The notes under the pieces were generated by a model that made no database searches, was not told the origin of the DNA, and worked only from the letters and a program-made list of their open reading frames with translations. A program made the position numbers and the translations under genes. This document shows, piece after piece, positions 1 to 64,000 of a stretch of DNA of 64,000 bases. Numbering within the stretch: the first letter of the stretch is position 1; the number at the start of each line of letters is the position of its first letter. This DNA comes from Kiloniellaceae bacterium (GTDB lineage: Bacteria > Pseudomonadota > Alphaproteobacteria > Kiloniellales > J153): NCBI GenBank assembly GCA_021776115.1, contig JAJFGN010000026.1, forward strand, positions 1 to 64,000, in the 5' to 3' direction.

Positions 1-529
1 TGCTGCCGGCGAACACGCCGGCCGAAGTGACGGTAAGCGCCTGGCTGAAGCTGCCGGCGGTGGTCCAGGCCGTGCCGTCGGCCGAGTACTCGAAGGTCCA
101 GGTATCGCCGACACGGTCGGCGCGCAGGTAGGAGGCCGACCCGGCGGCGATATTGAGGTCGAACATGGGGCTCGAGGAGCCGTTAAGGGTGACCGCCGCG
201 AAGATGTGCAGTTGGGCGCCGTCGCTGTAGGTATCGAAGCGGATCCAGTTATTGGCGTCCTGCTCGATCAGCAGGCCCTGCATCTGGTATTGCTGCGTGG
301 GCGCGCTGAGGAACTTCGCTTCGATGCCGAAGTCCTCGTTGGCCGCCGTCTGCATCATCCGCACGGCATTGTTGGTATGCCAGGGATCGTAGCTGCCTTG
401 CGGCACTACCAGCTCAAGGTAGGCGTCGGTACTATCCGCGCTTAGCTGGTAGCTGCCTGCTGGGCCCGCGAAAAGCCAATAACCGCCTAAAAGGCTGCCG
501 CTGAAATCGTCACTCGTGAAACTCAACAT
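1..529 (-). CDS. Lectin/glucanase-fold (DUF1349-like) protein, N-terminal part
   Basis: This open frame starts at ATG 529 and runs off the left edge, so only about 176 residues are visible. It begins with a DDFSGSLLGGYW stretch, followed by alternating beta-strand-like segments including IEQDANNWIRFDTY and WTFEYSADGTAWTTAG. That pattern is typical of concanavalin-A-like lectin/glucanase domains of the DUF1349 type, which usually bind or act on carbohydrate. No signal peptide is visible at this start, so if the protein is exported it may use a C-terminal signal (for example type I secretion) that lies outside the window. This last point is inference. The fold call is fairly good; any enzyme activity is unknown. 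Confidence 0.6.
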   Translation of the reverse strand, partial: MLSFTSDDFSGSLLGGYWLFAGPAGSYQLSADSTDAYLELVVPQGSYDPWHTNNAVRMMQTAANEDFGIEAKFLSAPTQQYQMQGLLIEQDANNWIRFDTYSDGAQLHIFAAVTLNGSSSPMFDLNIAAGSASYLRADRVGDTWTFEYSADGTAWTTAGSFSQALTVTSAGVFAGS

Positions 530-1423
530 AACTAAATTCCCCAGACCCAAGTATTAGTTCTACTGACCCAAACCCCAGTGCGTTTTTTTTGCGCTGTTAC
601 AGCCTTCTCTCCGTAAGGCTGGATCCGAACCTCAAATAGCTAAAAACGCCTCGCTACGGCACACATGCGCGCGATACCATTCGAAGACTCTGCGGGTGGA
701 CACCTGTATCCGGCACCTTAATCCCACAAAGGCTTCTGCCCGTATGTTGATTTTGAAGGGGCTAGAAATGGCCACGGAAAAACTCAAAAAGAGCGGGGCG
801 GAAACAATCCAGGGATCCGCTGCGGTTGTTCCGCGAACAACAACCTGTCCCCCGCTTGACCCAGCCTCTACATGAGACATCCCGGTCACCCTCTCCCTGG
901 CACAAAAGAAGCTTCACAGCGCACCAAACCCAAACGGCCGGTTCCCCAACAAGAATTCCGGCGTTCATAAAGTCACATTGTGCGGACCAGTTAAATTGGT
1001 CTTGGTGTCTTTCCTGCGATCTTCAGTTTGTTAAAAAATCCCTACCTAACGCAACTATAATAAATTCTATTGAAATGCAAATCAAGTGAATTAGTAGAAT
1101 CGGATAAGAATCTAGATACGGAAATGGCCCTGAATTTGAGCTTTTCCACGCCATAGTCTCGGACCAACATAGAAATCCGTAAGTCATAAGGTTAATACTA
1201 AGCCATTCCAATATTGAGTCATTTTACCGTCAGGGTTTGCCCCTTTGCGTAGGTGTCAATTCTGCTGCCTGGGTACAACCGCATTCCGAGAAGTAACGCT
1301 GTTTTCGTCTTTGCTAATATTGAATCGTTATAGTAAAACGAGTTGAGTTAAATATAGGATTTTTTACCTATCACAGATCGACGGCAAAGGTCGGATTTCG
1401 GGTAACGCAGCTATTCGGGCCTT
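530..1423. other. Long gene-free stretch with AT-rich right half
   Basis: This gap of nearly 900 bases has no open frame with convincing composition. The right half (about 1000-1400) is clearly richer in A and T than its surroundings. A weak inverted repeat, ATAGG at 1354-1358 and CCTAT at 1367-1371, lies beyond the end of the minus-strand hydrolase operon but lacks a proper U-tract, so it is only a poor terminator candidate. The promoter of the left-edge gene should lie just to the right of 529, but I could not pick out clear -10/-35 boxes. Confidence 0.5.
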
Positions 1424-2284
1424 TCAACCGCTCTCTTCGAGCCATGCGATGGTTCGGGTATGGACCTGGGTCCGCCATTCAGCGGTCGAGTAGGTATGAT
1501 TCGCGGCGTCCAAGCGGCTCACGGTCAGGTTCGCCGCTTTGCGCCAGGGTACCATGGCGGCAGATTTCAGGACCGCAGTGTCAAATTCCTGCGCCGTTAG
1601 GTCGGCTCCGCTGAGCAAAATCAGAACGCGTCCTTGAAAACGAGACAAGGCGCCGGATATCCGCGACGGTAGCGAGTTGGCAGCGATCTTCTCGCTCTGA
1701 TCTGCCGAACCGGCCTTGGCTCCAACGGTCCAAAGCATGGCCCCGAAATCTCGGATGGATTTGCCGATTTCCAACCTGCCGGTCGTCAATTTTTGCCAGA
1801 ATTCCCGCGATACGAGCCGGGCGCCGTAATAGTGGCGGATACGGGCCTGAGCTACTGATTCCGCGCTCCGCACCCAGGGATTGACGAGCGCAATAGCGCT
1901 GATTCTTGGATCGGTGGCGGCGTAGAAGGAGATGGCGGATGCACCGTCGCACAGGCCCCACATGGCAACTTCCTTCACGTCCGGCACTTGGCCAATGAAA
2001 TGGTCTATCGCGGCCTTAAGGTCCAAGGAAACGCCTTCAAAGCCGACGAACGACCCATCGCTGTCTCCCATGCCACGATAGTCGAAGCGCAGAACCGGGA
2101 ATCCCGCCGCCGCGAGATCGCGCGCAAGAAGCAAGAATTGCCTGTGGCTGCCGAGCCGGTATTGGGGCGCGCCGGGGACAATTACGACACCGCGGCTCCG
2201 CGGCTTCGCTGGTAGGTGCAGCAAGCCAATAAGCTGAGATCCATCGCATTGGAATGTCGTGGCCGTCTCTTCCACGGTGTTCAT
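1424..2284 (-). CDS. Exosortase A system-associated hydrolase 1 (alpha/beta hydrolase)
   Basis: The protein has 286 residues. The frame stays open upstream, but ATG 2284 overlaps the previous stop as ATGA and the family similarity begins here. The sequence matches the exosortase-A-associated hydrolase 1 family: VIVPGAPQYRLGSHRQF near residue 34, FDYRGMGDSDG near 67, and the nucleophile elbow WGLCDG at 109-114. The elbow carries Cys112 where most alpha/beta hydrolases have Ser. NHTY near the C-terminus could supply the catalytic His. It is the last gene of a minus-strand trio with the carrier protein and hydrolase 2. Such genes occur in loci that make extracellular polysaccharide alongside PEP-CTERM protein sorting. 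The natural substrate is unknown; a thioesterase or acyl-transfer role on the carrier protein is inference. Confidence 0.85.
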   Translation of the reverse strand: MNTVEETATTFQCDGSQLIGLLHLPAKPRSRGVVIVPGAPQYRLGSHRQFLLLARDLAAAGFPVLRFDYRGMGDSDGSFVGFEGVSLDLKAAIDHFIGQVPDVKEVAMWGLCDGASAISFYAATDPRISAIALVNPWVRSAESVAQARIRHYYGARLVSREFWQKLTTGRLEIGKSIRDFGAMLWTVGAKAGSADQSEKIAANSLPSRISGALSRFQGRVLILLSGADLTAQEFDTAVLKSAAMVPWRKAANLTVSRLDAANHTYSTAEWRTQVHTRTIAWLEESG

Positions 2285-3117
2285 CGGGCGCCAACCCAAG
2301 TTTTCACGGTCGCCTCCCAGAGCTCGGGAACCAGGACAGCCTCCTCGGTCCAGACCTGGAGGGCCCAGAAAGGTGGCCCAACAATGGTGTGTTGTCGAAG
2401 GTTGGCCCCTTCGGCCTGCCATGCTGCCGCAATCTTGGTCGCCGCCGGCGGGAGGCTGGAGTCTGTTTGCGGGACCAGTTCGAACCAGTCGACCCGACAG
2501 TTCGTTCTTGGCGCGAGATTTGCGAGGTCGGCGGCGTCGATTGCCTCGGCTAGCGGCGATGGAAGGGTATAGCCCGCCACCTCCAAGGTACCATCTGCCG
2601 ACAGGGCTTTTCGTAGGTTGTTCGTCGACTCGCTCGGACCGCCTTTTCCCATTGCGGCGGCCACACGCACACGCAGGAATTGATCGAGCATACGGCGGCC
2701 CCGTGCGACTGGTTGCCAAAGGACGATGCGCTCCACCCGTTCCGGCGCCCGCTGGGCTGCCTCCATGGCGAGCAAACCGCCCAACCGCAGCCCCCACAGC
2801 CCAATGGGACCACCGCATTGACCCACCAGCCAATCCATGGCGGCGATGATGTCGCCGATCCAGTTCTCCCAGCGGGCGTCCTGGAAACTTCCCTCGCTGT
2901 CGCCCGTGCCGTAGAGGTCGAGCAATAAAACGCCGACCCCCTGTTTGGAGAGCTGTCGTGCCTGCAGCGTCGCCATACGGCGCGACTGATTCATCTCCTC
3001 CGCGAACGGCGGCACATAAACCAGTCCGCCACGATTCTGTTGGTGCGGGACCGGCGGAAAATAGATCGCGAATAAGCGTCCGGTCGGACCTTCCAAGAAT
3101 AGGGGCTGGAACGTCAT
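2281..3117 (-). CDS. Exosortase A system-associated hydrolase 2 (alpha/beta hydrolase)
   Basis: The protein has 278 residues and starts at ATG 3117, 31 bases after the carrier-protein gene. It carries family signatures of exosortase-A-associated hydrolase 2: YVPPFAEEMNQSRRM at 34-48, LLDLYGTGDSEG at 65-76, and LWGLRLGG at 107-114. At the elbow the usual nucleophile Ser is replaced by Arg111, so a classical Ser hydrolase mechanism is not possible from this motif. It may be a non-hydrolytic partner of hydrolase 1, or it may use another residue. The stop overlaps the start of hydrolase 1 by four bases, so the two are translationally coupled. Confidence 0.85.
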   Translation of the reverse strand: MTFQPLFLEGPTGRLFAIYFPPVPHQQNRGGLVYVPPFAEEMNQSRRMATLQARQLSKQGVGVLLLDLYGTGDSEGSFQDARWENWIGDIIAAMDWLVGQCGGPIGLWGLRLGGLLAMEAAQRAPERVERIVLWQPVARGRRMLDQFLRVRVAAAMGKGGPSESTNNLRKALSADGTLEVAGYTLPSPLAEAIDAADLANLAPRTNCRVDWFELVPQTDSSLPPAATKIAAAWQAEGANLRQHTIVGPPFWALQVWTEEAVLVPELWEATVKTWVGAR

Positions 3118-3148
3118 GGCCGTTGCAAGGGCGTGAGCGCGCGCTGTG

Positions 3149-3400
3149 CTAGGCGGCCAGCTTGAGGTCCACGAACTCGGTTAGGCTGCCAACCGTCTCG
3201 AACAACTCCCCCGTAATCTCATCGTCCTCGACGGTGAGATCGAATCGTTCCTCCAAAGCCGCAATCAGGGTAACGACCGCCATGGAATCCAGCTCGGGGA
3301 GGCTGCCGAACAAAGGGGTTGAGGCGTCGAAGTTGCTGGCCCGATCGCCCAACTGTAGGGTGTCCCTCAGGACGGTTTTAACTTCATCAAGTGTTGCCAT
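3149..3400 (-). CDS. Acyl carrier protein of the exosortase A-linked cluster
   Basis: This 83-residue acidic protein of carrier-protein size has the phosphopantetheine attachment motif LDSM at about residues 46-49, in PELDSMAVVTLIAALE, and the usual four-helix spacing. It is first in the minus-strand operon with hydrolases 2 and 1, and is divergent from the GNAT/ligase/decarboxylase genes across a 178-base gap that must hold both promoters. The adjacent AMP-forming ligase probably loads an acyl or aminoacyl group onto its prosthetic arm. That pairing is inferred from context. It is not the housekeeping AcpP, which normally sits among the fab genes. Confidence 0.85.
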   Translation of the reverse strand: MATLDEVKTVLRDTLQLGDRASNFDASTPLFGSLPELDSMAVVTLIAALEERFDLTVEDDEITGELFETVGSLTEFVDLKLAA

Positions 3401-3578
3401 GAGTCGCGGACCTGCTCAATTTATGCCTCGGAAAATCGGGGGCAGAACTTAACCACAATACGTTACGGAAGCGTGTTTGCCGCATCCCCGCCAGGGGATC
3501 GCCCGCCTGTATAACAGAATACCCAGGCGAGTGAAGCCATCTGGTTGAGCCCTGGCTGCAGATGGAGGAGTCTTCCCG

Positions 3579-4274
3579 GTGCTGGTCAAGCTGCTGGACA
3601 GTCTACGAGAGTTCGGAGCCGTAAATGGGGCGCTTTATCTCGTCGCCAGGGCCTTCGATCGCTTGGGCGGGGCGGTTCGGCTTTACCGCTACATCATTGT
3701 CGCTCAACCGGTTCCAAGAGGCGCACTACTGGGCCCCCGCCGTGGCCAGTCGATTGCGGTTCGGCAGGTCGGCCCGGGCGATTCGGCGATGGCCGCGATG
3801 CCCCTGGACGCTAGGGCCCTGGATTTTCGATTCGGTCAGGATGCGGTGTGCTTCGGCGCGTTTCAGGCGGATGAAATGGTCGGCTGCATCTGGCTCTGCC
3901 TGGGGCCTTACCTGGAGGACGAGGTTCGCTGCCGCTTCAGGCCAGAACCCGCCGGCAAGGTGTCTTGGGATTTCGATATCTATATCCGGCCCGATTTTCG
4001 GACAGGCTTGGTATTCGCGCGGCTTTGGGATACCGCCAACGCTTTCCTGCGGGATCGCGGCGTGACGTGGTCTTTCAGTCGGATTTCGGCCTTCAAGCCA
4101 CGCTCTCTGGCGTCTCACAGCCGCCTGGGCGCCCGTCCGCTCGGGTCCGCGACCTTCCTGTGCGCCGGTCAGTGGCAGTTCTTAGTTTCGCGTTTTCGCC
4201 CGTATCTATCTTTGTCCTTGGGTCCGCGTAGTGTTCCCGAAATATTTCTTTGGTCGCCCAAGGACGGCATGTGA
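3579..4274 (+). CDS. GNAT-like acetyltransferase-fold protein, function unknown
   Basis: The protein has 231 residues. It starts with GTG at 3579, preceded by GGAGG at 3565-3569. The central part (about residues 85-175) resembles a degenerate GNAT N-acyltransferase: a Gly/Cys-rich strand ADEMVGCIWLCLG, then DFDIYIRPDFRTGLVFARLWDTANAFLRDRG, which aligns with the acetyl-CoA loop and following helix. The usual Q/RxxGxG/A loop is not clean, so activity is uncertain. It leads the plus-strand genes of the exosortase-linked set and may modify or transfer the group carried by the carrier protein. That role is inference. Confidence 0.5.
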   Translation: MLVKLLDSLREFGAVNGALYLVARAFDRLGGAVRLYRYIIVAQPVPRGALLGPRRGQSIAVRQVGPGDSAMAAMPLDARALDFRFGQDAVCFGAFQADEMVGCIWLCLGPYLEDEVRCRFRPEPAGKVSWDFDIYIRPDFRTGLVFARLWDTANAFLRDRGVTWSFSRISAFKPRSLASHSRLGARPLGSATFLCAGQWQFLVSRFRPYLSLSLGPRSVPEIFLWSPKDGM

Positions 4275-4362
4275 TATGGCGGTGCGGAATACCAGCGAAT
4301 CGGCAAAAGATTAACAAAAATAATCCAATATTAATTGTCGAAGATTTATATTGCGCGGCAAC

Positions 4363-5964
4363 ATGAGCGAGCTTGTCCATCATCTGATCGAGCACGGGGC
4401 GTCCCGCTGGCCTGACAGGCCGGCGCTGGCGTTTCGGCGCGATCGCCTGAGTTATGCGGAGCTCCGCGACAAAACGCTGGGTGTTGCTAGCGGCTTGGCC
4501 GATCTCGGTCTGGGTCGAGAGGATCGTGTCGCGGTCTATATGGAGAAGCGGATTGAAACCGTAGCCGCCCTGTTCGCGGCGACAAGGGCGGGGGGTGCGT
4601 TTGTCCCGGTCAACCCCATTCTGCGGCCCCATCAGGTGGGGTATATCCTGCGCGATTGTAACGTCCGTGTCCTGATCACGACGCCGCAGCGCGCGCGCGA
4701 TTTGGGTGAAGAGCTGGCGGCCTGTCCAGATCTGCGCTGCCTTGTCGTGGTTGGATCCGTACCCGACGGTCTTCCCCCGTGCGATCTGCGTGTTGTGACC
4801 TGGGACGAGGTGATTGGCGGGGCCGAGGCCACCAGCATCGCCCCGCCCCGGATCATCGATACCGATATGGCGGCGATTCTATACACCTCGGGCAGTACGG
4901 GAAGCCCCAAGGGTGTGGTTTTGTCACACCGCAATATCGTCGCTGGCGCGAAAAGCGTCTCCCAGTATCTTGAGAACACGGCGGAAGACCGTATCTTGTC
5001 GATACTGCCCCTAAGTTTCGACGCTGGGCTAAGCCAGCTCACCACGGGGTTTCACGTGGGTGCCGAAATCGTCCTGATGAACTATCTCTTACCCAAGGAC
5101 GTGGTGCGGATCTGTGCCGAGGCCAAGATCACCGGATTGACTTGTGTGCCGCCGCTTTGGATACAACTTACCGAGCAGAAATGGCCGCCGGAAGCGTCGG
5201 AGTCTCTACGTTATTTCGCCAACACCGGCGGGCATATGCCGAAATCTCTACTCGACAGCTTGAGGGGTATCTTTCCCGGCGCCAAGCCGTTCCTGATGTA
5301 CGGATTGACCGAGGCGTTTCGCTCGACCTATCTGGACCCGGCGGAAGTGGACCGCCGCCCGAATTCCATCGGCAAGGCAATTCCCAATGCCGAAATTCTG
5401 GTCGCACGAGAGGACGGCACGCTCTGCGGTCCCGGCGAAGACGGTGAACTGGTCCATCGTGGCGCCCTGGTCGCCATGGGCTATTGGAACGATCCTGAGC
5501 GCACGGCCGAGCGGTTCCGGCCGGCGCCGTCACGCGACCCGGCGCTACCCTTGCCGGAAATTGCTGTTTGGTCGGGCGATATCGTTCATGCCGACGAGGA
5601 AGGCTTTCTTTACTTCGTCGGCCGGCGCGACGAGATGATCAAGTCGTCCGGCTACCGGATTAGTCCAAGCGAGATCGAGGAGATCTTCTATCAATCCGGC
5701 TTGGCGAAAGAGGCGGTCGCCCTCGGCCCGCCGCATCCGAGATTAGGACAGGGCATTGTTGTTGTCGCGTCGCCGGTCGACGGCCAAGCCCTAGACGCCG
5801 ACGCCCTTCTGGATATGTGCCGTCAGCAACTTCCCAGATTTATGGTTCCGGAAATCATCGCGGAGCGCGCGGGTTTGCCGCGCGGCCCGAATGGCAAAAT
5901 CGACCGGGCCGCGCTCAAGAAAGAATTTATGGATATATTCAATGAGCCTAAACATGCCCGCTGA
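4363..5964 (+). CDS. Acyl-CoA ligase (AMP-forming), exosortase A system-associated
   Basis: This ANL-superfamily adenylating enzyme has 533 residues from ATG 4363; a TTG twelve bases upstream is possible. Core motifs are all present: the phosphate loop YTSGSTGSPKGVV, MYGLTEAFRSTY, SGDIV with FVGRRDEMIKSSGYRI, and the catalytic Lys in PNGKIDRAAL near the C-terminus. It should form an acyl-AMP and pass the acyl group to CoA or to the carrier protein encoded at 3149-3400. It matches the family that recurs in exosortase-A loci next to a PLP decarboxylase and an amidotransferase. The upstream 88-base gap is AT-rich and may hold a separate promoter. Confidence 0.88.
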   Translation: MSELVHHLIEHGASRWPDRPALAFRRDRLSYAELRDKTLGVASGLADLGLGREDRVAVYMEKRIETVAALFAATRAGGAFVPVNPILRPHQVGYILRDCNVRVLITTPQRARDLGEELAACPDLRCLVVVGSVPDGLPPCDLRVVTWDEVIGGAEATSIAPPRIIDTDMAAILYTSGSTGSPKGVVLSHRNIVAGAKSVSQYLENTAEDRILSILPLSFDAGLSQLTTGFHVGAEIVLMNYLLPKDVVRICAEAKITGLTCVPPLWIQLTEQKWPPEASESLRYFANTGGHMPKSLLDSLRGIFPGAKPFLMYGLTEAFRSTYLDPAEVDRRPNSIGKAIPNAEILVAREDGTLCGPGEDGELVHRGALVAMGYWNDPERTAERFRPAPSRDPALPLPEIAVWSGDIVHADEEGFLYFVGRRDEMIKSSGYRISPSEIEEIFYQSGLAKEAVALGPPHPRLGQGIVVVASPVDGQALDADALLDMCRQQLPRFMVPEIIAERAGLPRGPNGKIDRAALKKEFMDIFNEPKHAR

Positions 5965-7192
5965 TACCCCACAGCGCCATCCAGCCATAACGGGATATGC
6001 GATACGCGACAATTGCCTGGTTATCGGCGACACCCCCGTGACGCGCCTTGCGAGCCAGATCGGCGCGACCCCATTCTACGCCCACGACCGCAGCCGCCTA
6101 GATGCGCGTATCGAGTTGTTGCGGCACTACCTTCCCGATGGGGTTAACCTGAACTATGCCGTCAAGGCCAATCCGATGCCCGCCATCGTGCAGCATCTCT
6201 CTGGGTTGGTTGACGGTTTTGACGTGGCCTCCGCCAAAGAAATGCAGACGGCCCTCGATACGCCCATGCCGGCCAAGCGGATCAGCTTTGCCGGGCCGGG
6301 GAAGACGCCCCAGGAACTGGACCGGGCCGTGGCGGCCGGAATTACCATCGCCATGGAATCGGAAACCGAAATGCGCACAATTTCGGCGGCGGCGGATCGC
6401 CAAGGTTTGCGGCCACGTGTAGTGATTCGTGTCAATCCGGATTTCGATCTCAAGTCCTCGGGCATGCGTATGGGCGGTGGTCCAAAGCAATTCGGGGTCG
6501 ACGCCGAGCGGGTCCCGCAAATGTTGGGACACCTGGCCAAGCTCGATCTTGAGTTTGTTGGCTTCCACATTTTCGCGGGGTCGCAGAATCTGGACGTTCA
6601 GAGCCTTTGCGAGACCCAGATAAAGACAGCGGATTTGGCGCTTGCGCTGGCCAAGCATGCGCCGGCACCGGTGCGCCACCTGAACATGGGGGGCGGGCTC
6701 GGCATTCCCTATTTTCCGAAAGACCAGCCACTCGATTTGGAACCGATCGGCGCGAATTTGGCTGAGGTTCTGACCCGCATCGGGTCCGATTTACCCGAGG
6801 CGCGGGTGATGATTGAGCTGGGCCGCTTTATCGTTGGCGAGGCCGGTGTTTATGTGGCCCGGATCATTGATCGCAAGGAATCGCGTGGCGAGGTGTTCCT
6901 GATTACGGACGGCGGTTTGCATCATCAACTCGCCGCCTCAGGCAATTTCGGCCAAGTTATCCGCCGGAACTACCCGGTCGCGATCGCCAATCGTATGAAC
7001 GAAGCCCCACAGGAAACAGCCAACGTGGTCGGGTGTCTGTGTACGCCCTTGGACCTCTTGGCGAACAAGGTCGAGCTTCCGCGTGCGGAAATAGGCGACC
7101 TTGTCGTCGTGTTCCAATCTGGCGCCTACGGTCTGTCGGCGAGCCCAATGGAATTCCTAAGCCACCCGCGGCCAGCCGAGATTTTGGTTTGA
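5942..7192 (+). CDS. PLP-dependent decarboxylase, exosortase A system-associated
   Basis: The protein has 416 residues from ATG 5942, overlapping the ligase gene by 23 bases. It belongs to fold-type III (diaminopimelate/ornithine decarboxylase-like): YAVKANP near residue 72 supplies the PLP Lys, HIFAGSQ lies in the barrel, MGGGLGIPY binds the phosphate, and VGCLCTPLD near the C-terminus carries the Cys that completes the active site of the neighbouring subunit. It probably decarboxylates an amino acid or derivative that is also the substrate of the linked ligase. Substrate identity cannot be read from the sequence. Diaminopimelate decarboxylase proper (lysA) is the main alternative, but the neighbourhood argues against it. 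Confidence 0.88.
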   Translation: MSLNMPADTPQRHPAITGYAIRDNCLVIGDTPVTRLASQIGATPFYAHDRSRLDARIELLRHYLPDGVNLNYAVKANPMPAIVQHLSGLVDGFDVASAKEMQTALDTPMPAKRISFAGPGKTPQELDRAVAAGITIAMESETEMRTISAAADRQGLRPRVVIRVNPDFDLKSSGMRMGGGPKQFGVDAERVPQMLGHLAKLDLEFVGFHIFAGSQNLDVQSLCETQIKTADLALALAKHAPAPVRHLNMGGGLGIPYFPKDQPLDLEPIGANLAEVLTRIGSDLPEARVMIELGRFIVGEAGVYVARIIDRKESRGEVFLITDGGLHHQLAASGNFGQVIRRNYPVAIANRMNEAPQETANVVGCLCTPLDLLANKVELPRAEIGDLVVVFQSGAYGLSASPMEFLSHPRPAEILV

Positions 7193-7214
7193 CACCTGGG
7201 ATAGGGAGACCTTC

Positions 7215-9062
7215 ATGACCGGCCTTTGCGGCTGGGTCGGTGCTTCCTCGGCCACTACCTCACCAGAACAAATGCTCGCAAAGATGGCGCGGGCGTTGCC
7301 CGCGTCCCCGGGAAGCGAGAGCGGGTCCCAAGCGGCGGCCGCGGTCGGGTTGCATGTTCGGGGGATTGCCGGGCGCAGCGGGCTGGAGGCCGCCAGTGGT
7401 CACTGGGCTGCGATCGAGGGGTACCCGCGCTGGACAACGGCGGAACTGGCCAGCCTGGCTGCTGAGAAGGGTCACGGGGCGGCGCTCTGGGAAGCGTATC
7501 ACCGTCACGGGGCCCAACTTCTACAATACCTTGCTGGGCCCTTTTCGCTCGCTGTGATCGAACCCGAATCGCAGCTCGCCTTGCTCGCCGTTGACCGCTT
7601 CGGCGTGCATACGATGTGTTGGGCGCAGCCCCAGGACGGTGGCTTGACCTTCGGTTCGACGACCCAGGCCGTGCGCGCGCACCCCTCCACGATCTCGACA
7701 ATTACGCCGCAGGGGATTTATGAGTTTTTGTATTGCTATGTTTGTCCGGCCCCCACGACGATCTACCGGGAACAAAGCAAATTATTGCCGGCACAGTGTC
7801 TCATTTACGAGAACGGCCAGGCTCGGACCGAGTCGTATTGGCGCATGCCTTATGTCGAAGACGGTCCTGGCCGCCTTGACGATCTCACGCGTGAACTCCA
7901 TGACCGTCTAGAGCAGGCCACCCGCCGCATGGTCGAAGGTGAAAACCTTGAGCGTGCCGGCGCTTTCTTAAGCGGCGGTTTAGACAGCTCTACGGTCGCC
8001 GGCATGATGCGGCGCGTTACCGAGCGCTCCCCAAAGACGTTCACGGTGGTCTTCGAAAAAGGACCGTACGACGAATCCTACTATGCCGATATCGCGGCGC
8101 GCCACTTCGATGCGAAGCGTTACGACTATCAGCTCACACCACGCGATGTTCTCGACCTGATACCGGAGGTCGCCAGAGTTTTCGATGAGCCCTTTGGCAA
8201 CTCCTCGGCGATCCCCGCCTACTACTGTGCTAAGGCCGCGCGGGAAAATGGCATTGAGGTTCTGCTGGCTGGCGACGGTGGGGACGAGTTGTTCGGGGGC
8301 AACGAGCGCTATGTGTCCCAGAAGGTCTTTGAGTCTTACGACAAAATACCGGCGGCGATTCGTGCGTTGGCGATCGAGTCGATCGCTTCCCGGCTGGCGC
8401 CTCTGGGCGGACCGTTTCGCAAGGCGCGCAACTTTATCAGGTTAGCCCAGGCTGGTTTGCCCAAACGGTTAGAGGCTTACAATTTTTGGGATTCGGTCGA
8501 ACTCCAGCAGGTGTTCACCCCGGAATGTTTAACCGAAATCGACCCCGGCGGGCCGCTTGAACACCGGCGCCAAATTTACCAACAGGCCGGATCGGGCGAC
8601 CTGGTCCAACGGATGATGCATTACGACCTGACCGTCGCCCTTGCGGACAACGATCTGCGCAAGGTCAGCCGCATGTGCGAACTAGCGGGCGTTCGCGTTC
8701 GCTATCCTTACCTCGATGAGGACCTTGCCGAGTTTTCGGCGCGGATCCCGCCCGCGTTGCTAATCAAGGGCCGACAGCTTCGATACTTCTACAAGGAAGC
8801 GATGCGTGGCTTCCTTCCGCCCGAAACCCTTTCGAAGGCGAAACACGGTTTTGGTATGCCTTTCGAAGAGTGGGTCAAACAGGATGCAGGCCTGCGCGCC
8901 TTGGCGCGCGACGCTCTCATGGCTTTTAAGACGCGCGGATACTTTAGAGACTCATTTATTCAGGATATCGTCGACGCGCACGCACACCAGGACCGCTCGC
9001 CTTACGATGGCATCGTCTGGGATATCGTGATGCTAGAATTGTGGCTTCAAGCACACAAATAA
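7215..9062 (+). CDS. Asparagine synthase-like amidotransferase of the exosortase A cluster
   Basis: The protein has 615 residues and starts at ATG 7215 after GGGAG. It has a class-II glutamine amidotransferase-like N-terminus and a C-terminal synthetase half with the PP-loop LSGGLDSSTV at about residue 250, followed by LAGDGGDELFGG. It should adenylate a carboxylate and transfer ammonia to it. The N-terminus reads MTGLCGWVG, so the Cys sits at position 5 and not directly after Met. Unless a propeptide is removed, the glutaminase nucleophile would not be N-terminal. It is last in the plus-strand set, and converges on the flippase gene with only 27 bases between stops. Confidence 0.85.
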   Translation: MTGLCGWVGASSATTSPEQMLAKMARALPASPGSESGSQAAAAVGLHVRGIAGRSGLEAASGHWAAIEGYPRWTTAELASLAAEKGHGAALWEAYHRHGAQLLQYLAGPFSLAVIEPESQLALLAVDRFGVHTMCWAQPQDGGLTFGSTTQAVRAHPSTISTITPQGIYEFLYCYVCPAPTTIYREQSKLLPAQCLIYENGQARTESYWRMPYVEDGPGRLDDLTRELHDRLEQATRRMVEGENLERAGAFLSGGLDSSTVAGMMRRVTERSPKTFTVVFEKGPYDESYYADIAARHFDAKRYDYQLTPRDVLDLIPEVARVFDEPFGNSSAIPAYYCAKAARENGIEVLLAGDGGDELFGGNERYVSQKVFESYDKIPAAIRALAIESIASRLAPLGGPFRKARNFIRLAQAGLPKRLEAYNFWDSVELQQVFTPECLTEIDPGGPLEHRRQIYQQAGSGDLVQRMMHYDLTVALADNDLRKVSRMCELAGVRVRYPYLDEDLAEFSARIPPALLIKGRQLRYFYKEAMRGFLPPETLSKAKHGFGMPFEEWVKQDAGLRALARDALMAFKTRGYFRDSFIQDIVDAHAHQDRSPYDGIVWDIVMLELWLQAHK

Positions 9063-9089
9063 GGGCGCCAAGAAAGATTGGTCAGGCCC

Positions 9090-10538
9090 CTAAGGCAAGA
9101 CCCGTCGGAGTTCTGTCAAGACAAGACGTTCCGCGCCGGCAGGCTTGCCGGAAAGGCGCCATAAACCAAACTGCGTCACGAAGTACACAAGGGCGCCGAA
9201 AATCGCCGCCGCGCCCAACTCAATCGACATACCTAAAATACCTTGATCGGCCGGCCAAATCGACTTGAGCGCAAGGACTGCAAGGACCATCACCGCCACT
9301 GCCGCCGCAGTTCGCCAAAGCGCCGATACAACGCGGGCGATCCCCAATCCCATAAGACGCATGGCGACCGCGAGATCGAGGACCAAGGTGATAGCCGCGG
9401 CCACCGTGATGGCGATAGCCGCCCCGGGGGCACCCGCCTTATTGATTCCAAAGATGAGTAAGGGAATCGTGATCCCCGCCGAGACAACAGTCAGTGCCGT
9501 CAGGTATTGCGGGCGTCCCAGAGCAAGATATGCCGGGCCGGTAGCGGAGTTTGTGCTCTGGAGGAGGCCGTATATTGCGAGAATTTCGATCAAAGGAATT
9601 GCGTCGAGCCACTTGTCTCCCAGAAGTACCGGAACCAGCAAATCCGCCGTCAGTCCAATCCCCACGGCTATCGGCGCACCGATCAGGGCGATCAGTGCCA
9701 AGGTGTCGACCACGCTGGCGTTCAGCTTCTCGCGGTCGGTGGCCAGTTTCGCGAAGCCGGGAAAGAGGGCGCGCCGGATTGGGCTGATGAGTTCGGTGGT
9801 CGCGAGGTTGGAAACCTCGTAGGCGAGGGAATAGATACCGAGCGTTTGAGCTCCCAAGAGCTTTCCGATGATCAAGGTATCTGCACGCAAATAGAGATAG
9901 AACAAGACGTTGTTGGCCAGAAGCCACTTGGTAAAGTGGAAAATCCCATGCCATTCAGAGAGGCAAAGGCGTGGACGGTAGGGGTGCATCAAAAAACTGA
10001 GTAAGACGCGGGCGAATTTGCCCACAATTATCGCGACGACCAAGGCCCAATAGTCCCGCCAAAAATACGCCAGGACAATTCCCACCGTAACCGAAGCCAG
10101 CTTCTGAGCCGTCATAAACCAAAAGTCTTTGTGGAACTCCATATGCTTGCGGAAATCGACCACGCCGACGTTTTGGAAACTCTCAATGAAAGTAGCTAGG
10201 GCCAGCCAGTAAATTATCGTCTCGATCCGCGCATCTTCGAAGAACTGCGCCGCCGGTACCGCGAAGGCGACCAGGAGAACCGCCAGAACCACGCCGCGCA
10301 GCAGCGACAACGTCCAGGCGGTATCGTAATGTTTCCGGCCTGCAGACTGGTCGCGAATCAGGGCGGTATCGAAACTGAAATCGCTCATCGTTTCGAGTAG
10401 TCCCGCCAGCATGGTCGCCAAGGCGACCAATCCGAAATCTTCGGGCACGAGCAAGCGCGCCAGAACGATTATGCTCCCCATGCCGATGCCGCGAATGACC
10501 AGGCGCATTCCGACCATCCAGGCCGCGCCCTTGGCCAT
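9090..10538 (-). CDS. Wzx-type polysaccharide flippase (MATE/MOP superfamily)
   Basis: The protein has 482 residues from ATG 10538. The frame is open further upstream, and a longer N-terminus beginning near a TTG codon (LDDESPQVGRS) cannot be excluded. It has about 12-14 hydrophobic helices and the N-terminal pattern GAAWMVGMRLVIRGIGMGSIIVLARLLVPEDFGLVALA, typical of lipid-linked oligosaccharide flippases. It would move undecaprenyl-linked repeat units across the inner membrane. It heads a minus-strand block of glycosyltransferases and sugar-nucleotide genes running down from RmlB. Confidence 0.85.
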   Translation of the reverse strand: MAKGAAWMVGMRLVIRGIGMGSIIVLARLLVPEDFGLVALATMLAGLLETMSDFSFDTALIRDQSAGRKHYDTAWTLSLLRGVVLAVLLVAFAVPAAQFFEDARIETIIYWLALATFIESFQNVGVVDFRKHMEFHKDFWFMTAQKLASVTVGIVLAYFWRDYWALVVAIIVGKFARVLLSFLMHPYRPRLCLSEWHGIFHFTKWLLANNVLFYLYLRADTLIIGKLLGAQTLGIYSLAYEVSNLATTELISPIRRALFPGFAKLATDREKLNASVVDTLALIALIGAPIAVGIGLTADLLVPVLLGDKWLDAIPLIEILAIYGLLQSTNSATGPAYLALGRPQYLTALTVVSAGITIPLLIFGINKAGAPGAAIAITVAAAITLVLDLAVAMRLMGLGIARVVSALWRTAAAVAVMVLAVLALKSIWPADQGILGMSIELGAAAIFGALVYFVTQFGLWRLSGKPAGAERLVLTELRRVLP

Positions 10539-10788
10539 GCTTCGTCCGACCTGCGGTGATTCGTCGTCCAATCTAATAGAACCCTGTATTGGGCCGAGCT
10601 TACTTAGCCTCGGCAGGCGCCAAAAAAACCGTGAACCTAGGGGGCGCAAAAAAAAGTGCTGGTCCGAATTGTTCGACGACGGTGATCTACCCTGGAGCCG
10701 TCTCACTAGTCTGGCTGCCTTCCCTTTTCTAGGGGATGGAGCTTTGCGGTGAAATTGCTCTCCAAAGAACTTGGTGTCAAAGGTTGAC

Positions 10789-11697
10789 TCAGGACCCTTT
10801 GATAGCCGCTTTCATGACCCGAAATAAATCCTCCGCGAAAGCCTCGCGGTTCCAATTGACACCCCGGCAAAGATCCAAGAGGCAAGCCATCTTCTCCGAA
10901 ATCTTCATCGGGTGAGTCAGGACGGATTTCGCGTTTTCAAATAAGCGCCGCCAGTGCGGCATCACAAACTTTCCCGACCTCGAAGAATCGTACCATTGAG
11001 TGAAGCCCTCTACGCCGCCGGTCGAGAGTGTCGATCTTCCGGTGTGTTCCCGGTGCTGAAATAAACATTCCGAGACCTGATGGAATTGACCGAGAAGCGC
11101 GAGCCTTCCGAGCAAAATCAGATCCGAACCGACATAACCGCCGATGAGCGGCGTCTTTCGGAGAACATCCGACCGGATGACGCCGAAGATTTCGTGAACG
11201 ATGTGACCCGAGCTTGCGAAGTGGAGAAACAGCCGCCGCTTCGACACGTTCTGCACATCTATTGGATATTTGTATTCGCGGAGTTCTTTGTTGTTCTCGT
11301 CTACAAAGGTTGTTCTCGCGAAACACAAAACGACCGACGGCGAGCGTTCTAGGACCGCGACGCATTTTTCGAAATAGCTCGGATGATGCAAATCGTCGTG
11401 CGCGGCCCACGCGAAATACTTACCCCGAGACAAACGAAAGACATTGTTGAAATTCCAGGAGGCGCCACGGTTTACGTCACTCCGGGAATACCGAATTCGC
11501 GAGTCCTTGGCAGCGTAGGCCTGGCAGATGTCGGCCGTCGTATCCGTCGACGCATTGTCGGAAATAATAAGCTCGAAATCCGTGAAGGTTTGAGCAAGTA
11601 TCGCGTCCAAGGCTTGAGCAAGGAAATTCTCGCCATTGAAGACCGGCAATCCAATGCTGACCAGGGGTGAGTGTTCGGCTTTTTTGTCTGAAGTCAT
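10789..11697 (-). CDS. Family 2 glycosyltransferase
   Basis: ATG 11697 gives 302 residues and puts the GT-A fold at the N-terminus; an in-frame TTG at 11754 would add 19 residues. Motifs visible are VSIGLPVFNGENFLAQALDAILAQTF, ELIISDNASTDTT, and the metal-binding segment AWAAHDDLHHPSYFE, where DD replaces the more common DxD. No membrane helices are seen, so it is probably cytoplasmic and acts at the membrane on a lipid-linked acceptor. Sugar donor and acceptor are unknown. It lies between the flippase and a family-4 glycosyltransferase in the same orientation. Confidence 0.82.
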   Translation of the reverse strand: MTSDKKAEHSPLVSIGLPVFNGENFLAQALDAILAQTFTDFELIISDNASTDTTADICQAYAAKDSRIRYSRSDVNRGASWNFNNVFRLSRGKYFAWAAHDDLHHPSYFEKCVAVLERSPSVVLCFARTTFVDENNKELREYKYPIDVQNVSKRRLFLHFASSGHIVHEIFGVIRSDVLRKTPLIGGYVGSDLILLGRLALLGQFHQVSECLFQHREHTGRSTLSTGGVEGFTQWYDSSRSGKFVMPHWRRLFENAKSVLTHPMKISEKMACLLDLCRGVNWNREAFAEDLFRVMKAAIKGS

Positions 11698-11843
11698 TAT
11701 CGCCACTATTCCCACCGATGCTTTGGACGCAGGCGGAGGCGCCGCCTGGTTCAACGAATATAAATACTGTCTACTTTCAATGCTCTAAGAAGCTATTAAG
11801 CCAATAATTGTGTTCTTCCAACGTTCGAATATTTGGCATGAGA

Positions 11844-13187
11844 TTAGGCGCCGAGCAACAGCGCGTCGTAGTGCGCGGCGAGGCGTTCTCCCTGGATCGG
11901 TGCGCTGAACTCCGCTTCGATGTGCCGGCGGGCGGCGGTCGCCATGCCCTTCCAGCGTTCCGGGTGGCCGACCAGCCAAAGGAGCTTGCTTTCCAGGCCG
12001 TCCAAGTCGCGCTCTGCTGCGAGCAGGCCGGTTACGCCGTCCTGCAGCACGTCGGGGATGTCGCAGTGGAGGCTGCTTACCACAGGCATTCCAGATGCCG
12101 CCATTTCGATCACTGTGACAGGAGCTCCACCCTCGGTGTCCCCATCGCTCGCTGTCACGCTGGGGGAGACGAACAGGTGGTTCCGGCAGGCTTCGGCCAG
12201 TAGCGTGGCGTAAGGTTGATACCCAAGCATGCGAACGCGGTTCTCAAGGCCACCGCGCGAAATAGCGTCGAAGATCCTCGATTTCTCCATTTTGCTGCGC
12301 TCTTGCTGGTTGGCGTCTCCAATTACCGTAATTTCCAACTCTGCGCGCTCTTTAATGCGGCCCAAGGCCTCCAATGCGAAAGGAAAGCCCTTTTTTTCCA
12401 CAAACGACCCGGCTAGCAAGACTTTCAACGGCTCTCCCGGACGCCATCGCCTTGCCTGGAATGTGACATTATCCAGATCGATCCCAAGGTGCTGCACTCT
12501 GATCTTATCTTGAGGACACCCCAGCGTGGCCAAGGCGCGCCCCAAGTGGGGGCCTTCGCATAAGAAAATATCTGCCGTCGCGAATAAGTCCTGGTAACGG
12601 TCTCGCCATACCGGGTTGGTTTTGGGCAGACGGCTCACGTCGTAGCCGTAAAAGGTCACGGCGTGTTTCAGCCCCAAGCGGCGCGCGTTGTCGATGTTAG
12701 ACCAGGCGCGATCGCCGAAATGGGAGTGCAGCACCTCCGCGCCGCACCGCCTCGCCCTGTCACGCAAAAGATAGGACTGCCGCCTCCTGGCCACTTGCCA
12801 CGACCTCGAACCGAGAAACCTCCAGCAGGAAGAATCTTGATCGGCGCTCAGGAGATTTTCGACCGGAAATTGATCCAGGTTCATCGTCTGATCACAAACG
12901 ACATGGTTTTGGATGCGCGGCGGCAGGTGTTTCACTTGGGTGTGCAGCCAGGTCATCGTCTGCGATAGCCAGAGGTGCATCGAGTGAATTACAGCGAAAT
13001 GCCGCTCTCTATTTTCTAGATTTGCCAGAGTGCTATCCGATGATTGGGGCAAGCTCAGAGGAGCTTGTGGGACTCGCAAGGAGGCGGAGAGCCCGAGTTT
13101 AAAAAAAGGGCGCGTCCAGATAATGAGTGCCGCACGGGCTCTATCATGCCAGGACTCTTTCAACTGCGGTGACGACGTCCTGGACAT
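11844..13187 (-). CDS. Family 4-like glycosyltransferase (GT-B fold)
   Basis: The C-terminal half is a clear GT4 domain: VLLAGSFVEKKGFPFALEALGRI, VRMLGYQPYATLLAEACRNHLFVSPS, and the donor-binding stretch GGAPVTVIEMAASGMPVVSSLHCDIPDVLQDGVTGLL with its conserved Glu. The N-terminal half has HSHFGDRAWSN and TFYGYDVSRLP. The start is uncertain. ATG 13187 gives 447 residues and overlaps the upstream aminotransferase gene by 44 bases, while similarity seems to begin only at about residue 63 (AVIHSMHLWLSQT). A shorter start is possible. The likely role is adding a sugar to the surface polysaccharide repeat. Confidence 0.8.
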   Translation of the reverse strand: MSRTSSPQLKESWHDRARAALIIWTRPFFKLGLSASLRVPQAPLSLPQSSDSTLANLENRERHFAVIHSMHLWLSQTMTWLHTQVKHLPPRIQNHVVCDQTMNLDQFPVENLLSADQDSSCWRFLGSRSWQVARRRQSYLLRDRARRCGAEVLHSHFGDRAWSNIDNARRLGLKHAVTFYGYDVSRLPKTNPVWRDRYQDLFATADIFLCEGPHLGRALATLGCPQDKIRVQHLGIDLDNVTFQARRWRPGEPLKVLLAGSFVEKKGFPFALEALGRIKERAELEITVIGDANQQERSKMEKSRIFDAISRGGLENRVRMLGYQPYATLLAEACRNHLFVSPSVTASDGDTEGGAPVTVIEMAASGMPVVSSLHCDIPDVLQDGVTGLLAAERDLDGLESKLLWLVGHPERWKGMATAARRHIEAEFSAPIQGERLAAHYDALLLGA

Positions 13188-14319
13188 CTTGATCCGTTAG
13201 TTTCGCCGAGAGTGGAAGGCTTACCGTTTGCCGGCCGATACGTGTGGCGTGCGGATAGTCCTCAGGCCGCCAGTCGAAGGTTTCCTGGTAAAATGGATGT
13301 TCGGGGATACTCAAGTAATGCACCCCGACACCGATTCCTTGGCCGGTCATGCCGTCAAGGAAGGTGTCGCGTGTGACGCCGGTCCGCGTCTCGTCCACCA
13401 GCACCGTATAGAGGTGATAGGAATGTCGGTTTTCGGGCTCGATCGAGGCCGGCAGTTCCAGGGGTAAATTCCCTAGGGCTGCGTTGTAGCGCTGCCACAC
13501 TTGCTCCCGCTTCTTCCAATAAGGTTCGACGCGGGCGAGCTGATGGATACCGATAGCGGCTTGCAAGTCCATCATGTTGTATTTGAAGCCTGCTTCAACG
13601 ACCTGGTAATGCTTGAAGCCTTCATCTCCGAAACGCTTCCAGGCATCCTTGCTCATTCCGTGCAGCGCCAGGGTCTTGATACGCGCCGCATGTGCATCGC
13701 TATTGGTCAGCACCATGCCGCCTTCGCCGGTGACCACGTTCTTGGTTACGTAGAAACTGAGGCAGCCGAAATCGCCAAAAGTCCCAGCCTTGCGGCCCTT
13801 GTATTCGGTCTCAATTGCGTGGGCGCAGTCTTCGATCAAAACCAAGTCATGCTTTCGCGCAATCGCGCAGAGCGCGTCCATATCGCACGCGCGCCCAGCG
13901 AAGTGAACCGGCATCAGCGCGCGCGTGCGTGGCGTGATCTTGGCGCGAACCTGTTCGGGATCGATATTCATTGTAACCGGATCGACATCGGCCAGAACTG
14001 GCGTAGCGCCAGCGTGAATAATGGCATTGACGCTCGCACAGAATGTCAGCGGAGTTGTGATGACTTCGTCACCAGGTTTTAACCCCGCCGCCACGATGCT
14101 TAGATGCAATGCGGCCGTGCAGGAGTTGACCGCCGCGGCATGTTTGGACCCTTTGTATGCGGCCATGTCGCGCTCGAACTGGGCCACCTTCGGTCCGGTG
14201 CCGAGCCAGCCGCTTTTCATGGTGGCTATAACCTCTTGGATTTCCTGGTCTTCGATGGCTGGCGAGCCGAAGACGAGGAACCGCTCCTTGGAACGCACGG
14301 GCATTGAGGTTTTTGTCAC
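13144..14319 (-). CDS. DegT/DnrJ/EryC1/StrS sugar aminotransferase
   Basis: The protein has 391 residues from GTG 14319, with GGAAG upstream. It is a fold-type I PLP enzyme of the sugar-aminotransferase family. The Schiff-base Lys is in FYVTKNVVTGEGGM, PLP contacts include LIEDCAHAIE, and GVHYLSIPEHPFY is characteristic of 4-keto-sugar aminotransferases. Standing next to RmlA and RmlB, it most simply converts dTDP-4-keto-6-deoxyglucose to a 4-amino-4,6-dideoxy sugar. Whether it forms the gluco or galacto product cannot be told. Confidence 0.88.
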   Translation of the reverse strand: MTKTSMPVRSKERFLVFGSPAIEDQEIQEVIATMKSGWLGTGPKVAQFERDMAAYKGSKHAAAVNSCTAALHLSIVAAGLKPGDEVITTPLTFCASVNAIIHAGATPVLADVDPVTMNIDPEQVRAKITPRTRALMPVHFAGRACDMDALCAIARKHDLVLIEDCAHAIETEYKGRKAGTFGDFGCLSFYVTKNVVTGEGGMVLTNSDAHAARIKTLALHGMSKDAWKRFGDEGFKHYQVVEAGFKYNMMDLQAAIGIHQLARVEPYWKKREQVWQRYNAALGNLPLELPASIEPENRHSYHLYTVLVDETRTGVTRDTFLDGMTGQGIGVGVHYLSIPEHPFYQETFDWRPEDYPHATRIGRQTVSLPLSAKLTDQDVQDVVTAVERVLA

Positions 14320-14391
14320 GTCATTTCTTCCTTCGTACCCGGTCGCCGCTGCTCCGTCATGTCGGGCGGCGTATTCTTACGATCAGGACGG

Positions 14392-15258
14392 TTACTCGCG
14401 CAGAAGCTCGAGCAAGTAAGCGCCATAACTGCTTTTGGTAAGCGGCGCCGCGATTTTTGCCAACTGTTCCGCCGTGATAAAGCCCATGCGGTAGGCGATT
14501 TCCTCGGGGCAGGAGATTTTAAATCCCTGGCGCTCTTCTATTGTCTCAACGAAGTTGGATGCTGCGAGCAGCGATCCCTGGGTTCCGGTATCCAGCCACG
14601 CGGTTCCGCGCCCCAGTACTTCTACATGGAGTTGCCGGCGCTCCATATAAATTCGGTTGAGATCCGTGATCTCCAACTCGCCGCGCGGCGACGGCTTTAA
14701 CGAGTGGGCCAGGGCCACGACCTCGGCGTCGTAGAAATAGAGGCCGGTTACGGCGTAGCGCGACTTCGGTTTGGCCGGTTTTTCCTCCAAGCTGATCGCG
14801 CGTTCTTCGGCGTCGAGCTCGACAACTCCATAGCGCTCTGGATCGCGCACTGCGTACGCGAAGACCGTGGCGCCCTCGCTCCGCTCCGCCGCGCGTTGAA
14901 GCTTGGGCTTCAGACCGGTGCCATAAAATATGTTATCGCCCAGGACCATGGCGCAACGGTCTCCGTCGATGAATTGCTCGCCTATGATGAAGGCTTGGGC
15001 CAAGCCGTCCGGGGAAGGTTGAACGGCATAGGAAATTTGCAACCCAAGATCCTGCCCGTTACCTAGCAACTGCTCGAAGCGGGGCGTATCCTGGGGTGTC
15101 GATATGATCAGAATATCGCGAATGCCGGCTAGCATTAGCATGGACAGCGGGTAATAGATCATGGGCTTGTCGTAGACCGGCAGAAGCTGCTTCGAGACCA
15201 CCTGCGTCATCGGATAAAGCCGCGTGCCCGACCCGCCAGCTAGAAGGATCGCCTTCAT
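14392..15258 (-). CDS. rmlA: Glucose-1-phosphate thymidylyltransferase
   Basis: The protein has 288 residues from ATG 15258, which overlaps the rmlB stop as ATGA; a longer frame upstream is only read-through into rmlB. The nucleotide-binding loop [14 protein letters not shown] and [25 protein letters not shown] are diagnostic of RmlA/RfbA. It makes dTDP-glucose from dTTP and glucose-1-phosphate, the entry to the dTDP-deoxysugar route. Length matches the family (about 290). rmlC and rmlD are absent from the window, so the local branch does not look like the rhamnose one. Confidence 0.95.
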
Positions 15259-16331
15259 GATGCCGCCATTCTCTGACTGTAATTTTCGTCGATCCATTTG
15301 CGGTACTCTCCGCTGGTGACATCTTCGATCCAGGGGCGGTTGTCGAGATACCACTGCACGGTCTGGCGCATACCGCTTTCGAAAGTCTCGGCCGGACGCC
15401 AGCTCAATTCATCCTCAACCTTGCGCGCATCGATGGCATAGCGTCGATCGTGGCCGGGCCGGTCGTCCACAAAGCTAATAAGTTCGGCGTGCGGCGTCCG
15501 CGGCGACTGCGGGTGCAATTCGTCGAGGAGGGCGCACAGTGTCTTGACCACGTCCAAGTTGATCTTCTCGCTATAGCCTCCGATATTGTAGGTCTCACCC
15601 GGCCGACCGGCTGCCAATACGCGGCGGATGGCGCTGCAATGGTCGCCCACATACAGCCAGTCGCGCACGTTGAGGCCATCCCCATAAACCGGTAACGGCT
15701 TACCTGAAATGGCATTCAGAATCATGAGCGGGATCAGTTTCTCGGGGAACTGATAGGGGCCATAGTTGTTTGAACAGTTGGTCGTTACAACCGGCAACCC
15801 GTAGGTGTGGAAGTAGGCGCGTACCAAATGATCGGATGCTGCCTTTGAGGCGGAGTACGGGCTGTTCGGTGCGTAGGGTGAGGACTCGTGGAAAGCCGGT
15901 TCGTAGGGGCCGAGCGACCCATAAACTTCGTCGGTCGATACATGCAGGAAGCGGAAGTTATCACGTTCGCCCTGCGGCAGGTCTCCCCAATAGGCCCGTG
16001 CGGCCTCCAGAAGGCGGAAGGAGCCGACAATGTTGGTCTTGATGAAATCTTCAGGCCCGTGAATTGAACGGTCCACGTGGCTCTCAGCGGCGAAATGCAC
16101 GATAGCCTGGGGCCGGTGCTCTTGGAGCAAGCCGAGGACCCGATCGAAGTCTCCGATGTCCCCGCGCACGAAAATATGCCGCGGATCTCCGTCGAGCGAG
16201 GCTAGATTACGCAAGTTGCCCGCGTAGGTCAGCAGGTCGAGGTTGACCACAGGCGTGCCCTCCGCCTGGACCCAATCCAGAACGAAATTGGCACCGATAA
16301 AGCCGGCTCCGCCGGTGACTAAAATGGTCAT
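15255..16331 (-). CDS. rmlB: dTDP-glucose 4,6-dehydratase
   Basis: The protein has 358 residues from ATG 16331, with GGAG upstream; a TTG three bases earlier is less likely. The extended SDR fold has [12 protein letters not shown] at the N-terminus, the dehydratase triad [10 protein letters not shown] and [12 protein letters not shown], and [20 protein letters not shown], all hallmarks of RmlB. It converts dTDP-glucose to dTDP-4-keto-6-deoxyglucose. It is first gene of the minus-strand block and is followed by rmlA, the aminotransferase and the glycosyltransferases, probably one transcript. Confidence 0.95.
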
Positions 16332-16542
16332 CAAGGCTCCTGGGCGCTATATGCGGTAATTGGTGCAGAAATATCAGCGCCGCTTATCACGGTGTTGGTC
16401 TACACCCAAATTCTTTGGTAAAAATGAAAAGACACTATCTAAAGGTGAATACCGAAATCCTTAGCCGCGAACCAGCCCCAAGGTTTCATTTTTTCCGTTG
16501 GAACGCTAGCCGGGATTTGAATCGACTAGTTCAGGCCTATAC

Positions 16543-17610
16543 ATGCGCCACTCAAAAAAACGGTCCGATTATATTGCAGTAAAGATACTTGCTTTTCCTA
16601 AGGCTGGAACAGCTTATACGGAGCAATTTTACCAGAAGCTTGAAGGCCTCGGTGCGACTGTTTCGGAAGGTGTCTTCGCGGGCCGCTGGTTACTGCAGAA
16701 TTTGTGGCGGTTCGACACCGTGCACATTCATTGGCCAGCCTTCTTTTATACTGGAAATCAAAGCAAGTTAGGCGAGCTAATTCAGTTCGCGAAGTTCCTC
16801 CTTTTTCTAGGTTTCGTTCGCTTGTCCGGCAAGCGTCTGTGTTGGACCGCCCACAATCTATATCCGCACGACCCTTGTGCGATGCCAGGGCTTCACAAGG
16901 TTGGGCGTTTCGCAGTTACTAAGCTGGCGACGAAAATATTTGTCCATGGCAGTACCGCCGAAAAGCTCATAGCGAAGGAGTTTCCCTGGGCCAAATCTAA
17001 GATGTCAATCATAGCGCATGGAAACTGGATAGAATATTATCCGAAATCGTGCACGCGTGAATGTGCCAGGAGGAGCTTAAATATACCTGAAAATACTTTC
17101 GTGTATTTATTTATAGGATTGTGTAAAGAATATAAAAACATTCATGCGCTCATTGATAATGTCAAGTATTTACAAGAGAATTCCCTTTTGATTGTTGCGG
17201 GTAGATTTGATAATTGCGATTACTATCGAAGAGTTATGGAGTTGGCCGGTACAATTTCGGGCAATTGTTTGCGCGTCGACGCCCGTTTCATACCCGACGA
17301 GGAACTGCAACATTTCTTAATGGCCTGCGATGCAGTGGTGCTTCCGTATGCGGAATCCTTGACATCGGGTGCTGCGGTTCTCGCCCTCGGCTTTGGGCGG
17401 CCGGTCGTTGCGCCGGCATTGGGAAATCTCTGCGATATTATCGATGACCGGACCGGGGTTTTGTATGCCGCTGAAGAGCGAAACGGATTACTTAAGGCAA
17501 TGGGGGAAATCCGGAAGCGTAAGTTTCGCGAAGGGCAAATATTGGAATTTGCGGAATCTCTAACCTGGGATCAGGCGGTAATGGAGATTTTGGACGAAGC
17601 GCGGCGTTAA
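16543..17610 (+). CDS. AT-rich glycosyltransferase, GT-B fold
   Basis: The protein has 355 residues. N-terminal features are FPKAGTAYTEQFYQKL, VHIHWPAFFYTGN and CWTAHNLYPHD; C-terminal features are FLMACDAVVLPYAESLTSGAAVLALGFGRPVVAP, a recognisable GT-B donor site with Ser/Gly in place of the usual EGFG loop. Base composition and codon use (many AAT, ATA, TTA codons) are far more AT-rich than neighbours, which suggests recent acquisition. It stands alone on the plus strand between two sugar-nucleotide operons, with AT-rich DNA on both sides. Donor and acceptor are unknown. Confidence 0.75.
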   Translation: MRHSKKRSDYIAVKILAFPKAGTAYTEQFYQKLEGLGATVSEGVFAGRWLLQNLWRFDTVHIHWPAFFYTGNQSKLGELIQFAKFLLFLGFVRLSGKRLCWTAHNLYPHDPCAMPGLHKVGRFAVTKLATKIFVHGSTAEKLIAKEFPWAKSKMSIIAHGNWIEYYPKSCTRECARRSLNIPENTFVYLFIGLCKEYKNIHALIDNVKYLQENSLLIVAGRFDNCDYYRRVMELAGTISGNCLRVDARFIPDEELQHFLMACDAVVLPYAESLTSGAAVLALGFGRPVVAPALGNLCDIIDDRTGVLYAAEERNGLLKAMGEIRKRKFREGQILEFAESLTWDQAVMEILDEARR

Positions 17611-18056
17611 ATATTTTGCAGTTGAGTGATGAACACTGAAATCTTTAACCGTCAGCTTATTCCAAGTTGTTGTTGTCTCTCGATAGAGCGCTGGCCAGGA
17701 AGATAGTCGATTGGTTGTTCCGGTTTTGATGTTTGAATCAAGGCTGCCCTTGGGTTATGAGCGACCATGGATTCGGGTCGGAGATGCTGCTATCGGCGCG
17801 GTGCGTGGCCCTGGCTTTGGCTATCAATGGTAAAGAGATTGTTTCTAAATATTTGCATTTCTCAGTGAATTCTGATAATACTAAATAAGAAACTGGAAAT
17901 TGTTAAGGTTAAGTTTCGTTTATGTTTACTTTTACGTTTGGTTTCATCTTTAGGTATAGCTCTCTCACTTGCGGGAGGGTTGTTTCATGCCCGTCTTTTG
18001 GGCAACCGCGCCGCTTCGCGGGTCCGCGGTCCCACTGATCCAACGTCGAGGGTGTA
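17611..18056. other. AT-rich spacer before the CDP-sugar operon
   Basis: This stretch of about 450 bases has no credible gene. Its right end contains a small inverted repeat, ACCGCG at 18005-18010 and CGCGGT at 18025-18030, with an inner CCGC/GCGG hairpin, shortly upstream of the cytidylyltransferase start. It could be a leader structure or an attenuator. The rest is AT-rich like the preceding glycosyltransferase gene and may share its foreign origin. Confidence 0.4.
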
Positions 18057-18827
18057 ATGAAGGTCGCGATTTTGGCGGGTGGCGCGGGGACGCGCCTTGC
18101 CGAGGAAACAGAGGTCAAGCCGAAGCCGATGGTCGAGATTGGCGGGATGCCGATTCTCTTGCACATCATGAAGCACTACGCGCATTACGGGCTTGCGGAA
18201 TTCGCGATCGCCCTGGGTTACAAGGGCGAGTACATTAAGAAATACTTCGTCGATTATTGCTCCTTGGACGGCGATCTGACGGTTGATTTGAAGACCGGAC
18301 AGGTCGATGCGCGCGGTGGCGAACGGCCCGACTGGAAGGTCGATTTGGTCGATACCGGCGCGGCGACGCTGACAGGTGGGCGCATCAAGCGTTTGGCGCC
18401 CTATATTGGCAGCGAGACCTTCATGCTGACCTGGGGCGACGGCGTTTCGGACGTGAATATTAAAGATCTGCTGGCTTTCCACCGCGCTCATGGCAAGTTG
18501 GCGACCATGACCGCCGTGCGTCCGCCGGCCCGCTATGGCCACATTGAGTTCGACGGGAACAAGGTGCTGGAGTTCACCGAGAAGCCGCAGACGGCGGAAG
18601 GCTGGATCAACGGCGCCTTCTTCGTGCTCGAACCCCAGGTGTTCGACTATATCGAAGGCGACCAGACGATGTGGGAGCACGCGCCCTTGGAAGGTCTGGC
18701 GCGCGACGGCCAACTCATGGCCTTTAAGCACGAGGCTTTTTGGCAGTGCATGGATACACTGCGTGACAAGACCGTGCTGGAGCGGCTGTGGGACTCCGGC
18801 AACCCGCCTTGGAAGTCATGGGATTAA
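18057..18827 (+). CDS. rfbF: Glucose-1-phosphate cytidylyltransferase
   Basis: The protein has 256 residues from ATG 18057 after GAGGG. The nucleotidyltransferase signature AILAGGAGTRLAEETEVKPKPMVEIGGMPIL matches RfbF, as do MLTWGDGVSDVNI and EKPQTAEGWINGAFFVLEP. It makes CDP-glucose (or a related CDP-sugar) from CTP and a sugar-1-phosphate. It opens a five-gene operon with an SDR enzyme and three methyltransferase-like proteins. The usual partner RfbG, a CDP-glucose 4,6-dehydratase, is not seen nearby. Confidence 0.92.
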   Translation: MKVAILAGGAGTRLAEETEVKPKPMVEIGGMPILLHIMKHYAHYGLAEFAIALGYKGEYIKKYFVDYCSLDGDLTVDLKTGQVDARGGERPDWKVDLVDTGAATLTGGRIKRLAPYIGSETFMLTWGDGVSDVNIKDLLAFHRAHGKLATMTAVRPPARYGHIEFDGNKVLEFTEKPQTAEGWINGAFFVLEPQVFDYIEGDQTMWEHAPLEGLARDGQLMAFKHEAFWQCMDTLRDKTVLERLWDSGNPPWKSWD

Positions 18828-18848
18828 CGGCGAATTGGGGATAACGAT

Positions 18849-19901
18849 ATGCGCGTTCTAGTCACCGGTCACAAGGGCTACATCGGCACGATTCTAGTGC
18901 CGATGCTCATCGACGCCGGGCACGAGGTCGTTGGCCTAGACAACGACCTTTATCGGCGCTGCACTTTCAAGGACGGAATTGTCGAGGTGCCGGAAATCCT
19001 CAAGGATGTCCGCGATGTCGAGGCAAGCGACGTTAAGGGCTTCGACGCCGTTATGCACCTGGCCGGCTTGTCCAACGATCCTCTAGGCGATTTCAATCCC
19101 GAGATCACCTTCGAGATCAATCACAGGGCTTCGGTTCGTCTGGCGCAACTGTCGAAGGAGGCGGGCGTTTCGCGCTTCATCTTCTCCTCCTCGTGCAGCA
19201 ACTACGGTGCGGCTGGAGACGACCTCCTCAACGAGGAGTCAGCCTTCAATCCGGTCACGCCTTATGGGACTTCGAAAGTGCGGGTCGAGCAGGACTTGGC
19301 CAAGATGGCAGATTCCTCCTTCGCGCCCACGTATCTGCGCAACGCCACGGCTTACGGGGTATCGCCGCGGCTGCGCTTCGACCTGGTGCTCAACAATCTG
19401 GTCGCCTGGGCCTTCTGCACCAAACTTGTGTATTTGAAAAGCGACGGCACCCCCTGGCGCCCGGTGGTCCATATCGAAGATATTTCACGGGCCTTCTTGG
19501 CCGTGCTGCACGCGCCGCGCGACGTCATCTACAACGAGGCCTTCAACATCGGCCGCAATGAGGAAAATTACCGCATCCGGGAGATCGCGGAGATTGTCGC
19601 TCAGACCGTGCCGGGTTGTAAGCTCGAGTACGCACCGGGCGCAGGGCCCGACAAACGTTGCTATCGCGTCGATTGCACCAAGGCGATTTCGACGTTGCCG
19701 GAGTTCAAGCCACAGTGGGACGTCCGCAAGGGCGCGCAAGAACTCTACGACGTCTACCAGAAGGTCGGCCTCACGCTGGAAGAGTTCGAGGGCACGCGCT
19801 TCAGCCGGATCGCGCACCTCAAGAGCTTGTTGGATAGCGGTCTCCTCGAAGGCAACCTGCGCTGGCGGACGGACGAAGTTCTCCGCGCGGCCGTGAGCTG
19901 A
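18849..19901 (+). CDS. NAD(P)-dependent sugar epimerase/reductase (extended SDR)
   Basis: The protein has 350 residues, 21 bases after rfbF, with GGGGA upstream. The Rossmann motif is [15 protein letters not shown], and the catalytic Tyr-Lys pair lies in [11 protein letters not shown]. The Ser-region reads [11 protein letters not shown]. 4,6-dehydratases carry Thr-Asp-Glu at this position, and those acidic residues are missing here. This is therefore more likely an epimerase, reductase or other SDR than the missing CDP-glucose dehydratase. Its place in the operon suggests it acts on the CDP-activated sugar before or after methylation. Confidence 0.8.
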
Positions 19902-19916
19902 ACGGATCCCTGAATC

Positions 19917-21146
19917 ATGACCGACACATCGCCCGTTTGCCGCTCCTGCGGGTCCGCTGACCTTCTGCCGGTCTTGGACTTAGGCGAGACACCCTTGGCG
20001 GACCAGCTCTTGAACGCCGATCAGCTCGATAAGCCGGAATACATGGCGCTTCTCGATCTGGTGTTCTGTTCCGATTGCGCCCTGGTACAGATCACCGTAT
20101 CGGTTCCGCCGGAGATCCTGTTCTGTAACAACTATCCGTATTTTTCCTCGGTCAATCCCGCACTCATGGAGCACTTTGGATCGAGCGCGCGTGAGATCAT
20201 GGACTCGCGCGACCTGGGGCCGGACAGCCTTGTGGTCGAGGCCGCGAGCAACGACGGCTACATGCTGCGCAATTTCGTCGAGCGCGGTATCCCGGTCCTG
20301 GGCATCGATCCGGCGGATGGGCCGGCCAAGGCGGCCGAGGAAGTCGGGGTAAAAACGCTGAATACCTTCTTCACCACGGATCTCGCTAAGAAGATCAAGA
20401 CGGAGGAGGGCGGCGCGGACCTATTCCTGGCCAATAACGTGCTTGCCCACGTGCCGGACCTCAACGGTTTCGTCGATGGAATCAAGACCCTTCTGAAAGA
20501 CACCGGGGTCGCGGTGATCGAGTGTCCGCACGTGGTCGATTTGGTCGACCATTGCGAGTTCGATACCATTTATCACCAGCATCTTTGCTATTTCTCGGCG
20601 ACCGCGCTCGACAATCTGTTCCGGCGTCACGGGCTTTACCTCAACGAGGTCCGGCATCTCAAGATCCATGGCGGCTCGCTCCGGCTCTTTGTAGAGCCTC
20701 GGGAGAGAGTGGGCGACTCGGTCCGCGATCTGCTGGCTGAGGAGAAGCGCCGTGGTGTCGACCGCATCGACTATTTTCGCGATTTCGCGCGCCGGGTCGA
20801 AGGTGTCAGGACATCGCTTATGAAGCTCCTGGGCGACCTTAAGGCGCAGGGCAAGCGCATCGCCGCTTACGGTGCCGCGGCCAAGGGTACGACGATGATG
20901 AGCTATTGCGGTATCGATAAATCCCATGTCGATTACGTCATCGATCTGAGTAAGTTCAAACAAGGCCGCTTCATGGCCGGCAACCATCTGGAGATATGTC
21001 CGCCGTCGAAATTACTCGACGACAAGCCGGATTACGCCCTGATCCTGGCCTGGAACTTCGCGGATGAGATCATGAAGCAGCAGGTTTCATTTCGCGAACA
21101 GGGTGGGAAATTCATTGTTCCCATACCTGAGCCCAAGGTGGTGTGA
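19917..21146 (+). CDS. NDP-4-keto-6-deoxyhexose C-methyltransferase-like protein
   Basis: The protein has 409 residues. It begins with a zinc-type Cys set (CRSCG ... CSDCALVQI) that forms the putative zinc-binding domain, followed by an SAM-binding domain ([20 protein letters not shown]) and a C-terminal domain containing [26 protein letters not shown] is typical of sugar C-methyltransferases such as TylC3 relatives. These enzymes methylate C3 of a 4-keto sugar, giving branched-chain deoxysugars. It is the first of three tandem relatives and the most canonical. Confidence 0.87.
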
Positions 21147-21219
21147 GCCGTTCCCGGTCGGGACGCACCGTATACCCGCCGATACGAATCGCTCTCGTGA
21201 GAGCATGGAGGCATTACAA

Positions 21220-22401
21220 ATGTCAGCGAAGCAAGTTTGCCCGAACTGCGGCACGGCCGGGATGGAGTCGTTTTTCAAGGTGGACGGCGTGCCGGTGCAC
21301 AGTGTCCAGCTACTGAAAACGCGGCAGGAGGCGCTCGACTATCCCAAGGGGAATATAGAGATGGCGTCGTGCCGCTCTTGCGGCTTCGTTTCCAATATCG
21401 CCTTCGATCCCAAGCTGCACGATTACTCGCACGAGTACGAGTCCACTCAGCAGTACTCGCCGACGTTCAACGCCTTCCATAGCCAACTCGCGCAAAGTCT
21501 CGTCGACCGCTACGACCTGCACGGCAAGGAGCTGGTGGAAATTGGGTGTGGGCAGGGTGAGTTTCTGGCATTGCTGTGCGAGGCCGGGGACAACAAGGGA
21601 ATTGGCTTCGATCCCGCGTTCGTGGCGGGGCGCAACCCCGCGGTGGACGGGGAAAACGTCAAGGTCGTGAAGGATTATTATTCCGAGAAATACACCGGCA
21701 CCCAGGGCGATTTTTATTGCTGCAAGATGACGCTGGAGCATATCAGCGACACGCGGAAATTCATCGAGACCGTGCGCCGGGCGATTGGCGATCAGCCCGA
21801 CGCGATCGTCTTTTTCCAGGTGCCCGACGTCAGGCTTATCCTGCGCGAACTCGGTTTCTGGGATATCTATTACGAGCATTGCTCATACTTCAGCCCGCCA
21901 TCGCTCGCGCGGCTGTTCCAGGCCTGCGGCTTCGACGTACTCGATTTGAAGACAGAGTACGGTGACCAGTACCTGATGATCGAGGCGCGCCCGGCGAAGG
22001 GCGCCGTCGCCCCGCTGCCCATTGAGGCTCAGGACTTAGAGGGCATCGCCAGTGACGTTGCTTACTTTTCCGCGAATTGGCGCGCCAAGGTGGATGGCTG
22101 GCGTCAAAAACTGCGCGACATGAAGGCCAGGGGGCAGCGCGCCGTTATCTGGGGCGGTGGATCGAAGGGGGTGGCATTTCTAACCACGCTCGGCATCAAG
22201 GACGAGGTAGCCTACGCGGTGGACATCAATCCACTTAAGCACGGCACCTTCATGGCCGGTACGGGCCAGGAGGTTGTCTCGCCGGAGTTCTTGCGCGATT
22301 ACAAGCCCGACGCGGTCATCGTGATGAATCCAATCTATTGCCGCGAAATAGGTGATCAACTCGAAAGCTTGGACGTTAAGGCGGAGCTATTGACAGCGTG
22401 A
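21220..22401 (+). CDS. C-methyltransferase-like protein, second copy
   Basis: The protein has 393 residues. ATG 21220 is chosen because GGAGG lies at 21207-21211 and the zinc-binding segment (CPNCGTAG ... CRSCGFVSN) follows at once. It has the SAM site VEIGCGQGEFLALLCE, YEHCSYFSPPSLARLFQACGFDV, and the C-terminal IWGGGSKGVAFLTTLG. It is closer to the next gene than to the preceding one, so the pair probably arose by duplication. The conserved zinc and SAM motifs argue that it is active. The substrate is presumably a sugar nucleotide. Confidence 0.82.
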   Translation: MSAKQVCPNCGTAGMESFFKVDGVPVHSVQLLKTRQEALDYPKGNIEMASCRSCGFVSNIAFDPKLHDYSHEYESTQQYSPTFNAFHSQLAQSLVDRYDLHGKELVEIGCGQGEFLALLCEAGDNKGIGFDPAFVAGRNPAVDGENVKVVKDYYSEKYTGTQGDFYCCKMTLEHISDTRKFIETVRRAIGDQPDAIVFFQVPDVRLILRELGFWDIYYEHCSYFSPPSLARLFQACGFDVLDLKTEYGDQYLMIEARPAKGAVAPLPIEAQDLEGIASDVAYFSANWRAKVDGWRQKLRDMKARGQRAVIWGGGSKGVAFLTTLGIKDEVAYAVDINPLKHGTFMAGTGQEVVSPEFLRDYKPDAVIVMNPIYCREIGDQLESLDVKAELLTA

Positions 22402-22432
22402 GCGGCGGCGCCATCACTCCGATCGACTTGCA

Positions 22433-23647
22433 ATGGCTGGGACTCGTGTCATGACGAAGAATGACGGGCATGCGAAGATAGCGGCTTGTCCGGTCTGCGC
22501 TTCGGGCGACGTAGAGGTCTTCGTAAGCCTTCTGGACATTCCCGTTTATTGCAATGTCCTTTGGCCAACCCGGGAAGAGGCGATACAGGCATCGCGCGGT
22601 GACATGCGTTTGGGGTTTTGCCGGGACTGCACGCATATTTTCAACACGGTCTTCGATCCGGCGCTGATCACCTACAGCGAGGACTACGAGAACTCCCTGC
22701 ATTTTTCGCCACGCTTCCGCGCCTATGCCGAATCCCTGGCCAAGCACCTTATCGAAAGCCACAACTTGCGCGGCAAGATCGCGATCGATCTCGGCTGTGG
22801 GCAGGGAGATTTCCTGCGTCTCTTGTGCGAGATGGGTGACGTTAGGGGCATCGGCCTGGATCCGACGCTGGAGGGGGAGCCGGGCGCGCGCCGGACCGAT
22901 GGGCCGATCACCTTTATCAGTGACTCCTATTCGGAGCGTTATGCCGATCTGGGCGCCGACTTGGTGTGCTGCCGGCAGGTGCTCGAACATCTGGGCGCGC
23001 CGCGCGAGATGCTGGCGACGGTCCGCCGGGCGGTGTCCGGCCGGCCGGGGACGGGTATATTCTACGAGGTGCCGAACGCTCTATTCACTCTGCGCGATAT
23101 GGGTATCTGGGACCTGATCTACGAGCACATCTCGTATTTCACGCCCGCTTCCCTGGCACGTGCTTTCGAGCTTTCCGGTTTCGATGTCCGCGATCTGCGC
23201 GAGGCTTACGATGGCCAGTATCTGTGTTTGGAGGCCGTTGTATCGCCAGAGTCCGCGGCGCGGCCTGCGGCCGCCTCCGATCCGGATGGGGTCGCTGCGC
23301 TGGTGGCCAGGTTCGCCGGCGAATACGACCGCCTGATGCTGGGCTGGCGGGACCGCCTGGCCGCGATGGCCCGCGATGGCCGTCGGGCCGTGATCTGGGG
23401 CGCCGGATCCAAGGGCGTCTCGTTCCTCAACGCGGTCAAAGCCGGCGATAGCGTTGCCTGTGTCGCCGATATTTCGCCGCGTAAGCACGGCCTGTATGTC
23501 GCTGGAACTGGACACAAGGTCGTCGCGCCGGAGGCCCTGCGCGACGAATCCCCTGACATGGTCGTCATCATGAACCCCATCTATCAGGACGAGATCGGGA
23601 CTTCGGTCCGAGACCTCGGTCTGGACGCTGAAGTCGTGTGTGTGTGA
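22433..23647 (+). CDS. C-methyltransferase-like protein, third copy
   Basis: The protein has 404 residues from ATG 22433; ATG 22451 is an alternative with equally weak ribosome-binding sequence. The layout matches the second copy: CPVCASG ... CRDCTHIFN zinc-type motif, IDLGCGQGDFLRLLCEMG, YEHISYFTPASLARAFELSGFDV and VIWGAGSKGVSFLNAV. It lies 31 bases after copy two and closes the operon ahead of a hairpin. Copies two and three may act on different sugars, or successively on one, or work as a heteromer. These are inferences. Confidence 0.82.
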   Translation: MAGTRVMTKNDGHAKIAACPVCASGDVEVFVSLLDIPVYCNVLWPTREEAIQASRGDMRLGFCRDCTHIFNTVFDPALITYSEDYENSLHFSPRFRAYAESLAKHLIESHNLRGKIAIDLGCGQGDFLRLLCEMGDVRGIGLDPTLEGEPGARRTDGPITFISDSYSERYADLGADLVCCRQVLEHLGAPREMLATVRRAVSGRPGTGIFYEVPNALFTLRDMGIWDLIYEHISYFTPASLARAFELSGFDVRDLREAYDGQYLCLEAVVSPESAARPAAASDPDGVAALVARFAGEYDRLMLGWRDRLAAMARDGRRAVIWGAGSKGVSFLNAVKAGDSVACVADISPRKHGLYVAGTGHKVVAPEALRDESPDMVVIMNPIYQDEIGTSVRDLGLDAEVVCV

Positions 23648-23665
23648 TTGACGACAGTTTCCCCG

Positions 23666-23688
23666 GATTCCCCGGACGGTCGGGAATC
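23666..23688 (+). terminator. Hairpin after the methyltransferase operon
   Basis: A perfect 7-base-pair stem, GATTCCC at 23666-23672 and GGGAATC at 23682-23688, lies 18 bases after the last stop. There is no run of T after it, so it may be a weak terminator or an mRNA 3' end stabiliser. A separate 13-base palindrome, TCAACCGGGTTGA, at 23700-23712 lies between it and the next promoter and could be an operator. Confidence 0.45.
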
Positions 23689-23740
23689 TCGGACCTTACT
23701 CAACCGGGTTGAATCGCCTCTAGTTTCCTGCCGGTGCCGC

Positions 23741-23778
23741 ACTTGGTGACAAATGGGTCGCCGGGGGCGATAGTTATG
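23741..23778 (+). promoter_or_regulatory. Promoter element, copy A (probable leaderless start)
   Basis: This is a 38-base element matching copy B at 25717-25754 in 33 positions. It contains GTGACA at 23746-23751, a 17-base spacer and GATAGT at 23769-23774, which fits a sigma-70-type -35/-10 pair. The gene start ATG 23781 begins seven bases after the -10 box, so transcription should start at or next to the A of ATG. No ribosome-binding sequence precedes the gene, which agrees with a leaderless message. Confidence 0.6.
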
Positions 23779-23780
23779 GC

Positions 23781-24848
23781 ATGTGCTCGCGATTGACATG
23801 CCTGTTTAGGTTGTTGGTCAGTTATCATTGGCCGCGCGCGCTTCTGTTCGCGATCGGAATTTGCGTACTCGCGAGCGTGGCTCGAGGCTCGGCGGCGCAA
23901 GAACAGCCTTACAAATCGGCCGATCCAGGATATCCCTATTCGGTCTACAGGGAAGTGGCGGAGGACGTCCTTGCTTTGGGTCTGTCGCCCGACGACGGCC
24001 GAACCCTAAGTTGCGCGCACAATTATTACGGGCAAAATCCTTGTTTAAGTTCGATCAGTCTTTGGCGGGATTTTGCCGATCGGCACCAGCTCAAGCGGGA
24101 TCGGGTCAGCGCAAAGATCTTTCAAGCCTATATCCGGCGCGACTACCGCTTGGGCGACCGGCTTTATGCCAGAATGAAGGGTTACGAGCTGCCGCCGCAC
24201 GGGGGCTATGAAGGGCCGGGCTTGGAGGTCCTGGCATTCGATCTGGACCCGGACTCCAATCAGGAGCACGGGTGCGAAAATAATCTCTTCTCGGATTTTC
24301 CTTGCAAGCAGTCGGCCCAGGCCTGGGAAACTTTCTCCAAAAAGCACGGGCTACCGCAGAACCGCGAGGGTGGTGCCGTATTTCAGGCTTACATAAATGG
24401 CGATTTCGTCAGGGGAGATCGCCTCTATGCCTCACTTACCGGGCGGCGCACTCAATTCGAAATTGTCCACTCAGGCATCGGCAACGAAGTCATGGCCTTG
24501 AACATGGGAGTCTCGACCTCGGAGCGCGATGCCTGCGACATCGACCCCTTCGGCTTCAATCCCTGCAACGGCGCGACCCGTGTCTTGCGTAATTTTGCCA
24601 AGAAGTACGGCCTGGAAGCGAACCGGACTGCCGGTAAGCTTTTGCAGGCCTACGCGAACGGCGACTTGGAGCGTGGCGACAGGCTCTACGCTTCCGCCAA
24701 AGGTATTGCGGTCGATATGCTCCTGGACCAATACCTGGGACCGGACCGAAAGAAAGAACGCAAAGTCCCACGCCTGATCATCGATATCCGGGCCGAGCGT
24801 CTCGGCCCGATTCTCCGCCTACCGCATGAATTGTCTCTAGAGGGATGA
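23781..24848 (+). CDS. Secreted triple-repeat protein with CX9C motifs, unknown function
   Basis: The protein has 355 residues. The N-terminus is hydrophobic (about 18-38) and ends near ARGSAAQ, a likely signal peptide. The rest holds three related repeats with an exact spacing of 87 residues. Cys pairs lie at 78/88, 165/175 and 252/262, each separated by nine residues and followed after about 37 residues by GDRLYA at 125, 212 and 299. Shared positions include W/L-R-x-F-A-x-K-x-G-L, FQAY and GD. Paired Cys in an exported protein suggests disulphides or a bound cofactor in the periplasm. I do not recognise the family. It precedes a TolA-like gene by 13 bases, so the two are probably co-transcribed. 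Confidence 0.75.
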
Positions 24849-24861
24849 GGTTCAGGTCGCG

Positions 24862-25692
24862 GTGGCTAGTAAGCGTACCTTTTTTAGCCGCGCAAAGAAT
24901 GGGCCGCCAAGGTCGGGCCAAATTGTCCCGAGCGCATCGCCACCCATCTTGTCCAAGGATCCCAGGCTTGCCGGCTTGGCAACCATTCTCGCCGGCGGCC
25001 TGCATGTCGTCGCCGTTGTCGCCGCACTGAATTTTCTTGAACTCGGACGGCGGCACGATCAGCTTTCCCTGATCCCAGTGCAGATGGTTTTCGTCGAGCC
25101 AGAGCCCGAACCCGAGCCAGAGCCCGAACCCGAGCCAGAGCCCGAACCCGAGCCAGAGCCCGAACCCGAGCCAGAGCCAGAGCCAGAGCCAGAGCCCGAA
25201 CCCGTTCTGCCACCGATCCCAAGGGCCAAGCCAGTGTTGCCCAAGGAACCAATTCCCGATCCGCCGCAGATTGCCCTGCCTAGGATAGTGGAGCCCGAGA
25301 CTCCACCTGGGAAATCGGAGCCCGAGCCTGAGGAAACGGCCCCAGGGGTGACAATGGTTGGCGAGGCGTTGGACGACGCGGCGGCGCAAGATCTGGCAAT
25401 CCTGCAGGAACTGGCGGCGGCGATACGGGCGCAAATCGCGCGCTGCTGGCCCGGCTCAAAGTCCGCGACTCTGGCGGCGGGAGATCCCGTAGTCATCGAC
25501 GTTTCGCTGAACCGGAGCGGGTCGGTCCGTAAGGCCTATGTCACGGAAGTTGAGCGTCGTCTAAAGGACCAGAGCTATCGTCAGACTGCGGACGCCGCCC
25601 AAGGGGCGATTCTAGAGTGCGCGCCCTTCAAACTGCCGCCTGAGCAATACGTTTATTGGCGAGAATTGACCCTGCGTTTTTTGGGCAGGTAG
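24862..25692 (+). CDS. TolA/TonB-like envelope protein with Glu-Pro spacer
   Basis: The protein has 276 residues from GTG 24862. A single hydrophobic segment (about 32-56) anchors it in the inner membrane. A rigid arm of 18 Glu-Pro units follows (residues 79-114), then a Pro-rich linker, then a C-terminal domain of about 90 residues. That domain, with [24 protein letters not shown] and [11 protein letters not shown], resembles the alphaproteobacterial TolA/TonB C-terminus. Such proteins span the periplasm and pull on outer-membrane partners using a Tol/ExbBD-type motor. No motor genes are nearby, and the main tolA is expected in a tol-pal operon elsewhere. The partner here may be the triple-repeat protein, which is inference. 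Confidence 0.78.
25096..25203 (+). repeat. In-frame 6/18-base tandem repeat encoding (Glu-Pro)18
   Basis: This 108-base stretch alternates GAG/GAA with CCA/CCC. Much of it follows an 18-base unit, GAGCCCGAACCCGAGCCA, repeated about four times. A run of shorter 6-base units (GAGCCA) follows. All unit lengths are multiples of three, so copy-number change would lengthen or shorten the protein arm without a frameshift. Confidence 0.9.
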
Positions 25693-25716
25693 CGCCATGC
25701 AGGCGCGACACGCCTT

Positions 25717-25754
25717 ACTGGGTGACAAATGGGCCGTTGGGGCCGATAGTTATG
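25717..25754 (+). promoter_or_regulatory. Promoter element, copy B (probable leaderless start)
   Basis: This second copy of the 38-base element has GTGACA at 25722-25727, a 17-base spacer and GATAGT at 25745-25750. ATG 25758 begins eight bases after the -10 box, the expected transcription start. It overlaps no coding sequence, since the TolA-like gene ends at 25692. The same box sequences, spacing and distance to ATG as copy A argue that both genes answer to one signal. Confidence 0.6.
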
Positions 25755-25757
25755 TCA

Positions 25758-26288
25758 ATGGCGATTGAGGAAACCTTGCCACTCGGCGTGGTGCTGGAGC
25801 GGCGTAAGATCGACCACCCGTGGCAGGACGTTTCTTGGCGTCCGGTCGGGGTCATACCGGGCGCGCCCGCTTGCGATCCGAGGGGGCCTTGGAAACGGTT
25901 GCGTAACGGGGACGGCTGGGAACATTACCACTGCGGGACCTTGCCGCTGTTGCTGTTCCGCAAGGAGACGGAGGCCTACAAGGTCAATCTGTCCCAGCAA
26001 ACGCCGCGCATATTCGTGGTCCTGCGCGGCGAGGAGGAAGCCGACGCGGCGCACGATGTCGTGCCCTTCCTGGTGACCGCCAGCCCATTTGAGGCGCAGG
26101 ATTATCTCGATAGCGGGGAGGAGATTGTCGAGGCCGTGCCCATGCCGCCGGATGTTATCGCCTTCGTTGAGAGCTATGTCGAAGAGCACCATGTCGACGA
26201 GCCATTCTACAAACGCAAACGCAAACCGCACGACCCGAACGACAGCGGCTTCGCCCGCAAACCACCTGTGAGCGCGCGCGATGGATGA
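25758..26288 (+). CDS. DUF3305 domain protein (formate dehydrogenase-associated)
   Basis: ATG 25758 is preferred because it fits the leaderless promoter just upstream; ATG 25752 is in frame but would fall before the predicted transcript start. The protein has 176 residues without a signal peptide. LGVVLERRKIDHPWQDVSWRPVGVIPG is the recognisable DUF3305 opening, and the C-terminus is basic and Pro-rich (KRKRKPHDPND). DUF3305 genes typically precede DUF3306, TorD and formate dehydrogenase subunits, so a maturation or assembly role is likely though unproven. The stop overlaps the DUF3306 start. Confidence 0.8.
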   Translation: MAIEETLPLGVVLERRKIDHPWQDVSWRPVGVIPGAPACDPRGPWKRLRNGDGWEHYHCGTLPLLLFRKETEAYKVNLSQQTPRIFVVLRGEEEADAAHDVVPFLVTASPFEAQDYLDSGEEIVEAVPMPPDVIAFVESYVEEHHVDEPFYKRKRKPHDPNDSGFARKPPVSARDG

Positions 26289-26950
26289 ACTCAATGGCTG
26301 AGTCGGACGAGAGATTCGCCTCGCGCTGGTCACGCCGTAAGCGCGACGCGGAAGTCAAGGAGCCGGCGGAACCTCTGGCTCCAGCCGGATCTCAAGGTGC
26401 GCTTGCGGAAAGCGAGGCCCCGGCGGCGGGGTTGGAGTCGAACGGAAATCTCCCTGAATCCGAGACGGTGGAGGTGCCGGATCCCGATACCCTGGATGCC
26501 GATGCCGACTTCACCGTCTTTCTCAAGGACGGCGTGCCCGAGGCCATTCGCCGCCGCGCCCTGCGGCGGTTGTGGCGTCTCAATCCCGTATTCGCGAATT
26601 TGGACGGATTGAATGACTACGACGACGACTTCACCGATGCTGCGACCGTCGTTGAGGGACTAAAGACTCTTTATCAGGTCGGCAAGGGCTTCGTTGTGGA
26701 TGAGGACGAAAAGGCGGAGGAGGCCGTGCAATCCGAGAGCGAGGCTGAGACAGCCGCTGAAGGAGTCGATGAGCCACTTACCGAAGATACCAGTTTGCTT
26801 GACGATGAAGCTGGGACGGAACCCCTAGGGCTCGACTCGCATACCGCGCTGGCGCCAGTCGCCGAAAAAGTAAGTCAGAATCTCGCGCCCGAACCCGGAA
26901 ATCATCGGCGCAGCGCATTAGCACGGCGCTGGGGTAACGTCAGCGACTAA
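26285..26950 (+). CDS. DUF3306 domain protein (formate dehydrogenase-associated)
   Basis: The protein has 221 residues; ATG 26285 overlaps the DUF3305 stop, and ATG 26294 is an alternative. It has the DUF3306 pattern: FASRWSRRKRDAEVK near the start, then ALRRLWRLNPVFANLDGLNDYDDDFTDA in the middle. The flanks are Glu/Ala-rich and probably disordered, and the C-terminus is basic with RRSALARRWGN. The family is known almost only from its link with formate dehydrogenase genes; biochemical function is unknown. Overlap with DUF3305 suggests the two proteins act together. Confidence 0.82.
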   Translation: MNSMAESDERFASRWSRRKRDAEVKEPAEPLAPAGSQGALAESEAPAAGLESNGNLPESETVEVPDPDTLDADADFTVFLKDGVPEAIRRRALRRLWRLNPVFANLDGLNDYDDDFTDAATVVEGLKTLYQVGKGFVVDEDEKAEEAVQSESEAETAAEGVDEPLTEDTSLLDDEAGTEPLGLDSHTALAPVAEKVSQNLAPEPGNHRRSALARRWGNVSD

Positions 26951-27112
26951 TTTTCTTTTGGGCTAATAATCATACCACTTGATTCGAAATGCCGGTTGTA
27001 ATCAGAGTCAAAGCGGGGCATTTGGCCGCTGCCTTCATGTCCAAACCTCTTTGTGCATACTTTTGACGCTTAGCGGTAATTTGCGTCTTCGCGGGTGCAG
27101 CAACGCATTTTC

Positions 27113-27141
27113 TTGACAGGTTAACCAAAAACTTTTCTAAT
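27113..27141 (+). promoter_or_regulatory. Sigma-70-like promoter ahead of torD/fdh
   Basis: TTGACA at 27113-27118, a 17-base spacer containing GGTTAACC, and TCTAAT at 27136-27141 make a near-consensus pair in an AT-rich gap. The predicted start is about 27148, giving a leader of about 140 bases before the preferred TorD start at 27291. It probably drives torD and the Tat and catalytic subunit genes separately from DUF3305/3306. Confidence 0.6.
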
Positions 27142-27290
27142 TTCTTTCTGAGCGCGAGAAAAACCTTTGAAGAATAATGGTTTTTGCGCGCTTCGGACTC
27201 GGCTTTTCGAAGCCCGGTCAAGTAAGGGGCAAAAAAGACCGAATTAATCGGTCTGCGGTCGCCCACTCAAAGGGCCTTAGGGAGGACCGT

Positions 27291-27896
27291 TTGGCGGAAG
27301 ACGACGCCATTAACGAGATCGCCGATGAAGACCGGTTGCGGGCCCATTGGTATGCGCTGCTCGCGCGATTCCTGACGACATCTCCTGATCTATCCACTCT
27401 CAAATTCATGCGCGGTCTCCAGGGCGACGATACCGCGCTTGGACGGGGTGTGAAGGCCTTGGCCGCGGCCGCGCGCGGCGCGACGCCGGCGCAAGCGGAG
27501 CAAGAATATTTCGATCTTTTCGTTGGGGTCGGGCAAGGCGAACTGCTGCCCTATGGGTCGTACTATCTGACCGGGTTCCTCAATGAGAAACCGCTCGCGA
27601 CCCTGCGCGCCGATATGGCCGCGCTCGGCATCACGCGGATCAGTCAGGTGAAAGAGCCGGAAGATCACATTGCCAGCTTGTGCGAGATCATGGCGGGCAT
27701 GATCACGGGCGCCTTTGGCGAACCTGTGAATTTGGTCCGGCAGCAGGAGTTTTTCGCGCGCCACATCGGCAGTTGGGCGCCTCGGTTTTTCGAGGATCTC
27801 GAAGCCGGGCGCTCCGCAGCGCTTTTCATGCCGGTTGGAACGATCGGCAGGGTGTTCATGGCGATCGAGAGTCAGGCCTTCGAAATGGCAGCTTGA
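27291..27896 (+). CDS. TorD-family chaperone for molybdoenzyme maturation
   Basis: The preferred start is TTG 27291, five bases after GGAGG at 27281-27285, giving 201 residues, the normal TorD size; ATG 27177 is in frame but would add 38 poorly conserved residues. The all-helical TorD/DmsD signature is visible in EQEYFDLFVGVGQGELLPYGSYYLTGFLNEKPLATLRADMAALGI and the EPEDHIASLCEIMAGMI segment. It should bind the Tat signal or apo-form of the formate dehydrogenase catalytic subunit and hold it until the molybdopterin cofactor is in place. It lies directly upstream of the fdh structural genes. Confidence 0.87.
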   Translation: MAEDDAINEIADEDRLRAHWYALLARFLTTSPDLSTLKFMRGLQGDDTALGRGVKALAAAARGATPAQAEQEYFDLFVGVGQGELLPYGSYYLTGFLNEKPLATLRADMAALGITRISQVKEPEDHIASLCEIMAGMITGAFGEPVNLVRQQEFFARHIGSWAPRFFEDLEAGRSAALFMPVGTIGRVFMAIESQAFEMAA

Positions 27897-28036
27897 ACGA
27901 AATCGCGGCGATCCGCCGGGGCTGGGCGACCCGGGAGGATCGAGAAAACGTTTCGTCCACGATGGTGCACCAACGTTAGCGACAGGCGAAGCGATAATCA
28001 GAGTGATCTACAGCCAGAATAAAAGGGGTGAATGAA

Positions 28037-28234
28037 ATGAGTAAGAAGGAATCGGCGTCCTTGGACCGTCGGGACTTCTTCCGCAAGGTCGGCCTTGGGG
28101 TCGGCGCCGCGGCGACCGCGGGGCTCGGTGCTTCCGCGGCCCAAGCAGCGGCACCGGATCGAAAGCCGGCACAGGGCTCCGGGTATCGGGAGACCGAGCA
28201 CGTGAAGACGTTCTATAAGTTGGCGCGCTTCTAA
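28037..28234 (+). CDS. Small twin-arginine protein of formate dehydrogenase operons
   Basis: The protein has 65 residues from ATG 28037, preceded by AAAAGGGG. The N-terminus reads DRRDFFRKVGLGVGAAATAGLGASAAQAA, a Tat signal with a twin-Arg motif, followed by only about 30 residues ending in ETEHVKTFYKLARF. This matches the short Tat-target protein often found between torD and the formate dehydrogenase catalytic gene. It may help export or assemble the complex; its exact role is unknown. Confidence 0.85.
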   Translation: MSKKESASLDRRDFFRKVGLGVGAAATAGLGASAAQAAAPDRKPAQGSGYRETEHVKTFYKLARF

Positions 28235-28303
28235 GCGCGCAGTTTTCCAATTGGATGTCCGGCTCGCCGTGGCGGTCGGGACAGCGAACCACAGGAGAGG
28301 TCA

Positions 28304-31177
28304 ATGCTCACGAAAAAGACGAATGGGGTTGCGAATGGCCCCCGTTTGTCAAAGGCGCTTGCCGGTGTGTCCGGTAGCGCTATTGACCGTCGTACTTTCC
28401 TCAAGCGCTCTGGCCTAACCGCCGGCGGTGTCGCGGCTGGGACCGCGCTTTCCTTCGGGAGAGTCGAAAAGGCCGCAGCGCAAAGCGCCGACGCCAGCAA
28501 GGTCAAGCAGATCAAATCGGTCTGCACACACTGTTCCGTCGGCTGCACCGTGATCGCCGAAGTGCGCGATGGCGTCTGGATTGGGCAGGAGCCGGGATGG
28601 GACAGCCCATTCAACCTGGGTGCGCACTGCGCCAAGGGTGCGTCGGTTCGCGAACACGCGCACGGCGAGCGCCGGTTGAAAAATCCGGTCAAGCTGGTCA
28701 ACGGGAAGTGGACCAAGGTCTCCTGGGATCAAGCGATCACCGAGATCGGCGACAAGATGCTCGAGATTCGCGAGAAATCGGGGCCCGACTCAGTCTATTG
28801 GCTAGGGTCGGCCAAGCACAGCAACGAGCAGGCTTATCTGTTCCGCAAATTCTATGCCTTCTGGGGGTCGAACAACGGCGACCATCAGGCGCGCATTTGT
28901 CATTCGACCACGGTCGCGGGTGTTGCCAACACCTGGGGCTATGGCGCGATGACGAATTCCTACAACGACATCCATAACTCCCGGGCCATCTTCCAGATCG
29001 GCGGCAACCCGGCGGAGGCGCATCCCGTGGCCATGCAGCATATGCTGAAGGCCAAGGAACAAAATAACGCCCCCTTCATTGTGTGCGACCCGCGCTTTAC
29101 CCGAACCGCTGCGCATGCCGACGAGTACGTTCGCTTCCGCCCGGGCACGGACGTGGGGCTGATCTGGGGCATTCTCTGGCACGTCTTCGAAAACGGCTGG
29201 GAAGACAAGGAGTTCATTCGCCAGCGCGTCTGGGGCATGGACCAGATCAAGGATGAGGTCAGAAAGTGGAACCCGGAGGAGACCGAACGGGTGACCGGCG
29301 TGCCGGGCTCGCAGCTCCGCCGGGTCGCCAGGACCCTGGCCAACAACCGGCCCTTCACAATCATCTGGTGCATGGGCGGAACGCAGCATCACAGCGCCAA
29401 CAACAACACCCGGGCGTATTGCGTCCTCGGTCTGGCGCTGGGCACCATCGGCACCTCCGGTGGCGGGGCCAACATCTTCCGCGGCCACGACAATGTGCAG
29501 GGCGCGACCGACCTGGGCGTGCTTTGTCACACCCTGCCGGGTTACTATGGTATCAAGACCGGTTCCTGGAAGCACTGGGCGCGGGTTTGGGAGGTCGACT
29601 ACGAGTACCTGCTTGGCCGCTTCGCCTCCAAGAAGTTGATGGAGTCGGCGGGCGTGCCGGTGTCGCGCTGGTTCGACTTGGCGCTTGAAGCCAAGGAGAA
29701 CATCGACCAGCCGGACAACTTGCGCGCCATGGTGTTCTGGGGTCACGCGCCAAACTCGCAAACGCGCTTGCCCGACATGAAGAAGGCGATGAGCAAGCTC
29801 GACCTTCTGGTCGTGGTCGATCCTTATCCGACCATGACGGCGGTCATGCATGACCGGACGGACGGCGTGTATCTGCTTCCGGCGGCGACGCAGTTCGAAA
29901 CCTATGGCTCGGTCACGGCGTCGAACCGCTCGATTCAATGGCGCGACAAAGTCGTCGAGCCGCTGTTCGAGTCGAAGCCGGATCACGAGATCATGTATCT
30001 CTTCGCCAAGAAGCTCGGCTTTGCCGACGAGTTCTTCAAGAACATCGAGGTGAACGGCACGGAGCCACTTGTCGAGGACATTACCCGCGAGATCAACCGC
30101 GGCATGTGGACCATTGGCTATACCGGGCAGTCGCCGGAACGCCTGAAGTTGCACATGGCCAACCAGCACACCTTCGACAGAACGACGTTGCAGGCGCGGG
30201 GCGGGCCGGCCGACGGCGATTATTACGGCATGCCGTGGCCGTCCTGGGGCACTCCGGAGATGAAACATCCGGGCACGCCGGTGCTGTACGATCCCTCCAA
30301 GCCGGTGGCCGAAGGCGGCCTTTGCTTCCGGGCCCGTTTCGGGGTCGAACGCGACGGTCAGAATCTGCTGGCTGAGGGCAGCTATCCGGTTGGTTCGGAA
30401 ATCAAGGACGGTTATCCCGAGTTCACCATGGCCATGCTCAAGAAGCTTGGTTGGGATAAGGACCTGACCGCTGACGAGGTGGCGGCCATCGAAAAAGTCG
30501 CGGGCGATAAGACCAACTGGAAGACCGACCTGTCGGGCGGCATCCAGCGTGTCGCGATTAAACATGGCTGCGCGCCGTTCGGCAACGCCAAGGCCCGTAC
30601 TGTGGTCTGGAATTTCCCGGATCCGGTTCCGATTCACCGGGAGGCGCTCTATACGCCGCGGCGCGATTTGGTGGCCGACTATCCGACTTACGCGGACCGG
30701 CGGATGTACCGTCTGCCGATCATGTACAAGTCGATCCAGGACAAGGATTTCTCGCAAGACTTCCCGATGATCCTCACGTCCGGCCGTTTGGTCGAGTACG
30801 AGGGCGGTGGCGAGGAAACCCGGTCCAATCCCTGGCTCGCCGAGCTGCAGCAAGACATGTTCGTCGAGATCAATACGGTCGACGCCAATAATATGCGGAT
30901 CAGGGACGGTCAGATGGTCTGGCTTTACGGTCCGGAGAATGAGGCCAAGGTGAAGGTCAAGGCAATGGTGACGGAGCGCGTTGGGCGCGGCGTGGCCTTC
31001 ATGCCCTTCCACTTCGGCGGTCATTGGATGGGCGAAGATCAGAGAAGCAAATATCCTGCCGGGGCCGATCCCTATGTCTTGGGTGAAGCAAGTAACACGG
31101 CGCAAACCTATGGGTACGACTCGGTGACCAACATGCAGGAAACCAAGACGACCCTGTGCCGTATTGAACCGGCGTAA
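28304..31177 (+). CDS. fdhA: Respiratory formate dehydrogenase, molybdopterin catalytic subunit
   Basis: The protein has 957 residues with a strong AGGAGAGG site. It carries a Tat signal (DRRTFLKRSGLTAGG, about residues 27-45), a [4Fe-4S] site CTHCSVGCTVIAEV ... GAHCAKG, and the metal-ligand region QARICHSTTVAG at about residue 199. Cys is used where E. coli FdnG has selenocysteine, so no UGA readthrough is needed. Central and C-terminal molybdopterin-binding domains include WGHAPNSQTRLPDMKKAM and GRLVEYEGGGEETRSNPWLAELQQDMFVEI. It oxidises formate to CO2 on the periplasmic side and feeds electrons to the iron-sulphur subunit. Confidence 0.93.
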   Translation: MLTKKTNGVANGPRLSKALAGVSGSAIDRRTFLKRSGLTAGGVAAGTALSFGRVEKAAAQSADASKVKQIKSVCTHCSVGCTVIAEVRDGVWIGQEPGWDSPFNLGAHCAKGASVREHAHGERRLKNPVKLVNGKWTKVSWDQAITEIGDKMLEIREKSGPDSVYWLGSAKHSNEQAYLFRKFYAFWGSNNGDHQARICHSTTVAGVANTWGYGAMTNSYNDIHNSRAIFQIGGNPAEAHPVAMQHMLKAKEQNNAPFIVCDPRFTRTAAHADEYVRFRPGTDVGLIWGILWHVFENGWEDKEFIRQRVWGMDQIKDEVRKWNPEETERVTGVPGSQLRRVARTLANNRPFTIIWCMGGTQHHSANNNTRAYCVLGLALGTIGTSGGGANIFRGHDNVQGATDLGVLCHTLPGYYGIKTGSWKHWARVWEVDYEYLLGRFASKKLMESAGVPVSRWFDLALEAKENIDQPDNLRAMVFWGHAPNSQTRLPDMKKAMSKLDLLVVVDPYPTMTAVMHDRTDGVYLLPAATQFETYGSVTASNRSIQWRDKVVEPLFESKPDHEIMYLFAKKLGFADEFFKNIEVNGTEPLVEDITREINRGMWTIGYTGQSPERLKLHMANQHTFDRTTLQARGGPADGDYYGMPWPSWGTPEMKHPGTPVLYDPSKPVAEGGLCFRARFGVERDGQNLLAEGSYPVGSEIKDGYPEFTMAMLKKLGWDKDLTADEVAAIEKVAGDKTNWKTDLSGGIQRVAIKHGCAPFGNAKARTVVWNFPDPVPIHREALYTPRRDLVADYPTYADRRMYRLPIMYKSIQDKDFSQDFPMILTSGRLVEYEGGGEETRSNPWLAELQQDMFVEINTVDANNMRIRDGQMVWLYGPENEAKVKVKAMVTERVGRGVAFMPFHFGGHWMGEDQRSKYPAGADPYVLGEASNTAQTYGYDSVTNMQETKTTLCRIEPA

Positions 31178-31191
31178 GGAGGAACTGAACC

Positions 31192-31788
31192 ATGGCAAGA
31201 ATGAAATTCCTCTGCGACGCAGAGCGCTGCATTGAGTGCAACGCCTGTGTCACGGCGTGCAAGAACGAGCACGAAGTGCCGTGGGGCGTGAATCGCCGCC
31301 GCGTCGTAACGATCAACGACGGTAAGCCGGGCGAACGGTCGATTTCCGTTGCTTGCATGCATTGCTCGGACGCGCCGTGCATGGCGGTGTGCCCGGTCGA
31401 CGTCTTCTACGAGACCGACGAGGGCGTGGTGCTGCACTCGAAAGACCTGTGCATCGGTTGCGGATATTGCTTCTACGCCTGCCCCTTTGGGGCGCCACAG
31501 TATCCGCAGGCGGGCAACTTCGGCAGCCGCGGCAAGATGGATAAATGCACGTTCTGCGCGGGCGGGCCGGAGGAGGACAACTCCGCGGCCGAGTTCCAGA
31601 AGTACGGGCGTAACCGTCTAGCCGAGGGCAAGTTGCCGTTGTGCGCGGAAATGTGTGCGACCAAGGCCCTACTGGCCGGCGATGGCGATATCGTTTCGGA
31701 TATCTATCGCGAACGCGTGGTTGCTCGGGGCTTCGGCTCCGGCGCCTGGGGTTGGGGTACTGCCTATCAGCAGAAGTCAGGCTCTTAG
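31192..31788 (+). CDS. fdhB: Formate dehydrogenase iron-sulphur subunit
   Basis: The protein has 198 residues, 14 bases after the catalytic gene with AAGGAGG upstream. Four ferredoxin-type Cys clusters are visible: CIECNACVTAC, CMHCSDAPCMAVCP, CIGCGYCFYACP and CTFCAG with CAEMCATKALLAGD. They carry electrons from the catalytic subunit to cytochrome b. It lacks the C-terminal membrane helix of E. coli FdnH, so it is of the shorter type common in alphaproteobacteria. It has no signal of its own and is probably exported with the Tat subunit. A long hairpin follows the stop. Confidence 0.92.
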   Translation: MARMKFLCDAERCIECNACVTACKNEHEVPWGVNRRRVVTINDGKPGERSISVACMHCSDAPCMAVCPVDVFYETDEGVVLHSKDLCIGCGYCFYACPFGAPQYPQAGNFGSRGKMDKCTFCAGGPEEDNSAAEFQKYGRNRLAEGKLPLCAEMCATKALLAGDGDIVSDIYRERVVARGFGSGAWGWGTAYQQKSGS

Positions 31789-31814
31789 GCGCAAGAGAGT
31801 CGTCCCTTGGGGGG

Positions 31815-31856
31815 CTGGGCCGGGGACGGCGGGTCTCCGCCGTCCCTGCGGCCCAG
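31815..31856 (+). terminator. Very stable two-part hairpin between fdhB and the lipoprotein gene
   Basis: The outer stem CTGGGCC (31815-31821) pairs with GGCCCAG (31850-31856). The inner 10-base-pair perfect stem GGGACGGCGG (31823-31832) pairs with CCGCCGTCCC (31837-31846) around a four-base loop. There is no U-tract after it (GGTTTGTTAACC follows). It may terminate, protect the upstream fdhAB message from 3' decay, or set a lower level for the membrane subunit genes. Confidence 0.7.
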
Positions 31857-32025
31857 GGTTTGTTAACCGAATCTTCACCATGCTTATGCAATTGGCAGAG
31901 TGGGGGAAAGTCTGGCGAATGGGCTATGGCTGACCCGTTGCGGTAGCTTGACCGGGAGACGGGTGGACTCGAATTGCATGGCGGGACGAGTTACCGGTGA
32001 CCCGCCGACCCGGAGGTGAATCCAT

Positions 32026-32223
32026 ATGCTTCGAAGAAAATTGCTGGTCGTGCTCTTGGCGGCTCTAGCCCCGGCGTTTTTCCTTTCCGGTTGTGACCAG
32101 GCTGAGCAGGGCCGCATTTTGCGATATGAAAAAGGAACATACCTGGGCAAGAAAGATCAGACGCTGAGCGAAGAGCAGCAGGAAGACTTGCGGCAGCGCA
32201 CGCGTATGCAGCAGGGCGGCTAG
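32026..32223 (+). CDS. Small predicted lipoprotein in the formate dehydrogenase operon
   Basis: The protein has 65 residues with GGAGGTGA upstream. The first 20 residues form a lipoprotein signal with lipobox LSGC (Cys at about position 23). The mature part is about 43 residues, charged, ending EEQQEDLRQRTRMQQGG. It would be anchored in the membrane facing the periplasm. Its place between fdhB and the cytochrome b gene suggests help in assembling or stabilising the periplasmic formate dehydrogenase. I do not know a characterised homologue. Confidence 0.75.
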   Translation: MLRRKLLVVLLAALAPAFFLSGCDQAEQGRILRYEKGTYLGKKDQTLSEEQQEDLRQRTRMQQGG

Positions 32224-32275
32224 GCGGCACGAGCCATGGATACGGTAAGGTTTACTTGAAGGGATGAGCGGAACC

Positions 32276-33400
32276 ATGAGCGCCGACCATAGAATTCTTG
32301 CGACAAACCCTGTGGCCCTCTGTGTGGCGCTGGCCATGGCCTTTATCGTCATGGCCGTGGCCGCGCCGGCCGAGGCGCAAACCCAGGGGCGCGCCACTCA
32401 GTCGGCCCAACCCCTCGGCGGCCAAGTGCCTGGCGAGGCCTTGGGCGCGACCAGCGACGCCGAAATCTGGCGCGCGGTGCGACGCGGCTTGCAGGGCAAT
32501 GTGTCGATTCCTGATAAACAGGCTGGGGTTATGATCCAGTCGGAAGGCGATAACTGGCGCGCGTGGCGCAACGGGCCCATGACGGTTTTCGGAGTTTGGG
32601 CCGGCTTCGGCATGATCGGCTTTCTAGCCCTGTTCTTCGCGGTTCGCGGCCGGATTAAGATCGATGCGGGCCCTAGCGGCCACACCGTTGAGCGCTTCAA
32701 CGGCGTGGAACGGTTCGCGCATTGGCTGACCGCCGTCTCTTTCATTTCGCTGGCCTTGACGGGCCTAAATTTACACTACGGCCGCCATGTTCTTTTGCCG
32801 GTCCTGGGCCCGGAGACTTTCGCGGACATAACAATGGCCGGAAAGTACGTGCATAACTTCATCTCCTTCGCCTTTATGGCGGGAATCGCCCTGATGTTCG
32901 TGCTTTGGGTGAGGGACAACATCCCCAATAAGAACGATTTGATCTGGATGTCCAAAGGCGGCGGTCTTTTCGTCAAAGGCGTTCACCCGCCCTCGGAGAA
33001 ATTCAATGCCGGGCAAAAGATCATTTTCTGGTTGGTCATGCTGGGCGGCGGATCGCTCGCGTTGTCCGGTATTTCCTTGTTGTTTCCGTTCAAAATTTCG
33101 TTGTTCGCGGGCAGCTTCGCAATTCTGAACGTCTTCGGGGCTGATTTGCCGACCGTTCTCACGCCTTTGCAAGAAATGCAGTACACCCAACTCTGGCACA
33201 GCCTTACGTCGGCCGTTATGATCGCGATCATATTGGCGCACATCTACATTGGCTCACTCGGCATGGAAGGCGCCTTTGCCGCCATGGGTAGTGGCCAGGT
33301 CGACGAGAATTGGTTACGCGAGCATCATAATCTCTGGCACGAGAAGATGTACGGCGAGATGAACGACGCCAGCGCGGGCCGCAGGCAACCCGCGGAATAG
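32276..33400 (+). CDS. fdhC: Formate dehydrogenase cytochrome b556 subunit
   Basis: The protein has 374 residues from ATG 32276; ATG 32264 is in frame and possible. It has a signal-like N-terminus (AMAFIVMAVAAPAEAQ), a periplasmic stretch of about 65 residues, and then five hydrophobic helices. The C-terminal four match the FdnI/cytochrome b561-type fold with haem-ligand His in VERFAHWLTAVSF, KYVHNFISFAF and QLWHSLTSAVMIAIILAHIYIG. It takes electrons from the iron-sulphur subunit and reduces quinone. The long N-terminal extension is typical of the larger alpha/beta-proteobacterial versions. Confidence 0.9.
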   Translation: MSADHRILATNPVALCVALAMAFIVMAVAAPAEAQTQGRATQSAQPLGGQVPGEALGATSDAEIWRAVRRGLQGNVSIPDKQAGVMIQSEGDNWRAWRNGPMTVFGVWAGFGMIGFLALFFAVRGRIKIDAGPSGHTVERFNGVERFAHWLTAVSFISLALTGLNLHYGRHVLLPVLGPETFADITMAGKYVHNFISFAFMAGIALMFVLWVRDNIPNKNDLIWMSKGGGLFVKGVHPPSEKFNAGQKIIFWLVMLGGGSLALSGISLLFPFKISLFAGSFAILNVFGADLPTVLTPLQEMQYTQLWHSLTSAVMIAIILAHIYIGSLGMEGAFAAMGSGQVDENWLREHHNLWHEKMYGEMNDASAGRRQPAE

Positions 33401-33411
33401 AGGGCTTGCCC

Positions 33412-33804
33412 GTGCACCCGCACCCATCCCGACGCTCTTGGTACGTCGGCGGCATTCTTGTCTTCGCACTTGCGGTGCTCGGCGGTATCCCGACCCAGCG
33501 GGCGCACGCACAAGTGGGAGTCGACGCTGCGGCGTCACGTATCGCCGAAGAGTATGGGGTCGAGGTATTACGCACGCGCGCCGGCGAACTCGACGGTAAG
33601 CCCGTCTGGCTGATCACCGTCATGAGGCAGGGCGGCGACTTTAACAGCGCTTTTCAAGTTACCACTCTGGCCGTCGACCGAATGAGCGGCGCGTTGGTGC
33701 CGGTTTATCGCCACGGTGAGAGCGGCGCGATCGGCACCGGCACGGATGTCGATACGCGTAGCGATTTGCGCCCCGATGCCGCGCGCTCGGGAACCTGGCG
33801 CTGA
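33412..33804 (+). CDS. Secreted PepSY-like small protein
   Basis: The protein has 130 residues from GTG 33412, with AGAGGG six bases before; TTG 33406 is an alternative. A signal peptide covers about residues 12-34 (VGGILVFALAVLGGIPTQRAHAQ). The mature part (ASRIAEEYGVEVLRTRAGELDGKPVWLITVMR ... VTTLAVDRMSGALVPVYRH) resembles a PepSY domain, a module thought to modulate or inhibit periplasmic enzymes. It follows fdhC directly, so it may be a late member of the formate operon. The functional link is inference. Confidence 0.6.
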   Translation: MHPHPSRRSWYVGGILVFALAVLGGIPTQRAHAQVGVDAAASRIAEEYGVEVLRTRAGELDGKPVWLITVMRQGGDFNSAFQVTTLAVDRMSGALVPVYRHGESGAIGTGTDVDTRSDLRPDAARSGTWR

Positions 33805-33846
33805 GGCGCCGACCTCGCCGAAGCCCTAGCGATCTAACCAAAATCC

Positions 33847-35271
33847 ATGATGCGACCCGCCCATCGCCGCACTCTGGATGGAAAGACAGGAAGAAGGGCA
33901 TCTCAATTCGTATGCGCCCTGGCTGGGCAGAGGCTAAAGCGCTTATGCGCAAGAAGCGCCGGACCGATTTGCATGGCGCTCGCGGTCTCAGTGTTTGGGG
34001 GCGCTGGCGCGTCCTGGGCTGAACTGGCGGGCCATGGCGGTTTCGTCAAAGGCTTGGCCGTCTCGCCGGATGGCCGCACGGCCGCGACCGCCAGTTTCGA
34101 TTACAGCGTCATGCTTTGGGACATCGCCGATCAGCGGCCGCTGCGCCGTCTGGACGGACATGAGGCCGGCGTCAATAGCGTGGCCTTCCTGCCGGACGGG
34201 AAGCGCCTCGTGTCCGCCAGCGACGATGGCACCATGCGCCTGTGGAATGTCGACACCGGCGCGTTGCTGCACAGCTTTGCAGGACACCGGGGCAAGGTCG
34301 CGGCGGTTGCGGTGTCGCCTGACGGCGGCCTGGCTGCCACGGCCGGGTGGGATCGCAGCGTGCGCCTCTGGAATTTGAGCGACTACTCGCCGGGCACTGT
34401 GATCGAAGCTAAGGGCGGTAACGTGAATGCGGTTGCGTTCTCACCGGATGGCCAGCGTCTCCTGACCGGAAATTACGACTCACGTTTACGCCTCTGGCGG
34501 GTCTCGGATGCTACGCTGCTACTGGAAGTTGGCGGCCACGACTTTGGCGTCACGTCGCTTGCTTTCCTGCCCGATGGCAAGCGGGCCGTGTCGGTTTCGG
34601 TCGACAAGACGCTGCGTCTTTGGGATCTGGAAGCGGGAGTCGAAATCGTCTCGCTGGCCGGTCACGAAGGGCCGGTTTTTGGGGTCACTGTTTCCACCGA
34701 TGGCCGCTTCGCGGCCTCGGGCGGCGCCGACGACACGGTCATGGTGTGGAACCTGGAGACGCAGACCTTCGTCCGGGCCTTGTACGGACACGAGCAGCCC
34801 GTGTGGTCGCTGGCCTTCACGCCCGATGGGCGGCGTCTCTTGTCCGCGGGGTCCGACGAAGTCGTGCGCATCTGGGACTTGGCGACGGGCGAGGAGATCG
34901 GCACCGACGGGTCGCGCCGTGTGGCCGCCGGCCCGGCGGTACCGGTGGTCGAGGGCGCGGAGCGCGGCGCCGCCCTGTTCCGCCGCTGCGCGGTCTGCCA
35001 TTCCTTGACGGCGGATGGCGCTAAGCGCGCCGGTCCCACGCTTTATGGGGTCTTCGGGCGCCGTGCCGGTACGGTCGCGGGCTATAAATATTCCGACGCC
35101 CTGAAGAACAGCGATGTCGTTTGGAGCGAAGCCACCATCGATGCTTTGTTCGCGGAAGGGCCCCACGTCTACACACCCGGCAGCAAAATGCCGCTACAGC
35201 GCATGCCGCGGGACGAGGAAAGGGGAGACCTGATCGCGTACTTGAAGCGTGTCACGGCGCCGGACCCGTAG
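33847..35271 (+). CDS. WD40 beta-propeller fused to a C-type cytochrome
   Basis: The protein has 474 residues. A hydrophobic segment at about 39-58 ends at GASWAEL and probably serves as signal peptide. Seven WD-type repeats follow (HxxxV...VAFSPDG...LRLWD), enough for one closed propeller, to about residue 360. A class I cytochrome c domain closes the protein, with haem motif CAVCH and an axial Met in GSKMPLQRM. The protein should sit in the periplasm and could accept or pass electrons while the propeller binds a partner. It comes just after the formate dehydrogenase genes. A soluble electron carrier or docking role is inference. Confidence 0.85.
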   Translation: MMRPAHRRTLDGKTGRRASQFVCALAGQRLKRLCARSAGPICMALAVSVFGGAGASWAELAGHGGFVKGLAVSPDGRTAATASFDYSVMLWDIADQRPLRRLDGHEAGVNSVAFLPDGKRLVSASDDGTMRLWNVDTGALLHSFAGHRGKVAAVAVSPDGGLAATAGWDRSVRLWNLSDYSPGTVIEAKGGNVNAVAFSPDGQRLLTGNYDSRLRLWRVSDATLLLEVGGHDFGVTSLAFLPDGKRAVSVSVDKTLRLWDLEAGVEIVSLAGHEGPVFGVTVSTDGRFAASGGADDTVMVWNLETQTFVRALYGHEQPVWSLAFTPDGRRLLSAGSDEVVRIWDLATGEEIGTDGSRRVAAGPAVPVVEGAERGAALFRRCAVCHSLTADGAKRAGPTLYGVFGRRAGTVAGYKYSDALKNSDVVWSEATIDALFAEGPHVYTPGSKMPLQRMPRDEERGDLIAYLKRVTAPDP

Positions 35272-35351
35272 CACGCGTCACCGCAGTTGGCGTCCCTGAT
35301 TTTCTGTTATAAGAGAGATCGCGAAAGCAAAGGCCAAACGGGAGAAATTAC

Positions 35352-35474
35352 ATGAAGGCATTCATCGCAGGGACGCTTGCTGCCGTTTTAATCGCCGTCG
35401 TTGCCGCGGTCACCTTGGACGCACTCGGCCTAACTTCGCAAAGCATGTATTCGACGGCGAACGTTCGGCAGTAG
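35352..35474 (+). CDS. Forty-residue single-helix membrane peptide
   Basis: ATG 35352 follows GGGAGAAATTAC, a reasonable ribosome-binding site. The peptide has one hydrophobic stretch (about residues 4-25, rich in Ala and Val) and a short polar tail ending STANVRQ. Short proteins of this shape ending in a similar S-T-x-x-V-R tail occur in other alphaproteobacteria, to my recollection without known function. It is the last plus-strand gene before the convergent NAD-linked formate dehydrogenase. Confidence 0.6.
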   Translation: MKAFIAGTLAAVLIAVVAAVTLDALGLTSQSMYSTANVRQ

Positions 35475-35604
35475 GGCTCACGCCCTTATTCTGTAGCGTC
35501 GGCCGCGCGCAGGATCGCTAATGCTTAGTCGTCGCCAATCGCTTCCGCTGCCAAGAGCCCCTGTGCATCGCGCACGCCCCGTCTTGTCGGTTTTTGGGTG
35601 GGCG

Positions 35605-38370
35605 TTATTCCGCTGCCGCGGCATGAAGCGCCTCGATGCGCGCGGCACAGAACTTGAATTCCGGAATCTTGCCATAAGGATCGAGTTGCGGATTGGTTAG
35701 CACGTTCGCGGCCGCCTCGGCGAAACAGAAGGGAATGAAAACCATGCCCTGCGGGACCTCGTTGTCCTGACGTACTTTGATCGCGATCTGGCCGCGTCGT
35801 GTGGTGACGGAAATCATGTCGCCGGGCGCGACACCCAGGTTATCCACATCGCGCCGGTTGAGCAGGGCGACGGCTTCCGGCTCCAAGGAGTCGAGTGTCG
35901 TGGCCCGGCGGGTCATGGCGCCGGTGTGCCAGTGTTCGAGCATGCGTCCGGTCGTGAGCACCATTGGGTACTCTTGGTCCGGCAGCTCGTCCGGCGGCAC
36001 TAGGTCGGTCGGCACAATGCGGCCACGACCGTTCTCGGTCGGGAAGCCATCGCCGAAAAGTATTTCGTTGCCCGGCCGATCCGGTGCGTCGCAGGGATAG
36101 GTGACAGCGTCCTCGCGCTCCAGGCGCTCCCAGGTGATGTTGTCGAGCGAGGGCATGATCCGCGTCATCTCGGCGAAGACATCCTTGGGATGCGTATAGC
36201 GCCAATCCAGGCCGATCCGTTTGGCGATATCTTGAATCAATGCCCAGTCCTGGCGCGCCTCGCCCGGCGGATCGAAGGCCGCCCGGACGATCTGAACCTG
36301 GCGATTGGTATTTGTGAAGGTGCCCCATTTCTCGGCCGCCGCCGAGGCCGGCAGAACCACATCGGCATGCCAGGCGGTCTCGGTCAGGAATATGTCCTGC
36401 ACCACCAGATGCTCGAGCTTGGCCAGCGCGGTGCGCGCATGTTGCTGATCCGGATCGGACATCGCTGGATTTTCGCCCATGATGTACATGGCCTTGATCT
36501 GATCGTCGAGGATCGCGTTGACGATCTCCACGACTGTGAGCCCACGTTTAGGGTCGAGTTCCGTGCCCCAGAAGTCCTCGTACTCCAGGCGCACTTCTGC
36601 GGACTCGACTGAGCGGTAATCGGGATAGACGATCGGAATCAAGCCGGCGTCGGAGGCGCCCTGCACATTGTTCTGGCCGCGCAGGGGATGCAGGCCGGTA
36701 CCCGGCCGGCCGACCTGACCGGTGATGAGGGAGAGCGAGATCAGGCAGCGCGCGTTGTCCGTGCCGTGCACGTGCTGCGAGATCCCCATACCCCAAAAAA
36801 TGATCGAGGTTCGCGCCGTGGCGTAGATGCGCGCAACCTCGCGAATGGTCGCGGCGTCGATACCGCAAACCTCCGCCATCTTCTCCGGGCTGAAGGCTTT
36901 AATCCGTTCCTTCAACGCCTCGAAGCCTTCGGTATTGGCCTGTATGTACTGCTCGTCCGTCAGGCCTTCCTCGATAATGGTGTGGATCATGGCGTTTAGG
37001 AGCGCCACGTCCTGGCCTGGCTTGAACTGCAGCATGTGGGTCGCATAACGCGCCAGGTTCTGGCGGCGCGGGTCGATCACGATCAGCTTGGCGCCACGTT
37101 GCGCCGCGTTCTTAAGGAAGGTCGCGGCGACTGGGTGGTTTTGCGCCGGCCGCGCGCCGATGACGACGATGCATTCCGCGTCCTTGGCCGCCATGAAGGG
37201 GGCGGTCACGGCGCCCGAACCGATCCCCTCCATCAAGGCCGCGACGGAGGAGGCGTGGCACAGCCGCGTGCAATGATCGACGTTGTTGGTATGAAACCCG
37301 GTACGCACCAGCTTCTGAAACAGGTACGCCTCTTCATTGGTGCCTTTGGCGGAGCCGAAACCGGCCAATCCCGGTCCGCCGTTGCGTTCGATAACTTTCG
37401 TCAAGCCCGCCGCCGCCTTATCCAGCGCTTCGTCCCAACTTGCCTCGCGGAAGTGAGTCCAGGGGTTCGCCGGATCGATCTGAATATCGCCCGACTTCGG
37501 CGCATCGTCGCGCCGGATCAGGGGCTTGGTCAGACGGTGCGGGTGCGAGATGTAGTCGAAACCGAAACGCCCCTTCACGCAAAGGCGGTTCTGGTTCGCT
37601 GGCCCGGCGCGGCCATCGACATAGAGGATCTTGTCGTCCTTGATGTTCAGCTTGACCTGACAACCGACGCCGCAATAGGGGCAGACGGTATCGACCGAGC
37701 GGTCCTCATATTCGGTGCGAGTGCCGGCATCGTCCAGCAAGCTGGCTTCCATCAACGCGCCGGTCGGGCAGGCTTGCACGCATTCGCCGCAGGCGACGCA
37801 GGTGCTCTCGCCCATGGGGTTGTCGAAGTCGAAGACGACTTTGGAGCCGTGGCCGCGAAACGCCATGCCGATGACGTCGTTGGCCTGGACCTCCCGGCAA
37901 GCGCGCACACACAAGGTGCAATTGATGCAGGCATCCAGATTGACACGCATGGCGCTGTGGCTGGAATCGGGCGCGTGTTTCTCGGCCGCCGGAAAGCGGC
38001 TTTCGCTGACATCGACCTTGTCGGCCCAGGTCCAAAATTTCGACTCCGGATCGTGCGCGGTGGCGCGTTCCGGCTGGTCCGCGACGAGAAGTTCGAAAAC
38101 CATCGCACGGGACTTCTTGGCCCGCTCACTGGCCGTGAGCACTTTCATGCCCGCGCTTGGCGTCCGAATACAAGACGCGGCCAATACGCGCTCACCCTCG
38201 ACTTCGACCATACAACTCCGGCAGTTGCCGTCAGGGCGATAGCCGGGCTCCGGCGAATAGCACAGGTGCGGAATCTCGACGCCTTGGCGTTGCGCGACCT
38301 GCCAGATCGTCTCACCCGGCGCCGCCTCGACCTCTTGGCCGTTCAGAGTAAAAGTAATCGCGCCACTCAT
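35605..38370 (-). CDS. fdsA: NAD-dependent formate dehydrogenase, alpha (molybdopterin) subunit
   Basis: The protein has 921 residues from ATG 38370, which overlaps the fdsB stop as ATGA; the frame open upstream is read-through into fdsB. N-terminal layout is like NuoG: a [2Fe-2S] ferredoxin (HLCYSPEPGYRPDGNCRSCMVEVEG), a His/Cys3 region, and two [4Fe-4S] sites (CINCTLCVRAC, CVACGECVQACP). Then come the molybdopterin half with CPYCGVGCQVKL and the ligand Cys in RLCHASSVAAL at about residue 370. No selenocysteine and no Tat signal are seen, so it is cytosolic. It oxidises formate and sends electrons through the clusters to the FMN/NAD site of FdsB. Confidence 0.93.
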   Translation of the reverse strand: MSGAITFTLNGQEVEAAPGETIWQVAQRQGVEIPHLCYSPEPGYRPDGNCRSCMVEVEGERVLAASCIRTPSAGMKVLTASERAKKSRAMVFELLVADQPERATAHDPESKFWTWADKVDVSESRFPAAEKHAPDSSHSAMRVNLDACINCTLCVRACREVQANDVIGMAFRGHGSKVVFDFDNPMGESTCVACGECVQACPTGALMEASLLDDAGTRTEYEDRSVDTVCPYCGVGCQVKLNIKDDKILYVDGRAGPANQNRLCVKGRFGFDYISHPHRLTKPLIRRDDAPKSGDIQIDPANPWTHFREASWDEALDKAAAGLTKVIERNGGPGLAGFGSAKGTNEEAYLFQKLVRTGFHTNNVDHCTRLCHASSVAALMEGIGSGAVTAPFMAAKDAECIVVIGARPAQNHPVAATFLKNAAQRGAKLIVIDPRRQNLARYATHMLQFKPGQDVALLNAMIHTIIEEGLTDEQYIQANTEGFEALKERIKAFSPEKMAEVCGIDAATIREVARIYATARTSIIFWGMGISQHVHGTDNARCLISLSLITGQVGRPGTGLHPLRGQNNVQGASDAGLIPIVYPDYRSVESAEVRLEYEDFWGTELDPKRGLTVVEIVNAILDDQIKAMYIMGENPAMSDPDQQHARTALAKLEHLVVQDIFLTETAWHADVVLPASAAAEKWGTFTNTNRQVQIVRAAFDPPGEARQDWALIQDIAKRIGLDWRYTHPKDVFAEMTRIMPSLDNITWERLEREDAVTYPCDAPDRPGNEILFGDGFPTENGRGRIVPTDLVPPDELPDQEYPMVLTTGRMLEHWHTGAMTRRATTLDSLEPEAVALLNRRDVDNLGVAPGDMISVTTRRGQIAIKVRQDNEVPQGMVFIPFCFAEAAANVLTNPQLDPYGKIPEFKFCAARIEALHAAAAE

Positions 38371-40082
38371 GCCAGATCCTCCGGGAAATGCTTCAGCACA
38401 CTTAGCAAAGGATTGGGCGCCGCTTGGCCGAGGCCGCAAATCGAGGCGTCGGCCATGACACCGGCAAGCTCCTCGAGTAAGGGTCTGTCCCAGGCGCTTT
38501 CGGACATCAGCTTGACCGCCTTCTCGGTGCCGTTGCGGCAGGGCGTGCACTGGCCGCAACTCTCGTCCTCGAAAAAGCGCATGAGGTTGAGCGCTACCGC
38601 CTTCACGTCGTCCTTGTCGGACAGGATAACCACGGCGTGCGAGCCGACTAAGCAGCCGAGATGTTCCAGCTTGCCGAAATCGAGTGGGATATCGGCCATG
38701 CTCGCGGGCAGGATACCGCCCGAGGCGCCGCCCGGCAGATAGCCCTTGAAGGTATGCCCTTCGGCCATACCGCCGCAGTAATCGTCGATCAATTGCCGCA
38801 CCGTGATGCCGGCCGGCGTGAGCTTCATGCCCGGGTTCTCGACCCGGCCGGAGACCGAGTAGCTGCGTAAGCCCTTGCTGTCGCCCGCGCCCTGGTCCGC
38901 GAACCATGCGGTGCCTTGGGTGAGGATCGATGGGACCCAGAACAGGGTCTCGACGTTATTGACCAAGGTCGGGCGGCCGAAGAGTCCGACCTGGGCGACG
39001 TAGGGCGGTCGGTGGCGCGGGAGGCCCCGCTTGCCTTCGATCGATTCGATCATCGCCGATTCTTCGCCACAGATGTAGGCGCCGGCGCCACGGCGCAAAT
39101 GCAGCTTGGTGTGTGGCGATAGGCCCGCGTCCTCCAGGGCCTCGATCTCCTGCCGCAAGATTTCGCGGGCCGCCGGGTATTCGTCGCGCAGATAGATATA
39201 GACGTCTTTGGCCTCGACCGCCCAGGCGCCGATCAGGGTACCTTCCAGAAACTGATGCGGTTTGGACTCGAGGTAATAGCGGTCCTTGAAGGTGCCCGGC
39301 TCGCCCTCGTCGGCGTTAACCGCCATCAGGCGCGGGCCCGCTTCGGCCCGCACCAGGCCCCACTTGCGCCCGGTCGGGAAGCCAGCGCCACCCAGGCCGC
39401 GCAAGCCGGAATCCGATAAAGCTTCGATGACCTTTTCGACCGGCCGGGCGCCGCTCAGGCAGTCTTTCAGGCAGGCATAGCCATCCGCGGCCCGGTAGGC
39501 TTCCAGGTCTTGATACTCGGGGATATGCGGATGTGTGTGCCCGCCCTGGACCGCCTCGGTCAGGTTTTCCAGGCTAGCGCGATCGACATGGTTATGGCCG
39601 ACTTCAGCCACGGGGGCGCAGACGCAGCGGCCCATGCAGGGCGCGGGCAGGACACGCACCTCGGCACCCAGGCGGGCCGGCAGGTCCTTCAACAGTTTCC
39701 GCGCACCCATTAATTCGCACGTCAGGCTGTCGCAAACCCGGATCGTGACTGCCGGTGGGGCGGACTCGCCGTCCAGCACGATATCGAAATGGGCATAAAA
39801 CGACGCCACTTCGAACACCTCGGCCATCGGCAGTTTCATTTCCAGGGCCAGCGCCTGCAAATGATCTGCGGACAGGTGGCCGTAGCGATCCTGAATTAAG
39901 TGTAGGAATTCGATCAGCAGATCACGCTCGCGCGGCCGCCCGGTGAGGAGCGCGCGAACCCGCGGGCGCGCATCGGGATCGAGTTGCCGGCCCTTGGGAA
40001 ACGCGGGCGCCTTCCGCCGGCCGGAGCCGGGATGGATCTTTCGTTCCAAAGGCTGCTCGCCTTGTCCAACACCCTCAGCCAT
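38367..40082 (-). CDS. fdsB: NAD-dependent formate dehydrogenase, fused gamma-beta (NuoE-NuoF-like) subunit
   Basis: The protein has 571 residues. Residues about 40-170 form a NuoE/FdsG-like thioredoxin-fold [2Fe-2S] domain with CDSLTC and CMGRC. The rest is NuoF/FdsB-like, with GRGLGGAGFPTGRKW-type FMN site (here LRGLGGAGFPTGRKW), VNADEGEPGTFKDR, GAGAYICGEESAMIESIEG for NADH, and ESCGQCTPCRNG for [4Fe-4S]. FdsG and FdsB are often separate genes, so this is a fusion. It transfers electrons from FdsA to NAD+. The fdsC/fdhD-like sulphurtransferase and fdsD are not in the window. Confidence 0.92.
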   Translation of the reverse strand: MAEGVGQGEQPLERKIHPGSGRRKAPAFPKGRQLDPDARPRVRALLTGRPRERDLLIEFLHLIQDRYGHLSADHLQALALEMKLPMAEVFEVASFYAHFDIVLDGESAPPAVTIRVCDSLTCELMGARKLLKDLPARLGAEVRVLPAPCMGRCVCAPVAEVGHNHVDRASLENLTEAVQGGHTHPHIPEYQDLEAYRAADGYACLKDCLSGARPVEKVIEALSDSGLRGLGGAGFPTGRKWGLVRAEAGPRLMAVNADEGEPGTFKDRYYLESKPHQFLEGTLIGAWAVEAKDVYIYLRDEYPAAREILRQEIEALEDAGLSPHTKLHLRRGAGAYICGEESAMIESIEGKRGLPRHRPPYVAQVGLFGRPTLVNNVETLFWVPSILTQGTAWFADQGAGDSKGLRSYSVSGRVENPGMKLTPAGITVRQLIDDYCGGMAEGHTFKGYLPGGASGGILPASMADIPLDFGKLEHLGCLVGSHAVVILSDKDDVKAVALNLMRFFEDESCGQCTPCRNGTEKAVKLMSESAWDRPLLEELAGVMADASICGLGQAAPNPLLSVLKHFPEDLA

Positions 40083-40207
40083 ACCTGCCGCTTCGTCCTT
40101 TTTTGTATGATTTCGCCTAGAGCCCTTGCCTTCGCCTCAGACGAGCCACTCTAAACGGCCCGCAGAACCGGGCTCAACCCATTGTCGGGTATGGTTTTTC
40201 GCCGTTC

Positions 40208-40420
40208 CTAACCGGCCGGATCTTCGATCGCCTCCAAGGCCACGTGCTCAATGTTGATCAGTACCTTTCCGGCATGCTCGAAGTTCACTGTCACCCGCGC
40301 ACCAATAGCCGATTGAACCTGGCCGATTCCCCACTCGGGCCGCGCGGGATGACGGACCCTCTGGCCGGGAAATAAGTCTCCCATCACGCCAGATCCTTCG
40401 CCTTTAGCAGCTGACAGCAT
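40208..40420 (-). CDS. DUF3553 domain protein
   Basis: The protein has 70 residues. From about residue 16 on it matches DUF3553: LFPGQRVRHPARPEWGIGQVQSAIGARVTVNFEHAGKVLI, a small beta-barrel like the CarD/UvrD C-terminal Tudor-type fold. ATG 40420 gives the full frame; ATG 40384 (MGDLFPGQ) is a plausible shorter start. These proteins are common in alphaproteobacteria and may bind RNA polymerase or DNA, but the function is not established. A small hairpin (GCCCG 40158-40162, CGGGC 40169-40173) beyond its stop may end transcription. Confidence 0.75.
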   Translation of the reverse strand: MLSAAKGEGSGVMGDLFPGQRVRHPARPEWGIGQVQSAIGARVTVNFEHAGKVLINIEHVALEAIEDPAG

Positions 40421-40743
40421 CTTGGCAAAGCGGCGGGATACGGTGCCAGCCGCTTTCTGGCATATCGTATACCACGGTATGGGGAGGGAACAACGACAAT
40501 GCCTCTCTAACCTTCAGAACTGTGCCCCTGTCGGCCCGGCCGGGGTCCGACAAAATTTAGCGCCAAGGGCGCGGCCAAGTACGGCCTGGCTTTCCCGCCG
40601 AGCAAGATGCTGTATAACCTGCCTCCGGCGGGGGAGGCGTCCCATCATCGACACTTAACAGTACCGCAACGACAAGTGGCTTATGCCTCAAGGCGGCGTA
40701 GCCGAGACCGATATGGAAGATCGCGGGAGGAAACGAGGACGAC
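40421..40743. promoter_or_regulatory. Divergent control region between DUF3553 and chpT
   Basis: This region of about 320 bases has no credible gene; one 78-codon frame on the plus strand has no recognisable motif and overlaps expected promoters. A hairpin, GCCTCC at 40621-40626 and GGAGGC at 40633-40638, lies about 100 bases before chpT. It presumably contains promoters for both neighbours, but no clear box is visible. Confidence 0.45.
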
Positions 40744-41400
40744 ATGGACGTGCTTATCGATTTGAGGGTGATAGAGCTTCTGTCATCGCGGCTGTGCCAC
40801 GATCTTGTGGGGCCGGTCGGCGCCGTCAATAACGGGCTGGAGCTCCTGGAGGACGGCATGGATGACATGGGGCCGGACGCCCTGAAACTGGCGGCGGACA
40901 GCGGCGCGCGGGCGGCGCGGGCCCTGCAGTATTTTCGCTTCGCCTACGGCATGGCCGGCTCCAGGGTTGGTGGCAATCTCGACGAATTGCGCGACCTATC
41001 CGGCAATTTCTTCAGTAGTGAGAAGCTCACCCTAGCGTGGCCAAGCGAGGGGGTTCCTAATGAGATACCCGAGGATCTGGGTAAGCTGCTCCTCAACATG
41101 CTCTTACTAGGGGCGGAGGCGCTGCCCATGGGCGGAAATTTGGCCGTCCAGATCGCCGCCGGTGAAGGCGATCTGCGCGTCGGCGTGGTGGCGTCGGGAG
41201 ACCGGGCCGCGCTGCGGGATGAGGCCCGACCGGCTCTAGCCGTGGGCGCTAAACCCGATGACCTGACGCCGCGCAACGTACAGGGCTACTTCACGTGCCG
41301 GATCGCCGAACGCATGGGCGGTGCCATCGCCGTCGATGAAGGCACGGCCGGGACCGTGAACTTTTCGGCCACATTACCGGTCCAATCCGCGGCTTCCTAA
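40744..41400 (+). CDS. chpT: Histidine phosphotransferase, ChpT-like
   Basis: The protein has 218 residues. The phosphorylated His is in SSRLCHDLVGPVGAVNNGLELLED (His19), the diagnostic ChpT dimerisation helix. The C-terminal half is a degenerate ATPase-like fold (NVQGYFTCRIAERMGGAIAVDEG) that does not bind ATP in this family. ChpT passes phosphate from the hybrid kinase CckA to CtrA (and CpdR) to control the alphaproteobacterial cell cycle and motility. ctrA lies about 10 kb downstream in this same window. Confidence 0.87.
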   Translation: MDVLIDLRVIELLSSRLCHDLVGPVGAVNNGLELLEDGMDDMGPDALKLAADSGARAARALQYFRFAYGMAGSRVGGNLDELRDLSGNFFSSEKLTLAWPSEGVPNEIPEDLGKLLLNMLLLGAEALPMGGNLAVQIAAGEGDLRVGVVASGDRAALRDEARPALAVGAKPDDLTPRNVQGYFTCRIAERMGGAIAVDEGTAGTVNFSATLPVQSAAS

Positions 41401-41469
41401 AATGTGTGGGGAAACCCGCCACCGCAAACTTAAACCCTTGACGCCCTAGGGTCTCTCAGGGTAGTTTTG

Positions 41470-41492
41470 TTGCGAATGAGTTGCAATCGCAT
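41470..41492 (+). promoter_or_regulatory. Fur-box-like operator upstream of the iron-binding protein gene
   Basis: The sequence TTGCGAATGAG followed by TTGCAATCGCAT forms an imperfect inverted repeat of GCGAAT/ATCGCA type, close to Fur boxes seen ahead of bacterial ferric-iron transporters. It lies 78 bases before the start codon. Repression by Fur or a related regulator under iron sufficiency is the simplest reading. Confidence 0.5.
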
Positions 41493-41569
41493 ATTGGAAT
41501 TGTGAGCCACGTGGCCAAGTCTCGGCCCCGCAGTGGCTTGAGTTCCGATTTGTCAGGAAGGAACGATCG

Positions 41570-42604
41570 ATGAAACCAACTTTACGCGCCTTGGGCATGA
41601 CCTTGAGTTTGACAGGGATGGCCTTAGCCTTTGGCACACCCGCGAGTGCGGCCGAGGTGCTGAACGTCTACACCTCACGTCACTATCAGACCGATGAAGC
41701 ACTCTATCAGGGTTTCACGGAGCAAACTGGCATCGAGATCAATCGGATCGAAGGCAAGGGCAACGCTTTGATCGAGCGGCTCAAGAGCGAAGGCGCTAAC
41801 AGTCCCGCCGACGTCTTGATTACCGTCGACGTCGCCATGCTATGGCGTGCCGACCAGGCCAAGCTGTTTCAGGAGACTCGTTCAAGTATTCTGGAGAAAC
41901 GGGTTCCCGAGAATATGCGCCACCCGAAGGGGCGCTGGTTCGGTCTATCCAAACGCGCGCGGCTCATTTTTTATAACAAGGACATGGTCAAGCCCGGCGA
42001 TATCTCCACCTACGAGGATCTGGCCGATCCAAAATGGCGCGGTAAAGTCTGCATCCGCTCAAGCGGTAATGTTTACAATCTGTCGTTGCTGGGCTCGATC
42101 ATCGCCGCGAGGGGGGAGGCGGCAGCGGAGGAATGGGCCACGGGGGTCGTCGCCAATTTCGCACGCGATCCTCAAGGCGGCGACACCGACCAAATTCGGG
42201 CTACGGCCGCGGGCCAATGCGCCATCTCGGTCGCGAACTCCTACTATTATGTGCGCTTGCTTTCGAGCGCCAAAGAGTCCGATAGAAAAGTCGCCGCATC
42301 GGTCGGTGTCGTGTTCCCGAACCAGGACGACCGAGGCACGCACGTCAACGTCTCAGGCGCCGGGGTGTTAGCCAGCGCCAAGCATACCGACGCGGCCATC
42401 CGCTTCATCGAATACCTGACCAGTGAGGTAGCGCAGCTTGCTTTTGCCAATGGCAACAATGAATACCCGATTCTCGAGGGTGTCGCGGCCAAGCCGGAGC
42501 TCACCGCACTAGGCCTGTTCAAACAAGACACGGTCAGCATCGCCTCGCTAGGCGAGAATCAACCTCTGGCGCAGAGAGTCTTCGATCGAGCGGGCTGGAA
42601 ATAG
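41570..42604 (+). CDS. fbpA: Iron(III) ABC transporter substrate-binding protein
   Basis: The protein has 344 residues and AGGAAGG upstream. A Sec signal peptide ends near PASAAEV (about residue 27). The mature start VLNVYTSRHYQTDEALYQGFTEQTGIEI is typical of FbpA/FutA/IdiA. The Tyr run in ANSYYYVRLL gives the adjacent Tyr ligands for ferric iron. It captures Fe3+ in the periplasm and hands it to an FbpB-type permease. Unusually, the permease gene lies beyond it on the opposite strand, and no ATPase gene is in the window. Confidence 0.9.
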   Translation: MKPTLRALGMTLSLTGMALAFGTPASAAEVLNVYTSRHYQTDEALYQGFTEQTGIEINRIEGKGNALIERLKSEGANSPADVLITVDVAMLWRADQAKLFQETRSSILEKRVPENMRHPKGRWFGLSKRARLIFYNKDMVKPGDISTYEDLADPKWRGKVCIRSSGNVYNLSLLGSIIAARGEAAAEEWATGVVANFARDPQGGDTDQIRATAAGQCAISVANSYYYVRLLSSAKESDRKVAASVGVVFPNQDDRGTHVNVSGAGVLASAKHTDAAIRFIEYLTSEVAQLAFANGNNEYPILEGVAAKPELTALGLFKQDTVSIASLGENQPLAQRVFDRAGWK

Positions 42605-42644
42605 ACGGCGGTTTTTCCCTACGCAGAACTTTGGCTGCGAGGCT

Positions 42645-44414
42645 CTAAGGGCGCGGCGCGGCACCGCCCGGCCGCGCCCGGGCAATCGCCCGGCTTAACA
42701 GGATCAGTGGCAGGATACCGACTGCGACGATGGCGAGCGAAGCGGTCGAGGCTTCGGTCAGGCGCTCGTCGGATGCCAGGTTATAGGCTTGTACCGCGAG
42801 GGTATCGAAATTGAAGGGGCGCATGATCAAGGTGGCCGGAAGCTCCTTCATCACATCGACAAAAACCATGAGCCCCGCGGTCAGCAGACTGCCCCACATG
42901 AGCGGCGCGTGAATGCGTACCAAGGTGCCGCCCGGCCCCCGGCCCAGACTCCGTGCGGCATCGTCCATGGAGGGTTTGATCTTGCCTAAACTGGATTCCA
43001 CTGTGTTTAACGAAACGGCCAGAAACCGCACGAGGTAGGCAAAGACCAGCGCGGCAATCGAGCCCGTTAAGAGCAGACCGGTGGAAAATCCAAAAGTTTC
43101 TCGCATCCAAGCGTCCAGGGCATTGTCGAACAGCGCGAAGGGGATAAGGGTGCCGACCGCGATCACCGTTCCTGGCACGGCGTATCCCATGGCCGCTAAT
43201 CGGCCGGCCCCCAGAGTCAGGGGACCGGGGGCCAAGCGGACGCTGTAGGCCATGACCGCGGCCAGGAAGACAGCGGCCAAAGCGGTGACTCCTGAAAGTG
43301 TGAAGCTGTTTCCGGCCAGGCGCAGAAAGCGCGGGCCGAACTGGGCGTCGCCAGCTTCGATCGCCATACCGAGCAGAATCGCGGCGGGTAATATGAAGCC
43401 GAGAAACAGGGGCAGGGCACAAACCAGGCTGGCGGTCCAGGCGCGCCAGCCCCTGAGCTTATAGCTGGGCAAATGCTGGTATCGACCCGAGGTGTGATAA
43501 TAGCGCGCCCGGCCGCGGCTCCCGCGTTCCAGCAGAATCACGACCAGCACAAAACAGAGCAAGGCGGACGACAATTGCGCCGCCGCCACCCGGTCGCCCA
43601 TCGAGAACCAGGCGCGCACGATGCCGGTGGTGAAGGTCGGCACGCCAAAGAAGGAGACGGTACCAAAGTCGGCAATGGTTTCCATCAGGGCTAAGGCGAC
43701 TCCGCCGACAACGGCCGGGCGGGCCAGCGGCAGTGCGACCCGATAAAAGCTCGACCAAGGGCCGCAACCCAGGGTGCGGCTGACTTCCAAAGCGCAGACC
43801 GATTGCTCCAGGAAAGCGGCCCTGGCCAGGAGATAGACGTAAGGATAGAGCACAAGGCTGAGCAGCGTGATCGCTCCACCCAGCGAGCGGATTTGTGGGA
43901 ACCAATAGTCTTGCGGTCCCCAAGCCGTCAGCTCTCGCAGCATCGTCTGCAGCGGCCCGGTAAACTGCAGGAAGTCGGTATAGGTGTAGGCCATGACATA
44001 AGCCGGAACGGCGAGCGGCAATATGAGGGCCCATTCGAAGACTCGTTGACCCGGAAAACGACACATCGTGACCAGCCAGGCGGCGCTCAATCCAAGTATC
44101 AGAACACCGCACCCGACGCCCAACACCAACATGAAGGTATTGGCGATATACCCTGGCAAAACAGTTTCTGCCAAATGCCGCCAAGCGCCGTCACTCGGTA
44201 CAAAGACGTTAGCCAAGACGCTGACGACCGGGATCGAGAAAAGGGCGGCGATAAACAGGGACGCCCAGGTCAACGGACTATTAGTCCGGACCAACCACCC
44301 CGTACGCGAACGGCCCGATCCTGCACCTGGCTGCCCTAAAGGTGACTTGCCCGGAGGTCTCGACGCGCGCTGTTCCGCGATTCCAGGGATAGGCATCTGA
44401 ATGGAACTGCTCAT
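42645..44414 (-). CDS. fbpB: Iron(III) ABC transporter permease
   Basis: The protein has 589 residues and about 12 membrane helices in two homologous halves, as in FbpB/SfuB. Each half has a coupling EAA-type loop, seen in ALEVSRTLGCGPWSSFYRVALPLARPAVVGG and DDAARSLGRGPGGTLVRIHAPLMWGS. The N-terminal 45 residues are Pro/Gly/Arg-rich and cytoplasmic; ATG 44396 is a possible later start. It faces fbpA tail to tail with 40 bases between stops, so the two are not one operon and need separate promoters. A cognate ATPase must be supplied from elsewhere. Confidence 0.88.
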   Translation of the reverse strand: MSSSIQMPIPGIAEQRASRPPGKSPLGQPGAGSGRSRTGWLVRTNSPLTWASLFIAALFSIPVVSVLANVFVPSDGAWRHLAETVLPGYIANTFMLVLGVGCGVLILGLSAAWLVTMCRFPGQRVFEWALILPLAVPAYVMAYTYTDFLQFTGPLQTMLRELTAWGPQDYWFPQIRSLGGAITLLSLVLYPYVYLLARAAFLEQSVCALEVSRTLGCGPWSSFYRVALPLARPAVVGGVALALMETIADFGTVSFFGVPTFTTGIVRAWFSMGDRVAAAQLSSALLCFVLVVILLERGSRGRARYYHTSGRYQHLPSYKLRGWRAWTASLVCALPLFLGFILPAAILLGMAIEAGDAQFGPRFLRLAGNSFTLSGVTALAAVFLAAVMAYSVRLAPGPLTLGAGRLAAMGYAVPGTVIAVGTLIPFALFDNALDAWMRETFGFSTGLLLTGSIAALVFAYLVRFLAVSLNTVESSLGKIKPSMDDAARSLGRGPGGTLVRIHAPLMWGSLLTAGLMVFVDVMKELPATLIMRPFNFDTLAVQAYNLASDERLTEASTASLAIVAVGILPLILLSRAIARARPGGAAPRP

Positions 44415-44710
44415 TCGAGCTTCGATCCTCTCCCGTGTCTTACAGTCTTAGGCGGAAGGCATATCAGCCGGGTGGCGGATCGGCAACGCCACCGCGTTAC
44501 CGCGCCCAAATCGTCTCTACCTTTACGAGAAATTCACGCAATTTGGTCAGGGTGTTCCTAGGGGGGACGATTGATCCACAAGAGTGCGCACACGTTATAG
44601 TAAGGGGATTTTAATCTCTTTTTGTCACCGTTCAGGGTGAATTATTCGGGGGGGCACGCCAGGCCCGCCATGCCGGCACAAGACGATGCATAACGAGCGG
44701 GATGGCCGCA
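44415..44710. promoter_or_regulatory. Divergent control region between fbpB and cheA
   Basis: About 300 bases without a gene. On the plus strand, TATAGT at 44596-44601 resembles a -10 box, with TTGATC 19 bases before it; the spacing is long, so this is only a candidate cheA promoter. A short G-run (44649-44654) and GC-rich repeats sit just ahead of cheA. I saw no Fur-like site facing fbpB. Confidence 0.35.
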
Positions 44711-47488
44711 ATGGATGATCTTTTAAGCGAATTCTTGACAGAAACGAGCGAGGGCCTTGCGGTTCTCGACGTCGAGCTGGTGCAGCTTGAGCAAAATCCG
44801 AACGATCAGGAATTGCTCAGCAACATCTTCCGCTTGATGCATACGATCAAGGGGACTTGCGGTTTCCTTGGCTTGCCGCGTTTGGAATCGGTTGCCCACG
44901 CGGGTGAAAATGTCCTCGGCAAGATTCGCGAGGGCGGCCTGGAAGTATCGCCTCAGGCAGTTTCCCTGATCTTGGAATGCCTCGATCAGATCCGCTCCAT
45001 ACTCCAAGTCCTGGAAGCAACCGAGGCGGAACCGGAAGGCGAAGACTCCGACTTGATCAGCCGTCTCAATGTCTTTGCGGACGGCGAGGGTGCCGACAGC
45101 GGCTCAGGCGAAGTTGCAGATCCATTCGAAACTCTCGACACCGAGGCTGTAGCCTCCGAAGTCGCAGAGCCCGACGCGGAAATCGCTCCGCCAGCGGAAG
45201 CAGTGGCGGAAGAGGGTGCCGCCCCCGAGTCCCCTCAAGCTGAGCCTCCTCAAGCCGAGCCTCCTGCTGCCGAAGCGGCACCCGCACCCGCGCCGACACC
45301 TGAGAAGAAGCCAACCCCGGCCGCAAAACCAGCGCCAAAGGGTGAGGCCAAGGAAGGCGGAGACTCCGCGGTCGCCAATCAATCGATTCGCGTCAACGTC
45401 GAGCTACTCGAAAATCTGATGACGATGGTCTCGGAGTTGGTCCTGACCCGGAATCAGCTGCTGCAGATCTTGCGCGGCCAAAAGGACAGCGAATTCGCGG
45501 TGCCGTTGCAGCGGCTCAATCATGTCGTCTCTGAGCTTCAGGAAGGCGTGATGAAGACCCGAATGCAGCCGATCGGCAATGCCTGGGCCAAGCTGCCGCG
45601 TATTATTCGCGACCTGTCGATCGAATTGGACAAGAAGATCGACCTAGTGATGAAGGGCGCCGAAACCGAGCTCGACCGGCAAGTCCTAGAACTGATCAAG
45701 GATCCGCTAACCCATATGGTTCGGAACTCCGCCGACCATGGTCTGGAGACGACCGCCGGACGGATCGAGGCCGGCAAGCCGGAAATCGGCAAGGTAATCC
45801 TGGACGCCTATCATGAAGGCGGCCACATCATCATCCGGATCGCCGACGACGGGCGCGGCCTGCCGATCGATGTGATCAAGAATAAGGTCATCGCGAACGG
45901 CTTGGCGACCGAAGCCGAGCTTGAGACGATGACGGAGCAGCAAATCCAGAGGTTTATTTTCAAAGCCGGTTTCTCCACTGCGGCGGCTGTCACGTCGGTG
46001 TCCGGGCGCGGTGTCGGCATGGATGTCGTGCGCACAAATATCGAGAAAATCGGCGGCACGATTGAGCTTACGTCCGTCGAAGGCAAAGGCACCACATTCA
46101 TCATCAAGATACCGCTGACGCTGGCGATCGTCTCGGCGCTGATCGTCGAATGCGCGGGAGATCGTTTCGCCATCCCGCAATTGAGTGTGCTCGAGTTGGT
46201 GCGTGCTTCCGCTCATTCGGAAAACACTATCGAACGCATCAACGGAACACCAGTGCTGCGCTTACGCAACCGCTTGCTGCCCTTGGTCAACTTGCAAGAC
46301 CTCATGAAGTTGAGCACACCCAGTGCGCTCGAAGTACCTGAGGCTGTGTCCGATGCCGAAGCCACCACGGATGTTGCGACTGTGAGCGAAGAGCGGCGTG
46401 ACTCTACCGATGGTTTCATTGTCGTTTCTCAGGTCGGCAGCTACACCTTTGGGATCATCGTCGACCGGGTCTTCGACACGGAAGAGATTGTGGTCAAGCC
46501 TGTGGCGCGCATCCTGCGCGACAATCAGATGTTCTCGGGCAACACGATCCTGGGTGACGGCAGCGTGGTCATGATCCTGGATCCGAACGGCATCGCGTCC
46601 GCGACCGGCGAGGTCGAGTTGGCTGAGGAGAACAGCGATGCCGTGAACGATCGCCACGCGGCACGAGGCGAAGAAACTGTGGCCATGTTGGTGTTCCGCA
46701 TCGCTGACAATAGCCCGAAGGCGGTTCCCCTGGCCTTGGTCGCTCGCTTGGAAGAGATCGAGTTGGAAAAGGTCGAAATTTCCAATGGTCAGCACGTCGT
46801 CCAATATCGTGGCCAGCTCATGCCGTTGGTTCTAATGGAAGGGGCCAGTGAACTCAAAACCGAGGGCCGCCAGCCGGTCCTTGTGTTCACGGACCGGGAG
46901 CGCACGATGGGTCTGGTGGTCGACGAAATTGTCGACATTGTCGAGGATCGCCTCAATGTCGAGCTGACATCCAAGGAAGTCGGCTATGTCGGCAGCGCGG
47001 TGATCAACGGTCATGCTACGGACGTCGTCGATGTCGCGCATTATCTGACCTTGGCGTTCAACGACTGGTTCGGCGCCGACGCCAACGATACTTTTGGCGA
47101 GGAAGAGTCCTCACGGCTTCTTCTGGTCGATGACAGCCCCTTCTTCCGGAACTTGCTGCAGCCGCTTCTTTCCGTTGCCGGTTATGAGGTCACTTGTTCG
47201 GCGAGCGCGAGCGAAGCCTTGCAGCGGTGTGAGAATGGGGAAAAATTCGACGTCATCATATCGGATATCGAAATGCCCGGCATGAGTGGGTTTGAGTTTG
47301 CCGAAGCGGTCAAAAACGACCCCAGGTGGTCGAGTGTTCCAATGGTGGCACTATCATCCTTTGCCACGCAAAAGGATCTGGACCGGGGCAGAGCGGTCGG
47401 ATTCATCGACTACGTGGCCAAGAGCGACCGCGAAGCCTTGCTTGGCGCTTTGCATGAGGCATTGGCCGACATTAGAGGTGCGGCATGA
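44711..47488 (+). CDS. cheA: Hybrid chemotaxis kinase CheA with two CheW domains and a receiver
   Basis: ATG 44711 (MDDLLSEFLTETSE) is preferred to ATG 44702 by family alignment and spacing from GAGCGG; it gives 925 residues. Domains in order: HPt with His44 in RLMHTIKGTCGFLG; a Pro/Glu/Ala-rich linker (about 135-220); dimerisation helices; ATPase with HMVRNSADHGLE, DDGRGLPID and GRGVGMDVV; a CheW-like domain; a second CheW-like domain (about 660-790); and a receiver with LLLVDDSPFF and IISDIEMPG. It phosphorylates CheY and CheB in response to receptors. The C-terminal receiver could act as a phosphate sink. First of five che genes. Confidence 0.93.
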   Translation: MDDLLSEFLTETSEGLAVLDVELVQLEQNPNDQELLSNIFRLMHTIKGTCGFLGLPRLESVAHAGENVLGKIREGGLEVSPQAVSLILECLDQIRSILQVLEATEAEPEGEDSDLISRLNVFADGEGADSGSGEVADPFETLDTEAVASEVAEPDAEIAPPAEAVAEEGAAPESPQAEPPQAEPPAAEAAPAPAPTPEKKPTPAAKPAPKGEAKEGGDSAVANQSIRVNVELLENLMTMVSELVLTRNQLLQILRGQKDSEFAVPLQRLNHVVSELQEGVMKTRMQPIGNAWAKLPRIIRDLSIELDKKIDLVMKGAETELDRQVLELIKDPLTHMVRNSADHGLETTAGRIEAGKPEIGKVILDAYHEGGHIIIRIADDGRGLPIDVIKNKVIANGLATEAELETMTEQQIQRFIFKAGFSTAAAVTSVSGRGVGMDVVRTNIEKIGGTIELTSVEGKGTTFIIKIPLTLAIVSALIVECAGDRFAIPQLSVLELVRASAHSENTIERINGTPVLRLRNRLLPLVNLQDLMKLSTPSALEVPEAVSDAEATTDVATVSEERRDSTDGFIVVSQVGSYTFGIIVDRVFDTEEIVVKPVARILRDNQMFSGNTILGDGSVVMILDPNGIASATGEVELAEENSDAVNDRHAARGEETVAMLVFRIADNSPKAVPLALVARLEEIELEKVEISNGQHVVQYRGQLMPLVLMEGASELKTEGRQPVLVFTDRERTMGLVVDEIVDIVEDRLNVELTSKEVGYVGSAVINGHATDVVDVAHYLTLAFNDWFGADANDTFGEEESSRLLLVDDSPFFRNLLQPLLSVAGYEVTCSASASEALQRCENGEKFDVIISDIEMPGMSGFEFAEAVKNDPRWSSVPMVALSSFATQKDLDRGRAVGFIDYVAKSDREALLGALHEALADIRGAA

Positions 47489-47982
47489 CGGGTACCACAC
47501 AAGATACGGCAGCGCCGGCACACCCTTTGATTTCCGACACGACCCAGGAGTTCGTGACCTTCAAGATCGCGGGTCAGTTCTTCGGGATTCCCGTGTTGAA
47601 AGTACAAGATGTGCTCAGCTCGTATCGGATCACGCGGATCCCGTTGGCTCCGCCCGAGATAATGGGCTCCTTGAACCTTCGCGGCCGGGTTGTGACGGCG
47701 ATCGATATGCGGGCACGCTTAGGGCTGCCGGTGCGTTCCGACGATGGCGACAGTATGAGCATTGTGGCCGAACATGAGGGTGAGCTTTACAGTCTTGTCG
47801 TCGATACCGTGGGTGAGGTTCTGGCGCTCTCTACAGATACCTTCGATAGAAACCCGCCGACGTTGGAGCCGAAGTTTCGAGCTGTATCCGACGGTATCTA
47901 TCGTTTGGACGAGCAGCTCTTGGTTGTTCTCGATGTAAACCGGTTACTCGACTATGGGCACGCAGTGGCGGCCGCGAACTAG
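47485..47982 (+). CDS. cheW: Chemotaxis coupling protein CheW
   Basis: The protein has 165 residues. Its start overlaps the cheA stop as ATGA. The fold shows EFVTFKIAGQFFGIPVLKVQDVL, the conserved Arg in GSLNLRGRVVTAIDMRARLGLP, and LVVDTVGEVLALS. It links methyl-accepting receptors to CheA. A short N-terminal extension of about 18 residues precedes the domain. No receptor gene lies in the window. Confidence 0.93.
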   Translation: MTGTTQDTAAPAHPLISDTTQEFVTFKIAGQFFGIPVLKVQDVLSSYRITRIPLAPPEIMGSLNLRGRVVTAIDMRARLGLPVRSDDGDSMSIVAEHEGELYSLVVDTVGEVLALSTDTFDRNPPTLEPKFRAVSDGIYRLDEQLLVVLDVNRLLDYGHAVAAAN

Positions 47983-48001
47983 CGTAACGGAGTGCGCGAA
48001 T

Positions 48002-48367
48002 ATGAAGACTTGCCTGGTTGTTGATGACTCTAAAGTTGTCCGCATGGTCGCCCGAAAGATCCTCGAGAGCTTGGATTTTGAGATCGACGAGGCCGAAGAC
48101 GGACAGAAGGCTCTGGAAGCCTGCCAGCGCCAGATGCCAAACGCGGTTCTGCTCGACTGGAACATGCCGATAAAGAGTGGCCTCGAGTTTCTACAAGACC
48201 TGAGGGCCATGGAAGGTGTGACCCAGCCGATCGTCGTCTTCTGTACGACCGAAAACGATATGACGCATATCCAGGAAGCCATGCAGGCCGGCGCCAACGA
48301 ATACATCATGAAGCCTTTTGACAGCGAGATTATCGAGTCGAAGTTTTCACAGGTTGGTTTGCTCTAA
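48002..48367 (+). CDS. cheY: Chemotaxis response regulator CheY
   Basis: The protein has 121 residues from ATG 48002 (MKTCLVVDDSKVVRMVA). It is a single receiver domain with the acidic pair DD at 9-10, phospho-Asp in VLLDWNMPIKSG, Thr in VVFCTTEND and Lys in YIMKPFD. When phosphorylated by CheA it should bind the flagellar switch (FliM/FliN) and change rotation. It has no output domain and sits between cheW and cheB. Confidence 0.92.
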   Translation: MKTCLVVDDSKVVRMVARKILESLDFEIDEAEDGQKALEACQRQMPNAVLLDWNMPIKSGLEFLQDLRAMEGVTQPIVVFCTTENDMTHIQEAMQAGANEYIMKPFDSEIIESKFSQVGLL

Positions 48368-48408
48368 GGCGCCAAGAAAGCCGTACTAAACAGGTAGGGT
48401 CTGAAATA

Positions 48409-49533
48409 ATGCCGTCAGGCGATCCTTATAGAGTCATGGTTGTAGACGATTCCGCCGTCATTCGGGGTCTCTTGGCTCGCAACCTCGAGTCCGATCCGGC
48501 AATTAAGGTCGTGGCGTCCGCGTCCAACGGTCAAATCGCGTTGAAGTCGTTGGCGACGCACGAGATCGAAATTGTGGTCTTGGATATCGAGATGCCGGTC
48601 ATGGATGGTATGACCGCCCTGCCGCTGCTCCTAAAGGCGAAGCCGGGCGTTCAAGTCATCATGGCGTCCACCTTGACGCTTCACAATGCCGATATCAGCT
48701 TGCAGGCCATGGCCAACGGCGCGGCCGATTATGTAACCAAGCCCAGCTCGACCAGCGAAATTCATTCCACCGATACCTTCAGGCGCGAGTTGATCGGGAA
48801 GATCAAGGCGGTGGCTCAGGCCGGGCGTTCCGGCGCCCGGACACGGAGCGCTCCCGCCGCAGGGGCCCGGCCGGTCATGCGCTCCGGCGCCATCGAAAAC
48901 AAATCCACGGTGTCGCCAGGCCCGGTCGTGTTGCGTCCCGCGCCCCAGGTGCGGCCCGAGGTGATCGCGATCGGTAGCTCAACCGGCGGTCCGCCCGCGT
49001 TGTTCGCGCTGCTGAAAGACCTGTGCAGCGATGTCTCGCTTCCGATTCTCATCACGCAGCATATGCCGGCGACCTTCACTGCCCTTTTGGCTGAGCACAT
49101 CACGCGCTCCTGCGGCAAGCCCGCGGTCGAGGCCAAGGATGGCGATCAAGTCATGACGGGTCGGATTTATGTCGCGCCGGGCGACTTTCACATGACCGTG
49201 GTGCGTGGCGAAAAACACAACGTGATCCGAATTATCGACAGCGCGCCAGAAAATTATTGCCGGCCGGCGGTCGACCCAATGTTGCGCAGCATGGCTCCGA
49301 TTTACGGCTCGCGCCTACTGGTGATCATGCTGACCGGCATGGGCCATGACGGGCGCGATGGATCGAAGGCGGTGACGGCGGCAGGCGGCTCCGTTGTTGC
49401 ACAGGACGAAGCCACCAGTGTGGTCTGGGGCATGCCGGGTGCCGTCGCAACGGCTGGTTTATGCTCGGCCGTGCTGCCGCTCGTGGATATCGCGCCGTAT
49501 GTGCGCAAGTTTGCACTGAGGACCGCGGCATGA
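48409..49533 (+). CDS. cheB: Chemotaxis methylesterase CheB
   Basis: The protein has 374 residues. The N-terminal receiver has MVVDDSAVIRGLL and VLDIEMPVMDG. An Ala/Arg/Pro-rich linker (about 130-175) joins it to the methylesterase domain with the catalytic triad in GSSTGGPPAL (Ser), TQHMPATFT (His) and LTGMGHDGRDG (Asp). It removes methyl groups from receptors for adaptation. The stop overlaps the cheR start. Confidence 0.93.
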   Translation: MPSGDPYRVMVVDDSAVIRGLLARNLESDPAIKVVASASNGQIALKSLATHEIEIVVLDIEMPVMDGMTALPLLLKAKPGVQVIMASTLTLHNADISLQAMANGAADYVTKPSSTSEIHSTDTFRRELIGKIKAVAQAGRSGARTRSAPAAGARPVMRSGAIENKSTVSPGPVVLRPAPQVRPEVIAIGSSTGGPPALFALLKDLCSDVSLPILITQHMPATFTALLAEHITRSCGKPAVEAKDGDQVMTGRIYVAPGDFHMTVVRGEKHNVIRIIDSAPENYCRPAVDPMLRSMAPIYGSRLLVIMLTGMGHDGRDGSKAVTAAGGSVVAQDEATSVVWGMPGAVATAGLCSAVLPLVDIAPYVRKFALRTAA

Positions 49534-50375
49534 ATGTAAGTGATTTCGAATTTATCGCCGATCTTCTCAAGAATCGCAGCGGTTTAGCGCTGACGAAAGA
49601 GAAGGCGTACTTGATGGAGAGCCGCCTGAATCCGGTCGCCCGCAAGTGGAATTTTGCTGGCTTCGACGAGTTGGTTCAGGCTGTCCGCGCCGGCAATAAA
49701 GAGGACCTACTGGTCGACGTTACGGAAGCCATGACGACCAACGAGTCGTTCTTCTTCCGGGACCAAAAACCCTTCGATCAGTTCAGGGATCTCGTTCTGC
49801 CGCACATGTTGCAGCATCGCGCGGGCGCCAAGACCTTCCGGATTTGGAGCGCGGCCTGTTCGTCCGGACAGGAGCCCTACACCTTGGCCATGCTCCTGCA
49901 AGAAAACGCGGCCAAGTTGGCTGGATGGCGTGTCGAGATTATCGCGACCGACCTGTCGAAGGAGATACTCGATAAGGCCGAAGCGGGACTGTACTCTCAG
50001 TTTGAGGTGCAGCGCGGCCTGCCCATTACCCTCTTAGTGAAGTATTTCAAGCAAGTCGGCGAACGTTGGCAGATCAGCGACGATATTCGTAAGATGGTCA
50101 GTTTCAAGCAATTCAATCTCTTGGGCAGCCCCGCTGCGCTCGGGAAATTCGATGTCGTATTCTGCCGCAATGTGCTGATCTACTTCGATCCGCCGACCAA
50201 GGCGAAAGTGCTTGCCGGTATGGCTGACCTGATGCCGCAAGATGGCTTCCTCTATCTTGGTGGGGCCGAGACGGTTCTGGGAACGTCGGACCGCTTTCAG
50301 CTCATGCCGGGTCAGCGCGGTGTCTATAACCTGGTGCCCCCGGTGGCTGCAGCCGCAGCCAAAGCAGCGGGGTAA
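49530..50375 (+). CDS. cheR: Chemotaxis methyltransferase CheR
   Basis: The protein has 281 residues from ATG 49530, overlapping cheB as ATGA; an upstream open stretch is read-through from cheB. The motifs TNESFFFRDQKPFDQF, RIWSAACSSGQEPYTLAM (SAM binding) and FDVVFCRNVLIYF are typical. It methylates receptor Glu residues with SAM, opposing CheB. The C-terminal Ala/Lys tail is short and lacks the TPR domain of some CheR proteins. Last gene of the che operon. Confidence 0.93.
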   Translation: MNVSDFEFIADLLKNRSGLALTKEKAYLMESRLNPVARKWNFAGFDELVQAVRAGNKEDLLVDVTEAMTTNESFFFRDQKPFDQFRDLVLPHMLQHRAGAKTFRIWSAACSSGQEPYTLAMLLQENAAKLAGWRVEIIATDLSKEILDKAEAGLYSQFEVQRGLPITLLVKYFKQVGERWQISDDIRKMVSFKQFNLLGSPAALGKFDVVFCRNVLIYFDPPTKAKVLAGMADLMPQDGFLYLGGAETVLGTSDRFQLMPGQRGVYNLVPPVAAAAAKAAG

Positions 50376-50442
50376 GATCAGCCACACTTTCGTGCCCAGC
50401 ACCAAATCTCCCCGGTACCTATCCGTTTTACCGCCTAGAGTC

Positions 50443-50495
50443 TGTCCGCTCGTGGTGCGCGCACCGTGGTTCGGCGCGCGCCCAACTAGCGGACA
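50443..50495. repeat. Nested inverted repeats between cheR and ctrA
   Basis: TGTCCGCT at 50443-50450 and AGCGGACA at 50488-50495 are perfect 8-base arms. Between them lies the 12-base palindrome GGTGCGCGCACC at 50454-50465. As RNA this would fold as a branched hairpin. It could be a processing or termination signal, or a protein-binding site. It is separate from the terminator that follows. Confidence 0.55.
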
Positions 50496-50513
50496 ACGCA
50501 ACAACACAAGCAA

Positions 50514-50540
50514 AAGGCACGCCCGTTAAAGGCGCGCCTT
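50514..50540. terminator. Bidirectional terminator between cheR and ctrA
   Basis: The stem AAGGC-A-CGCC (50514-50523) pairs with GGCG-C-GCCTT (50531-50540) with one internal mismatch and a seven-base loop. Read on the minus strand it ends in GCCTTTTG, a short U-run suited to ending ctrA; read on the plus strand it is followed by ATT. Placement between converging cheR and ctrA fits a shared terminator. Confidence 0.7.
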
Positions 50541-50613
50541 ATTCGACTACATTTGCGTCAATCTAATGTACGGGCCGGCGCCCGCTCAGATGCCTGGCGT
50601 AGCCACGAACAGG

Positions 50614-51342
50614 TTAACCTGCGGCTGCCTGCTGAGGGGCCTGAGCTTTACCGCTGTCCTGAGCCGGCACAGGGTCACGTAGCACATAACCGCGGCCCCA
50701 GACTGTCTCGATATAATTGTCGCCGCCAGTGGCCGCCGTCAGTTTCTTGCGCAGCTTGCAGACGAAGACATCGATGATCTTAAGCTCAGGCTCGTCCATG
50801 CCTCCGTAGAGGTGGTTGAGAAACATTTCCTTGGTCAGCGTCGTGCCCTTGCGCAGCGACAACAACTCCAGGATCCCGTATTCCTTGCCAGTCAGATGCA
50901 GCGGATGGCCGCCCACCTCGACCGTCCTGGTGTCCAGGTTTACCGTCAGCTTCGCGGTCTTGATGATCGAATCCGAATGACCCTTGGAGCGCCGGACGAT
51001 TGCCTGGATACGGGCGATCAATTCGCGCTTGTCGAAGGGTTTCGTGAGATAGTCGTCGGCGCCAACGCCCAGGCCCTTTATCTTGTCGTCCAGACCGTTC
51101 AGTCCGGAAAGAATTAAGATGGGTGTTTTGACCCGCGCGGCGCGGAGGCGGCGTAGCACCTCGTAGCCGTCCATGTCGGGAAGCATCAGGTCGAGCACGA
51201 TGATGTCGTAATCGTATAGCTTTCCGATTTCGAGACCGTCCTCGCCCATGTCCGTGGTGTCACAGACATAACTCTCGGACCGCAGCATCATTTCAATGCT
51301 TTGGGCCGTTGCGGGATCGTCCTCGACTAGCAGCACTCTCAT
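50614..51342 (-). CDS. ctrA: Cell-cycle response regulator CtrA
   Basis: The protein has 242 residues, OmpR-type. The receiver starts [23 protein letters not shown], with phospho-Asp51 in [17 protein letters not shown] and Lys in [13 protein letters not shown]. The winged-helix domain has the strongly conserved [37 protein letters not shown] of CtrA. The C-terminal tail ends QQAAAG, close to the Ala-Ala ending that marks Caulobacter CtrA for ClpXP. It binds TTAA-N7-TTAA sites and, in non-Caulobacter alphaproteobacteria, mainly controls motility and chemotaxis. Confidence 0.94.
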
Positions 51343-51406
51343 GAATCTAATCCTGATGTCTTCGTGAAGGGGTAGTATTGACGTTAACCATTTTGCGGAC
51401 CTTTTA

Positions 51407-51421
51407 TTAAGAAACCCTTAG
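51407..51421. promoter_or_regulatory. CtrA-box-like site between ctrA and fliI
   Basis: TTAAGAAACCCTTAG matches the CtrA full site TTAA-N7-TTAA in seven of eight fixed bases. A further TTAA half-site lies at 51384-51387. The site lies 65 bases from the ctrA start and 109 bases before the fliI start, suitable for autoregulation of ctrA and control of fliI-fliJ. Confidence 0.55.
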
Positions 51422-51529
51422 CGCCGCAAGCATGATTTCATATTGTTTTACGCATCTTTAAAGCGGGCCGCGCATACTTAACCGAATTTGCGGCGGCCGG
51501 GCTTCCGGCCAGCTCTTGGGAGGGTCTGG

Positions 51530-52888
51530 GTGGCGATAGCAGTTGAGTCGTTGGTCGAGGGGATCGATCAGATTCCAGATTTCCGGCTATATGGCCGTGT
51601 GGCCGGGGTCATGGGCATGATGATCGAGCTTGCCGGCCTCAACCGTGAGTTGACGATTGGGCAGCGTTGCAACGTTATGGCCCGTGGGCGCGCCGCAATT
51701 CCCTGCGAAGTCGTCGGGTTCCGCCAGGGGCGGGCCTTACTCCTGCCTTTCGGCTCGGTGGAGGGCATTGGCCTTGGCTGCAAGGCGGAACTCCTGAAAT
51801 CGGACCCGGTTGTCTGGCCATGCGAGGCCTGGCTTGGACGGGTCCTCAACGCCCTGGGCGAGCCCATAGACGGCAAGGGTCCTTTGCCATCAGGCAACAT
51901 GCCCTGCCATTTGCGCCGTGCGCCGCCGCCGGCACACAGCCGACAGAGGGTTGGTGCCAAGATCGACCTGGGTGTCAGGACCATCAACGCCTTCACGACC
52001 TGTTGCCGGGGGCAGCGCATGGGAATATTTTCCGGTTCTGGAGTCGGAAAATCGGTTCTTCTCTCCATGCTCGCACGGTATACGGCCTCGGACGTCAATG
52101 TGATCGGGCTCATTGGCGAACGCGGGCGTGAAGTCCAGGAATGGCTGGAGGACGATCTGGGGGCCGAAGGCCTGGCGCGCTCCGTCGTGATCGTTGCCAC
52201 CTCCGACGAAGCGCCCCTGATCCGGCGCCAGGCGGCTTACTTGACCCTCAGCGTAGCGGAGTACTTCCGCGATCAGAACTGCGACGTCCTATGCCTGATC
52301 GATTCCATCACCCGCTTTGCCATGGCCATGCGCGAGATCGGCCTTTCGGCGGGTGAGCCGCCAACCAGCAAGGGGTATACACCCAGCGTTTTTGCCCAGT
52401 TACCGGCACTTCTTGAGAGAGCAGGTCCGGGCGTTACCGGTGGCTCGATCACAGGCTTGTTTACGGTGCTGGTGGAGGGTGACGACCACAACGAGCCGAT
52501 CGCAGACGCCGTGCGCGGCATCCTCGACGGCCAGATCGTGCTGGACCGCAAGATCGCACAGCGCAACCGATATCCGGCCATCGATGTGCTGCGCAGTGTT
52601 TCTCGAACCATGCCAAACTGTAACAGTACCGCCGAGAACGAGTTGGTAGATCGGGCGCGGGCTCTGCTATCCACTTTCGAGGACATGGGCGATCTCATCC
52701 GGATCGGCGCCTATAAGAAGGGCAGCGATCCGATGATCGACGAGGCCATACGCTATCAACCGGATTTGGAGGCTTTTCTAAGCCAAGGCAAAGGCGAGCG
52801 CTCGGACCTCGAGTCCGGTTATGCCACCATCGCCAACATCCTTGGACTGACCTGGCCGCCCGCCGATGCTCAGGTTGCGGCGGAATAA
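51530..52888 (+). CDS. fliI: Flagellar export ATPase FliI
   Basis: The protein has 452 residues from GTG 51530, with GGGAGGG just before; the open frame to 51488 has no such site. It has the Walker A GIFSGSGVGKSVLLSMLAR and Walker B DVLCLIDSITRFAMA motifs, GERGREVQEWLEDDL, and GYTPSVFAQLPALLERAG, all as in F1-beta-like FliI. It energises export of flagellar axial proteins at the base of the basal body. It is divergent from ctrA and forms a two-gene operon with fliJ. Confidence 0.94.
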   Translation: MAIAVESLVEGIDQIPDFRLYGRVAGVMGMMIELAGLNRELTIGQRCNVMARGRAAIPCEVVGFRQGRALLLPFGSVEGIGLGCKAELLKSDPVVWPCEAWLGRVLNALGEPIDGKGPLPSGNMPCHLRRAPPPAHSRQRVGAKIDLGVRTINAFTTCCRGQRMGIFSGSGVGKSVLLSMLARYTASDVNVIGLIGERGREVQEWLEDDLGAEGLARSVVIVATSDEAPLIRRQAAYLTLSVAEYFRDQNCDVLCLIDSITRFAMAMREIGLSAGEPPTSKGYTPSVFAQLPALLERAGPGVTGGSITGLFTVLVEGDDHNEPIADAVRGILDGQIVLDRKIAQRNRYPAIDVLRSVSRTMPNCNSTAENELVDRARALLSTFEDMGDLIRIGAYKKGSDPMIDEAIRYQPDLEAFLSQGKGERSDLESGYATIANILGLTWPPADAQVAAE

Positions 52889-52894
52889 TTTGGC

Positions 52895-53323
52895 ATGACG
52901 GCTTTCAAGAGCCTGACCCGGGTACATTCTTGGGCCTTGAACGAGAAACGCCAAAAGCTGGCGGGCATTGAAGATCTCGTCAATAAAATGAAGAAAGACC
53001 TTCAAGGTCTTGAAAAAGAGTTAGAGACAGAAAATCAGGCCGCCAACACCTCCATCGAGGGGACGGTCGCATTTCCCGCGTTCGTCGCGGCAGCGCTGGA
53101 GCGTCGGCGGCGCTTGCGCCACACGATTAACGAACTCGAGGAGTCGGTTCAGGTCGCGCGGGAAGAAGTTCATGCGGCCTTTGAAGAGATGAAGAAGTAC
53201 GAGCACGCCGGCGATCTAGAGGAACGGCAAAAACAGGATGAACACGCTCGGCGGGAGCGAGTAAGCTTGGACGACCTGGGCACCACCATCTATCGGCGCG
53301 GTCAAGCCTCCGGCGATGAATAG
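52895..53323 (+). CDS. fliJ: Flagellar export chaperone FliJ
   Basis: The protein has 142 residues, six bases after fliI. It is almost entirely charged alpha-helix of coiled-coil type (KLAGIEDLVNKMKKDLQGLEKELE; ERRRRLRHTINELEESVQVAREEV), as FliJ is. It works with FliI at the export gate and as a general chaperone. Sequence conservation in this family is low, so the call relies on shape, length and position. It converges with fliK, with eight bases between stops. Confidence 0.85.
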   Translation: MTAFKSLTRVHSWALNEKRQKLAGIEDLVNKMKKDLQGLEKELETENQAANTSIEGTVAFPAFVAAALERRRRLRHTINELEESVQVAREEVHAAFEEMKKYEHAGDLEERQKQDEHARRERVSLDDLGTTIYRRGQASGDE

Positions 53324-53331
53324 GCTCACAT

Positions 53332-55158
53332 CTAGACCACGAGTCCGGGCTGCGCCCCCGTCGAGGTGTCTTGGCTTATCGGCAGGAAGTGCCAATCGGC
53401 CGAAGCCTGGAAGCCGAGGTTGCCGGCATAGCCGGCGGCTTGATTAGCATCGTCGAATATCCGCCGGATTTCGACCCGCATGTTATCGGGCATGGCGCCG
53501 CGCGTGCGCATCATCAAATCGAAGCGTTTGTCGCGGATCAGACCGTCAAGCTGCATCTCTCCCAGGCGCGACATTTCAAGCTCGAGGATGAATCGGGTCG
53601 GGTCCCGCCGGTCGCGTTTCTTGCCGCCGTCACGACGATTTTCGTGTTGGCGAAGGAACAGGCGAAGCTGATGTACGTGATCTCCGTCCCAAAGCGGAAT
53701 TGGCAGCAATCGCCAGTCACCGGCGGTACTGGGCCCTCCCGCGCCGTCGGCCATGCGGCCCATCTGCGCCAAGTCGCGGGACAAGCGCCCGACCAGGGCG
53801 TCGCGTCCCGAGGCTCGCAAGGTCTGAAGCGCATCGGCGCCCAACCAACGCCCTAGGTTTCCTCCACTGAGCGCCGCCAAGAAAAAAAGCATGCCGGAAG
53901 CCAAGCGCGCACCCGGTTGCGGCACCCCTTGCAGCGTTCGCTGCATGGCGCCAGCGCCTAAATCGCTCAAGACGGTAAGCGCCTCCTCCAAGGCAGGCCA
54001 AGCATGGCCCAAGGACGCCGCTGTCGCCATTCGGGCCTGACTCTCGACCGCTTTCGGCAAGCCACCTGGAGCGAGTTCCAAGGCCACCCGGCTGCCACCG
54101 GGGAGCCGGGCCTCCACCTCCAGGCTCAGGGTGCCCAGCGGTGTACTCAGGACGGGATGCCCCGCATGCGTTACGCTGGTAACCAGGCCGGTGAACCTCA
54201 GAGGCGTCGTCAAAGCATCGCCAGCCACGCCGGCGAAGCCAGTCGGATTGGATTGCGCGGCCGCAGGGGCGACCACCGGGTTCTGTGCCGCGAGCGATGG
54301 CGCGGCCGGCGTCCCTGCCGCGTTTGCCGTGCTGCTAAGGGCGACGTTGACGGGTACGCCGACGGTGACAGGTCCGCTCGCCGGTGGCAGGGCGCCGGTT
54401 GGCCCTTGCGGGCCGGGAGGGGTGAAGCCCAGCGGTCCTAGCGTGCCGGAGACCGCCGGTCCAGGGCCCGCTGAAGCGGTGACGTTCGGCGTTGGCCCTG
54501 GGGCGCTGACCGAGAGAACTCGAAGTGGAAGAATTGTGCCGGGGGCGGGCCGTGGCAGTTGGCCTGTTTGGGCGTCGGCGAACGCCCTGTTACCAGCGGC
54601 CGCCGCGCCTTGGGTGCCGGGTTGTAAGGCTGCTGCGGACTGGGCGGGCCCAGCGGTTCCCTGGACCACGGCGCGAACCGTCTGACCCAGATTCAACGGA
54701 TCGGCACGGCCGGGGATGGGCGGCAGGGGCGTGGCTGATGGGTTTCCAGTGGTGCCTGGCTGGAACCCGGCGGTTTGTGAGGTTCCGACACCCCCCGAGC
54801 TTGATGGCGCGCCGGTATTTTGCGCCGCGGATTGGGGGGCGGGGCCAAACGCCGCGCCTTGGCCGCGGGTCTGCATGATCATGACGTGAAGCTGAACCCC
54901 GCTGCTTCGAATTTGCAGCACGACCTCACTGTTCGTGGCGAGGTGGGCTTTTGTTGCCACCGCCAGTGTTCCCTGGTTGGTTTTGACCAGGACATGGCCC
55001 TTGCCGTCGGTTCCGATCACAATGCCGCGCAGGGTTGTTCCGGATGGCAGGCGCGTGACTTCGGGTGGCGGGTTCGGAATCGTGGCCAGCACGCCGGAAG
55101 GGGCGCTCGCCGCGATCCCGCCCGTGAAAAAGGACGAGGGTCGGACCAGATCGTTCAT
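53332..55158 (-). CDS. fliK: FliK-like flagellar hook-length control protein
   Basis: The protein has 608 residues from ATG 55158, overlapping the flhG stop as ATGA. After an N-terminal beta-rich part (GTTLRGIVIGTDGKGHVLVKTNQGTLAVATK), about 300 residues are very rich in Ala, Pro, Gly, Thr and Gln, a low-complexity ruler-like region. The C-terminal 200 residues have FliK_C-like features: LPIPLWDGDHVHQLRLFLRQH and a Leu-rich helix-strand pattern ending RFDLMMRT. FliK measures hook length and switches export specificity. The call depends on composition and location at the end of the operon. Confidence 0.65.
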   Translation of the reverse strand: MNDLVRPSSFFTGGIAASAPSGVLATIPNPPPEVTRLPSGTTLRGIVIGTDGKGHVLVKTNQGTLAVATKAHLATNSEVVLQIRSSGVQLHVMIMQTRGQGAAFGPAPQSAAQNTGAPSSSGGVGTSQTAGFQPGTTGNPSATPLPPIPGRADPLNLGQTVRAVVQGTAGPAQSAAALQPGTQGAAAAGNRAFADAQTGQLPRPAPGTILPLRVLSVSAPGPTPNVTASAGPGPAVSGTLGPLGFTPPGPQGPTGALPPASGPVTVGVPVNVALSSTANAAGTPAAPSLAAQNPVVAPAAAQSNPTGFAGVAGDALTTPLRFTGLVTSVTHAGHPVLSTPLGTLSLEVEARLPGGSRVALELAPGGLPKAVESQARMATAASLGHAWPALEEALTVLSDLGAGAMQRTLQGVPQPGARLASGMLFFLAALSGGNLGRWLGADALQTLRASGRDALVGRLSRDLAQMGRMADGAGGPSTAGDWRLLPIPLWDGDHVHQLRLFLRQHENRRDGGKKRDRRDPTRFILELEMSRLGEMQLDGLIRDKRFDLMMRTRGAMPDNMRVEIRRIFDDANQAAGYAGNLGFQASADWHFLPISQDTSTGAQPGLVV

Positions 55159-55943
55159 CGCGCTTGAAGTATGCGGCGCGCCACCGCCTCGACGTCTTCG
55201 GCGGCCACCGTGTTGGGATGGCGTACCAAAAGCGGTACCTGGTGGCGGATGGCTTCGCGAACCTTGGGGTCGCGCTTGATAATGCCTGCCAACGGCGGGG
55301 CAACCTTTAGGAAGGATTCGCATGCCTTGCGAAGGGTGGCATAGGTGCGTTCGCCCTCTCCCCGGCTGTGAGCCATATTGATTACCAGGCGCAGATCGGC
55401 CTCCGGGTTATGCACGCGCGTCAGCTTAATCATGGCATAGGCATCCGTCATCGCGGTCGGTTCGTCGGTGGCGACGACGAGGCACGTTCGGGCCATGGCG
55501 GCGAGCTGGCGCACGGTGCGCTCCACCCCCGCCCCGAGGTCGAGTATGACCAGATCATAGGTGGCGCCGACCTCCACCAGGCTCGCGCAAATTTGCGCCA
55601 GCCGTTCCTGCGGCACGCCGGCTAAACTGCCCGACCCTGACCGGCCCGCGATGACGTCGAATCCGCCTTCGCGGCAGCGGCTTGTCGCCTCACGCAGAGG
55701 GTAATGGCCTGCAAGAACGCCGCCCAAGTCCTTCTCCGGCGCCAGGCCCAGTTGAATGTCGACGTTGGCCAGGCCCAAGTCGCCGTCGAAAAGCAGAACT
55801 TTGTGCCCTTGCCGCGCCAGGACGTGGCACAACGTCGCCGATAGCCACGTCTTACCAACGCCACCCTTGCCCGAGGCCACGGCAATGCCGTTTGCCAAAC
55901 GCAACTGAGGTCGCTTTGTATCCGTTTTTACTGCTTCGACCAT
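55155..55943 (-). CDS. flhG: Flagellar number regulator FlhG (MinD-like ATPase)
   Basis: The protein has 262 residues. The deviant Walker A is ASGKGGVGKTWLSATLCHVLARQG, followed by LLFDGDLGLANVDIQLGLAPEKDLGGVLAG, matching FlhG/FleN, and LVILDLGAGVERTVRQL. It controls flagellar number together with FlhF. It lacks the long N-terminal DQA-type helix of some FlhG proteins. Its start overlaps flhF by 16 bases and its stop overlaps fliK. Confidence 0.88.
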   Translation of the reverse strand: MVEAVKTDTKRPQLRLANGIAVASGKGGVGKTWLSATLCHVLARQGHKVLLFDGDLGLANVDIQLGLAPEKDLGGVLAGHYPLREATSRCREGGFDVIAGRSGSGSLAGVPQERLAQICASLVEVGATYDLVILDLGAGVERTVRQLAAMARTCLVVATDEPTAMTDAYAMIKLTRVHNPEADLRLVINMAHSRGEGERTYATLRKACESFLKVAPPLAGIIKRDPKVREAIRHQVPLLVRHPNTVAAEDVEAVARRILQAR

Positions 55944-56920
55944 CGTTTCAGGTCCTTGGTTTGGCCATTGAGACTGCCCGCCATCTCATCGGGTAAAAAC
56001 ATGCGGGCGAGCGCTACCGGGTTCACGGGGTGCAGCGGATCGCCAATGTGGGGTGACGCGCTTACGGCGAGCAGGTCCAGGCGCCCGGAAACGGCGGCGC
56101 TAAGTAGACCTCCGAAACGCCGGGCGGTATCGAGGCGGGTCGCAATCATGGCGCTGGCGCCAACGCCTTTGAATGCCGTCGCGGCTTCAGCCGATTCCGC
56201 GGCGTCGCCGCCGGCGGGAAGCACAAGCACAATTTCCGCGCTGGAGGCCGACGCCGCCTTCGTCAAGCGCTCCAAGTCTTCGTCGAGAAAAGGATTCGCG
56301 CCCGGTGTGTCGATCACGATGAAATGGTCATCCCCGCACGCTAAGACCGCGTCCGGCAGGGCCTCCGGCTGGTCCGCCTGCAACAGCGTTGCCTCAAGTG
56401 CATGGGCAAAGGTTTCGGCCTGCGCCAGGCCGCCGGATTTGGCTGTATCCATGGTGACGATCGCGGTCTTGCGCCCGGCCAGACGCGCCCGCGCGCACAA
56501 CTTTGCCGCGGTCGCGGATTTGCCGGCGCCAGGCGGCCCGATCAGCATGGTGGGGTGCGGGGTAAGCGGTGCTGGCAGGGCGGCGAAAGTTAATTCGGAA
56601 TCGAGCGCGCCGGACAAGGCCATAACGCTATCTTCCGCGCTCAGCGACGCCGCGGCGCCTACCAAACGGTCGAAAAGGCCAGCTGGAATTCGGTGAAACG
56701 AAAGCGCCTCGGCAATGGTATCGAGGTCGAAGTAGCTCGCCGGTTCGGAGCCAAAGTACAGATCGTCGAGTGGAGACTCCTCAAGCGCCGCCGTTATCCG
56801 CACCCCCAATCCACTTTCGGCTGGCTGGGTCGAAAGGATAACGGCATCCGCGCCCAAAGCATCGCGGACCAGGCGCATGGCTTCGGGAAGGGTATTGGCG
56901 GTGAAACTTTTCAACCGCAT
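55928..56920 (-). CDS. flhF: Flagellar biosynthesis GTPase FlhF
   Basis: The protein has 330 residues. The start MRLKSFTANTLPEAMRLVRDALGADAVILST is the typical FlhF N-terminus. The SRP-type GTPase domain has GPPGAGKSATAAKLCARARLAGRKTAIVTMDT and FIVIDTPGANPF. Canonical G-site DTAG is altered to DTPG. It recruits the first basal-body ring and sets the flagellar site at the pole. The family is usually longer (about 380-450); the middle B domain is short here. Confidence 0.87.
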   Translation of the reverse strand: MRLKSFTANTLPEAMRLVRDALGADAVILSTQPAESGLGVRITAALEESPLDDLYFGSEPASYFDLDTIAEALSFHRIPAGLFDRLVGAAASLSAEDSVMALSGALDSELTFAALPAPLTPHPTMLIGPPGAGKSATAAKLCARARLAGRKTAIVTMDTAKSGGLAQAETFAHALEATLLQADQPEALPDAVLACGDDHFIVIDTPGANPFLDEDLERLTKAASASSAEIVLVLPAGGDAAESAEAATAFKGVGASAMIATRLDTARRFGGLLSAAVSGRLDLLAVSASPHIGDPLHPVNPVALARMFLPDEMAGSLNGQTKDLKRWSKQ

Positions 56921-56961
56921 GGACGGCGGATCTCCTTATGCCGACCTTGCGGCCGGTGGCG

Positions 56962-59094
56962 TCAAATCTGGCCCAGAGTTTTTATCTGGGTCTTGGCGTA
57001 GACTTCGTTCTGGGACATCACGATGGTCGCGGGACGGAACCGCTCCACAATCGAGCGAACGAAGGGGCGGATCGCGGGGCTGGTCAACAGAACTGGAACT
57101 TCGCCCATCATTGCGTGCCGCTCGAAGGTCGTTCGCACCGTGCGAATGAATTCCTGTAACTTGGTTGGCGCCATGGATAGGCGGCGTTCCTCGCCTTCCC
57201 CCACGATTGCCTCACCAAAGGCTTGCTCCCACTCCACCGACATTGTGATCATCGGCAAAATGCCCTGCTCGTTGGTCTGCGAGGTCGATATCTGTCGCGA
57301 CAAGCGTGCGCGCACATGTTCGGTAATGGCGGCCACGTTGCGGGTATAGCCGCAGGCTTCTGCGACGCCTTCCAGGATCGTCGGCAGGTCGCGAATCGAA
57401 ACCCGCTCGGCTAGCAGGTTCTGCAAGACCCGCTGCACGCCGCCGGCAGAGATCAGATTTGGAATCAGATCCGCGATCAGCTTTTGTTGATCCTTGTCGA
57501 GTTCGTCGAGCAGCTTTTGTGTTTCGGCATAGGACAACATCTCCGACATGTTGTCCTTCACGAGCTCGGTCAGGTGTGTCGTGATGACCGTTGGCGGATC
57601 GACCACCGTGTAACCGCGGAACAAGGCTTCTTCACGTGCGCTGCCGTCAACCCACACGGCGGGCAATCCGAAGGTCGGTTCGGTAGTCTGCTCACCGCTC
57701 AAGCGGATGGCCTCGCCTTTGGGGTCCATGACCAGTAGCATGTTGGGCCGCAGTTCGCCGCGCCCGGCCTCGATCTCCTTGACCCGAATAACATAGGTGT
57801 TGGCTGGCAGTTGCAGGTTGTCCTGAATACGCACGGCGGGCAGTACAAACCCGATTTCCTGCGCCAGTTGCCGGCGCAGCGACTTGACTTGATCGGTTAG
57901 ACGTTGCCCGCCTTCGCTATTGATCATGGGCAGCAGACCGTAGCCGAGTTCAAGGCGTAGATTGTCAATTTGCAGGGCATTGCTAATCGGTTCTTCTGCA
58001 ACCGGCGTCGCGGCGAGGGCCTTGGCTTCCTCCGCCTCGGCGGTCTCGGCGGCGGTAAGTTTGCGGGTACTGGTCCACGCCAGTCCGCCGGCGACGCCCG
58101 ACAGCAAGAGGAAAGGCAGGGCCGGTATGCCGGGGAGCAAGGCCAGCGACAGCATGATAAAGGACGACAAACCCAGGGCGCGTGGATACCCGCCCAATTG
58201 CCCAAATAGGGCCTTGTCGGCGGACCCCACAGTGTTCGATTTGGAGACTAAAAGACCGGCGGCGGTGGAAACAATGATCGCGGGAATCTGCGTGACCAGG
58301 CCATCGCCGACGGTCAGGAGGGTATAAACCTGACCGGCCTCCGCGAAGGTTAAGTCTTTTTGCGCGACGCCAATGATCATACCGCCGATCACGTTGATAA
58401 AAGTGATCAGCAGTCCCGCAATGGCGTCGCCGCGAACGAACTTGGCCGCGCCATCCATCGACCCGAAGAAATTGCTTTCGTCTTCCAGAGATTTTCGGCG
58501 GCTTCGCGCCTCGGCCTCGTCGATCAGGCCGGCGGAGAGATCGGCGTCGATCGCCATTTGCTTACCCGGCATGGCATCGAGGCTAAAGCGGGCGGAGACT
58601 TCCGCGATGCGTCCGGACCCCTTGGTGATGACCACGAAATTGACGATCACCAGGATGGCGAAGACGATGATTCCGATCACGAAGTTGCCGCTCATCACGA
58701 AGCCGCCGAAGGCCTGAATAACGTTACCGGCGGCGTCGGTGCCTTCATGGCCGTCGGCCAGGATCAGGCGCGTTGACGCGAGATTTAGCGATAGGCGCAA
58801 CATGGTCGCGATCAACAAGACCGTGGGAAAGGAACTGAAATCCAAGGGCCGACTGATAAACAGGACTGTCATCAGAACGAGGACTGAAAGCGTGATGGAT
58901 ACCGCCAGAAAGACGTCAAGCAACCAACTTGGCATCGGCAGGATCAGGATGACGAGAATGCACGACACGCCCAGGGCGAGCGCGATATCGCCCCGCATAA
59001 GCGCGGTGGTAGACCGATTCAGAAAATCGGAACCTGTCGCGCCCTCGCCAACGCCTTTCGGCGCCGCAGGATCTGTTACTGCCTGTCCAGCCAT
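56962..59094 (-). CDS. flhA: Flagellar export gate protein FlhA
   Basis: The protein has 710 residues. The N-terminal half has eight membrane helices with the conserved FHIPEP-region equivalents: SRPLDFSSFPTVLLIATMLRLSLNLASTRLIL and FSLDAMPGKQMAIDADLSAGLIDEAEARSRR. The C-terminal half is the cytosolic docking domain ending IVMSQNEVYAKTQIKTLGQI. It forms the proton-driven gate of the flagellar export apparatus. Length is normal. It follows flbD by 22 bases. Confidence 0.95.
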   Translation of the reverse strand: MAGQAVTDPAAPKGVGEGATGSDFLNRSTTALMRGDIALALGVSCILVILILPMPSWLLDVFLAVSITLSVLVLMTVLFISRPLDFSSFPTVLLIATMLRLSLNLASTRLILADGHEGTDAAGNVIQAFGGFVMSGNFVIGIIVFAILVIVNFVVITKGSGRIAEVSARFSLDAMPGKQMAIDADLSAGLIDEAEARSRRKSLEDESNFFGSMDGAAKFVRGDAIAGLLITFINVIGGMIIGVAQKDLTFAEAGQVYTLLTVGDGLVTQIPAIIVSTAAGLLVSKSNTVGSADKALFGQLGGYPRALGLSSFIMLSLALLPGIPALPFLLLSGVAGGLAWTSTRKLTAAETAEAEEAKALAATPVAEEPISNALQIDNLRLELGYGLLPMINSEGGQRLTDQVKSLRRQLAQEIGFVLPAVRIQDNLQLPANTYVIRVKEIEAGRGELRPNMLLVMDPKGEAIRLSGEQTTEPTFGLPAVWVDGSAREEALFRGYTVVDPPTVITTHLTELVKDNMSEMLSYAETQKLLDELDKDQQKLIADLIPNLISAGGVQRVLQNLLAERVSIRDLPTILEGVAEACGYTRNVAAITEHVRARLSRQISTSQTNEQGILPMITMSVEWEQAFGEAIVGEGEERRLSMAPTKLQEFIRTVRTTFERHAMMGEVPVLLTSPAIRPFVRSIVERFRPATIVMSQNEVYAKTQIKTLGQI

Positions 59095-59116
59095 GAGCCG
59101 GCTATTATCCTAAGTC

Positions 59117-60517
59117 TTATGCCGAAGATCTCTCGGCCTCACCTGGCATCGGTATGGAGGCGCCGTCCTGGCTGTATAGCTTCAACTTGTTGCGCAAAGT
59201 ACGGATCGATATGCCCAGGATGTTCGCTGCGTGCGTGCGATTGCCCAGGGTGTGATTGAGGGTGTCGATAATCAAATCGCGCTCGACCGCCGCGACCGTG
59301 CGGCCGACGAGAGGCGGTGCGGCGTCCTGCGGTGAGGCTTCAGCCTGCGGGGCGCCGGGGGCTACACCGTTGCCGGTAACGTTGTCTGGACTGGCGCCGT
59401 TTCCGGCCGCCTCTGTTGCCGCGCCCCGCAACTGGATCGACTCGGGGGTGATTACGCCGTCGTGCGACAGCAACACCGCGCGGTGCATGGTATTTTCCAG
59501 CTCGCGCACATTGCCGCGCCACGGGTGCGTCAGCATCATCCGGCGAACTTCCTCGTTGGGAGCCGGTGCGGGTACTGCGTTGGCCTCGGCGTATTTTGCG
59601 ATGAAGTGTTCGGCCAGGATCTCGATGTCAGCTTGCCGATCCCGCAGTGGCGGCAGTTCTATGTTGACCACATTGAGTCTGAAATAGAGGTCCTCGCGGA
59701 AATTACCCAGGCGAACCTCCTCTTCGATATCGCGGTTAGATGTCGCCAGCAGGCGGATATCGACCTTGATCGGTTGGGTTCCGCCGACCCTGTCGACTTC
59801 GCGTTCTTGGACGGCGCGCAGGAGCTTGGCTTGCAAGCGCGGATGCATCTCCGAGATTTCGTCAAGCAACAACGTACCGCCGTTGGCTTCCTCGAATTTT
59901 CCGACCCGGCGCCCAATCGCCCCCGTAAATGCTCCTCTTTCATGCCCGAAGAGCTCCGATTCCAAGAGGTTTTCGGGAATCGCCGCGCAATTCAGGGAAA
60001 TGAACGCCTTTTGCGCGCGCTTGGATTTTAAGTGCATGTAGCGCGCCAGAACTTCCTTGCCCGTGCCCGACTCGCCGGTAATCAGAACGGTCGCATCGGA
60101 CGGAGCGATTTGGTCCGCCAGGCTCAGCACCTTTTTCATCGAGGGGTCGCGATGAATGACCGAGCTCGTTTCCTCCGCGACCGCGTTCAGAACCGCGGCA
60201 ATAAGTTCGGCGTCAGGCGGCAGGGGGATGTACTCTTTGGCGCCGGCCTTAATTGCCTCGACTGCAAGTTTAGTTTCGGCGCCGATCCCAAATGCGACAA
60301 CCGGGACGGATATGCGTTCAGACTTCAGGCTGGTGCACAGCTGTCGGATGTCCAGACGAACATCGATCATGACAATGTCCGCGCCCTGTCCCGATCGCAG
60401 CGCGGTCATGGCCCGCTCGACCGATTCTTCGTGGGCAACCTTCGCGCCTTTTTCCAGCGCGATCTTGCCGGCGGTCGCGATGTGCCCGTCGAGGTTGCCA
60501 ATGATTAGGAGACGCAT
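59117..60517 (-). CDS. flbD: Sigma-54-dependent flagellar activator FlbD
   Basis: The protein has 466 residues. The N-terminal 120 residues are an atypical receiver: phospho-Asp-like MIDVRLD is present, but the N-terminal acidic pair and the conserved Lys (here YIPLPPD) are lost, as expected for FlbD. The AAA+ domain has the Walker A GESGTGKE, the sigma-54 contact loop GAFTGA, and GGTLLLDEISEM. A Pro/Ala/Gly linker leads to a Fis-type helix-turn-helix (NRTHAANILGISIRTLRNKL). In Caulobacter FlbD needs FliX and switches on late flagellar genes; fliX is not in the window. Confidence 0.92.
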   Translation of the reverse strand: MRLLIIGNLDGHIATAGKIALEKGAKVAHEESVERAMTALRSGQGADIVMIDVRLDIRQLCTSLKSERISVPVVAFGIGAETKLAVEAIKAGAKEYIPLPPDAELIAAVLNAVAEETSSVIHRDPSMKKVLSLADQIAPSDATVLITGESGTGKEVLARYMHLKSKRAQKAFISLNCAAIPENLLESELFGHERGAFTGAIGRRVGKFEEANGGTLLLDEISEMHPRLQAKLLRAVQEREVDRVGGTQPIKVDIRLLATSNRDIEEEVRLGNFREDLYFRLNVVNIELPPLRDRQADIEILAEHFIAKYAEANAVPAPAPNEEVRRMMLTHPWRGNVRELENTMHRAVLLSHDGVITPESIQLRGAATEAAGNGASPDNVTGNGVAPGAPQAEASPQDAAPPLVGRTVAAVERDLIIDTLNHTLGNRTHAANILGISIRTLRNKLKLYSQDGASIPMPGEAERSSA

Positions 60518-60540
60518 ACCTTTTCTCCGGTTTTCCGCAG

Positions 60541-61380
60541 TCAGTCGAAGTGCTTTACCCGCTGAGCGGGCGACAAGATGGAGTTGATCAGGACTTCCAG
60601 CCGGCGCGGGTTTTCCTGGCGGTTGATCGACATCGCGCCCATCGTGTAGATGCGGTGGATCGTGGCTTCATTCTCGGAAATTCGTTCCAGCTTGCTGGCC
60701 AAGGGATGAAACAGCATGTTGGCTAGGACGGCGCCGTAAAACGTGGTCAAAAGCGCGACCGCCATGCTGGGCCCGATCGTCGATGGGTCGTCTAGGTTCC
60801 CCAGCATTTGCACAAGACCGACCAGTGTGCCGATCAGTCCCATGGCCGGCGCGACTTCCCCGGCACGGCGCAAGATACTGGCGGAGCGGACATGACGATG
60901 ATGGGTTGCGTCGCGCTCCTGCATCAGAACTTGCTCGATCTCTTCCACGGGCAGGCCGTCGGCGACCAGTTGAACGGCTTGGCCGAGGAAACGGCTTTGG
61001 CCCATATTCCTGCTGATCTCAACTAAGGACAGGACGCCCGTGCGCCGTGCGCGATCCGCCAGATGGAGGATTCGATGGGCGGCGCTGCTGGGATCTTCCG
61101 CATTGTAAATCACGGCGCGGAAGGCAAGCGATCGTGAATCCAATAACTCTTCCAGGGAAAACGAAGCCATGGTCACCAGGAAAGTGCCGCCAAAAACAAT
61201 CAGCATGGCGGGGACATCGACGAAGGACTCAGGCGACCCGCCTAGCACCATCGCAACCGCAATCACGGCAAAGGCGCCAATAACCCCGGCAAGAGTCGCG
61301 GTATCGATGCTAGGCGACGAAACGCGGGATCCACCGCCTCGGCGGGCCCCGGTTTTTGCCGTGGCGCTGATATTGGCCAT
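60541..61380 (-). CDS. motA: Flagellar motor stator protein MotA/PomA
   Basis: The protein has 279 residues. After a short basic N-terminus it shows four membrane helices and the MotA signature RRAGEVAPAMGLIGTLVGLVQMLGNLDDPSTIGPSMAVALLTTFYGAVLANMLFHPLASKLE. The DDPSTIGPSMA spacing resembles the PomA/MotP branch, which in some species uses sodium; coupling ion cannot be decided here. Its partner motB is not adjacent and must be elsewhere. It lies between fliN and flbD. Confidence 0.9.
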   Translation of the reverse strand: MANISATAKTGARRGGGSRVSSPSIDTATLAGVIGAFAVIAVAMVLGGSPESFVDVPAMLIVFGGTFLVTMASFSLEELLDSRSLAFRAVIYNAEDPSSAAHRILHLADRARRTGVLSLVEISRNMGQSRFLGQAVQLVADGLPVEEIEQVLMQERDATHHRHVRSASILRRAGEVAPAMGLIGTLVGLVQMLGNLDDPSTIGPSMAVALLTTFYGAVLANMLFHPLASKLERISENEATIHRIYTMGAMSINRQENPRRLEVLINSILSPAQRVKHFD

Positions 61381-61408
61381 GGGCGAGACTCTTTCTTCGA
61401 TCCGTGGT

Positions 61409-61774
61409 CTAGGACCGGTCCATCTTGATAATCTCGGTCATGGTGACGCCAAGGCGATCTTCGACGACAACAACCTCTCCACGCGCTACGAGGCGGTTGT
61501 TTACGTAGATATCGATGGCCTCGCCGACTTTTCGGTCCAATTCGACGACCGCGCCACGTCCTAGCTTAAGCAGCTGGCTGACCTGCATACTGGCCTTGCC
61601 CAGAACCGCGGAGACTTGAACCGGAATGTCGTAGACCGCCTCCAGCTCCTTGACGTTTGCGGGGCCCTTGGCTGAGTCGGTGGTTCCCTGGGCGCCCGAT
61701 GCGTCGTCTTCTTGCTCGACGGCTTCGTCGTCTGGCTCTAGGTCTGCCAACTCCAAGTCTTGATCTTCTGCCAT
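61409..61774 (-). CDS. fliN: Flagellar switch protein FliN
   Basis: The protein has 121 residues. The first 40 are acidic and probably unstructured. The SpoA-type domain follows: YDIPVQVSAVLGKASMQVSQLLKLGRGAVVELDRKVGEAIDIYVNNRLVARGEVVVVEDRLGVTMTEI. It forms the lower part of the C-ring and binds FliH and phospho-CheY with FliM. fliM is not in the window. Gaps of 27-28 bases to both neighbours support one operon. Confidence 0.94.
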   Translation of the reverse strand: MAEDQDLELADLEPDDEAVEQEDDASGAQGTTDSAKGPANVKELEAVYDIPVQVSAVLGKASMQVSQLLKLGRGAVVELDRKVGEAIDIYVNNRLVARGEVVVVEDRLGVTMTEIIKMDRS

Positions 61775-61801
61775 GTTGATCTCCTGTGGGGTGATTCTGT
61801 C

Positions 61802-62506
61802 TTAGGCGGTCGTGTTTCGATTTTCGTTTTTCTGGGGCACGGCGGGCGCGTTTTCATCGGTCCCCAAGGGGGCGCTTGCCATGCGGCGAATCGCTTCGTC
61901 AATGTCCTGCCATATGCGCCCAATATCGCGCTCGGCGCCGCCATCCGCCCATTCGATCCGGACGTCGCTGGAGGCCATGCCGTCGTCAGCGAGAAAGACG
62001 ATCTTGCCTTCGAACCCGGCGTTACTGGCCAAAGGGCCGACACGGTCCTTGACCCTGTCCAACAGGGCGTCACAAACCCGGATGACGATTCTAGGTTCAT
62101 CGCATAGACGCGTCATGGCATCGCGGACGACCGCCTCAATTTCCTGCAACCCTCGATCTTGGGCCATCTTCGGGAAAAACTTGCGTACCATCGCCGCCGC
62201 GACATCCACGGCAGTACGGATCTGTTGTTCTCGCATCGCGGCCACTGCTTCTTGCAGACCCGTCATATGCTGCCCGACCGTCGTCAGCGCCTCGGCCGTG
62301 ACTTGCTCCAAGGATTGCAGGGCTTCTTGGCGTCCTGTCTCCTTGCCGGCCGCCATGCCTTCAGTGCGGGCCTGCGCCAAATCCTCGTCGAAGTACTTCG
62401 GTTCGGGCGGAGCTTCGACTGGTTTCTTGCGCTTGTCGTCCTGGTTCTGCTCGAACGATGTGTCGAACAGGAACTTTTCCGGCGCATTGGAGGCGTTGAT
62501 AGCCAT
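61802..62506 (-). CDS. fliH: Flagellar assembly protein FliH
   Basis: The protein has 234 residues. The N-terminus has a polar linker (NQDDKRKKPVEAPPEPKYFDEDLAQARTEGMAAGKETG), then a long helix with QIRTAVDVAAAMVRKFFPKMAQDRGLQEIEAVVRDAM, and the C-terminal domain has RIVIRVCDALLDRVKDRV. This is the usual FliH layout of an export-ATPase regulator that binds FliI and FliN. It begins three bases after the fliG stop. The family is poorly conserved, so position strengthens the call. Confidence 0.85.
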   Translation of the reverse strand: MAINASNAPEKFLFDTSFEQNQDDKRKKPVEAPPEPKYFDEDLAQARTEGMAAGKETGRQEALQSLEQVTAEALTTVGQHMTGLQEAVAAMREQQIRTAVDVAAAMVRKFFPKMAQDRGLQEIEAVVRDAMTRLCDEPRIVIRVCDALLDRVKDRVGPLASNAGFEGKIVFLADDGMASSDVRIEWADGGAERDIGRIWQDIDEAIRRMASAPLGTDENAPAVPQKNENRNTTA

Positions 62507-62509
62507 GGA

Positions 62510-63526
62510 TCAGTACACCAACTCGTCGTCGCCCTTGCCTTCGGAGATGATAATTTCGCCGCTTGCGGCCAAATCCTTGGCAATCTGAACGATGTACATC
62601 TGTGCCTCGTCTACATCGCGCAAGCGAACTGGGCCCATCGCGCCCATATCCTCGCGCATGATCTTCGCCGCCCGTTCGGACATATTCGAGAAGAACAGGT
62701 TGCGCAGATCCTCCGACGATCCCTTGAGCGCGATCGAAATTTTGTCTTTTCCCGCGTTGCGCAATAGCGTCTGAACTCCGCCCGGGTCCAGGTTCCCAAG
62801 ATCTTCGAAAGTGAACATCAGAGCTTTGATTCGTTCCGCCGAGTCCTTGTTGCGTTCCTCTAGAGAGGTTAAGAACCGGGACTCCACAGAGCGTTCGAGG
62901 TAGTTGAAGATGTCGGCCATCAGTTCGTGCGAGTCGCGCCTGTTGGTTCGCGCCAGGTTCGACATGAATTCGTTGCGCAAGGTGCGTTCGACGTCGTCTA
63001 GAACTTCTTTTTGAACCGATTCCATGCGCAACATGCGCATGATGACTTCCATGGCGAAGGGCTCCGGAAGAAGTCCAAGCACTTTGGCGGCGTGTTCGGA
63101 CTTGATCTTGGAAAGAACCACCGCGACCGTTTGCGGGTATTCGTTCTTGAGATAGTTGGCCAAAACCGTTTCGTTTACGTTGGTCAGCTTTTCCCACATG
63201 GTTCGGCCGGCGGGACCACGGATCTCGTCCATGATTCCGGAGACGCGGTCTTGGTCGAGGACCTTGGCCAAGAGGCGCTCAGTATTGTCGAAGTTACCGA
63301 CCAGGGAACCGGTTGAGGAAATTTGATCCGCGAATTCGACCAGCAGGCGCTCGACCATCTGGGAACTCACGTTCCCAAGGTTCGCCATGGCCTGCGATAG
63401 TTCCTTGATTTCGTCGTCGTCCATGATCGAGAACAGACGCGTGGCGTTCTCTTCTCCCACGGACATCATGAGCAGCGCGGCCTTCTCCGGCCCCGTCATG
63501 GTTCTATAGTCTTCGCGCAGACGCAT
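62510..63526 (-). CDS. fliG: Flagellar switch protein FliG
   Basis: The protein has 338 residues. It carries [40 protein letters not shown] at the N-terminus, the middle ARM-type domain with [29 protein letters not shown], and the torque-generating C-terminal domain with [58 protein letters not shown], including the charged residues that face MotA. ATG 63526 is used; ATG 63499 is possible. It couples the rotor to the stator. Confidence 0.95.
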
Positions 63527-63568
63527 TCTTAGCGGTCCCTTGCTTCCCTAAACTCGAGCTGCTCAAGC

Positions 63569-64000
63569 CTAGGTTTCTTGGTAGAGCCAGCCGCGAATGA
63601 TCGCGACCGCCTCATCGGGGTGCTTGTCGACAATCTCGCCGATCTTGCGTACCGAGGATGCGCGGACGCGCCCCTCGACCTTATTCAGATCGATCATTTG
63701 TTCGATCTCCGCCGCAACGGTTTCCGAGTTGTCGTCGTCACCCTCGTTGAGGGCTAGGGTGCTGGGGCCGGCCAGGGCTGGTCTTGGGCCACGTTGATCG
63801 GTCAATTGGTTCTCCGTATTTCCTTCAAGCGGCCCTTCGATGACCCGGCCCACCAGCGGGCGAACGACGAGAAGCAGCACCAAGATCGCGACCACACCGA
63901 GCACGAAGATCTCGGCGATGCGCATAAGATCCGCCTGTTCCAAACCGAAGAGCGAGCCCGCACTTTCGTCGCCGAGGCCATCGAGCGCATCGACGAAGGG
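63569..64000 (-). CDS. fliF: Flagellar MS-ring protein FliF, C-terminal part
   Basis: The open frame continues beyond the right edge; the last 143 residues are visible. It has one membrane helix (RIAEIFVLGVVAILVLLLVVRPLVGRVI), a polar cytoplasmic linker, and the C-terminal FliG-binding segment RVRASSVRKIGEIVDKHPDEAVAIIRGWLYQ. FliF builds the MS ring, the base of the flagellar rotor. It lies 42 bases before fliG as first visible gene of the ten-gene operon. Confidence 0.92.
   Translation of the reverse strand, partial: PFVDALDGLGDESAGSLFGLEQADLMRIAEIFVLGVVAILVLLLVVRPLVGRVIEGPLEGNTENQLTDQRGPRPALAGPSTLALNEGDDDNSETVAAEIEQMIDLNKVEGRVRASSVRKIGEIVDKHPDEAVAIIRGWLYQET

Follow-up and report, generated by a model that had tools for sequence, protein, structure and literature searches.

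The window, by which we mean the whole 64,000-nucleotide stretch of Kiloniellaceae DNA analysed, carries on its forward strand a gene for a protein of 355 amino acids (the CX9C protein; positions 23781–24848), delineated by its open frame, by three repeats and by relatives in which the six cysteines are invariant. Hydropathy revealed a signal-peptide-like N-terminus (23781–23897, forward strand) with a hydrophobic core at residues 20–34, and we read a putative cleavage site after residue 39; an earlier note on this DNA had called the repeat protein exported. The repeats, each with a pair of cysteines spaced by nine residues (CX9C) and a GDRLYA motif, lie on the same strand and span residues 50–136 (23928–24188; CX9C 78–88, GDRLYA at 125), 137–223 (24189–24449; CX9C 165–175, GDRLYA at 212) and 224–310 (24450–24710; CX9C 252–262, GDRLYA at 299), with boundaries set by the register of these landmarks and a phase that is arbitrary. 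The other cysteines of the protein (2, 7 and 28) all fall within the signal-peptide-like region. The earlier note described an exact 87-residue register, and a script confirmed that every step between the cysteine pairs (78/88, 165/175 and 252/262), and between the GDRLYA motifs, equals 87 residues. Pairwise, the repeats are identical at 31, 27 and 32 of 87 residues, and their ungapped BLOSUM62 scores (154, 121 and 148) are 10.9–12.7 SD above those of 5,000 shuffles each, the top shuffle score being 2. The exact register is, however, peculiar to the window protein: among its seven three-repeat relatives, pairs 1 and 2 are spaced by 88 residues and pairs 2 and 3 by 87–91. Beyond the repeats, alignment with the LVIEVYPG ending of the relatives and likeness to the TolB box are suggestive of a C-terminal strand at residues 332–344 (24774–24812, forward strand).

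We found no significant family in Pfam or NCBIfam for the window protein and eight members of its family, and nothing significant among PDB sequences, whether by single sequence or by profile. The best sub-threshold matches were DUF2695 (0.06, far under the cut-off) and PDB 6u83 (E 0.21). Pfam held no TPR or Sel1 profile at E 1 for the CX9C protein, and no TolB_N match in it. The view that no named family shows this pattern was thus borne out in Pfam, NCBIfam and PDB sequence searches, and profile searches with the repeats and the family, which the earlier note had proposed as a check, returned no significant match to a known domain. The CX9C protein is a probably exported member of a repeat family without a name in the libraries searched.

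The gene is present in a single copy in its own genome. A family alignment matched 13 out of 61 genomes of the host's alphaproteobacterial order, and eight of these encode three-repeat proteins (the window's own genome, G000, and G033, G041, G043, G045, G049, G438 and G439). The other five were left out of this count: G004, G013, G020 and G021 match solely through an extra N-terminal domain, which is present in relatives and absent from the window protein, and the CX9C gene of G005 is a fragment. G045 and G049 each encode an additional two-repeat paralogue, which brings the total to ten intact proteins. Weak matches in G024 and G031 in one search were unconfirmed in the family-alignment search of the order. 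In a sample of the class the family alignment matched 2 of 385 genomes, and in a sample of the phylum the repeats alone matched 2 of 398, in both cases the own genome and one weak match. The weak match in G409 reads to us as a TPR-type protein and not as a CX9C protein; that in G795 is a frame without CX9C. A scan of named genomes, which relied on one peptide pattern that distant members may escape, gave seven loci that are the seven relatives and fall in Kiloniellales, Kiloniellaceae, Rhodovibrionaceae, an unplaced alphaproteobacterium and Tistlia consotensis USBA 355. A search of plasmids with the Tistlia CX9C protein gave no match. Within the genomes searched, the CX9C family is thinly spread and so far found in one order. 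Other proteins of the order (L033, L034 and L040), with what we read as lipoprotein-like starts, share the extra N-terminal domain seen in the relatives, which is duplicated in tandem in L040 (1483–2793, reverse strand) and in the CX9C protein of G438 (L046, 3815–4580).

The cysteine pair is kept in all 28 repeats of the ten intact proteins, so that the conserved cysteines described earlier are seen in every one of them, and no homologue lacking the pairs was encountered. All 24 repeats of the eight three-repeat proteins fit C-x2-[ND]-x5-P-C, a pattern written post hoc after the repeats had been viewed, and the four repeats of the two-repeat paralogues retain C-x8-P-C. Past residue 39, the eight three-repeat proteins have no cysteines outside the pairs. 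For the window protein (pLDDT 72.4, pTM 0.57) and the Tistlia protein (pLDDT 75.8, pTM 0.50), AlphaFold2 predicted helical repeats at moderate confidence. In all six modelled repeats, the residue after the first cysteine and the residue before the second were assigned as isolated strand-or-bridge, from which we infer that the paired cysteines face each other and that a disulphide may close an 11-residue loop within each repeat. Foldseek gave no matches in the PDB at E ≤0.001 for either model; the weak matches, all at E >0.2 (best 0.23), included TPR, Sel1 and HAT solenoids, among these the YbgF TPR domain. VIA searches with the repeats, which rest on a moderate model, gave a best Z of 3.0 (KatG C-terminal domain), with Sel1 and OGT rows at Z 2.0–2.4. 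The structure prediction that the earlier note had recommended thus yielded mostly helical repeats with weak matches to known folds. In the Tistlia model the N-terminal domain consists of two helices and four strands, and VIA matched this domain of the relatives to NTF2-like (Z 7.3), VirB8-like (Z 7.2) and cystatin (Z 6.0) structures, matches that, by VIA's own warning, may reflect a common arrangement only.

Directly downstream of the CX9C gene, on the same strand, lies a TolA-like gene (24862–25692), whose product has one membrane helix with a histidine, a Glu-Pro-rich linker and, as judged by NCBIfam and alignment, an end that resembles TolA domain III. Within the linker, positions 25096–25203 encode 18 uninterrupted Glu-Pro units. 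The NCBIfam model tolA_full matched this protein at 1.1e-5 over residues 175–271, under the curated cut-off, and the genome's own canonical TolA is likewise under that cut-off (35.1 of 59.45 bits). A TonB model gives the stronger match (5.3e-12), although this falls on linker residues 37–160. The two TolAs of the genome are 42% identical over domain III, with both cysteines (195 and 253 in the neighbour) kept, which we take as modest evidence of TolA kinship, better than the library scores. Four paired TolAs had no Pfam match at 0.1; in NCBIfam at 0.01, three of these were unmatched and one matched tolA_full over its front part (residues 34–125). In each of nine paired TolAs measured, a single hydrophobic helix lies close to the start and a Pro-/Glu-rich stretch is present; the nine vary widely in length (276–639 amino acids) as well as in proline and glutamate content. 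The membrane helix contains SxxxH in eight of the nine and AxxxH in that of the window. SxxxH tests two (S and H) of the four positions of the membrane SHLS motif, described as essential in TonB and TolA in an excerpt of PMC8928145.

The TolA-like gene proved to be a constant neighbour, a point that the earlier note had marked for checking: it lies directly downstream, on the same strand, of all ten intact CX9C genes (eight three-repeat and two two-repeat), the copy at L048 being truncated by a contig end. With the start codons chosen, and with L020 left out, three gene pairs share a 4-nt overlap and six are separated by 1–64 nt. We compared all open reading frames of at least 80 amino acids against each other (E 1e-8) at 11 loci, with flanks of up to about 10 kb, shorter on small contigs, and with antisense frames of the same genes excluded. 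Only the CX9C and TolA genes recur between distant loci; loci of close relatives share further genes (G045 with G049, and the window with G005). Because the TolA-like neighbour is constant, the proposal that the CX9C protein is a candidate envelope component holds.

Elsewhere in the host genome, on contig C49, lies a tolQ-R-A-B-pal cluster that includes a TolA of its own and that we read as ybgC-tolQ-tolR-tolA-tolB-pal-cpoB; the TolB_N and ExbB-type assignments come from search matches and the other gene names are our reading. The window neighbour lies outside this cluster and is, therefore, a second TolA. Elsewhere in the window, positions 56962–63943 read to us as a flagellar gene cluster, and an ExbB-type match at 60661–61002 reads as MotA. 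TolA domains are present in 59 of the 61 genomes of the order. Of the eight genomes with an intact pair, six (G000, G033, G041, G043, G045 and G049) have a TolA in addition to those that are paired, and the drafts G438 and G439 gave no TolA besides the paired one. On a tree of 37 TolA domains, 11 of them paired, the paired label changes twice, against a mean of 9.7 for shuffled labels, and none of 500 shuffles was as low. This suggests that the paired TolAs cluster together on the domain tree, where long branches meet, the window's included, and where a single label change for paired TolAs was seen in just 24% of bootstrap trees. Other second TolAs, one in G028 (L090) and two further ones in G043 (L091 and L092), have no CX9C pattern nearby. 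At L090 (2800–3951, forward strand) a C-terminal TolA domain sits behind a different, non-CX9C front with a signal-like start. In genus g8 (G011:C13, G034:C12, G046:C8 and G051:C386) a second TolA-like match lies a few hundred bases from the first. Second TolAs also occur in G009, G011, G016, G021, G031, G034, G037, G046 and G051.

Across the alignment, the CX9C proteins retain their C-terminal strand, ending in LVIEVYPG or a near form, in FVVEIYP (L049 and L050), or, in the paralogues, in LIIRVYPG. According to an excerpt of PMC7066135, TolB binds to TolA by adding its N-terminus as a parallel strand; in P. aeruginosa, where the TolA box of TolB is ADPLVISSGNDRA, the residues Leu25, Val26 and Ile27 are prominent. 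In the own TolB the TolA box is ELVVDITRGFVQPLPIAV; 28 out of 30 TolB loci of the order fit the pattern of the box, and the other two read ELFVDVTGPNFEPLPIAI. Scored against eighteen TolB boxes, the ends of the CX9C proteins reach 9.5 to 14.0 (12.3 for the window), and by the same scoring, out of 125 background open reading frame ends, five score 12 or more and two score 14 or more. Another stretch outscores the C-terminal end in the window protein, L045 and L047, three of the ten proteins, the window's strand being the second best within its own protein. A resemblance of the C-terminal strand to the TolA box of TolB, and docking through it, are, thus, only suggested. An N-terminal TolA box like that of TolB was not found in the CX9C protein, in which the similar strand is C-terminal, and the AlphaFold2 models are helical in the repeats instead of showing the beta-propeller expected of TolB.

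In the window's family (nine genomes) the pair is intact in the window genome alone. In G003, which belongs to the window's genus, the formate dehydrogenase neighbourhood is kept, the second TolA is reduced to its C-terminal part with a broken frame, and the CX9C gene was undetectable at the syntenic site by tblastn (best E 1.5). In G005, where both genes are fragments, repeat 1 is joined to the last part of the TolA gene in a different frame. Six other family genomes gave neither gene at E 0.1 in 2–3.5 kb around DUF3305, some of these regions being shortened by contig ends, and their whole genomes each contain one TolA and no repeat protein. With the pair broken or half-lost in both G003 and G005, its joint decay fits the direction predicted for a functional pair; these are draft genomes, in which assembly error is possible. 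In both G005 (L019) and G003 (L089), a protein with CXXCH motifs that we read as cytochrome c-like is encoded next to what is left of the pair at the formate dehydrogenase locus.

The above results suggest that the CX9C protein is, on balance, probably the periplasmic partner of a dedicated second TolA, the two forming a two-gene envelope module. The CX9C protein would be exported, its mostly alpha-helical repeats each having a loop locked by an intra-repeat disulphide. The second TolA would be anchored in the inner membrane and reach into the periplasm with its acidic proline-rich linker, and would probably be driven through its membrane helix by the TolQR (or ExbBD) motor. The two proteins would be in physical contact and, more speculatively, the C-terminal strand might dock by adding itself as a strand to TolA domain III, in the manner of the TolB N-terminus. 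We tentatively propose that this is a second Tol-type machine, which would share TolQR and in which the TolA paralogue would pull the disulphide-locked repeat protein via a C-terminal TolA box. It is equally tentative that this box is a topological mirror of the N-terminal box of TolB, which would make it a force-transducing branch unseen in the literature we searched. Searches for CX9C together with TolA gave nothing on point as judged by title, and those directed at a further TolA, whether called second, paralogous or TolA-like, turned up no relevant paper, by title or start of abstract, among the matches listed; the main text of the Tistlia exoproteome paper (PMC4545795) does not contain 'TolA'.

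Alternatively, it might be the helical repeats, rather than the C-terminal strand, that attach to the second TolA's linker; they would control an envelope enzyme such as a peptidoglycan synthase and be set free by the motor. The precedent would be CpoB: its TPRs interact with domain II of TolA and also regulate PBP1B (excerpt of PMC7391070). We regard this reading as possible, if rather doubtful: it would accommodate the mostly helical models and the weak Foldseek matches to TPR, Sel1 and HAT solenoids, but the Pfam search at E 1 gave no TPR or Sel1 profile and VIA no match over Z 3.0, and the lengths and Pro/Glu content of the paired TolAs diverge, whereas the CX9C proteins retain their C-terminal strand. 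TolA is also targeted by bacteriophages and bacteriocins, as stated in the same excerpt (PMC7391070), and an alternative TolA with a partner could serve as a decoy or as immunity against those that use TolA. Such a conflict module would be consistent with the patchy presence (8 of 61 genomes) and with the decay in close relatives; it appears unlikely, however, given that the pair is kept across several families of the order and that mobile genes were not among the recurring reading frames in the general comparison of the loci.

Two further explanations concern the CX9C protein itself. The earlier note offered disulphides, metal or haem binding as roles for the cysteines. While the two models suggest intra-repeat disulphides, we found no support for the other part, and a periplasmic metal- or haem-binder with the cysteine pairs as ligands seems very unlikely: the six cysteines are invariant and an Asn or Asp is kept inside the loops, but the haem motif CXXCH is absent from the window protein, no His or Met occupies a fixed place in the loops, and in the models the cysteines of a pair probably face each other, which would make the pairs self-closing. 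Participation in formate dehydrogenase function or in molybdenum-cofactor handling is highly improbable. DUF3305, DUF3306 and a formate dehydrogenase-like gene (our reading) come next in the window, as they do at the fragment site of G005, and the only other place where such genes were seen beside the pair is the syntenic site of G003. However, the other CX9C–TolA loci showed none of these genes in flanks that extend to about 10 kb at most and less on small contigs, and DUF3305 is present in all eight family relatives searched, all of them lacking an intact CX9C gene. The neighbourhood with formate dehydrogenase, to which the earlier note pointed, is therefore a feature of the window's own family and was not seen in the examined flanks of the other loci.

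The periplasmic partner of a second TolA, which we favour, can be set against three known systems. Descriptions of Tol-Pal usually include a single TolA. The CX9C module resembles Tol-Pal in combining an inner-membrane TolA-type protein with a domain-III-like end and the gene of a probably exported partner, which ends in a TolA-box-like strand. It differs in that the partner has no TolB_N or TPR profile match, carries the strand at its C- and not its N-terminus and contains CX9C repeats, and in that the module consists of just two genes, apart from tolQRB-pal. Helicobacter cysteine-rich proteins are disulphide-bearing Sel1/TPR solenoids, with which the CX9C proteins would share helical repeats, paired cysteines and export; the CX9C unit, however, is 87 residues long, has no Pfam match and, in the models, has its cysteines in a loop ahead of the helices. 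CHCH twin CX9C proteins have two CX9C motifs, cross-paired, in one helical hairpin. The window protein shares their cysteine spacing, but its family is bacterial and has one pair per 87 residues, in a modelled loop with a proline before the second cysteine, and the Pfam search, which gave no match for the CX9C protein, did not place it among them.

If a TolA paralogue and a private, probably exported partner do form a conserved cassette, this would point to a motor that can be redirected to other cargo. Tistlia consotensis USBA 355 would offer a compact test case for such a TolA paralogue and its partner.
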